From: Paracoccaceae bacterium | GTDB lineage: Bacteria; Pseudomonadota; Alphaproteobacteria; Rhodobacterales; Rhodobacteraceae | Assembly (NCBI GenBank): GCA_016937195.1 | Contig: JAFGWK010000250.1 | Location: 1 to 39,978 of the forward strand | Length of the DNA: 39,978 nt | Reading direction: 5' to 3' | Shown here: positions 1-39,978 of the stretch, one piece after another | How the letters are laid out: every line of letters begins with the position of its first letter | Position numbering within the stretch: position 1 is the stretch's first letter | Program-made: the position numbers and the translations under genes | Notes under the pieces: model-generated | The model's input: the letters and a program-made list of their open reading frames with translations, nothing else | Told to the model about the DNA's origin: nothing | The model's database searches: none

Positions 1-1520
<1,520 letters not shown>

Positions 1521-1721
1521 CGTGCACCTCGTAGGAATAGGGGATTTGGGCGCGTTCTAGTCGGAATCAGGGGATAGGGAAAGGGGGGGCGGCCAAGGCC
1601 TGCGATTTGCTTTCGGGCGCGACGGTATAAAAGAGGGTGTGCGCGAAGGTCGGTGTGGGCTTTGCCAGCGCTGCGTAAACCCGCTATCGGTTTTAGCAAG
1701 GGGATTTGACGGGGAGGCACC

Positions 1722-2483
1722 ATGATCGCCAGTTTGAAGATGCTTTATGAATCCGATCGCCCGCGCGCACATCTGTTTCGCTACGCATTGCTGGTGTTTG
1801 ATCTGAGCACGATTGCCTTTGTGATCGTGACCTCGTTTTTCCCGCATGGATTATGGATCGAGATCACCGATGCGCTGATCGGGGTCGTGATCGTGGCTGA
1901 TTTCGTCGCGCGTTTCGTTATTACACAGGGGAAATGGCGGTTCTGGACGCGGATTGCGACATGGGCCGATATCGTGGCGATCATCTCGTTTCTGGCACCG
2001 ATCGCGGGCGAGGGGCTGGGCTTTTTGCGTATCCTGCGCACCTTGCGCCTGATGCACACCTATCAGTTGATGGCGCGGCTGCGGCGCGATTTCGCCTTTT
2101 TCCGCCGCCACGAAGAGGTCGTGCTGGCGGGGATCAACCTGACGGTGTTTCTGTTCGTGATGACCGGGCTGATCTATGCCACGCAGGTCAATATCAACCC
2201 CGAGATCAACAATTACGCCGACGCGTTGTATTTCACGGTGACGACGCTGACGACGACCGGATTTGGCGACATCACCCCGACAGGCGAGTGGGGACGGATG
2301 CTGTCAGTGTTGATTATGATCTTTGGCGTGACGCTGTTCTTACGTCTGGCGCAGGTGCTGTTTCGCCCCACCAAGGTGCGCTACGAATGTCCGCAATGTG
2401 GGCTGAGCCTGCATGACGCCGATGCGATCCATTGCAAGCAGTGCGGCGCGGTGGTGCATATCAACACCGAGGGGCTGACCTGA
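1722..2483 (+). CDS. Voltage-gated-type potassium/ion channel with C-terminal zinc ribbon
   Basis: Several TM segments, S4-like RILRTLRLMHTYQLMARL, selectivity filter TTLTTTGFGDITPTGEWGR, C-terminal CPQCGLSLHDADAIHCKQCG. Confidence 0.88.
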   Translation: MIASLKMLYESDRPRAHLFRYALLVFDLSTIAFVIVTSFFPHGLWIEITDALIGVVIVADFVARFVITQGKWRFWTRIATWADIVAIISFLAPIAGEGLGFLRILRTLRLMHTYQLMARLRRDFAFFRRHEEVVLAGINLTVFLFVMTGLIYATQVNINPEINNYADALYFTVTTLTTTGFGDITPTGEWGRMLSVLIMIFGVTLFLRLAQVLFRPTKVRYECPQCGLSLHDADAIHCKQCGAVVHINTEGLT

Positions 2484-2951
2484 TCAATCGCAGGGTTTGG
2501 CCAGCACCATCACATACCACGGACCCTTGCCGCCCTTTTGCGGCACCACAGCGGTGCCGATGGCGCTGACACCGGGCAGCAAGATGTTGCGGCGATGGCT
2601 GGCCGAGTTCATCCAGTCGTCAAAAGCCACGCGCGGATTGCGTTCACCCATCGCGATGTTTTCGGCAATCAGGCAGGCGTGGTATCCGGCCTGTTTCGCG
2701 CGGGTTTTGGGGGTCGAGCCGGTCTGGCCCTGATGCGCGAAATATCCCTTCAGCGCCATATCGCAGGCATGGGCTTTGGCGGCCTTGGTCAGTTTCGCAT
2801 CCATCGTGACGGGGGGCAGCCCATTGGATTGGCGCTGCGCCGAAGCCGCCTTGGCCAGCACAACGCCCAAGCCTTCGTTGATATAACAGCCATTGGCCTG
2901 CGCAGCGGCGGGCAGGGTGCAGATGAGCAGAGTTGCGAAGATGCGCCTCAC
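2484..2951 (-). CDS. Secreted CAP (SCP/PR-1-like) domain protein
   Basis: Signal peptide [22 protein letters not shown]-type motifs [41 protein letters not shown] overlap with the rimO stop. Confidence 0.85.
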
Positions 2952-4333
2952 ACCAAGCGCCCCCAGAGGTCGTAATCAGAGGCCTCATCGACCTCGACCG
3001 TCACGATATCGCCGGGGTTGAGGCCCTCAAATCCCTCGTCGATGAACAGGTTGCCGTCGATTTCGGGAGCATCGGATTTGGTGCGGCAGGTCGCGCCCTC
3101 TGCGTCAATGCTATCGACGATCACTTGGCAGGTCGTGCCGACCTTGGCCTGTAGTTTTGCCTCGGAAATTGCTTGGGCCTTTTGCATGAAACGGTCCCAG
3201 CGGTCTTGTTTGACCGCGTCGGGCACATGATCGGGCAGCGCGTTAGAGCGCGCGCCATCGACATTTTCATATTGGAAACAGCCGACGCGGTCGAGCTGCG
3301 CCTCGTCCATCCAGTCCAGCAGATATTGGAACTCGGCCTCGGTCTCGCCGGGATAGCCGACGATAAAGGTCGAGCGCAGGGTGATATCGGGGCAGATGGC
3401 GCGCCACGCCGCGATCTCATCTAGCGTTTTCGCGCTGGCGGCAGGGCGCGCCATGCGTTTGAGAACATCCGGGTGCGCGTGCTGGAATGGAATGTCCAAA
3501 TAGGGCAGCACGCCGCCGCCATTCGCATGGCTTTCAGCCATCAGCGGGATCAGGTCGCGCACATGCGGGTAGGGGTAGACGTAATGCAGCCGCACCCAAG
3601 CGCCAAGCGAGCCCAGATCGCGCGCCAGATCGGTGATATGGGCGCGATGGCCGCGATCGGTCGCGTGCTTGATATCCACGCCATAAGCCGAGGTGTCTTG
3701 CGAAATGACCAGCAATTCGCGCACGCCCGCCTCAACCAGCTTTTCGGCCTCGCGGAGCACCGCATGGGCCGGGCGCGACACCAGACGGCCGCGCATATCG
3801 GGGATGATGCAGAATTTGCACTTGTGATTGCAGCCCTCGGAGATCTTGAGATAGCTGTAATGGCGTGGCGTCAGCGACACGCCGGTTGCGGGCAGCAGGT
3901 CGATGAACGGGTGGGGATCGGGGGGCACGGCGACATGTACCGCGTCCAGCACCTGTTCGTATTGATGCGGGCCGGTCACCGCCAGAACGCTGGGATGCGC
4001 GCCGGTGATGTAATCGGGCTCAGCGCCCAGACACCCAGTCACGATCACCCGGCCATTTTCGTTCAACGCCTCGCCGATTGCTTCAAGGCTTTCGGCTTTG
4101 GCGCTGTCCAGAAACCCGCAGGTGTTCACGATTACAGCGTCCGCACCCGCGTAATCGGGGCTGATCGCATAGCCCTCGGCGCGCAGCCGGGTCAGGATGC
4201 GCTCGCTATCAACCAGCGCTTTGGGACAGCCAAGCGAGACCATCCCGATCACCGGTTGGCCGGGGCGGGGGGTGTCGGTGATACGGGCGCGCGGCGCGAG
4301 ATCGGGGCGCAGGGTCGGGGGATTGGTGCTCAT
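2948..4333 (-). CDS. rimO: Ribosomal protein uS12 methylthiotransferase RimO
   Basis: From internal ATG (MSTNPPTL...): [15 protein letters not shown], radical-SAM motif [18 protein letters not shown]-like C-terminus. The ORF-track start (4828) is over-extended. Confidence 0.95.
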
Positions 4334-4528
4334 GCCCGCGATATAGACTGCGTGAGGGCGCGCGAAAAGCCCCGACACCACTGTGCGCGCAATTTGGCCA
4401 GAAAACGCTTGCCTTCTATCACATAAGTAAAGTTGAATATCTGCAAGCGTTGTTTCGACGCTGCCGGAGGCTTGTGCAGAGAGGGAGACTCGCGCGCGCC
4501 ACCTGACCCGGCCCAAAGGGAGGATAGA

Positions 4529-5803
4529 ATGACAAAATTGACGAAAACCCGTTTTGCGGGAATGGCTTTGGTGTGCCTTGGTGCGACTCTGCCGAGCTCG
4601 GCGAGCGCAACGGAAGGTTATTTCGCTATGGCCTATGGCACCGCGCAGCGCGGCGTTGCTGGCGCGGGGATCGCCTATTCGCAAGATGCGATGTCGAGTG
4701 CGATCAACCCGGCTTCGGTGGCGACGGTTGGGCGTGAACTGACTTTGGGCGTCGAGATATTCTCGCCGCGGCGCGAGTTTACTGTCTCGGGCGGTAATCC
4801 GGGGTTGCTGCCTGATGGCACCACGCAAAGCGGACGCGATTGGTTTGTGGTGCCCAATGTTGCGTTCAACATGCCGCTGGCCAATGGTGCGGTCGTCAAC
4901 TTTTCAGCTTACGGCAATGGTGGGATGAACACAGCCTATCGTGATGTGCCCAACGCCAATTGTGGTCCATTTTCGGGCGTGTTCTGCGGTGGCACCGCAG
5001 GCGTTGACCTGACACAACTGTTCTTATCGGTCGGTTATGCGAAAAAGACCGGAAACTTCAGCTGGGGCGTTGCGCCAACCGTCGCGGTGCAGCGGTTCTC
5101 GGCCAAGGGGCTTGCGCCGTTTGGAGCCTTGTCTGTTGATCCCGCGAACCTGTCGAATCGCGGCCATGACATGAGCTATGGCATCGGTCTGCGCGCGGGT
5201 TTCCAGTATGAGATTAACCCCCAACTCACCATCGGTGTGACGGGGCAGACCAAGTTCAAGATGAGCAAATTCAAGAAATACGCTGGCTTGTTCGAAAATG
5301 GTGGAGAGTTCGACATTCCCGCGACGCTGGGTGTGGGTCTCGCGTTCAAGCCGCGCAGCGATATCACCTTGATGTTGGATTATCAGCGTATTTTCTATTC
5401 TAACGTGCCTGCCGTTGCCAATTCAACGACCGCGACTGCCCTGTTTGGATCCAAAGGGGGATCGGGCTTTGGCTGGGATGATGTGGATGTGATCCGCATC
5501 GGTGCGGAGTGGCAGCAAAGCCCTGATATGACGTGGCGCGCGGGCTATGCGCATGCGACAAACCCTGTCGGCCCCGAAGATGTTACGTTCAACGTGCTCG
5601 CGCCGGGGATCGTCAAGCATCACCTGAGCTTTGGTGGCACGAAGCGGCTGAATGATCGCGACAAGCTGGATTTCTCGCTGGCCTATGTCGTGCCTCAAAC
5701 CGTGAGCGGCCCCGAGATGACGCCGGGTGGACCGTCGGGCAATACGGTCAAGCTGCGTATGGAGCAATTCTCGGTCTCGGTTGGCTGGACGCGCACCTTC
5801 TAA
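4529..5803 (+). CDS. OmpP1/FadL-type outer membrane transport protein
   Basis: From ATG 4529: signal peptide, [41 protein letters not shown] (FadL-like N-terminus), beta-strand-rich, C-terminal aromatic VGWTRTF. Confidence 0.88.
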
Positions 5804-5821
5804 GCTGAACACCTTCTTATG

Positions 5822-5852
5822 AAAAAGGGCGCCTTGCGGGGCGCCCTTTTTT
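5822..5852 (+). terminator. Rho-independent terminator after the FadL-like gene
   Basis: GGGCGCC-ttgcgg-GGCGCCC stem followed by TTTTTT. Confidence 0.85.
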
Positions 5853-5880
5853 ATCTGTGTGTGGCGTCGGCGAGATGATG

Positions 5881-5989
5881 ACGGTCGCGATATCGCGTTC
5901 GTTTGCCGCGCTGCGTCGCCTTAGCGGCGACGGTCGCGATCTCGCACTCTTTTACCGCGCTGCGTCGCCTTAGCGGCGACGGTCGCGGC
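5881..5989. repeat. 49-bp tandem repeat (two copies plus partial third) overlapping the 3' end of gcrA
   Basis: Copies start at 5881, 5930 and 5979 (ACGGTCGCG...GCGCTGCGTCGCCTTAGCGGCG). Each full copy contains CGTCGCC-TTAGC-GGCGACG, a 7-bp perfect stem. Confidence 0.88.
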
Positions 5990-6563
5990 GGGCACTCATC
6001 GGTTGGAAGGCGACGCCGACATGGGCTTCGCAATAGGGTTTTCCCGCTTGGCTGGGCAGGCCGCAGAACCAGAACTCTTCGGTTGCCGGATCGCCGATGG
6101 GCCATTTGCAGGTCCGTTCGGTCAGCTCCATCAGGCTTAATTTCTTGGCGTGCTTTTCCACTTCACCGACCTTGGCAAGGGCTGCCGGGTCGATTTCATT
6201 GGCGGAGGGCTGGGGCGGCAAGGGTTGGCCCGCAGGAATGATCGCCCTGCGCATCGGTGTGGGCGCGGGGGCGGGATCAGGGCGCGCTGCAGCGGCGGGA
6301 GCGGCTGCCGGAGTGGCCGTTTTTTCAGCAGCCTTGGGCTCGGGTGTGGGCTTGACGGGCTTGGCCTCAACCTTTTCGGCTTTGGCCTCGGGCTTGGCGG
6401 GTTCAGCCGCGCCGCCTGCGCGATTGGACAGACCAAGGCGGTGCACCTTGCCGATCACTGCATTGCGCGTGACGCCGCCCAGTTCCTTGGCGATCTGGCT
6501 CGCGGATTGGCCCTCGGACCACATCTTCTTGAGCAGATCTACGCGTTCGTCGGTCCAGGACAT
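5970..6563 (-). CDS. gcrA: GcrA family cell cycle regulator
   Basis: MSWTDERVDLLKKMWSEGQSASQIAKELGGVTRNAVIGKVHRLGLSNRAG, Ala/Pro linker, C-terminal CKWPIGDP...FCG...YCEAHVGVAFQP. Confidence 0.96.
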   Translation of the reverse strand: MSWTDERVDLLKKMWSEGQSASQIAKELGGVTRNAVIGKVHRLGLSNRAGGAAEPAKPEAKAEKVEAKPVKPTPEPKAAEKTATPAAAPAAAARPDPAPAPTPMRRAIIPAGQPLPPQPSANEIDPAALAKVGEVEKHAKKLSLMELTERTCKWPIGDPATEEFWFCGLPSQAGKPYCEAHVGVAFQPMSARRDRRR

Positions 6564-6739
6564 GGAAAGCCTCTCATTTCGCAGGGTGCCCGAAAAAGGG
6601 CGGGCGCAGGGATGCGTGCAAGGCGCATTCTAGCGGTAAGGCGCACAGATACAATCGCGCAGGCCGATTTTCAAGGGCGCGCGCGTTGGACAGCGCCGAT
6701 CTGCGTGCTAGGTGAGCGGGGAAGTTGGGGAGAACCGAG

Positions 6740-7534
6740 ATGCAAGATATTGGTATACGCCGTTTTGGCGCGGTGAACTGGTTGGGGATGCAGACTTTGG
6801 GCCTGCGCGAGATCCGCCGGTTCATGGCGGTCTGGCAGCAGACGGTGCTGGCGCCGCTGATCACGGCGGGGCTGTTCTTGACGGTGTTCGCGCTGGCCTT
6901 CGGCAAAGGGCGCGCGCCGGTGATGGGGGTGGATTTCCTGCATTTCATTGCGCCCGGTATCTTGATGATGACGGTGATCCAGAACGCGTTCGCCAATACC
7001 TCCAGTTCGATCGTGATCGCCAAGGTGCAGGGCAATATCGTGGACACGCTAATGCCGCCCTTGGCCCCGTGGGAGATTATGGTGGGCTATCTGGTGGGGG
7101 CGGTCGCGCGGTCCTTGCTGGTGGCGTTTGTGATTTGGATCGGGCTGTTCATCACGCTGGGCCAAGGGGTTGCGCATCCGTTTTGGGCGCTGACCTGGGT
7201 CGTATTGGGCGCGGTATTTCTTGGCGGTTTGGGGATATTGGCGGCGGTGTTTGCGGATAAGTTCGACCAGATGGCGGCGATCACCAACTTCATCATCACG
7301 CCGCTGTCGTTCCTGTCGGGCACGTTCTATTCGGCCAAGGCCTTGCCGCCTGCGTTTCAAATTCTGACGCATTACAACCCGGTGTTCTACCTGATCGACG
7401 GCGCGCGGTTCGGGTTCTTGGGCGTGTCGGATGCGCCGCCTTGGCAAGGCTTGCTGGTAGTCGGTCCGGCGTTGGTGCTGGTGTTGGGGCTCGGTTGGTA
7501 CTGGCTGCGCACGGGCTATCGGATGAAGTCGTAG
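6740..7534 (+). CDS. ABC-2 type transporter permease
   Basis: Six-TM pattern; FIAPGILMMTVIQNAFANTSSSIVIAKVQGNIVDTLMPPLAPWEI and TPLSFLSGTFYSAKALPPAFQILTHYNPVFYLIDGAR. Start chosen at ATG 6740. Confidence 0.9.
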   Translation: MQDIGIRRFGAVNWLGMQTLGLREIRRFMAVWQQTVLAPLITAGLFLTVFALAFGKGRAPVMGVDFLHFIAPGILMMTVIQNAFANTSSSIVIAKVQGNIVDTLMPPLAPWEIMVGYLVGAVARSLLVAFVIWIGLFITLGQGVAHPFWALTWVVLGAVFLGGLGILAAVFADKFDQMAAITNFIITPLSFLSGTFYSAKALPPAFQILTHYNPVFYLIDGARFGFLGVSDAPPWQGLLVVGPALVLVLGLGWYWLRTGYRMKS

Positions 7535-7758
7535 CCGAGAAGCCTCTTTACTTTGTGCGGGGCGCGCCCTAATGCAACGCCCATGATCACACCGTGCCGC
7601 CATATCGCTGCCCGCCGACGTCGCCGCAACCGCGCCTGACGTCCGATCTGCCGTGGCTGCATGCCACATCCCCAAATCGTTGACCCCAAGGCCATGAGTG
7701 TTGACAGCGCTTTATGCCTGATGCACCCCTTGGCCTTCTTTTTCCCGGAGACCAACAG

Positions 7759-8931
7759 ATGATCCCTTCTGTTTTGCCCACTTACAATCGCGCGCCGCTG
7801 GCATTTGTCAAAGGCGCTGGCTCTTGGCTGGAGACGGCAGACGGGCGCCGATATCTGGATATGGGGGCCGGGATCGCAGTGAATGCGCTGGGTCATGCGG
7901 CACCTGAACTGGTGGCAGCCTTGACCGAGCAGGCGCAAAATCTGTGGCATGTCTCCAACCTTTACCAGATCCCGCAACAGCAGGCATTGGCGGATGCGCT
8001 GGTTGAACACAGCTTTGCCGATACCGTCTTTTTCACCAATTCCGGCACCGAGGCTGCGGAACTCGCGATCAAGATGGCGCGCAAATACTGGGCGGCCAAG
8101 GGCGAGGACCGGGTCGAAATCATCACTTTTGACGGCGCGTTTCATGGCCGCTCGACCGGCGCGATCTCGGCGGTGCCTCATTCCGAAAAAATGGTCAAAG
8201 GGTTCGGCCCGATGCTGCCCGGCTTCACGCAATTGCCTTGGGGCGATCACGACGCGCTCAACGCCGCCGTCAACGACAAAACCGCCGCCATCCTGATCGA
8301 GCCGATCCAAGGTGAAGGTGGCATCCGCCCGGTCCCCGATCAATGCCTCAAGGGGCTGCGCGATCTGTGTGACAGTACCGGCGCCTTGCTGATCTTTGAT
8401 GAGGTGCAATGCGGCATGGGGCGCACGGGGCGGCTGTTTGCCCATGAATGGGCGGGCGTGACGCCCGATATCATGATGGTCGCCAAGGGCATTGGCGGGG
8501 GCTTTCCGCTGGGTGCGATCTTGGCCACCGAGAACGCGGCAAGCGGCATGACCGCAGGTACCCACGGCTCGACCTATGGCGGCAACCCGCTGGGCTGCGC
8601 GGTCGGGGCAAAGGTGATGGAGATCGTCTCGGACCCGGCATTCCTTGATCAGGTCAATGCCAAGGCGGGGTTCTTGCGCCAAAAACTCGAAGGCCTTGTC
8701 GCAAGCCATCCCGATACGTTTGAAGGCGTGCGCGGGGTTGGGCTGATGCTGGGGCTGAAATGCAAGCGCGCCCCAACCGATCTGGTCGACGCCGCTTATC
8801 AGCAAAACCTGCTCACGGTGCCAGCCGCCGATAACGTGCTGCGCCTGCTGCCTGCCCTTAATATCTCAGAGGCGGATCTGTCCGAGGCGGTCAATCGCCT
8901 CGATGCCGCCGCCACGCAACTTGAATCCTGA
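7759..8931 (+). CDS. argD: Acetylornithine aminotransferase family (class III PLP aminotransferase)
   Basis: MIPSVLPTYNRAPLAFVKGAGSWLETADGRRYLDMGAGIAVNALGH, FFTNSGTEAAELAIKMAR, LIFDEVQCGMGRTG; directly followed by argF. Confidence 0.92.
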   Translation: MIPSVLPTYNRAPLAFVKGAGSWLETADGRRYLDMGAGIAVNALGHAAPELVAALTEQAQNLWHVSNLYQIPQQQALADALVEHSFADTVFFTNSGTEAAELAIKMARKYWAAKGEDRVEIITFDGAFHGRSTGAISAVPHSEKMVKGFGPMLPGFTQLPWGDHDALNAAVNDKTAAILIEPIQGEGGIRPVPDQCLKGLRDLCDSTGALLIFDEVQCGMGRTGRLFAHEWAGVTPDIMMVAKGIGGGFPLGAILATENAASGMTAGTHGSTYGGNPLGCAVGAKVMEIVSDPAFLDQVNAKAGFLRQKLEGLVASHPDTFEGVRGVGLMLGLKCKRAPTDLVDAAYQQNLLTVPAADNVLRLLPALNISEADLSEAVNRLDAAATQLES

Positions 8932-8962
8932 TCTTCCTCTTGATCTAAATATCCTCGGGGGT
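8932..8962 (-). repeat. Dispersed intergenic repeat related to CCCCGGGATATTTGGATCAAGAGGAAGA
   Basis: TCTTCCTCTTGATCTAAATATCCTCGGGGG directly after the argD stop is nearly the reverse complement of 25006-25035. Confidence 0.7.
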
Positions 8963-8963
8963 T

Positions 8964-9000
8964 GCCGATTGGTGCGCCATTGGTTCAAGCTCCAATCGGC
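8964..9000. other. Inverted repeat between argD and argF
   Basis: GCCGATTGG (8964-8972) and CCAATCGGC (8992-9000): 9-bp perfect stem, 19-nt loop. Confidence 0.65.
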
Positions 9001-9043
9001 GACGGGCAGATAGCCCCGCCGCCCCACCACGAAAGACGAACCT

Positions 9044-9970
9044 ATGACCCATTTTCTTGACATTCACAAAACTGACCCCGCCGCTTTGCGCGCAATGATC
9101 GACCAGGGCATTGCGATGAAGCAGGCCCGTCAAGACCGCGCCAAAGGCGCGCCCGATGACGACCAGCCGCTAGCGGGGCGGATGGTGGCGCTGATCTTTG
9201 AGAAGCCCTCGACACGCACGCGGGTCAGCTTTGATGTCGGCGTGCGCCAGATGGGCGGGCAGACGATGGTGCTGTCGGGCAGCGATATGCAGCTTGGTCA
9301 TGGCGAAACGATTGCCGACACAGCGCGCGTTCTCAGCCGCTACGTCGATCTGATCATGATCCGCACGTTTGAGGAAGAAACCCTGCTGGAAATGGCGGAA
9401 TATGCCTCCGTGCCGGTAATCAACGGGCTGACGGATCGCACCCATCCCTGCCAGATCATGGCCGATGTGATGACCTATGAGGAACATCGCGGCCCGATCA
9501 AGGGTAAGAAAGTGGTGTGGTCGGGCGATGGCAACAATGTCTGCGCCTCATTCCTGCATGCGGCTGGGCAGTTCGGGTTCGATTTCACCTTTACCGGGCC
9601 GCCGCCGCTGGACCCCGAGGCCGAATGGCTTGATTTTGCGCGCTCCAAAGGCGTGCAGGCGGTGATCGAGCGCGATCCGCTCAAGGCGGTTGCGGGGGCG
9701 GATCTGATCGTGACGGATACATGGGTTTCGATGCATGACCCGGAATCGGCCAAAGAGCGTCGTCACAACCAGCTGCGTGGCTATCAGGTCAACGAGGCGC
9801 TGATGGCGCATGCCAATCCGGACGCTTTGTTCATGCATTGCCTGCCCGCGCATCGCAATGATGAGGTCACGAGCGCGGTCATGGACGGCCCGCAATCGGT
9901 GATTTTCGATGAGGCCGAGAACCGTCTGCACGCGCAAAAGGCAGTGATGCGCCACTGTCTGGGCGTTTGA
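9044..9970 (+). CDS. argF: Ornithine carbamoyltransferase
   Basis: [64 protein letters not shown]. Confidence 0.96.
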
Positions 9971-10205
9971 AGGTTCGCGTTGGGCGGGGGGCGGCGTTCC
10001 CTGCCTGATGCCCTCTTCTGTCGAACTTAACGCTAACTTTAAATTTACCTTTTTAGCGGCTTTGTGTTTTGGCATGATGATTCTCTGCGCTTAGGGTGCA
10101 GCGAGCAAAGATTCGGGCAAGGCCGCGAATTTTCTTACAGTTTTTGAGGTCTCCTAGGGCGCTTCACGTGCCGTCATCGCCTTAGTTTAGCGCTTTTGGC
10201 GTCAC

Positions 10206-10320
10206 AACTGTGCCAAAGTGCAACAGTTCCCAGCCGCACGGTTAAGGGCCATAGGTTTGTTCTTTCAAAGCCCGTGAACCTATGCAAAACTCCCTTCGAT
10301 GCCGCTAACTGTAAGCGGCT
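10206..10320 (+). promoter_or_regulatory. Candidate structured 5' leader of the small exported protein
   Basis: Three inverted repeats: AACTGT/ACAGTT (10206-10228), CATAGGTT/AACCTATG (10250-10284), GCCGCT/AGCGGC (10301-10319), followed by an SD and ATG 10346. Confidence 0.45.
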
Positions 10321-10345
10321 CCTATCGGTCATGACGGAGATTACT

Positions 10346-10534
10346 ATGAAAAAGATCGCTACTATCGCTCTGGCCCTCGGCCTCACCGGTTCTGCTGCAT
10401 TCGCTGGCGGCTATGTCGCTCCTGTTGTCGAGCCCGAGCCCGTTGTGGTTCAGCAGTCGTCCTCCTCGAACGCTGGGATCATCATCCCGGTTCTTCTGCT
10501 GGTTGCCGTCGCTGTTGCAGCGTCGAACAACTAA
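10346..10534 (+). CDS. Small exported protein (62 aa), YjbE-like in size and context
   Basis: MKKIATIALALGLTGSAAFAGGYVAPVVEPEPVVVQQSSSSNAGIIIPVLLLVAVAVAASNN: signal peptide, Ser run, hydrophobic tail; SD upstream and terminator downstream. Confidence 0.8.
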   Translation: MKKIATIALALGLTGSAAFAGGYVAPVVEPEPVVVQQSSSSNAGIIIPVLLLVAVAVAASNN

Positions 10535-10555
10535 GTTCGGACGATACCAAGTTAG

Positions 10556-10592
10556 AAAAGGCCGGAGCGCGTGCGCTTCGGTCTTTTTTAAT
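10556..10592 (+). terminator. Rho-independent terminator of the small exported protein gene
   Basis: GGCCGGAGCGC-gt-GCGCTTCGGTC stem (with a G:T pair) followed by TTTTTT. Confidence 0.8.
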
Positions 10593-10628
10593 GTTTAATT
10601 TTGCGTCAGCGCGCAGGTGTCGCGCCAC

Positions 10629-10660
10629 GAAAAAGCCCCCGGATTTCGGGGGCTTTCGTT
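10629..10660. terminator. Likely bidirectional terminator between convergent genes
   Basis: AAAGCCCCCG-gattt-CGGGGGCTTT. Confidence 0.75.
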
Positions 10661-10688
10661 TGTCCGAATATGGTGGGATGCGGCGGGC

Positions 10689-11363
10689 TTAGTTGCGCAA
10701 CTGTTGGATCGCGACATACCCCAATCCCGGCCCAACCCATTGCCGTGAGGCCAAGATCGTGCCGCCCGCAACAAGGTAGCTCATGTCCAGGCGGACGCCT
10801 GACCCCTCGCAATGCTCGCCAACCTGCTGGGCCGTGACAGGGCCTTGCTGCACCGTGCCGCCCGGCGTGATCGTGCAGGAGACGGGCAGGGGGCGTTCCT
10901 CGCCATCGCCATCAAGATAGCGATAGACACGCGGCGCGGTGCCAGCCTTGGCGGCGCGGATGAGCGCCCCGGCGGCAGCGGTATCAGCCGACATCAGGTC
11001 GCGCCCAAATCCGCGCGTGCCCGCCAGCAACCCGCCGCGCAGCACGAAGGCGCGCTGATCGGGCGTTTGATAGGTGCGCATGGTGCCGTTTTGCCCACGC
11101 ATAGCACCAATGGTCGTGGCTTTGTTGGCCTCAAATGTCACCATGATCACAGGGCCTTGCAGCGATTGCAGCGCAGCGGCGGCCAGCGCGTTGGGGTCTT
11201 GAGGCGCAGTGGCGGCCTTCTTTTTGCCCGGCAGCACCTGACCCAGCGCAGAGGTCACCATTTTGACCCCGCCGGATTTCTTTTCCTGAATGCCTGCGCT
11301 GTCATGGCTACACGCGCCAAGAGCCACGATCAGCGCAGTTGCGCCAAGGACGTTCCGACTCAT
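10689..11363 (-). CDS. yjbF: YjbF family lipoprotein
   Basis: Lipobox LIVALGACSHD; VMVTFEANKATTIGAMRGQNGTMRTYQTPDQRAFVLRGGLLAGTRGFGRDLMSAD; immediately downstream of a yjbH homologue. Confidence 0.85.
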   Translation of the reverse strand: MSRNVLGATALIVALGACSHDSAGIQEKKSGGVKMVTSALGQVLPGKKKAATAPQDPNALAAAALQSLQGPVIMVTFEANKATTIGAMRGQNGTMRTYQTPDQRAFVLRGGLLAGTRGFGRDLMSADTAAAGALIRAAKAGTAPRVYRYLDGDGEERPLPVSCTITPGGTVQQGPVTAQQVGEHCEGSGVRLDMSYLVAGGTILASRQWVGPGLGYVAIQQLRN

Positions 11364-13468
11364 CGCCAGAACCTCCCCCAGTCGCGATACAGCCCACCTT
11401 GCTGGCTGCCATCCAGCGTTTCATACAGGCGACCTTGCACATCCACGCGCGCCCCGCCATCGCCGACATAGGGGCGCAGCGTAGTCGAGAAGCTCTTGAG
11501 CGAGGGCATGCCCGTCGCATAGCCCAGCGGGATCGTCAGGCGGACGCCTTTATCGAATTTGCCCGGCCCGAAATCGTTGCTCGACATATCGGTGAGCGTC
11601 GCCCAAGCGCCAACTTTCCAGCCATTGGCCAGTTCGCGATCCAGCGAAATCGTCGCGCCGAAATCGCGCGCCAGGTAGCGCCCGACATCCAGCTCGCCCG
11701 TGAGCCCGTTGCCAAAATCGTAATAGGCCGAGAGGAAAGCGGTCGTGGTCGAATAGTCACGGAAGGAGAAATGCTGATCGAAATCACGTTGCTTGACGAG
11801 GTTGACCTCGGCCCCCAATGCCAGACGGCTATCGACGGGTTTCCACAGCAATTCGCCCGAAATCCCGCCATACATTTGCTCTAGCAGGCCGACCGTGACG
11901 CGCGAATACAGGTTGTCGGCGGGACGACCATAGGCGGCGAAAGTCAGGTACGGAATCGTGAGATCGCCGTTTTTCTGATACTCGTAAATATCGCTGCGCA
12001 CATGTTGTACGGTCGAGGTTGAGGTTTTCGGATTGCTGTCCAGATTGCCGATCGCCTTTTGGCGCAATGCCCCAGCCAGCACCAGACCGGGCACGAATTC
12101 ATAGCGCCCGCTCAGCGTGACGCCCAGATCGGCGTGCAGATTGGTGGTCGGATCAAAGGGCGACAGTTCCAGATAAGGCGCGATCCCCCAGAGCAGGCGT
12201 GGATAGACGCCGGGCGTCTGCGTGAAGCCGCGATTGCCGCGCTCGCTTTCCCCGATCTGCGCAACGGCGGCGATCTTGGTCGAGGGGCCGTTTTCCAGCC
12301 GCTCGATATCGGCGCGTTTCAGGGTTGTGGTCGAGGCGGGCATGCCGCGTTCCATCAAGGTGACCTTGATCGTATCGACCGAAGCGGGCAGTGCGCGGCT
12401 TGCGATGCGCGCGGCGTGCCCGATGGCTTGGGGGTTGGCGCGATAGGTCTCATTCGAGATGCGCAGATCGACGCTGGTCGGCGTGAGCTTCATCGCCTCA
12501 AGCACCTGACCGTCTTTCATCAGTGCATCGCCGATGGATTTCTGGATCGCAGGGCGCGCGGTCGGGTCTTGCGCCCAGTCGGTGGCATAGGCTTGCGGAT
12601 TGCTGGCGCGCGACGGGCGCGGGGCGACCGGAACCGGCGCACGTTCCAGCCCCGAAGGGGCGGCGGGCTGGCGCGGGTCTAGCGCGATATTGAACTGAAA
12701 GCCAACCTTGGAGCCATGCAGCACATAGCCTGACACCGAGGCGATATTGTTGATCTTGTAATCGACGCCGAAATTCAGCGGCGTCTTGTTGTCAAAGCCG
12801 TTTGCGGCGGTTTCGGCAGTGTAATTATCGTCGCTATATTCGGCCTTGAGCGCGATCTTGTCAGTTGCCTGCCAGATCACCGAGGCGAAGGGCGCTGAGG
12901 GTCCCTTGAACCATGTGTCATTGTTCAGCCCGCCCGACAGCGAGGGCGCAGGGCGCGTGCCGCCCCCCGATCCACCAGAGCCAAGCCGCCCCCAACCCCA
13001 ACCCACGCTGGCGCGCAGGCGCGGCGTGAATGTCTTGGTGGCCACGACATATTCCGAGGCATAAACCCCGTTGCCAAACATATCGCGCAGCCCAACGGCA
13101 AAGGCCGGACGCCAGCCTTTTTCCTTCAGCAGTTGCAGATGCAAATCAAAGCTGCGGTCCTTGAGGGTATCCCCGCCAACGCCCAGCCCTTTTTCACGCG
13201 AAAAGCGCAGGGTGGCGGTCAGGCGCGGGAACATCTGAAATGAGAAATTGCCGCGTTGGCTATCGGAATAGCCCGAAACGGAGGCGACCAATTCCCCATC
13301 GCGAAACGTCTCGGCGGTGGGGGTGTCGATCACGCCGGGCGCGCCGAGTGTTCCGATGCTCCAGGCCAGTTGATTTTGGGTCAGTTGATCTTGGGCATGG
13401 GCCGTTTGCGCAAAGCCCATCCCTGCCAAAAGCGCTGCGCTGGCGATGCCACCCGTAATCCGTTTCAT
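11360..13468 (-). CDS. yjbH: YjbH domain outer membrane protein (exopolysaccharide-associated)
   Basis: Signal peptide; GAPGVIDTPTAETFRDGELVASVSGYSDSQRGNFSFQMFPRLTATLRFS; long beta-rich C-terminus; start overlaps/abuts yjbF in operon order. Confidence 0.88.
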   Translation of the reverse strand: MKRITGGIASAALLAGMGFAQTAHAQDQLTQNQLAWSIGTLGAPGVIDTPTAETFRDGELVASVSGYSDSQRGNFSFQMFPRLTATLRFSREKGLGVGGDTLKDRSFDLHLQLLKEKGWRPAFAVGLRDMFGNGVYASEYVVATKTFTPRLRASVGWGWGRLGSGGSGGGTRPAPSLSGGLNNDTWFKGPSAPFASVIWQATDKIALKAEYSDDNYTAETAANGFDNKTPLNFGVDYKINNIASVSGYVLHGSKVGFQFNIALDPRQPAAPSGLERAPVPVAPRPSRASNPQAYATDWAQDPTARPAIQKSIGDALMKDGQVLEAMKLTPTSVDLRISNETYRANPQAIGHAARIASRALPASVDTIKVTLMERGMPASTTTLKRADIERLENGPSTKIAAVAQIGESERGNRGFTQTPGVYPRLLWGIAPYLELSPFDPTTNLHADLGVTLSGRYEFVPGLVLAGALRQKAIGNLDSNPKTSTSTVQHVRSDIYEYQKNGDLTIPYLTFAAYGRPADNLYSRVTVGLLEQMYGGISGELLWKPVDSRLALGAEVNLVKQRDFDQHFSFRDYSTTTAFLSAYYDFGNGLTGELDVGRYLARDFGATISLDRELANGWKVGAWATLTDMSSNDFGPGKFDKGVRLTIPLGYATGMPSLKSFSTTLRPYVGDGGARVDVQGRLYETLDGSQQGGLYRDWGRFWR

Positions 13469-13675
13469 GCGTCTTTCCTCAAAGCCGTGCGTCTCTTGCG
13501 ACCTTCCTAGACGAGATCACACAGCTTTGCGAGCGCGCCGGAGCCCGGATCGGTGTTTCTTGGGGCAGGGTTGCATCCTTGCCGCGCCTGATGCGGCCCG
13601 ATCAGTGGCTGCGGCAATTTGTCTAAATGATTTGCGAAAATTAGACGATATAAGATAACATAACGTAGAGAGGGA

Positions 13676-14221
13676 ATGATGGCTCACGAGTTGCCCCAGT
13701 TTGATCCGAAACGCAGTGCTCACCGGGGTGGGCATGGCGGTGCTCGGGGGCAGGGTCACGGTGGCGGCATGGGGCTAGATCGCGCCCAACGTCATCACGA
13801 TGATCAGGCCGATTTCCACGCGCTTTTGAAATATCACGACCAGATTAGCCGCAGCGTCACGAATACGCCCGACGGGATCGTGGCCGAGACTCGGTCTGAT
13901 GACCCTGCGATTGCCGCGCTGATCCGCAAACATGCCCATGCGATGCATGCGCGCATGGTTGAGAAATGGGGGTTGCGTCATTGGGATCCGGCCTTTGCCG
14001 AGATCTTCGCGCAGGCCGACAAGGTTGAATTGGTGTTGCAGGATCTGCCCGATGGCGTGCGCGCCGTTGAGCGGTCTGATGACCCGAATGTGGCGATCCT
14101 GATCCGCGCGCATGGCGCCGTGGTCAGCGCCTTTGTGAACGGTGGGGCGAAGGTGGCGGCGCAAGAAAGCCCGCTGCCCGAGGCCTACATTCGAATGGCC
14201 GGTTCGTCCCCGGTCGGGTGA
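13676..14221 (+). CDS. Conserved hypothetical protein with His/Gly-rich N-terminus and internal duplication
   Basis: HRGGHGGARGQGHGGGMG segment; repeated unit TPDGIVAETRSDDPAIAALIRKHAHAMHARM and LPDGVRAVERSDDPNVAILIRAHGAVVSAFV. Confidence 0.8.
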   Translation: MMAHELPQFDPKRSAHRGGHGGARGQGHGGGMGLDRAQRHHDDQADFHALLKYHDQISRSVTNTPDGIVAETRSDDPAIAALIRKHAHAMHARMVEKWGLRHWDPAFAEIFAQADKVELVLQDLPDGVRAVERSDDPNVAILIRAHGAVVSAFVNGGAKVAAQESPLPEAYIRMAGSSPVG

Positions 14222-14225
14222 GCGA

Positions 14226-14260
14226 CCCGGCGGCTTATTGCGTCCCTAAAGCCGCCGGGT
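14226..14260. terminator. Stem-loop between convergent genes, probable bidirectional terminator
   Basis: ACCCGGCGGCTT (14226-14237) and AAGCCGCCGGGT (14249-14260): 12-bp perfect stem. No strong T-run. Confidence 0.6.
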
Positions 14261-14270
14261 CCGCCCAAAT

Positions 14271-15425
14271 TTACATACAGGCTGCAAACAGCGCGCGGGT
14301 ATTTTCACGCGTCATTTCAACGGGGTTGCCGCCACAGGACGGATCTTCGAGTGCCATTTCGGTCAGCTCATCCAGACGTGCCGGATCAACGCCCATCGCT
14401 GTCAGATTTTCGGGGATCGACAGCTCGGTGCGCAGCGCAAGAATGCGCGCCTTGAAACCGTCGAACCCGCCCGCAATGCCCAAGTAAGCGGCGGCGCGGA
14501 TGATGCGGTCTTCGATTTCGGCGCGGTTGAAATCAAGCACCATCGGCATCACGACAGCGTTCGTCGTGCCGTGATGGGTGCCGTACACCGCGCCGATCGG
14601 GTGGGACAGCGAATGGATCGCGCCCAGCCCTTTTTGGAACGCCACAGCCCCCATCGCGGCGGCCGACATCATCTGCGCGCGCGCGTCCAGATCATTGGGC
14701 GTGGCATAGGCGCGGGGCAGGTTTTCAAACACCAGCCGCATTCCTTCAAGGGCGATGCCTTGGCTCATCGGGTGGTAATGCGGGCTGCAATAGGCCTCAA
14801 GGCAATGGGCCAGCGCATCCATCCCGGTGCCTGCGGTGATGAAGGCTGGCATGCCCACGGTCAGTTCCGGGTCGCAGATCGTGACGGCGGGCAGCAGTTT
14901 GGGGTGGAAGATGATTTTCTTTTTGTGAGTCTCGGAATTGGTCAGAACGCCTGCGCGACCGACCTCGGACCCGGTGCCAGCGGTGGTGGGCACGGCGATG
15001 ATCGGGGCGATGGCGTCGCCATCCGCGCGTGTCCACCAATCACCGACATCCTCAAGTTCCCAGAGGCTGAGATCGGCTTTCTGACCTGCCATCAGCGCGA
15101 TCATCTTGCCCAGATCCAGCGCTGAGCCACCGCCGAAACACACCACGCCGTCATGACCACCCGCTTTATAGGCGGCGATGCCATCGGCCATGTTTGTCTC
15201 GTTCGGGTTCGGGTCGACCTCGCTGAACACGGCGCGGCCAAGGCCCGCAGCGTCCAGAATATCAAGGGCTTGCGCGGTGATCGGCAGGGTGGAGAGCGCC
15301 TTGTCGGTCACCAATAGCGGCTTGGTCATGCCAGCGGATTTGCAATGATCGGCCAGTTCCGAGATCCGGCCGGGGCCGAATTTGATCGCGGTCGGGTAGG
15401 ACCAGTTCGCAGTGGGAGCGTTCAT
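14271..15425 (-). CDS. Iron-containing (group III) alcohol dehydrogenase
   Basis: MNAPTANWSYPTAIKFGPGRISELADH; GGGSALDLGKMIAL; VPTTAGTGSEV; GTGMDALAHCLEAY; GAIHSLSHPIGAVYGTHHGTTNAVVMP. Confidence 0.92.
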   Translation of the reverse strand: MNAPTANWSYPTAIKFGPGRISELADHCKSAGMTKPLLVTDKALSTLPITAQALDILDAAGLGRAVFSEVDPNPNETNMADGIAAYKAGGHDGVVCFGGGSALDLGKMIALMAGQKADLSLWELEDVGDWWTRADGDAIAPIIAVPTTAGTGSEVGRAGVLTNSETHKKKIIFHPKLLPAVTICDPELTVGMPAFITAGTGMDALAHCLEAYCSPHYHPMSQGIALEGMRLVFENLPRAYATPNDLDARAQMMSAAAMGAVAFQKGLGAIHSLSHPIGAVYGTHHGTTNAVVMPMVLDFNRAEIEDRIIRAAAYLGIAGGFDGFKARILALRTELSIPENLTAMGVDPARLDELTEMALEDPSCGGNPVEMTRENTRALFAACM

Positions 15426-16810
15426 TTCGTCACCTTCTTGAGATGGTAGGATTTCGGGCGCGTCAGCGCGTGATAGCCCAGCACCGATAGCGAGCCACCC
15501 CGGCCCGTTTCCTTGCAGCCCGTCCAGCACAGCGCAGGGTCAAGATAGTCGCAGCGGTTCATAAACACGGTGCCGGTTTGCAGCCGCGCGCCAATCGCTT
15601 CGGCGCGCACGGGATCGGCGGTCCAAAGCGAACAGGTCAGCCCGTATTGGCAATCGTTCATCGCTGCGATCGCCTCTTCGTCATTTTTGACCGACATGAT
15701 GCCGACCACGGGGCCGAAAGATTCTTCGCGCATCACCCGCATCTCGTGATTGACGTTGATCAGGATCTGCGGCGCCAGATACGCCCCCCCGTCATCGGCA
15801 GGGAACGTCGCGGGGTCGAGCAGCGGTTGCGCGCCCTCGTTGATCGCATCCGCGATCTGGCCGCGCACGACCTCGGCAAAGCGTTTATTCGCCATTGGGC
15901 CAAGCGTGGTCTCGGCGTCAAACGGGTTGCCGAGTTTCAGCTTGCTCGCCCAGTCAATCGCCTTGCCGACGAAGGCGTCATACAGGCTTTCATGGACGTA
16001 AATGCGTTCGATCCCGCAGCAGCATTGGCCTGCGTTGAACAGCGCGCCATCCATCAGCCCATCGACGGCGGCATCCAGATCGGCGTCTTCTGCGACATAG
16101 CCGGGGTCTTTGCCCCCGAGTTCCAGCCCCATGCCGACAAACGTACCAGCAGCGGCCTTTTCCAGCGCGCGCCCACCGCCGACAGAGCCGGTGAAGTTGA
16201 TGAAGTCAAAGGCGCGTTCGGCCAGCAGTTTTTCGGTCACGTCATGGGAGAGGAAAACGTTCTGGAACACGTCTTCAGGGATGCCCGCGGCGTGGAAGGC
16301 CTGCGCGATGCGTTCGCCCACCATCATCGTTTGCGTGGCATGTTTCAGCACCACCGTGTTGCCCGCAATCAGTGCGGGCACCAGCGAGTTGATCACTGTC
16401 ATATAAGGGTAATTCCACGGCGCGATGATGGCCACGACGCCCATCGGCTCGCGCGCAATCTGGCGCAGGGCGGTGGCGCTGTCCTCGATCACCATCGGCG
16501 CAAGCGAGGCTTGCGCAATCGAGATCATGTAATTTGCGCGCTCGTTCATGCCGCCAAATTCGCCGCCATAGCGGGTCGGGCGGCCCATCTGCCAGGCGAG
16601 CTCCTCGACGACGACGTCTTTCATCTCGTTGAGCGCGGCAATCCCGGCTTGAACCAGCGCGATGCGATCCGCCAGCGGGCGCGCGGCCCAAGAGGGTTGC
16701 GCGGCACGCGCTCGCGCGACCATCATTTGCGCATCGGGGTGCGAGAGCGTTTCACGCGTTGCATAAACCTGCCCGTCGACGGGCGAGATACATTCGATCA
16801 CTTTTGACAT
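15422..16810 (-). CDS. NAD(P)-dependent aldehyde dehydrogenase
   Basis: From ATG 16810: APWNYPYMTVINSLVPALIAGNTVVLKHA, FTGSVGGG, LELGGKDPGYV, FNAGQCCCGIERIYVH, EESFGPVVGI. Confidence 0.93.
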   Translation of the reverse strand: MSKVIECISPVDGQVYATRETLSHPDAQMMVARARAAQPSWAARPLADRIALVQAGIAALNEMKDVVVEELAWQMGRPTRYGGEFGGMNERANYMISIAQASLAPMVIEDSATALRQIAREPMGVVAIIAPWNYPYMTVINSLVPALIAGNTVVLKHATQTMMVGERIAQAFHAAGIPEDVFQNVFLSHDVTEKLLAERAFDFINFTGSVGGGRALEKAAAGTFVGMGLELGGKDPGYVAEDADLDAAVDGLMDGALFNAGQCCCGIERIYVHESLYDAFVGKAIDWASKLKLGNPFDAETTLGPMANKRFAEVVRGQIADAINEGAQPLLDPATFPADDGGAYLAPQILINVNHEMRVMREESFGPVVGIMSVKNDEEAIAAMNDCQYGLTCSLWTADPVRAEAIGARLQTGTVFMNRCDYLDPALCWTGCKETGRGGSLSVLGYHALTRPKSYHLKKVTK

Positions 16811-16853
16811 AGGGTCTCCTTGCGGGCCGATCTGCCCGCGTCTTGGCAAAGTC

Positions 16854-18215
16854 TTAGGCGCGTTCAAAGCCACGCGCACGTTCCCAATCGGTCACGACGC
16901 GGTTTTGTTCGCGGATTTCCCAGCGCGCGGCGTGGGTGTAATGGGCCATCACCTGATCGCCAAAGGCGGCGCGCAGCATTTCGCTGGCCTCAAGCGCATC
17001 GGCGGCTTCGGGCAGGGATTTGGGCACATCGACCACATCGCCCGCTTTATAGATATCGCCACCCGCCTCGGGTCCGGGGTCCATTTCCCCCTCAATCCCG
17101 GCAAGGCCCGCCGCCAGCAGCCCGGCGCAGGCGAGATAGGGGTTCAGATCGGATCCGCCAATACGACATTCCACCCGCACGGATTTGGTGCCTTCGCCGC
17201 AGATCCGAAATCCTGCGGTGCGGTTGTCGAGCGACCAGACGGCTTTGGTGGGCGCGAACAGCCCCTCGCAGAAGCGTTTGTAGCTGTTGGTGTAGGGGGC
17301 GAGGAAATAGGTGATGTCACGGGCGTATTTCAGCTGCCCGCCAAGGAAATGGCGCATCAGGTCTGACATGCCGTGGGGCGCATCGGCGTCATAAAACGCG
17401 TTCTTGCCGCCCTTCCAAAGCGATTGGTGGACATGGCTCGACGAGCCCGCTTTGTCAGTGTGGTATTTCGCCATGAAAGTCGCGGAATAGCCGTGCTGTT
17501 GGGCGATCTCCTTGGCGCATTGCTTGACGAGCACATGCATGTCGGCGGTCTCAAGCCCGGCGGCGTATTTCACGTTCAGTTCTTCTTGACCGCGCTCTGC
17601 CTCGCCCTTGGAGCATTCCACCGGAATCCCCGCATGATAGAGCGCATTGCGCATATCGCGCAGCGCGGGTTCGGTGCGCGCATTGCCGAGGATTGAGTAG
17701 TCGATATTGTGGCGCGCGACAGGCGTGGGGTCGGGGTAGCCCGCATCGAACAGCTCGGGATAGCTTTCCTCGAACAGGAAAAACTCCAGCTCGGTCGCCA
17801 TCATCGTATCAAAGCCAAGCGCCTTGGCGCGCGCGAGCTGCGACTTTAGCATCGAGCGGGGCGCATGGGGCACGGGCGTGCCGTGATGATCCAGCAGATC
17901 GCACAGCACGAGCGCCGTTCCGGGCACCCATGGGATCAGGCGCAGCGTTTCCATATCGGGCTTCATGACGTAATCGCCATAGCCGCGTTCCCAGCTAGAA
18001 GCCTCATAGCCCGGCACGGTCTCCATCTCGAGATCGGTGGCCAGCAGGTAGTTGCAGCAATGGGTTTCTTCCCAAGCGCTGGCGACGAAATGCGCGGCGT
18101 GGAACCGCTTGCCCTGAAGACGGCCCTGCATATCAATCAGGGCGACGATCACGGTGTCGATCTCTTCGGCTTTGACGGCCTTTTTGAGCGCGTCGAATGA
18201 GAACTTGGCGGGCAT
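16854..18215 (-). CDS. Glutamine synthetase family protein (gamma-glutamyl-amine synthetase type)
   Basis: GS catalytic-domain features: ELEFFLFEESYPELFDAGYPDPTP, VECSKGEAERGQEELNVKYA, MAKYHTDKAGSSSHVHQSL, YTNSYKRFCEGLFAPTKAVWSLDNRTAGFRI, VECRIGGSDLNPYLA. Embedded with ALDH/ADH rather than ntr genes. Confidence 0.9.
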   Translation of the reverse strand: MPAKFSFDALKKAVKAEEIDTVIVALIDMQGRLQGKRFHAAHFVASAWEETHCCNYLLATDLEMETVPGYEASSWERGYGDYVMKPDMETLRLIPWVPGTALVLCDLLDHHGTPVPHAPRSMLKSQLARAKALGFDTMMATELEFFLFEESYPELFDAGYPDPTPVARHNIDYSILGNARTEPALRDMRNALYHAGIPVECSKGEAERGQEELNVKYAAGLETADMHVLVKQCAKEIAQQHGYSATFMAKYHTDKAGSSSHVHQSLWKGGKNAFYDADAPHGMSDLMRHFLGGQLKYARDITYFLAPYTNSYKRFCEGLFAPTKAVWSLDNRTAGFRICGEGTKSVRVECRIGGSDLNPYLACAGLLAAGLAGIEGEMDPGPEAGGDIYKAGDVVDVPKSLPEAADALEASEMLRAAFGDQVMAHYTHAARWEIREQNRVVTDWERARGFERA

Positions 18216-18339
18216 GGAATCCTCCGGGTGGTCAGCAGGCTGCGTGACAGTGCCGCGCGGCGGCGCGCTCGGCAAGGGCCTGCGTAGGGGAAAGAGGGCG
18301 CGCAAAGGAAATTCCCCTCCACGCGCCCCCGGTTGTTAC

Positions 18340-19377
18340 TTAGCCATAACGGTAGGGCGGGCCTGCTTTGCCCATCGTATCGTTATATTTCTTAAAGATA
18401 TCAACGACCTTGGCCTTGAGCGGGCTTTCGGCGGCGATTTCGTCCCAGAACTTGTGGGCCGCATCTTCGACCTGCTTCCATTCGGCATCTGGAATCGTCG
18501 TGAGCTGCATTTCAGTGCCCTCGACGCGCAGCTTGGCCTCGCCTGCCCAATACCAGTATTGGCGATGGTAATGGGACTGATCAAAGCAGGTCTTCATCAG
18601 CGTTTTGAGCCGGTCCGGCACCGCGTTCCAACGGTCCATATTGGCAAAGAAATGCCCGACCCATGCGCCCGAGATGTTGTTGGTCAGGAAATAGGGCGCG
18701 TTCTTGCCCCAGCCCGAGGTGTAATCCTCGGTGATGCCTGACCATGCCACGCCGTCCAACTCGCCGGTTTGCAGCGCGACCTCGACATCCTCCCACGGGA
18801 TGGTCACGGGCACGACGCCGAATTGTGCCAAGAAACGCCCGGCGGTCGGGAAGGTGAACACCCGCTTTCCGTTGAGATCGGCCAGCGCGTTCACCGGTTC
18901 CTTCATCGCAAAGTTGCACGGATCCCACGAGCCTGCCGAGATGTGTTTCACACCCACAGCCGAGTATTGCTCGTCCCAGATCTCGTTGAGACCCCATTCG
19001 TTGAACAGTGTCGGTACATCAAGCGAGTAACGCAGACCGAACGGGAAATAGCCGCCAAACACGGTGACTTCGGTGGGCGAGGCCATGCTGTCATCATCGG
19101 ACTGCACAGCGTCGATCGTGCCCGCTTGCATGGCGCGGAACAGTTCAGACGTGGGCACAAGCTGGTCGGCGTAATACAGCTCGATCTCCATCTCGCCATC
19201 GGCGATCTCGTTGAAGGTCTTGATGCAATTATCCACGACCTGTTCAGCCAGCGCAGGCCCGGCATAGGTCTGCATGCGCCATTTGATCGGCGTGGTTTGC
19301 GCGAGGGCCGGGGCTGCTAGCCCGGCGGCCGCCGCACCCACCGCGCCGGTGGTGAGGAACTTTCTTCTAGTTGTCAT
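18340..19377 (-). CDS. TRAP transporter substrate-binding protein (DctP/TakP-like), twin-arginine signal
   Basis: MTTRRKFLTTGAVGAAAAGLAAPALA; ADQLVPTSELFRAMQAGTIDAVQSD; ATG 19377 has an AAGGAG SD. Confidence 0.92.
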   Translation of the reverse strand: MTTRRKFLTTGAVGAAAAGLAAPALAQTTPIKWRMQTYAGPALAEQVVDNCIKTFNEIADGEMEIELYYADQLVPTSELFRAMQAGTIDAVQSDDDSMASPTEVTVFGGYFPFGLRYSLDVPTLFNEWGLNEIWDEQYSAVGVKHISAGSWDPCNFAMKEPVNALADLNGKRVFTFPTAGRFLAQFGVVPVTIPWEDVEVALQTGELDGVAWSGITEDYTSGWGKNAPYFLTNNISGAWVGHFFANMDRWNAVPDRLKTLMKTCFDQSHYHRQYWYWAGEAKLRVEGTEMQLTTIPDAEWKQVEDAAHKFWDEIAAESPLKAKVVDIFKKYNDTMGKAGPPYRYG

Positions 19378-19425
19378 CACTTTCACTCCTTGCTGGTTTC
19401 AAGGCCCGGTTGGTCCGAGCTCTGG

Positions 19426-20751
19426 TTATCGTCCAAGAACCGCATGCGGCAGCCATAGCGCCAGTTGCGGAAAGAGCATCACGAGGATCAGCGTCAGCAG
19501 CATCACCCCCACGAACGGAAAGACCGAGCGGTAAATCACCGGCAGGGTAAATTCGGGGGGCGCCATCGCCTTCATCAGGAACAGATTATAGCCGAAGGGC
19601 GGGGTCAGATAGGCAATCTGACAGGTGATCGTATAAAGGATACCATACCAGATCAGATCAAAGCCAAGGTGACGCGCCAGACTGACATAGACCGGGGCGA
19701 CAATCACCAGCATCGCGGTGTCATCCAGAAACATCCCCATCACCAGAAAGCTAAGCTGCATCAGGATCAGGATTTGCCACGGACCAAGGCCCAAGCCCTC
19801 GGTAAAGAAATCCTCGATTGCGCGCCCCGCGCCCAGCCCGTCAAACACCGCGCCAAAGGACAGCGCCGCAGTGATGATGAGCATGAACATCACGGTGATC
19901 TGCATCGTCTGGCGCGTGGTTGTCTGGAACACTTGCCATGTAAAGCGGCGTTTGATGATAGCGGCAAACACGGCGGCCAGCGCACCGATCACCGAGGCTT
20001 CGGTCAGGCTTGCCCAGCCCTTGAGGAAGGGCACCATCATTGCCACAAAGATGAACACCGGCAGCAGGCCTGCCCGCAGCAAGCGCAGCTTTTCAGGCCA
20101 AGTGATGGCAGCGCGTTCCTCGGCATCCATCGCCGGGGCCAGATCAGGATTCAACCGGCAGCGGATCACGATATAGACCACGAACAGCGTCGCCATCAGC
20201 AGCCCCGGGACGGCACCCGCCAGCCACAATTCCGACACCGGCTGACGCGCGATCAGCGAAAACAGCACCAGCACGACCGAGGGCGGGATCAGAATGCCTA
20301 GACTTGATCCGGCTTGAATAACGCCGGAAATCATCAGCTTGTCATAGTTGCGCCGCAGCAGTTCGGGCAGCGCAATGGTCGCACCGATCGCCATACCCGC
20401 CACCGACAGCCCGTTCATCACCGAAATCATCACCATCAGCATGATCGTGCCGATGGCAAGTCCCCCCGGCAATGGCCCGAACCAGACGTGAAACATCTTG
20501 TACAGGTCTTCGGCAAGGCGGCTTTCAGACATGACATAGCCCATGTAGACGAACATCGGCAGCGTCAGTAGCGGCGTCCATTTCATCAACTTCATCACCG
20601 AGCCAAAGCCCATCTGCGTGCCCCCCGGCCCCCACAGGGCAAAGGCGGCAACCACGGCGACAAAGCCGATCGCGCCGAACACCCGCTGGCCGGTGATCAT
20701 CATCAACAGCATCGTCGAAAACATCAAAAGCGCGATGGTATTGTGATCCAT
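19426..20751 (-). CDS. TRAP transporter large permease (DctM)
   Basis: From ATG 20751: multi-TM with GLSVAGMAIGATIALPELLRRNYDKLMISGVIQAGSSLGILIPPSVVLVLFSLIARQPVSELWLAGAVPG and FLDDTAMLVIVAPVYVS. Confidence 0.94.
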   Translation of the reverse strand: MDHNTIALLMFSTMLLMMITGQRVFGAIGFVAVVAAFALWGPGGTQMGFGSVMKLMKWTPLLTLPMFVYMGYVMSESRLAEDLYKMFHVWFGPLPGGLAIGTIMLMVMISVMNGLSVAGMAIGATIALPELLRRNYDKLMISGVIQAGSSLGILIPPSVVLVLFSLIARQPVSELWLAGAVPGLLMATLFVVYIVIRCRLNPDLAPAMDAEERAAITWPEKLRLLRAGLLPVFIFVAMMVPFLKGWASLTEASVIGALAAVFAAIIKRRFTWQVFQTTTRQTMQITVMFMLIITAALSFGAVFDGLGAGRAIEDFFTEGLGLGPWQILILMQLSFLVMGMFLDDTAMLVIVAPVYVSLARHLGFDLIWYGILYTITCQIAYLTPPFGYNLFLMKAMAPPEFTLPVIYRSVFPFVGVMLLTLILVMLFPQLALWLPHAVLGR

Positions 20752-21257
20752 CAGATTTCCTCTCCGCGGATCGTCGCGATATCGCGGATCAAAAGAACGG
20801 TGGCTTGCAGGAACATCAAAAAGAACCCGGCGGTGATGATGGTCTTGATCGGCCACATATAGGGCCGCCACGCGCTTGGGTTTCGCTCGCCGTATTCAAA
20901 GGCATAGACGGTGGAATCGAACGCCGAATAGACCATGATCCCAAGGTAGAACATCAGCGCGAATACGGTGAATGCATCCCACCATGCCTGACCTTTGCGC
21001 GAGAAACGCGTGTAAAACAGGTCCATGCGCACATTGGTATCGCCCTGTAATGTCCACGGCGCGCCCAGCATGTAATAGGCCACCAGCGTGAACTGTGCCA
21101 TTTCCAGTGTCCAAAGCGCGGGGATATGGGCGATCTTGGTGATCGACGAATAGAGCATGATCGCCATGATCACATACAGCAGATACATCGTGATTTTGCC
21201 CATGCGCCGGTTCAGCGCCTCAACAAAGCGCACATAGCTGAGGATCCATGCAGGCAT
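20751..21257 (-). CDS. TRAP transporter small permease (DctQ)
   Basis: Four-TM small protein with GAPWTLQGDTNVRMDLFYTRFSRKGQAWWD; start overlaps the upstream gene stop, next to DctM. Confidence 0.92.
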   Translation of the reverse strand: MPAWILSYVRFVEALNRRMGKITMYLLYVIMAIMLYSSITKIAHIPALWTLEMAQFTLVAYYMLGAPWTLQGDTNVRMDLFYTRFSRKGQAWWDAFTVFALMFYLGIMVYSAFDSTVYAFEYGERNPSAWRPYMWPIKTIITAGFFLMFLQATVLLIRDIATIRGEEI

Positions 21258-22021
21258 CAGGCGGCCTCCCCGGCTTGCTGGTTCAGGCGCGCAATCGCGG
21301 CGCGCAGAACGGGGGCAAGGATCGCCGCCATTGCAACTTGCGACGCTTCATCCGCGATCAGATCATTGCGCAATTCCAGCATGACATGGGGCAGGCCCAG
21401 CGGCGTGGCATGCAATGCAAGCGTATGCGTGACGTCATCGGCAGCCGAATAGGGTTCGTTCAGGCGCGTATCCAGACTGGTTTGCGACTGCGCCTCGTGC
21501 AGAAACGCTTGGGCAAGCGACGGGTCGGCATCGTGAATAACACCCAGTTCAACCGTGCGAGGTTTGCCGAAATAGACCGGGGTAAAGGAATGCACGGTGA
21601 TCAGCACGGGCATCGTCCCGCGCGCCAAACGCCGCGCGATCAGGGCGCGCAGTTCGGCGTGAAAGGGCAGATACAGTGTCTCGGTGCGCGCAAGCTTGTC
21701 TTGTGCTGTTAGGCTTTGGTTGCCGGGAATATCGGTTGTTTCAGAGCGCGCGGGCATTGCGCCCGGATGATGTGGCGGGCGGTTAAGATCATAGATCAGG
21801 CGCGATTGGCAGGCTGCGGCCAGAGGCGCATCAAGGGTCTCGGCTAGTGCGCGCGCCAAGCCCAAAGCGCCGGGATCCCATGCGATATGGGCCGCGCGCT
21901 GGGCGTCGTTCAGACCCAGATCGCCCCAAAGCGCAGGCATCGCATTGGAGGCATGTTCGCAGACAAGAACGCAAGCGCCGTCGCGCCCCTCTCCCTCAAT
22001 CTGGATCGGTAAGTCTCCCAT
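21257..22021 (-). CDS. N-formylglutamate amidohydrolase family protein
   Basis: VLVCEHASNAMPALWGDLGL, HIAWDPGALGLARALAETL, SRLIYDLNRPPHHPGAMP, TVHSFTPVY. Confidence 0.9.
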   Translation of the reverse strand: MGDLPIQIEGEGRDGACVLVCEHASNAMPALWGDLGLNDAQRAAHIAWDPGALGLARALAETLDAPLAAACQSRLIYDLNRPPHHPGAMPARSETTDIPGNQSLTAQDKLARTETLYLPFHAELRALIARRLARGTMPVLITVHSFTPVYFGKPRTVELGVIHDADPSLAQAFLHEAQSQTSLDTRLNEPYSAADDVTHTLALHATPLGLPHVMLELRNDLIADEASQVAMAAILAPVLRAAIARLNQQAGEAA

Positions 22022-22161
22022 TGCCCCGCGCTCTCCCAAGACGATTCTCGTTGCAAGTTGCAATCAGGCTCGCCTCGGAGAGGTATTTATGTCAAGATAT
22101 TTTCAGCAATTCGTTTTCTGTTACAATCTGTTCGCACAGCCTTCGCAAAGGAGTGCCCATT

Positions 22162-23034
22162 TTGGCAGCAGCCGTGAAAAACATCGAAGACCAGATCTCG
22201 GGTGCGATAGACGGCATGACCCGTGCCGAGCGCCAACTTGCCAGCCATATCCTGCGCCATTATCCGATGGCGTTGCTTGGTTCGGTGACGGCGCTGGCGA
22301 AGGCGGCCGAAGTGTCCTCGCCCACGGTGGTGCGGCTGGCGCAAAAGATGGGGTTTGGCGGCTATCCGGGGCTGCAACAGGCGGTGCGAGAAGAGCTGGA
22401 GGCGCGTTTGGTCTCGCCCCTTGCCAAGCACGACCGTTGGGCCGAGGCTGCGCCCGAAACCCATATGCTCAACCGTTTTGCTGATGCGGTGTTGGGCAAT
22501 TTACAGGCCACATTGGCGCAGATTGATCATGCGCAGTTTGATGCTGCTGCCGCGCTACTGGCCGACCCCGAGCGCAAGATTTTCGCCACGGGCGGGCGTG
22601 TGACCCTGCCAATCGCGCAATATTTCACCACCCATATGAAGGTGATTCGTCCCGGTGTGGAATTGCTCGAACCGGTCTCAAACGCGTGGCCGCCCGCGAT
22701 GCTGGAAATGCGCGCGGGCGATGTTTTGTTGGTCTTCGACATCCGCCGCTATGAAAACAACGTGCTGCAATTGGTGGAGATGGCGGCAGAGCAGGGGGCC
22801 GAGGTGATCTTGATGACCGACCCTTGGGTCAGCCCGGCGGCGACCCATGCGCGCTATCGCTTTTCCGCCCAAATCGAGGTGCCAAGCGCTTGGGACAGCA
22901 CCGTGGCGTTGCAGGTGCTGGTCGAAACCCTGATGGCCGCGGTGCAATCGCTGACATGGGAGCAGACCGAAACCCGCATGAAGCGCCTCGAGTCGCTTTA
23001 TGATCGGGCGCGATTTTTCCGGCGCGGGAAGTAG
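22162..23034 (+). CDS. MurR/RpiR family transcriptional regulator (HTH plus SIS domain)
   Basis: DGMTRAERQLASHILRHYPMALLGSVTALAKAAEVSSPTVVRLAQKMGFGGYPGLQQAVREEL, then a SIS-like domain. TTG start at 22162 preceded by AAAGGAG; the ORF-track start at 21847 is over-extended. Confidence 0.9.
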   Translation: MAAAVKNIEDQISGAIDGMTRAERQLASHILRHYPMALLGSVTALAKAAEVSSPTVVRLAQKMGFGGYPGLQQAVREELEARLVSPLAKHDRWAEAAPETHMLNRFADAVLGNLQATLAQIDHAQFDAAAALLADPERKIFATGGRVTLPIAQYFTTHMKVIRPGVELLEPVSNAWPPAMLEMRAGDVLLVFDIRRYENNVLQLVEMAAEQGAEVILMTDPWVSPAATHARYRFSAQIEVPSAWDSTVALQVLVETLMAAVQSLTWEQTETRMKRLESLYDRARFFRRGK

Positions 23035-23066
23035 GGGAGGCACAGTGCCCCCCCCTTAAATCCGGT

Positions 23067-24107
23067 TCAGCGTGAGCGCACCATGCCCATGATGTCATAG
23101 GTCTGCGCAAGGATCGGGCGCGCGATGGCGTCGGCCTTGTCCGCGCCTTGACCCAAAATCGCGTCGATCTCGGCAGGGTCCGCCATCAGGCGCGCCATTT
23201 CGGTGCTGATCGGGCTGAGTTTCTCGACCGCCAGATCGGCCAGCGCGGGTTTGAATGTGCCAAATCCCTTGCCGCCATATTCGCCCAGCACCTGCGACGG
23301 GGTCATATCGGCCAAAGCGGCATAGATATTGACCAGATTGCGCGCCTCGGGACGGTCCTTGAGCCCCTCGATCTCACCGGGCAATTCGGCCGGATCGGTC
23401 GTGGCCTTACGGATCTTCTTGGCGATCATGTCAGCGTCATCGGTCAGGTTGATGCGGCTGGCATCCGATGGGTCGGATTTTGACATTTTCTTCGTGCCAT
23501 CGCGCAAGCTCATGACGCGGGTGGCCGTACCCTCGATCAGCGGCTCGGGAGCGGGGAAAAAGTCGACCTTGAAGTCATGGTTGAACTTGGCCGCGATGTC
23601 GCGCGTGAGTTCCACATGCTGTTTCTGGTCCTCGCCGACGGGCACCATCGTCGCGTGATAGACCAGAATATCCGCCGCCATCAGCGCGGGATAGGCATAT
23701 AGGCCAAGCGAGGCTTTCTCGGCATTCTTGCCCGCCTTGTCCTTGAACTGGGTCATCCGGTTCATCCAGCCCAGACGCGCCACGCAATTGAGCGCCCAAG
23801 CCAGTTCGGCATGGGCCGAAACCTGACTTTGGTTGAACAGGATCGAGCGCGCCGGATCGACGCCCGAGGCGATAAAGGCCGCCGCCGCCTCGCGGGTCTG
23901 GCGACGCAGCGCGTCGGGGTCTTGCCAGACCGTGATCGCATGCAGATCGACGAGACAATAGATCGTCTCGATCCCCTCATCCTGTTTTTGTGCAAAGCGT
24001 TTCAACGCGCCAAGGTAGTTGCCCAGCGTCAGCCCGCCCGAGGGCTGGATGCCGGAAAACACACGGGGTTTGAATTTGGCGTTGAGGGGGGCGGCGGTCT
24101 CGGTCAT
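23067..24107 (-). CDS. trpS: Tryptophanyl-tRNA synthetase
   Basis: [58 protein letters not shown]. Confidence 0.96.
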
Positions 24108-24224
24108 CTTCTGCTCCTGAGAATGCGGGGGGTGGAAGCCCGCGGGGGTGGAAATCCACGCTCTGCTCGCTTATCCCCAAAGCGCGCGGGGCGTCAACCA
24201 AACCCGCGCCCGAATGGAGCGCAT

Positions 24225-24911
24225 ATGCACGAAGGTTATAATGAACATCCGATCAACCCGTTGCCGCCGATCGTGTGGCTGCTGGCGCTGCCGATCATCG
24301 CGACCGAGCTGTTCTTTGCGCTGGGCAGTTCCGGGCTGATCGCGAGCGGCGCGGGCGCGGGCTGGCGGCTGGATGCGTTGCAGCGATTTGCTTTCTCACC
24401 GCAGGTGATGCGCGCGATGATCGACACCGGACAATATCCGCCCCAACAGGTGCTGCGGCTGATCACCTATCCTTTCGTGCATGCCAGCGTGACGCAGGCG
24501 ATCTTTGTGCTCGTGTTTCTGCTGGCGCTGGGCAAGATGGTGGGCGAGCAGTTTTCCAATCTCGCCGTGGCGGTGGTGTTTCTCGGCTCGAGTGTGATCG
24601 GCGCGCTGATCTATGGCCTGCTGCCCTTCACGGAGATCGGGCTTTATGGCGGCTACCCCGGAGATTACGGGCTGATCGGCGCGTTCACATGGATCTTGTG
24701 GACGCGGCTGGGGCAGGAAAACGCCAACCAGATGCGGGCGTTTTCGTTGATCGGGGCGTTGATGGGCATTCAGCTGCTTTTTGCGATGATCTTTGGCGCG
24801 CGCCCTGACTGGATCGCGGATCTGGTGGGCTTTGTGTCGGGTTTCACATTGAGCTTCTTTGTCGCGCCGGGAGGGATGACGCGTGCATTGGAACGGCTGC
24901 GCAAGCGTTAG
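24225..24911 (+). CDS. Rhomboid-family membrane protein, catalytic residues apparently missing
   Basis: From ATG 24225: six-TM fold, LRLITYPFVHASVTQAIFVLVFLLALGKMVGEQFS, GDYGLIGAFTWILWTR, WIADLVGFVSGF. Confidence 0.85.
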   Translation: MHEGYNEHPINPLPPIVWLLALPIIATELFFALGSSGLIASGAGAGWRLDALQRFAFSPQVMRAMIDTGQYPPQQVLRLITYPFVHASVTQAIFVLVFLLALGKMVGEQFSNLAVAVVFLGSSVIGALIYGLLPFTEIGLYGGYPGDYGLIGAFTWILWTRLGQENANQMRAFSLIGALMGIQLLFAMIFGARPDWIADLVGFVSGFTLSFFVAPGGMTRALERLRKR

Positions 24912-24973
24912 GGGGGGGCGTAGTAAAGACGGCTCTGCCCTGTTGTCGGGAGGTGACGATCACTGACTGGAGA

Positions 24974-25035
24974 GGGGGCTCTGCCCCCGTCTGCGTGCCG
25001 CAGACTCCCCCGGGATATTTGGATCAAGAGGAAGA
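24974..25035. repeat. Composite intergenic element: two hairpins plus dispersed repeat motif
   Basis: GGGGG-CTCTG-CCCCC (24974-24988), GTCTGC-GTGCC-GCAGAC (24989-25005), then TCCCCCGGGATATTTGGATCAAGAGGAAGA. Confidence 0.75.
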
Positions 25036-25038
25036 GGG

Positions 25039-26592
25039 TTACATCCCGCCTTTGCCTTTGCGCATCGCGCCGCGCAGATCGGCGGCGCTGACGGCACCGA
25101 TGGCGATCGCCGTGCCGAAATAGACCGCCATGCCAAAGATCACGAGGCCCAGCATCGCCAGCCCGCGCAGTCCCGGTGCGCTAAAGGCCATCGGGAACGC
25201 CCAGCAGATCGCCCAGACCAGCGCGCCCATCACGGCTGCCGAGATAATGATGCGCGGCACGCGGCGCAGGAAGCGTGCGTCAAACCGCGCCGCCTCGCCC
25301 ATCGAACGCGCGCCAAGCCAGAGTTGGCCCACCATCGCCCAACCCGCCAGCGTGGTGCCCACAGCCGCCGAGAGATAGCCGATGAACGGCGCAAGCCCGA
25401 CCGCGATCACCACATTCACGCCCATCGCAACCAGCGCGTAATTGAACGGAGAGCGGGTGTTTTCGCGCGAGAAATAGAGCGGTTGCAGTACTTTTTGCAG
25501 CACGAAAGCGGGCAGGCCGAGGCCGTAAATCGCCACGGCCCAAGCGGTTGCGACACTATCGGCATGGCTAAAGCGCCCACGTTCGAACAGCACCGAAACG
25601 ATGGGCAGCGCGGCCACCAGCAGCGCAATCGCGGGGCCGATGGTCAGCAGCAGCGCAAATTCACCCGCGCGCGAAAACGAATAACGTCCGCCCGCGACGT
25701 CGCCCGCGCGCAGGCGGCGCGACAGATCGGGCAGTAGCACCACGCCAATCGCGATTCCGACCACGCCGAGGGGCAGTTGATACAGCCGATCCGCGTAATT
25801 CAGCCACGCAATCGCGCCGTCAAATTGCGAGGCGACCTGACGGCCCACCAGCAGGTTGATCTGCACCACGCCGCCCGCCAGCATCGCCGGGATCGCAATG
25901 CGGATCAGGCGCTTCATGTCTGGGCTGAGACGCGGGCGGGCGGGCACGATCTTGAACCCGGCCCGCCATGCCGCGATCCAGACCAGCGTAAGTTGCGCAA
26001 TCCCTGCGAGCGGTACGGCCCAAGCCAGCGCAGGTCCGATCGGCCAGCCAAAATGATCGGCCAGCAGCATCGCCGCAACAAAGGTCACGTTCAAAAGCAC
26101 AGGCGCGGCGGCGGCGGCGGCGAAATGGCCTGCCGCGTTGAGCACGCCCGACAACAGTGCGCCGAGCGAGATAAACAGGATATAGGGAAAGGCGATGCGG
26201 CCGTATTGGGTGGCAAGCGCAAAGCGTTCGTCCGCAGCGAACCCCGATGCCATCGCCAGAACCAGCCACGGCATTGCCGCGATGGCGATGACCGTCAGCG
26301 CGATAAGTACGGTGATCAGCCCGCCCATTGCCTCGCGCGCGAAGCCTTGGGCATCCTCGCCGCCCTCGAGTTTTTTCGAGAAAATCGGGATGAAAGCGGT
26401 GTTGAACGCGCCCTCGGCAAAGAAGCGGCGAAACAGGTTGGGCAGGGAAAACGCGATCAGAAACGCTTCGGCCACGGGGCCTGCACCCAGAAAGGCCGCG
26501 ATCATCATGTCGCGTGCAAATCCCAGAACGCGGCTTGCCATCGTCCAGCCGCCCACCGTCAGGAAGCCTCGTACCAGCCGGATCGGTTTCAT
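25039..26592 (-). CDS. murJ: Lipid II flippase MurJ
   Basis: MKPIRLVRGFLTVGGWTMASRVLGFARDMMIAAFLGAGPVAEAFLIAFSLPNLFRRFFAEGAFNTAFIPIFSKKLE. Confidence 0.96.
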   Translation of the reverse strand: MKPIRLVRGFLTVGGWTMASRVLGFARDMMIAAFLGAGPVAEAFLIAFSLPNLFRRFFAEGAFNTAFIPIFSKKLEGGEDAQGFAREAMGGLITVLIALTVIAIAAMPWLVLAMASGFAADERFALATQYGRIAFPYILFISLGALLSGVLNAAGHFAAAAAAPVLLNVTFVAAMLLADHFGWPIGPALAWAVPLAGIAQLTLVWIAAWRAGFKIVPARPRLSPDMKRLIRIAIPAMLAGGVVQINLLVGRQVASQFDGAIAWLNYADRLYQLPLGVVGIAIGVVLLPDLSRRLRAGDVAGGRYSFSRAGEFALLLTIGPAIALLVAALPIVSVLFERGRFSHADSVATAWAVAIYGLGLPAFVLQKVLQPLYFSRENTRSPFNYALVAMGVNVVIAVGLAPFIGYLSAAVGTTLAGWAMVGQLWLGARSMGEAARFDARFLRRVPRIIISAAVMGALVWAICWAFPMAFSAPGLRGLAMLGLVIFGMAVYFGTAIAIGAVSAADLRGAMRKGKGGM

Positions 26593-26593
26593 C

Positions 26594-29377
26594 CTAGTTG
26601 CCCGCCCGCTTCGAGCCCGAGGCGATTGCCTCACGCAGCCGCTTTTCGAGGGCCTGTTGGCGCGGTTCTGAATGCAGCTTCAGCCCGAACATGTCTTTGA
26701 CGTAGAAACTGTCCACCACCTGGGCCCCGTAGGTTGCAATCACCGCGCTGGAGATCGAAATATTATTCGCCGCCAGCGCGCGGGTCAGATCGTATAGCAA
26801 GCCGGGGCGGTCACGGGTATCGACCTCGATGATCGTGTAGATGTCCGAGCCTTCATTGTCGAAGACAACATGGGTTGGGAACTTGAACTCGCGTTCACGT
26901 TTCTTGAGCTTGTCGCGATCCTTGAGCGCCTCGCGTGCGATCACCTCGCCACGCAGGGTCTTTTCGATCATGCCGCGCAGACGACCCAGTTTTGAGGCCT
27001 CGTAGGGGTGACCTTCGGCATCCTGAATCCAGAACACGGCGGTCGCATAGCCGTCCTTGCTGGTATAGGTGCGCGCATCGACCACATTTGCCCCCACCAG
27101 CGCCAGTGCCCCCGCCAGACGCGAGAAAATGCCCGGGTGATCGGCCAGCGCGAAACTGGCGCGCGTGGCGTCGTGATCGTCATCGGGGTGCAGATCAATG
27201 CGGATTTCGCTATCGTCCAGCCCGCGCAGCAGCTTGGCGAAGATCGTGTGATTTGTGGTATTCAGAGATTGCCAATAGGGATCGTAATGGCGGCCCAGTT
27301 CGGTGCGAATTTCTTTGCCATCCCAGTCACCGGCCTGTTCCAAAACGCTGCGCAGGGCGCGCTTGGCTTCGGAACTGCGTTGATCGCGATTGACCGCCTC
27401 AAGCCCGTGTTCAAGCGCGCGCGCGGTTTCGGTGTGCAGTTTGCGCAGCAGCGTCGCTTTCCAGTTGTTCCACACGTTCGGCCCGACGCCGCGAATGTCG
27501 CACACTGTCAGCACGGTCAGCAGGTCCAGCCGCTTGCGCGACTTTACCTGACGGGCGAAATCGCGGATCGTGCGCGGATCTGAGAGATCGCGTTTTTGCG
27601 CCACATCCGACATCAATAGGTGATTGCGGATAAGCCACTCAACGGTTTCGCATTCCTCGGCATTCAACCCGAGACGCGGCGCCACCTTGCGCGAGATTTT
27701 CGCCCCCAAGATTGAGTGATCTTCGGGGCGGCCCTTGCCGATATCATGCAGCAGAAGCGCGACATATATCACGCGCCGGTTGATCCCCTCTTCGAGGATC
27801 TTGGACGAAAGCGGCAGTTCTTCGATCAACTCATCGCGCTCGATTTGCGCCAAGGTCGAGATCACCTGAATCGTATGCTCGTCCACGGTATAGCTATGAT
27901 ACATGTTGAATTGCATCATCGCCACGATCGGTTCGAATTCGGGGATGAAGGCGGCCAAAACACCCAGCTCGTTCATCCGGCGCAGCGCGCGTTCCGGGTT
28001 GCCGTGTTTCAACAGCAGATCCAGAAAGATCTTTTGCGCCTCGCGATTGGTGCGAATTTTGTCGTCGATCAGATCGAGATGGGCCGAGACAAGCCGCATC
28101 GCGTCCGGGTGGATCAACATCCCGGTGCGCAGCGCCTCTTCGAAGATGCGCAGCAGGTTGACGGGGTCGGCGAGAAACGCGGCCTCATCGCCCACGTTGA
28201 TACGCCCGGTATCCTCGCGGTAGGGTGCCTTAAGCTTGCGGCGGCGGCGAAAGATACGTTGCAGCATCGGCGCGGTCTTGACGTGTTGCGCCTCAAGCTT
28301 GGTCAGGAAGATTCGCGTCACATCGCCTACCGCCGTGGCATGGCGGAAGTAATCTTGCATGAAAACTTCAACTGCGCGCCGCCCCGCCAGATCGCGATAC
28401 CTCATGCGCTCGGCCACATCGACCTGCATGTCGAAACTGAGTTGATCGGCAGCACGCCCCGCGATCAGGTGCAGATGGCACCGCACCGCCCAAAGATAAT
28501 CCTCGGCAGCATAGAAGGTCGCGTATTCCTCGGGAGAAAAAGCGCCGATCTCCATCAGCTCGCGCGCACGTCCGACATGGTGAATATACTTGCCGATCCA
28601 GTACAGCGTTTGCAGATCGCGCAAGCCGCCTTTGCCCTCTTTGATATTGGGTTCGAGAACATAACGCTGACCACCCTGACGGCGGTGGCGCTGGGCGCGT
28701 TCCTCTAGCTTGGCTTCGATGAATTCGCCCGCGGTCCCCTCAAACAGATCATGGCGCAGGCGCAGTGACAGCGCATCGGCCAGTGCGGTGTCGCCGCAGA
28801 TATAGCGATGTTCCAGCAGGGCCGTGCGGATGGTAATATCTTCGCGCCCCAGCCGGATACAATCATCCAGCGTGCGCGAGGCATGTCCCACCTTCAGCTT
28901 GAGATCCCATAGCATATAAAGCATCGATTCGATCACGCTTTCGGCCCAAGGCGTGATCTTGTAAGGCGTCAAAAACAGCAGATCGACATCGGAATGCGGC
29001 GCCATTTCCGAGCGCCCGTAGCCCCCCACCGCCAACACCGAGAAGCGCTCGGATTCGGTCGGGCTGCCGATTGGGTGCAGTCGGGTTGTGGCCACCCGAA
29101 AGGCCGAGCGCACAATGCCATCCGTCATCTGCGCATAGGCCTCGACCGTGACGCGCGCGGCACGGGGGTGGGTGGCGAAATCCGCCTCGATTGCGGCGCA
29201 GGCATGGGCGCGCTCGGCGCTAAGAAAGGCCACGGTGGCGGCGCGAATATCGCGTGGCTCGCTCACCCCTGAAAGGGCCGTATCGAGTGCCTCGAAGATG
29301 CCAGTCTCACGAAGAAGAAGCGGGTCCCCGGATTCGGTCAGGGGAGGGGTCTGCGCGGTGCTCACGGCTTTGCTCAC
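26594..29377 (-). CDS. glnD: [Protein-PII] uridylyltransferase / uridylyl-removing enzyme GlnD
   Basis: VLAVGGYGRSEMAPHSDVDLLFL (nucleotidyltransferase), LLHDIGKGRPEDHSILGA (HD domain), two C-terminal ACT regions; GTG start. Confidence 0.96.
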   Translation of the reverse strand: MSKAVSTAQTPPLTESGDPLLLRETGIFEALDTALSGVSEPRDIRAATVAFLSAERAHACAAIEADFATHPRAARVTVEAYAQMTDGIVRSAFRVATTRLHPIGSPTESERFSVLAVGGYGRSEMAPHSDVDLLFLTPYKITPWAESVIESMLYMLWDLKLKVGHASRTLDDCIRLGREDITIRTALLEHRYICGDTALADALSLRLRHDLFEGTAGEFIEAKLEERAQRHRRQGGQRYVLEPNIKEGKGGLRDLQTLYWIGKYIHHVGRARELMEIGAFSPEEYATFYAAEDYLWAVRCHLHLIAGRAADQLSFDMQVDVAERMRYRDLAGRRAVEVFMQDYFRHATAVGDVTRIFLTKLEAQHVKTAPMLQRIFRRRRKLKAPYREDTGRINVGDEAAFLADPVNLLRIFEEALRTGMLIHPDAMRLVSAHLDLIDDKIRTNREAQKIFLDLLLKHGNPERALRRMNELGVLAAFIPEFEPIVAMMQFNMYHSYTVDEHTIQVISTLAQIERDELIEELPLSSKILEEGINRRVIYVALLLHDIGKGRPEDHSILGAKISRKVAPRLGLNAEECETVEWLIRNHLLMSDVAQKRDLSDPRTIRDFARQVKSRKRLDLLTVLTVCDIRGVGPNVWNNWKATLLRKLHTETARALEHGLEAVNRDQRSSEAKRALRSVLEQAGDWDGKEIRTELGRHYDPYWQSLNTTNHTIFAKLLRGLDDSEIRIDLHPDDDHDATRASFALADHPGIFSRLAGALALVGANVVDARTYTSKDGYATAVFWIQDAEGHPYEASKLGRLRGMIEKTLRGEVIAREALKDRDKLKKREREFKFPTHVVFDNEGSDIYTIIEVDTRDRPGLLYDLTRALAANNISISSAVIATYGAQVVDSFYVKDMFGLKLHSEPRQQALEKRLREAIASGSKRAGN

Positions 29378-29425
29378 GTCCCGAATGGGCCTTGGTTGAG
29401 GGCGAGGGTAGGGTGTGGCCGAGGT

Positions 29426-30607
29426 TTAGAACCCGGCCCCACCAAAGCTGCGCGGTGCCGGGTCGATGACCACGGCTTGCCCGTTGCGCACCTGCGCGAT
29501 GGCCAGACCACGTTCATTCGTGCCATCGGGCAGCAGGCGGAATACGCCATTCACCCCGACAAAGCCAGAAGGCTGGGTTAGCCCCTGCCGGGTCAGCGCA
29601 TTCGGATTGCCCGATTTGATCAGCGCCCCGATGGCGGCGATTCCATCATAGGCGAGCCCGGCAATCGGATGCGGTGCGCTGCCATAAGCAGCTTGATAGC
29701 GCTGCACGAACTGCGCTTGCAGATTGGGATCGGGCTCGGCGAACCAGCCCCCTTGCACCCCCGGAAGCGACAGCGTTGCGGGCGGAATATCCCAACGGGT
29801 CAGGCCGATGAACTGTGTGCTTTGCGAGCTGACGCCGTTTTCTGGCAAAAGCTGGGACAATAGCGGCAGCGCGCCTGCCGTATCAGCGGTCAGGAAGACC
29901 GCGTCCACATCGCCCGCCTTTACGCGGTCGGCGATTTTGGGGGCGGCCATAACCACACCTTGCTGCGAGAACGGGTAGTTGGTGACGCCTGCCAGCGTCG
30001 CCCCGTTGCGCGCAATCGCGGTCTGGATCGCGGCAGCCCCGACCGCGCCAGCGCCGGTGTCCTCATGCACGACCATGATCCGGCGTTTGCCTTGACGCGT
30101 TGCATAACTCACCAGCCGGTTGGCGGTGTTCGGGAAGGTCGGTCCAAGCACAAACAGGTTGCCACCCGCGACATCGGTGTTGTTTGAGAAAGACAGCACA
30201 TTCACGTTGCGCGGGGCCACGGCGACGGCGGCGGCATTGGCCGATTGCGCAAAGACCGGTCCAAGAATGATTTTCGCGCCGTCATCAACCGCTTTGGTGG
30301 CCATCGCAGCCGCCTGACCGGGCTGACCGCCTGTGTTGTAGATGCGCAGGTCAATGCGCACGCCTTGCAGATCTGCCACAGCCATATCGGCGGCGTTTTT
30401 CAGCGCGCGTGCCAGCGTCTCATCGCCCGGTTTGCCAGATCCGCCCGGCAGCAGCAGCGCTACGGTGACGGGGGCAGAGGTGTCGATGCGCTGGCCACTG
30501 TTGGCGCCCATCGGCCCGGTCGGGTTACAAGCTGCCAACCAAAGCGCCGAAAGAAGCGCTACGATTTGTGCCGCGCGTGCACGAGTGTTACGGATTAGGG
30601 CAAACAT
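29426..30607 (-). CDS. Penicillin-binding protein activator (LpoA/LppC-type periplasmic-binding-like lipoprotein)
   Basis: Lipobox ALWLAACNPTG; VALLLPGGSGKPGDETLARALKNAADMAVADL; ADVDAVFL-type periplasmic-binding fold; next to rsmI and yraN. Confidence 0.88.
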   Translation of the reverse strand: MFALIRNTRARAAQIVALLSALWLAACNPTGPMGANSGQRIDTSAPVTVALLLPGGSGKPGDETLARALKNAADMAVADLQGVRIDLRIYNTGGQPGQAAAMATKAVDDGAKIILGPVFAQSANAAAVAVAPRNVNVLSFSNNTDVAGGNLFVLGPTFPNTANRLVSYATRQGKRRIMVVHEDTGAGAVGAAAIQTAIARNGATLAGVTNYPFSQQGVVMAAPKIADRVKAGDVDAVFLTADTAGALPLLSQLLPENGVSSQSTQFIGLTRWDIPPATLSLPGVQGGWFAEPDPNLQAQFVQRYQAAYGSAPHPIAGLAYDGIAAIGALIKSGNPNALTRQGLTQPSGFVGVNGVFRLLPDGTNERGLAIAQVRNGQAVVIDPAPRSFGGAGF

Positions 30608-30706
30608 GATAGGTCCTTCGGGCTCGATGCGCAGAATATTACTTGGCGAAAGCCTATTCGGATCGTCATACGAAGTAAACGATACTCACGCTTCAAGGAG
30701 CAGGTG

Positions 30707-31621
30707 ATGCAGCAAGAGAACGAAACCGGCAATATCCTGCCCGAGGCACATGGCGCGGCGGGCGAGGGGCGCTTGGTGCCGCTTGCGCCGGGGTTGCATT
30801 TTATCGCGACCCCGATCGGGGCGGCACGCGACATCACCTTGCGCGCGCTCGATATTTTGCGCTCGGCTGATGTTTTGGCCGCTGAAGATACCCGTAGCCT
30901 GCGCCACTTGATGGAAATTCATGGCGTGCCACTGTCGGGACGCAAAATCGTCGCCTATCACGACCACAACGGCGAGGCGATGCGTCCGCGATTGCTGCGC
31001 GCCCTGCAAGAGGGGCAGTCGGTGGCCTATGCCTCCGAGGCGGGCACGCCGCTGGTCGCCGACCCCGGTTTTCAACTGGGCCGTAGCGTGATCGCTGAAG
31101 GCTATCGGGTCTATGCCGCCCCCGGTCCGTCGGCCGTTCTGGCGGCGCTGACGGTCTCGGGGCTGCCAAGTGATCGCTTTTTGTTTGCAGGATTCGCGCC
31201 CAATACCGGCGCTGCACGGCAAAAGTGGTTGGCGACGTTCCGCGATATTCCGGCAACGCTTGTTTTTTATGAAAGCCCCAAGCGCGTTAACGCGATGTTA
31301 AACGATTGTGTGGAAATATTCGGTGAGGATCGAGAGGCGGCGCTGTGTCGCGAATTGACCAAACGCTTTGAAGAGGTGCGGCGTGGGACGCTGCAAGAGA
31401 TTGCGCTTGGATTGGAGGAAACGCCTGTTAAAGGCGAGATTGTCGTGTTGGTGGATCGTGCGCATGGGCCCGCAGCAGGACCCGAGGAATTGGATAAGAT
31501 GCTGCGGCTCGCTCTCGCGCGTCAAAGCATGAAAGATGCAGTATCCGAGGTGTCGCAAGCGCTCGGATTACCCCGGCGGGAAGTCTATCAGGCCGCCCTT
31601 AAAATGGAGAAGACCTCATGA
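30707..31621 (+). CDS. rsmI: 16S rRNA (cytidine-2'-O)-methyltransferase RsmI
   Basis: LHFIATPIGAARDITLRALDILRSADVLAAEDTRSLRHLMEIHG, YASEAGTPLVADPGFQLGR, AAPGPSAVLAALTVSGLPSDRFLFAGF. Confidence 0.96.
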   Translation: MQQENETGNILPEAHGAAGEGRLVPLAPGLHFIATPIGAARDITLRALDILRSADVLAAEDTRSLRHLMEIHGVPLSGRKIVAYHDHNGEAMRPRLLRALQEGQSVAYASEAGTPLVADPGFQLGRSVIAEGYRVYAAPGPSAVLAALTVSGLPSDRFLFAGFAPNTGAARQKWLATFRDIPATLVFYESPKRVNAMLNDCVEIFGEDREAALCRELTKRFEEVRRGTLQEIALGLEETPVKGEIVVLVDRAHGPAAGPEELDKMLRLALARQSMKDAVSEVSQALGLPRREVYQAALKMEKTS

Positions 31622-31983
31622 GCGGTGCGCTTTCTTACTATTCGGGTTTGGCGGCTGAAGAACAGGTTGCGCGTCAATATGAGGATGCCGGTCGGTCCAT
31701 TTCTGAGCATCGCTGGCGCGGGCGTTATGGTGGCGAAATCGATTTGATTGCCCGCGATGGCGACACGGTGATCTTTGTTGAGGTCAAGAAATCACGCTCG
31801 CATGCGCGCGCGGTTCAAAGGTTGTCGTCGCGCCAGATGCAGCGCATCTGCGTGTCGGTGCAGGAATATCTGATGAAATTTCCTGCGCCGGCAAATTGCA
31901 ATCGCAAGGTGCGCTTCGATCTGGCGTTGGTTGATGAACAGGGACAGATCAAGATTCTGGAAAACGCCTATTTCGGAATGTGA
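31618..31983 (+). CDS. yraN: YraN/UPF0102 family endonuclease-like protein
   Basis: GLAAEEQVARQYEDAGRSISEHRWRGRYGGEIDLIARDGDTVIFVEVKKSRS; start overlaps the rsmI stop. Confidence 0.94.
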   Translation: MSGALSYYSGLAAEEQVARQYEDAGRSISEHRWRGRYGGEIDLIARDGDTVIFVEVKKSRSHARAVQRLSSRQMQRICVSVQEYLMKFPAPANCNRKVRFDLALVDEQGQIKILENAYFGM

Positions 31984-32043
31984 GTTGCGATTGCATCCCC
32001 GCGCACCACATTGCATCAAGGGTGGAACGCAAAGGGGGCGCTG

Positions 32044-32985
32044 ATGGGCTTGAAAGTCGCAATTCAAATGGATCCGATCGCGGCGGTTGATATTGACGCC
32101 GATAGCACGTTTCGCATCGCCGAAGAGGCACAGGCGCGCGGGCATGAGCTGTTTTATTACACGCCCGATCGTTTGATGTATCGTGAAGGACGCATTCTGG
32201 CACGGGGCTGGCCGTTGCAAGTGCGCCGTGAGCGGGGAAATCATTTCACGCTTGGAGATGAGGTCGAGGTCGATTTGGCCGATTGGGATGTGGTCTGGCT
32301 GCGTCAGGATCCGCCCTTCGACATGGGTTATATCACCACCACTCATCTTCTGGAGCGCATTCATCCCGACACGCTGGTCGTGAATGATCCGTTTTGGGTG
32401 CGCAATTTCCCCGAAAAGCTGTTGGTGTTGAATTTTCCTGATTTGACGCCGCCGACGCTTGTCGCGCGTGATCTGGGCACGATTCGCGCGTTCAAAGAGG
32501 TTCATGGCGACATCATCCTCAAGCCGCTTTATGGCAATGGCGGGGCTGGTGTGTTCCGTCTTGATCCCAATGATCGCAATCTGTCCTCGCTGCATGAGCT
32601 GTTCATGGGCATCAATAACGAACCTTTGATTGCGCAGAAATTTTTGCCTGCTGTCGCAAAGGGCGACAAGCGTATCATTCTGGTCGATGGTGAACCGGTT
32701 GGTGCGATCAATCGGGTGCCTGCAGCGGGTGAGACGCGGTCGAACATGCATGTTGGAGGGCGGCCAGAACAGGTTGCGCTCACAGCGCGCGACCGTGAAA
32801 TTTGTGCAACCATTGGGCCTGTTCTGCGTGAAAAGGGGCAGGTCTTCGTCGGGATTGACGTGATCGGCGATTGGCTGACGGAGATTAACGTAACCTCGCC
32901 CACGGGCATTCAGGAGCTTGAACGCTTTGACGGGGTCAATGTCGCTGCCAAAATCTGGGAGGCGATTGAAGCGAAACGGAGTTGA
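32044..32985 (+). CDS. gshB: Glutathione synthase
   Basis: [96 protein letters not shown]. Confidence 0.97.
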
Positions 32986-32986
32986 T

Positions 32987-33895
32987 GTGTCACTGCAACA
33001 AAGCCTTTTGAACCTGATCCTGCGCAATGCCACGAAACGGCAGGTACGTTTTCTGAAAGACCCGCTGCGCACGCGCCGGGAGGCGGAGCGCGCCTCGAGT
33101 TGGGCCGTTGTTCCTCCCGACGGGCTTTGTCTGATGCAGGTCGTGTACGGTGGTGTGCCCTGTCTGTCGGCGCGGGTTGGCGCGGTCGAGCGGGATTCGG
33201 TCCTGCTGTATTTCCACGGCGGTGGCTATATTTCTGGCTCACCCTTTATGTATCGCGGTCTGGCGGGGCGCTTGTCCCAGCTTTCGGGGCTCGATGTGAT
33301 TCTGCCCGAGTATCGTCTTGCGCCCGAACATCCGCTGCCAGCCGCGCTTGAAGATGCGATGGCGGCTTGGCAGGGGCTGGTGGATACTGGCTACGCGCCT
33401 GATCGCATCGTCATTGCAGGCGACAGCGCGGGGGGCGGGCTGGCCTTGCTGTTGCTCGCTCGGCTTTGCGCGGCGGACACGCCGCCTGCCGGGGTGATCG
33501 CGTTTTCGCCTTGGGTCGATCTGAGCTGTTCGGGGGAGAGTTTCCATACCAACGCCAAGACCGAAGTGCTTTTGCCGCGCGCGCGGGTCAGGCAGTCCAG
33601 CGAGATGGCGCGGGGGGATCATGCGGCGGATGACCCTGCCGTTTCGCCGCTTTTCGCGGATTTTCCTGCCCCGCCGCCGGTTCTGATCCAGCATTCGATG
33701 GCGGAAATCCTATGCGATGATTCCCTGCGCATGGCCGAGCGGTTGCGCCATTTCGGCAGTGACGTCACGGTGCAAAGCTGGCCCAAAGCGCCCCATGTCT
33801 GGCAGTTTTTTGACGGGCGTCTGCCCGAGGCGCGCGCAGCTTTGGAAGATGCGGGCCGCGCGGCGCGACATATGCTTAACCTGCCATCGCGGTGA
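32987..33895 (+). CDS. Alpha/beta hydrolase, HSL-like
   Basis: LLYFHGGGYISGSPFMYRGLAGRLS (HGGG), VIAGDSAGGGLALLLLARL (GDSAGG). GTG start 2 nt after the gshB stop. Confidence 0.9.
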   Translation: MSLQQSLLNLILRNATKRQVRFLKDPLRTRREAERASSWAVVPPDGLCLMQVVYGGVPCLSARVGAVERDSVLLYFHGGGYISGSPFMYRGLAGRLSQLSGLDVILPEYRLAPEHPLPAALEDAMAAWQGLVDTGYAPDRIVIAGDSAGGGLALLLLARLCAADTPPAGVIAFSPWVDLSCSGESFHTNAKTEVLLPRARVRQSSEMARGDHAADDPAVSPLFADFPAPPPVLIQHSMAEILCDDSLRMAERLRHFGSDVTVQSWPKAPHVWQFFDGRLPEARAALEDAGRAARHMLNLPSR

Positions 33896-35387
33896 TGCGG
33901 TAGCTCAGCGCCTCGGCAATATGGGGTTGGCGCACATCGACCTCGCCGTCGAGGTCGGCAATCGTGCGCGCGACTCGCAACACCCGGTGATAGGCGCGCG
34001 CGGACAGTCCGAATTTTGCCGCCATTTTCGTTAACATCTCGCGCCCTTGCGCATCGGGCGTGGCGATCTCTTCCAACAATGTACCCTCTGCTTCGGCATT
34101 GACACGCACGCTGGCGTGGCCCTCAAAACGTGCGGTTTGGGTATCGCGCGCGCCTTGAACGCGCTGGGCTACGGTGGCAGAGTTTTCACCGCTGGCGGGT
34201 AGATCAAGATCGCTGAAGGCGACGGGAGGCACCTCGATTCGCAGATCAAAACGGTCCATCAGCGGCCCCGAGACTTTGCCAAGATAATCCTCGCCACAGG
34301 TCGGCGCGCGCGAGCAGGCCCGTGCCGGATCTCCGAGATAGCCGCATTTGCACGGGTTGGCCGCCGCGATCAAAAGAAACCGGCAGGGGTAGCGCATATG
34401 GGCTTTGGCGCGCGCGACCACGACCTCGCCGGTCTCTATCGGTTGGCGCAGGGTTTCCAGAACGGCGCGGGGAAATTCGGGAAACTCATCCATGAACAGC
34501 ACACCGTTATGGGCCAGGCTGACCTCCCCGGGGCGCGCGCCGCGTCCGCCCCCGATCATCGCCGCCATTGAGGCTGTGTGATGTGGCTCACGAAAAGGGC
34601 GTTCGCGCGAGATCCCGCCTTCGCCCAGCAGGCCCGAAAGCGAGTGGATCATTGAGGTTTCCAGTGCCTCGGTCGGCGTCAACGGCGGCAGGATCGAGGG
34701 GACGCGCGCCGCCAGCATCGACTTTCCTGATCCGGGCGCGCCGATCATCATCATGTGGTGACGCCCAGCCGCAGCAATTTCCAATGCCCGTTTCGCGCGT
34801 TCCTGCCCTTTCACATCGCGCAGATCGCGCGCCAAGGTCGGTGATTTAAGGAGCCCGGGGCGGGCGGGGTCCAGCGGGACGCGCCCGCTGAGATGGGCAA
34901 TCGCCTCGCTCAGCGTGGCGGGGGCGAACACATCGGCCGCGCCAACCCATGCGGCCTCGGCCCCGCAGGCTTTCGGGCAGATCAGATCGCGCCCGTTTTC
35001 GGCCGCGGCAAGGGCCGAGGGCAGCGCACCAGCCACCCCCACCAGCCGCCCATCCAGCGCCAGTTCGCCAATCGCAACGACCGCTTCGGCGCGCTCGGCG
35101 GGTACCAACCCGAGGGCTGCAAGCAGTGCCAGCGCCACCGGCAGGTCGAAGTGCGAGCCCTCTTTGGGCATGTCGGCGGGGGATAGATTGACGGTGATTT
35201 TCTGCATCGGCATTGCGATCGCCAGCGCCCCAAGGGCGGCGCGCACCCGTTCACGCGCCTCGGACACCGCCTTATCTGCCAAGCCGACAATGGCAAATCC
35301 CGGCAAGCCTTCGGACAGGGCGCATTGCACTTCGACCGTGCGTGCCTCTACGCCCTCAAACGCCACAGTAAAGGTCTTTGCGACCAT
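33876..35387 (-). CDS. comM: YifB/ComM family Mg-chelatase-like AAA ATPase
   Basis: MVAKTFTVAFEGVEARTVEVQCALSEGLPGFAIVGLADKAVSEARERVRAAL, MIGAPGSGKSMLAARVPSILPPL, GVLFMDEFPEFPRAVLETLRQPIETG. Confidence 0.94.
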   Translation of the reverse strand: MVAKTFTVAFEGVEARTVEVQCALSEGLPGFAIVGLADKAVSEARERVRAALGALAIAMPMQKITVNLSPADMPKEGSHFDLPVALALLAALGLVPAERAEAVVAIGELALDGRLVGVAGALPSALAAAENGRDLICPKACGAEAAWVGAADVFAPATLSEAIAHLSGRVPLDPARPGLLKSPTLARDLRDVKGQERAKRALEIAAAGRHHMMMIGAPGSGKSMLAARVPSILPPLTPTEALETSMIHSLSGLLGEGGISRERPFREPHHTASMAAMIGGGRGARPGEVSLAHNGVLFMDEFPEFPRAVLETLRQPIETGEVVVARAKAHMRYPCRFLLIAAANPCKCGYLGDPARACSRAPTCGEDYLGKVSGPLMDRFDLRIEVPPVAFSDLDLPASGENSATVAQRVQGARDTQTARFEGHASVRVNAEAEGTLLEEIATPDAQGREMLTKMAAKFGLSARAYHRVLRVARTIADLDGEVDVRQPHIAEALSYRITAMAG

Positions 35388-35736
35388 GATTCCGTCCTTT
35401 TTTCCCGTTATCTCAAGGGGTAAAGGCGCATGGTTTAAGAAAGGTTAACGCTGAACGGACGCCTCATTTCGTGGCGCGCGCGGTCTGGCGTGTCAACGTT
35501 CAGGGTTGCGCATCGGGCCTTAGTGCGTGTGCTCAACCTGTCGAGAGATTTGTTGCAATAACAGGAAGGCACGTCAAGAAATCGTGAGCAAGCTTAGGAT
35601 TTCCTGCACGCCGATTTTCGTGAGCTTCAATCTTAAATTATTGAAATAAAACAAATTTAATTCTGTTTGTTGCGTCAATGGGCTGGGATGCACAAAGTAA
35701 CATGCAAAAACCAACAATTCCGTGAGGAACCTTTTC

Positions 35737-35835
35737 ATGCCAAGAACATTGGGTCAGCAATGCAGCCACGCGTTTACGTGGCGCCGAATGGGCGGGAGAC
35801 CCGGGGAGACTGGTAAATGGCACTCGATGGTATGA
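35737..35835 (+). CDS. Possible 32-aa upstream ORF overlapping the rpoH start out of frame
   Basis: ATG at 35737 preceded by GAGGAACC; MPRTLGQQCSHAFTWRRMGGRPGETGKWHSMV, stop at 35833-35835, overlapping ATG 35817. Confidence 0.3.
   Translation: MPRTLGQQCSHAFTWRRMGGRPGETGKWHSMV
35765..35782 (+). promoter_or_regulatory. Hairpin in the rpoH 5' leader
   Basis: GCCACG-CGTTTA-CGTGGC, 6-bp stem, about 35 nt upstream of the start codon. Confidence 0.4.
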
Positions 35836-36695
35836 CTGATGAGACCCTGCCGCGCCAAGCGATGCGCGCGGAATTCCTGGACGCCGACACCGAGGTCGCT
35901 TTGGCCCGAGCCTGGCGTGATAACCGTGATGAAGAGGCGCTACACCGGTTGGTGACCGCTTACATGCGCCTTGCGATCTCGATGGCGTCGAAATTCCGCC
36001 GCTACGGCGCGCCAATGAACGATCTGATCCAAGAGGCCTCGCTTGGCCTGATGAAAGCCGCCGAAAAGTTTGACCCCGAACGCGGCGTGCGTTTTTCGAC
36101 CTACGCGGTTTGGTGGATCAAGGCCTCGATCCAGGAATTCGTGATGCGCAACTGGTCGATGGTGCGGACCGGTTCTACCAGTTCCCAGAAATCTTTGTTC
36201 TTCAATATGCGTCGCGTGCAGGCGCAATTGGCGCGCGAAGCCCAGCAAGAGGGGCGCCAGCTTGACGCGCTACAGTTGCGGATGCGCGTCGCCGAGGTGA
36301 TCGGCGTGCCGATCCATGATGTCGAGATGATGGAGGGGCGACTTTCGGGGTCTGATTTCTCGCTTAATGCCACGCAATCAAGCGATGAAGAGGGCCGCGA
36401 ATGGGTCGATACGCTGGAAGATGACAGCGCCAATCCAGAAGAAAGCGTTGCCGAAAGCCATGACGGTTTGACGATGAAAAACTGGCTGGGCGAGGCGATG
36501 GAGCGGTTGACGGATCGTGAAAAGTACATCGTCACGCAGCGCCGCCTCATCGAAGATCCACGCACGCTGGAAAGTCTTGGCGAAGAGCTGTGCCTGTCCA
36601 AAGAGCGCATCCGTCAGCTTGAGGCGCAGGCCTTTGGCAAAATGCGCAAATCGCTTGAATGCCACCAAGGTGAGGTGCAAAGCTTCTTCGTATGA
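35817..36695 (+). CDS. rpoH: RNA polymerase sigma-32 family factor, RpoHII type
   Basis: RYGAPMNDLIQEASLGLMKAAEKFDPERGVRFSTYAVWWIKASIQEFVMRNWSMVRTGSTSSQKSLFFNMRR; C-terminal LSKERIRQLEAQAFGKMRK. Matches recalled RpoHII features of Rhodobacterales rather than RpoHI. Confidence 0.93.
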   Translation: MALDGMTDETLPRQAMRAEFLDADTEVALARAWRDNRDEEALHRLVTAYMRLAISMASKFRRYGAPMNDLIQEASLGLMKAAEKFDPERGVRFSTYAVWWIKASIQEFVMRNWSMVRTGSTSSQKSLFFNMRRVQAQLAREAQQEGRQLDALQLRMRVAEVIGVPIHDVEMMEGRLSGSDFSLNATQSSDEEGREWVDTLEDDSANPEESVAESHDGLTMKNWLGEAMERLTDREKYIVTQRRLIEDPRTLESLGEELCLSKERIRQLEAQAFGKMRKSLECHQGEVQSFFV

Positions 36696-37507
36696 AGAGC
36701 GTTTTGGCCGCACTGCTTGGCTTGATACTGATCTCCCCGGCCCATGCCGAGGAGATTTCTGCGGGCGCGCTTGATCATATCTCCGGCGATATTGTTGTGG
36801 TCGGTGAAATCCACGACAATCCCACCCATCACCTCAATCAGGCGCGCGCGATCACGGCGATCAAGCCCAAAGCGGTGGTGTTTGAAATGCTCAGCCCCGC
36901 GCAAGCTGCCAAGATTACGCCCGCCCTGTTGAAAGACGAAAAAGCGCTGGACAAAGCCTTGGGCTGGGAACAGGCGGGCTGGCCGGATTTCGCGATCTAT
37001 TACCCGATTTTCAAAGCCTTGGGCGATTCGCGTATCTACGGCACAGCCGAGCCGCGCGATGTTGTGCGCAGCGCCATGACAACGCCCTTGTCCGAAGTCT
37101 TTGGCCCTGATGCCTCGCGCTATGGGCTAAACCAACCCTATCCCGATGCCTTGCAAAAACAGCTAGAGGCCGAGGCGCAGAAAGATCACTGCAACGCGCT
37201 GCCGGTCGACCTTTTGCCCGGTATGGTCGCGGCGCAACGCTACCGCGATGCAGCTTTCGCACGCACCGTTCAGCAGGCTTACAAAGACACTGGCGGCCCC
37301 GTCGTTTTGATCACCGGATCGGGCCATGCACATAATGACCTCGCCGTGCCGGCGATGCTGCGCAAGCTTGATCCACGCGCCAAGGTTGTGTCCATCGGCC
37401 AGATTGAGGCTGCGCCCGACGATCCGGCGTCGCCCGATCAGCCTTTCGATCACTGGATCGTCACGCCCCCGACGCCCCGCGACGACCCCTGCGCTGCGTT
37501 CAAGTGA
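36692..37507 (+). CDS. ChaN family protein (haem-binding uptake, Tiki superfamily)
   Basis: Signal peptide; GDIVVVGEIHDNPTHHLNQARAITAIKPKAVVFEMLSPAQ and VVLITGSGHAHNDLAVPAML; ATGA overlap with the rpoH stop. Confidence 0.87.
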   Translation: MKSVLAALLGLILISPAHAEEISAGALDHISGDIVVVGEIHDNPTHHLNQARAITAIKPKAVVFEMLSPAQAAKITPALLKDEKALDKALGWEQAGWPDFAIYYPIFKALGDSRIYGTAEPRDVVRSAMTTPLSEVFGPDASRYGLNQPYPDALQKQLEAEAQKDHCNALPVDLLPGMVAAQRYRDAAFARTVQQAYKDTGGPVVLITGSGHAHNDLAVPAMLRKLDPRAKVVSIGQIEAAPDDPASPDQPFDHWIVTPPTPRDDPCAAFK

Positions 37508-37566
37508 TCCTTGCGCGCGTGCGTCCTGCCGCTTAGACCTAAGATCAATCTATTACGGAGGGGCAA

Positions 37567-38769
37567 ATGCTCGCGGGCAAACGCATCCTGTTGATCATCG
37601 GCGGCGGTATCGCGGCCTTCAAAACGCCCGAGTTGATCCGCGCCCTGCGCGGGGCAGGGGCAGCAGTGACCCCTGTTTTGACCCGCGCGGGGGCTGAGTT
37701 TGTCACCCCGCTCACGATCTCGTCGCTCGCAGGCGAGGCCGCGCATAGCGATCTGTTCGATCTGACCCATGAGGCCGAGATTGGCCATATCCAGCTGAGC
37801 CGCGCCGCCGATCTGGTGGTCGTCGTGCCCGCCACCGCCGATCTGATGGCGAAGATGGCGCAAGGGCTGGCCAATGATCTGGCCTCGACGCTGCTGCTGG
37901 CGACCGATAAACGCGTCTTGATCGCGCCTGCGATGAATGTGCGGATGTGGGAGCATGCCGCGACCCAGCGCAATATCGCCACGTTGAAATCGGATGGCGT
38001 CTTGTTTGCAGGTCCGACGGATGGCGACATGGCCTGTGGAGAATTCGGGCCGGGGCGGATGGTTGAACCGATTGAAATCCTGTCATCAATTAAGGCCGCT
38101 CTGTCCGATGGCCCGCTAAAAGGCCGCCATATCCTTGTCACCTCTGGTCCCACGCACGAACCGATCGACCCGGTGCGCTATATCGCCAATCGCTCGTCCG
38201 GGGCGCAGGGCACGGCGCTGGCCGCGGCGCTGCGCGATCTGGGCGCGCGCGTGAGTTTTATCACTGGCCCTGCCAGCGTGCCTCCGCCTGCGGGTGTGAC
38301 GGTGATCCGGGTGGAAACCGCGCGCGAAATGCTGGATGCAGTTCAGACCGTGCTGCCCGCCGATGCCGCTATCTTTGCCGCCGCCGTGGCCGATTGGCGT
38401 GTAGAGAACGCCGCATCTCAAAAGATGAAAAAAGACGGCTCCGGCGCGCTGCCCACGCTCGCATTCGCCGAGAACCCCGATATTCTGGCACAGGTGTCGC
38501 AGATGACCGCTGATCGGCCTGCGCTGGTGGTGGGCTTTGCCGCCGAGACCCATGATGTGCAGCGCCACGCCACCGAAAAACGCGCGCGCAAGGGATGTGA
38601 CTGGATCGTGGCCAATGATGTCAGCCCCGAGACCGGAATAATGGGCGGCAGCGAAAACGCGATCACGTTGATCGACGATCAGGGCGCTGAACATTGGGAA
38701 CGCATGAGCAAGGTTGATACTGCACGCCGGTTGGCGGCCCGCATCGCTGCGGCATTGGGTGCGGGTTGA
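37567..38769 (+). CDS. coaBC: Bifunctional phosphopantothenoylcysteine decarboxylase / phosphopantothenate-cysteine ligase
   Basis: ILLIIGGGIAAFKTPELIRALRGAGAAVTPVLT, APAMNVRMWEHAATQRN, TSGPTHEPIDPVRYIANRSSGAQG. Confidence 0.96.
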   Translation: MLAGKRILLIIGGGIAAFKTPELIRALRGAGAAVTPVLTRAGAEFVTPLTISSLAGEAAHSDLFDLTHEAEIGHIQLSRAADLVVVVPATADLMAKMAQGLANDLASTLLLATDKRVLIAPAMNVRMWEHAATQRNIATLKSDGVLFAGPTDGDMACGEFGPGRMVEPIEILSSIKAALSDGPLKGRHILVTSGPTHEPIDPVRYIANRSSGAQGTALAAALRDLGARVSFITGPASVPPPAGVTVIRVETAREMLDAVQTVLPADAAIFAAAVADWRVENAASQKMKKDGSGALPTLAFAENPDILAQVSQMTADRPALVVGFAAETHDVQRHATEKRARKGCDWIVANDVSPETGIMGGSENAITLIDDQGAEHWERMSKVDTARRLAARIAAALGAG

Positions 38770-38778
38770 ATCGGGGGG

Positions 38779-38836
38779 CCGCTCCGCGGGGAGTATTTAC
38801 GGCCAAATGAAATCAATCGCTCTTTCATTTGGCCGT
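38779..38836. repeat. Perfect 24-bp inverted repeat between coaBC and dut
   Basis: GGGAGTATTTACGGCCAAATGAAA - TCAATCGCTC - TTTCATTTGGCCGTAAATACTCCC. Coordinates are approximate to a few bases. Confidence 0.9.
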
Positions 38837-38901
38837 AAATACTCCCGCCGGAGGCTTCCAACAGCAAAGCCCAAGCGCCACAGCGGGGCAGGGAGAACAA
38901 G

Positions 38902-39372
38902 ATGACCATACCGACCATCAAGGTTGTGCGCGAAGATTGGGCCGATCCCAGCATCGCGCTACCAAGCTATGAAAGTGCAGGCGCGGCGGGGGCCGATATT
39001 CGCGCTAACCTGATGCTTGAGGACCGGGGCAGCGGCTTTACCCTCTATCCGATGCAACGCGCGATCATCCCGACAGGCCTGCGCGTTGAGATTCCCGAGG
39101 GGTTCGAGATGCAGATCCGCCCGCGCTCGGGGCTTGCGCTGAAACACGGGATCAGCCTGCCCAATACGCCCGGCACGATTGACGCGGATTACCGCGGTCC
39201 GCTGGGCGTTTTGTTGATCAATCTGGGCCATGAACCTTATCTGATCGAACATGGCGCGCGCATCGCCCAAGCGATTATCGCGCCGGTGGTGCAGGCCCGT
39301 TTTGAGGTCGCGCAGGCGTTGGGCGACACCGCGCGCGGGCAGGGGGGCTTTGGCTCCACCGGAAAGCACTAG
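38902..39372 (+). CDS. dut: dUTP diphosphatase
   Basis: LPSYESAGAAGADIRA, MQIRPRSGLALKHGISLPNTPGTIDADYRGPLGVLLINLG, C-terminal RGQGGFGSTGKH. Confidence 0.97.
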   Translation: MTIPTIKVVREDWADPSIALPSYESAGAAGADIRANLMLEDRGSGFTLYPMQRAIIPTGLRVEIPEGFEMQIRPRSGLALKHGISLPNTPGTIDADYRGPLGVLLINLGHEPYLIEHGARIAQAIIAPVVQARFEVAQALGDTARGQGGFGSTGKH

Positions 39373-39375
39373 GCG

Positions 39376-39978
39376 ATGCTGGGGCTGATCCTTTTGGCGG
39401 CAATTCTTGGTTTGGGGCTGTTCATGCGGGCCTCGGCGCGCGCAGTCTGGGCGATGCTTGGGCTTGTATGGCTGGCGCTGATCATCGCGCATCTACCGGT
39501 TCAGGGATTGGTGCCGCTGGGACAAACTCTGGGCGGATCGCTCGCGGGTTGGTTGGGGCTGGGCGTAGTCGCGGCGTTGGTTTTGGCTTATCGCACGATG
39601 CTGCGTGCCATTCGTGCCCGCGCGGTTGACCCCTCTGTGGCGCCTGCAAAGTCGGGGTCGTTTTCGGGTGCGGAGCTGGATCGCTACGCCCGCCACATCA
39701 TGCTGCGCGAGATCGGCGGGCCGGGGCAGAAAAAGCTGAAATCTGCCAAGGTGCTGGTGATCGGTGCGGGGGGGCTTGGTTCGCCCGTCTTGCTGTATCT
39801 CGCGGCGGCGGGTGTGGGGCAGATCGGGGTGGTCGATGATGATGTCGTGTCCAGTTCCAATCTGCAAAGACAGGTCATTCACCGCGACGCCGATATCGGT
39901 TTGCCTAAGGTATTTTCAGCGCAAAAGGCGATTGCGGCGCTCAACCCGCATATTCAGGTCTTGCCGTATCAGCGCCGC
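39376..39978 (+). CDS. HesA/MoeB/ThiF family adenylyltransferase with N-terminal membrane region (truncated by window edge)
   Basis: MLGLILLAAILGLGLFMRASARAVWAMLGLVWLALIIAHLP... then LDRYARHIMLREIGGPGQKKLKSAKVLVIGAGGLGSPVLLYLAAAGVGQIGVVDDDVVSSSNLQRQVIH. Open at the right edge, so absent from the ORF track. Confidence 0.92.
   Translation, partial: MLGLILLAAILGLGLFMRASARAVWAMLGLVWLALIIAHLPVQGLVPLGQTLGGSLAGWLGLGVVAALVLAYRTMLRAIRARAVDPSVAPAKSGSFSGAELDRYARHIMLREIGGPGQKKLKSAKVLVIGAGGLGSPVLLYLAAAGVGQIGVVDDDVVSSSNLQRQVIHRDADIGLPKVFSAQKAIAALNPHIQVLPYQRR

Follow-up and report, generated by a model that had tools for sequence, protein, structure and literature searches.

The window analysed here is a stretch of 39,978 nucleotides which contains seven genes on the minus strand and a regulator gene oriented divergently from them. 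All eight open reading frames were confirmed, their translations scoring over the Pfam cut-offs (Fe-ADH, Aldedh, Gln-synt_C, DctP, DctM, DctQ, FGase and HTH_6 with SIS). The features are as follows:

22162..23034, plus strand: divergent regulator of the MurR/RpiR family (Pfam HTH_6 and SIS)
22090..22128, minus strand: conserved promoter/operator-like element GATTGTAACAGAA-N-CTGAAA-N-TTGACA, defined by recurring upstream words
21257..22021, minus strand: FGase-family hydrolase, likely gamma-glutamylglycine amidohydrolase (GGAH; PF05013, 140 bits)
20751..21257, minus strand: TRAP small permease DctQ (EtoV; PF04290)
19426..20751, minus strand: TRAP large permease DctM (EtoW; PF06808 over cut-off; TIGR00786, 252 bits)
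18340..19386, minus strand: TRAP solute-binding protein DctP of the EtoX type, with Phe177 (PDB 4uab/4xf5, E 9.5e-168)
16854..18215, minus strand: GS-like ligase, likely gamma-glutamylethanolamide synthetase (ETAGA; PDB 5dm3, E 2.7e-176, tree and active-site residues)
15422..16810, minus strand: aldehyde dehydrogenase, ALDH (GAADDH; PF00171, 398 bits)
14271..15425, minus strand: iron-containing alcohol dehydrogenase, ADH (GETADH; PF00465 and PF25137)

The FGase and DctQ genes overlap by 1 base, as do DctQ and DctM, and the ALDH/ADH overlap is 4 bases, with the ATG start of ADH at 15425. The gaps are approximately 39–48 nt between DctM and DctP, 43 nt between GS and ALDH and 124 nt between DctP and GS, the last being the longest. 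The listed open reading frames were too long at the 5' side for ADH, ALDH, GS, DctM, FGase and RpiR, for which the likely starts are 15425, 16810, 18215, 20751, 22021 and 22162, respectively. The RpiR start is a TTG codon preceded by AAAGGAG. The ALDH contains the catalytic motifs ELGGK and GQCC (residues 230 and 261), and the metal-site motifs of the Fe-ADH are DALAHCLEAY and HSLSHPIGAVYGTHHG. The first-pass annotation had read the seven genes and the divergent RpiR gene as one operon, which is borne out by the family assignments, the tight junctions and a gene order that is kept in relatives. In the window the operon is flanked by YjbH/YjbF exopolysaccharide genes (10689–13468).

A strong hairpin with a 16-bp stem is located just 3' of the DctP stop codon, in the 124-nt gap (18216..18339, minus strand). 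A hairpin recurs at the DctP-GS gap in most relatives, its sequence being unrelated, and it would fit an mRNA stabiliser or a partial terminator behind the binding-protein gene. Words that recur in the 67 regions compared upstream of this operon are GTAACAGA, TTCTGAAA and others that contain TTGACA. The words at 22090–22128 of the window are a candidate RpiR operator and −35 box, the −35-like TTGACA being at 22090–22095.

The gene-neighbourhood search suggested in the first-pass annotation was carried out and the genes were found to be co-conserved across relatives. Most of the 80 loci found via DctP keep the full set in the order RpiR(−) FGase DctQ DctM DctP GS ALDH ADH, and this order is thus not due to chance; the RpiR gene is divergent in nearly all relatives. 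The DctP of the window is 97% identical to that of Thioclava indica, and the organism is accordingly placed as Thioclava-like within the Rhodobacterales. Among 121 genomes of the order, EtoX was present in 78, GS in 88 and both in 76 (Fisher p 9e-17), and EutB was present in 8, none of which had GS (Fisher p 1.5e-5) or, in this sample, EtoX, these being tests that ignore shared ancestry. Within the genus, GS and an EtoX of at least 94% identity occurred in the identical 12 of 16 genomes. EutB was not found in the organism's own genome, which is approximately 92% complete.

Two Aliagarivorans species (L053:10001-13471 and L060:10001-13471) and a relative from the genus of the window's organism (G012; L092:7224-12702) have EtoX-type TRAP genes directly followed by EutB and EutC, which take the place of GS-ALDH-ADH. 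The two genes were Pfam-confirmed in L053 and L092, and in L060 they were assigned by identical gene clusters. One importer is thus found with two unrelated ethanolamine-degrading enzymes, which is evidence for the ligand from a source other than the published binding assay.

Among solved structures, the DctP is best matched by PDB 4uab/4xf5, with 74% identity over 316 residues. We take 4uab/4xf5 and 5dm3, which the ligase matches, to be Chromohalobacter salexigens proteins (Csal_0678 and the GS of that species). Phe177 of the window protein aligns with the Arg of 2hzk and 4yzz, i.e. the carboxylate-binding TRAP position, and a Phe is found there in 81 of 82 homologues. A TRAP binding protein for carboxylates was considered and rejected, since the conserved ligand-binding Arg is Phe177. 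A TRAP importer had been regarded as an odd partner for these enzymes, and the oddity is real, with Phe in place of the carboxylate-binding Arg, and already known. Ethanolamine was unexpected as a TRAP ligand due to its positive charge (PMC5812351). In a second source, Csal_0678 is described as binding ethanolamine and as having no TRAP carboxylate Arg (PMC4646407). Purified EtoX from Phaeobacter (Roseobacter) sp. MED193 has a Kd of 7.9 µM for ethanolamine and did not bind phosphorylethanolamine, phosphocholine or glycerol phosphates (PMC10132767).

The identity of the GS-like ligase is 59% with 5dm3 and 61% with the MED193 ligase, compared with 26–27% for PuuA and GlnA. In a maximum-likelihood tree it belongs to a clade with 100/96 support that also contains the MED193 ligase, 5dm3, 11zs and further copies from operons. 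Not part of this clade are the GlnA of E. coli and that of the genome itself (L001), PuuA, one GlnT and a GS of the aniline type. The phylogeny proposed in the first-pass annotation thus places the ligase apart from GlnA. The metal, glutamate and nucleotide (ATP) ligands are kept. The ammonia-site residues are lost (flap Glu327 to Phe, Asp50 to Pro) and Tyr179 is also changed, and these changes resemble those described for GlnA4 and PauA7. With the NCBIfam GlnT model the score was far under the cut-off.

A match of 252 bits to the NCBIfam GlnA model could suggest a biosynthetic glutamine synthetase that happens to lie beside an unrelated carboxylate TRAP operon. However, the cut-off of the model is 429 bits, the organism already has a GlnA of its own within the E. 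coli GlnA clade, and both the loss of the ammonia-site residues and the change of the TRAP Arg to Phe speak against this explanation, to which we attach next to no credence. It is hardly conceivable that the unit encodes a putrescine-type (Puu) gamma-glutamyl amine pathway, despite the presence of a GS-like ligase and an ALDH and a score of 234 bits with the NCBIfam gamma-glutamylputrescine synthetase model. The cut-off of that model is 650 bits, PuuA groups elsewhere in the tree, in a separate clade together with a paralogue from the organism's own genome (L003), and an ADH would be without a role on an amine terminus. PuuB and PuuD are absent from the eight genes, in agreement with the earlier view that this is not a standard Puu pathway.

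The alternative which stays closest to the proposed route is that the chemistry is identical and acts physiologically on a different small amino-alcohol, for example 2-amino-1-propanol, 1-amino-2-propanol, 3-aminopropanol or an N-methylated ethanolamine. Related GS cassettes are found beside DMGDH-like and choline/ethanolamine kinase-like genes, or beside a HODM-like gene, and 4xf5 is presumably Csal_0678 with an amino-propanol, all of which could point in this direction. Against it stand the binding of ethanolamine at 7.9 µM by the close orthologue EtoX, the pairing of the same TRAP with EutBC and the absence of EutB wherever GS was present in the sample, and we consider another substrate improbable.

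The relatives also include loci in which the cassette differs. The FGase gene is missing from the operon in five loci (L039, L058, L073, L074 and L085), and in three of them (L039, L073 and L074) the gene after ADH is FAD amino-acid-oxidase-like; operons without FGase occur in Fuscovulum and Tabrizicola. The fetched flanks of these five loci contained no homologue of FGase or PuuD, and FGase-family genes were present elsewhere in all five genomes. In several GS-only genomes (L122, L123, L125 and L126) Fe-ADH is the neighbour of GS; the calls there include no FGase, and no ALDH between the two genes. In L120:5450-8348 and L121:5385-8271 a small gene, of the glyoxalase fold in L120, lies between the GS-clade gene and Fe-ADH, and again no FGase was called, nor any ALDH between them. 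In two further genomes (G046 and G135; loci L115 and L116) the TRAP genes still adjoin YjbH/YjbF genes, as in the window, but no GS, ALDH or ADH accompanies them; the enzyme half of the operon has apparently been lost. HutG N-formylglutamate deformylase was considered as the identity of the window's FGase-family hydrolase and rejected, with 19 bits against an equivalog cut-off of 279.

On the Salipiger abyssi plasmid pPABY1 (L095:28-15245), FGase-GS-ALDH-FeADH occur without TRAP. After this cassette come glyA and an L-serine ammonia-lyase gene, as would be expected if glycine is the product, and before it lie a dimethylglycine-dehydrogenase-like (DMGDH-like) gene, ETF genes, FolD and PurU. It is possible that the region is an island for conversion of methylated ethanolamine to serine/pyruvate. 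A choline/ethanolamine kinase-like gene is also present there. The substrate may vary across the GS clade, because some cassettes in which the clade is represented lack TRAP, FGase or ALDH. There is some chance, albeit a rather small one, that the family is modular, with the EtoX importer, the GS-ADH core, ALDH and hydrolase recombining, and that some versions serve other amino-alcohols or end otherwise than in the release of glycine.

For the window itself, an eto ethanolamine operon, for uptake, glutamylation, oxidation and hydrolysis to glycine and glutamate, is very probably the correct reading. What this study observed directly is which genes are present, in which order and how they are co-conserved, as well as their family placement and the changes in the active site; we infer every enzyme step in the source organism and the regulation by RpiR. 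The TRAP importer EtoVWX would import ethanolamine, and the GS-like ligase would use ATP to couple ethanolamine, through the amino group, to glutamate at the gamma-carboxylate, giving gamma-glutamylethanolamide. The iron-type ADH would then oxidize the hydroxyl of this compound to the aldehyde and the ALDH the aldehyde to gamma-glutamylglycine, from which the FGase-family hydrolase would release glycine and glutamate. The glutamate would be recycled and the glycine would enter glycine cleavage or the serine route, and control of the operon, exerted at the divergent promoter, probably lies with the RpiR protein. The two oxidations and the hydrolysis are predicted on the basis of induction data and context; for the three enzymes concerned (ADH, ALDH and hydrolase), no assays were found in the literature examined.

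The route of glutamylation, ADH, ALDH and hydrolysis deduced in the first-pass annotation is identical to the pathway published for the MED193 operon, and the ethanolamine form of that deduction is strongly favoured by the DctP homology (74% to 4uab) and the genome context. The annotation left the substrate open and did not recognise a known system, which has been described down to its gene order and is widespread in its bacterial order. A major membrane lipid carries ethanolamine as its head group, and published work links the operon to marine nitrogen and phosphorus cycling, the window being one further carrier. The value added here is comparative, namely one importer combined with two unrelated ethanolamine-degrading enzymes, and two routes which are mutually exclusive among the sampled relatives, and it backs the assignment of the substrate without recourse to the published binding data.

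The closest known system is the ethanolamine operon MED193_10021-10056 of MED193 (Sci Adv 2023; PMC10132767), which consists of RpiR, GGAH, EtoV, EtoW, EtoX, ETAGA (ethanolamine gamma-glutamylase), GAADDH and GETADH, and of which five proteins are raised by phosphorylethanolamine (PMC10132767). The DNA of the MED193 locus itself was recovered (L052), and all eight genes are identical to the window in order and orientation, with protein identities of 44–77%. The two differ only by sequence divergence, which is greatest in RpiR (46% identity), FGase and DctQ; the DctM of MED193 is a 58% match and the DctM-DctP spacing is larger in MED193.

The same kind of route has been proposed for Chromohalobacter and Streptomyces. 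The gammaproteobacterium Chromohalobacter salexigens shares 74% (DctP) and 59% (GS) identity with the window, and the carboxylate Arg is absent from both DctP proteins. For the GlnA4 cluster of Streptomyces coelicolor (SCO1611-1615, with the ligase SCO1613), glutamylation of ethanolamine, two oxidations and hydrolysis are likewise proposed, and the E327/D50-type residues are lost, whereas it has a short-chain dehydrogenase instead of Fe-ADH and another transporter and regulator. The ligase reaction with ethanolamine was measured for this related enzyme, and identical later steps were proposed, including a hydrolase of the formylglutamate-amidohydrolase family (PMC6529630). The GS of a Streptomyces plasmid (L093) was considered as a further GlnA4 cluster and rejected, as it sits in an aromatic/P450 region. 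The Puu pathway of E. coli also proceeds through gamma-glutamylated intermediates with a GS-like ligase and an ALDH, but its substrate is putrescine, it uses the PuuB oxidase and the PuuD hydrolase, and the ligases are only 26% identical. With the EutBC ethanolamine ammonia-lyase systems the window shares the substrate and, in some species, the importer, while the enzyme is non-homologous to those of the window.
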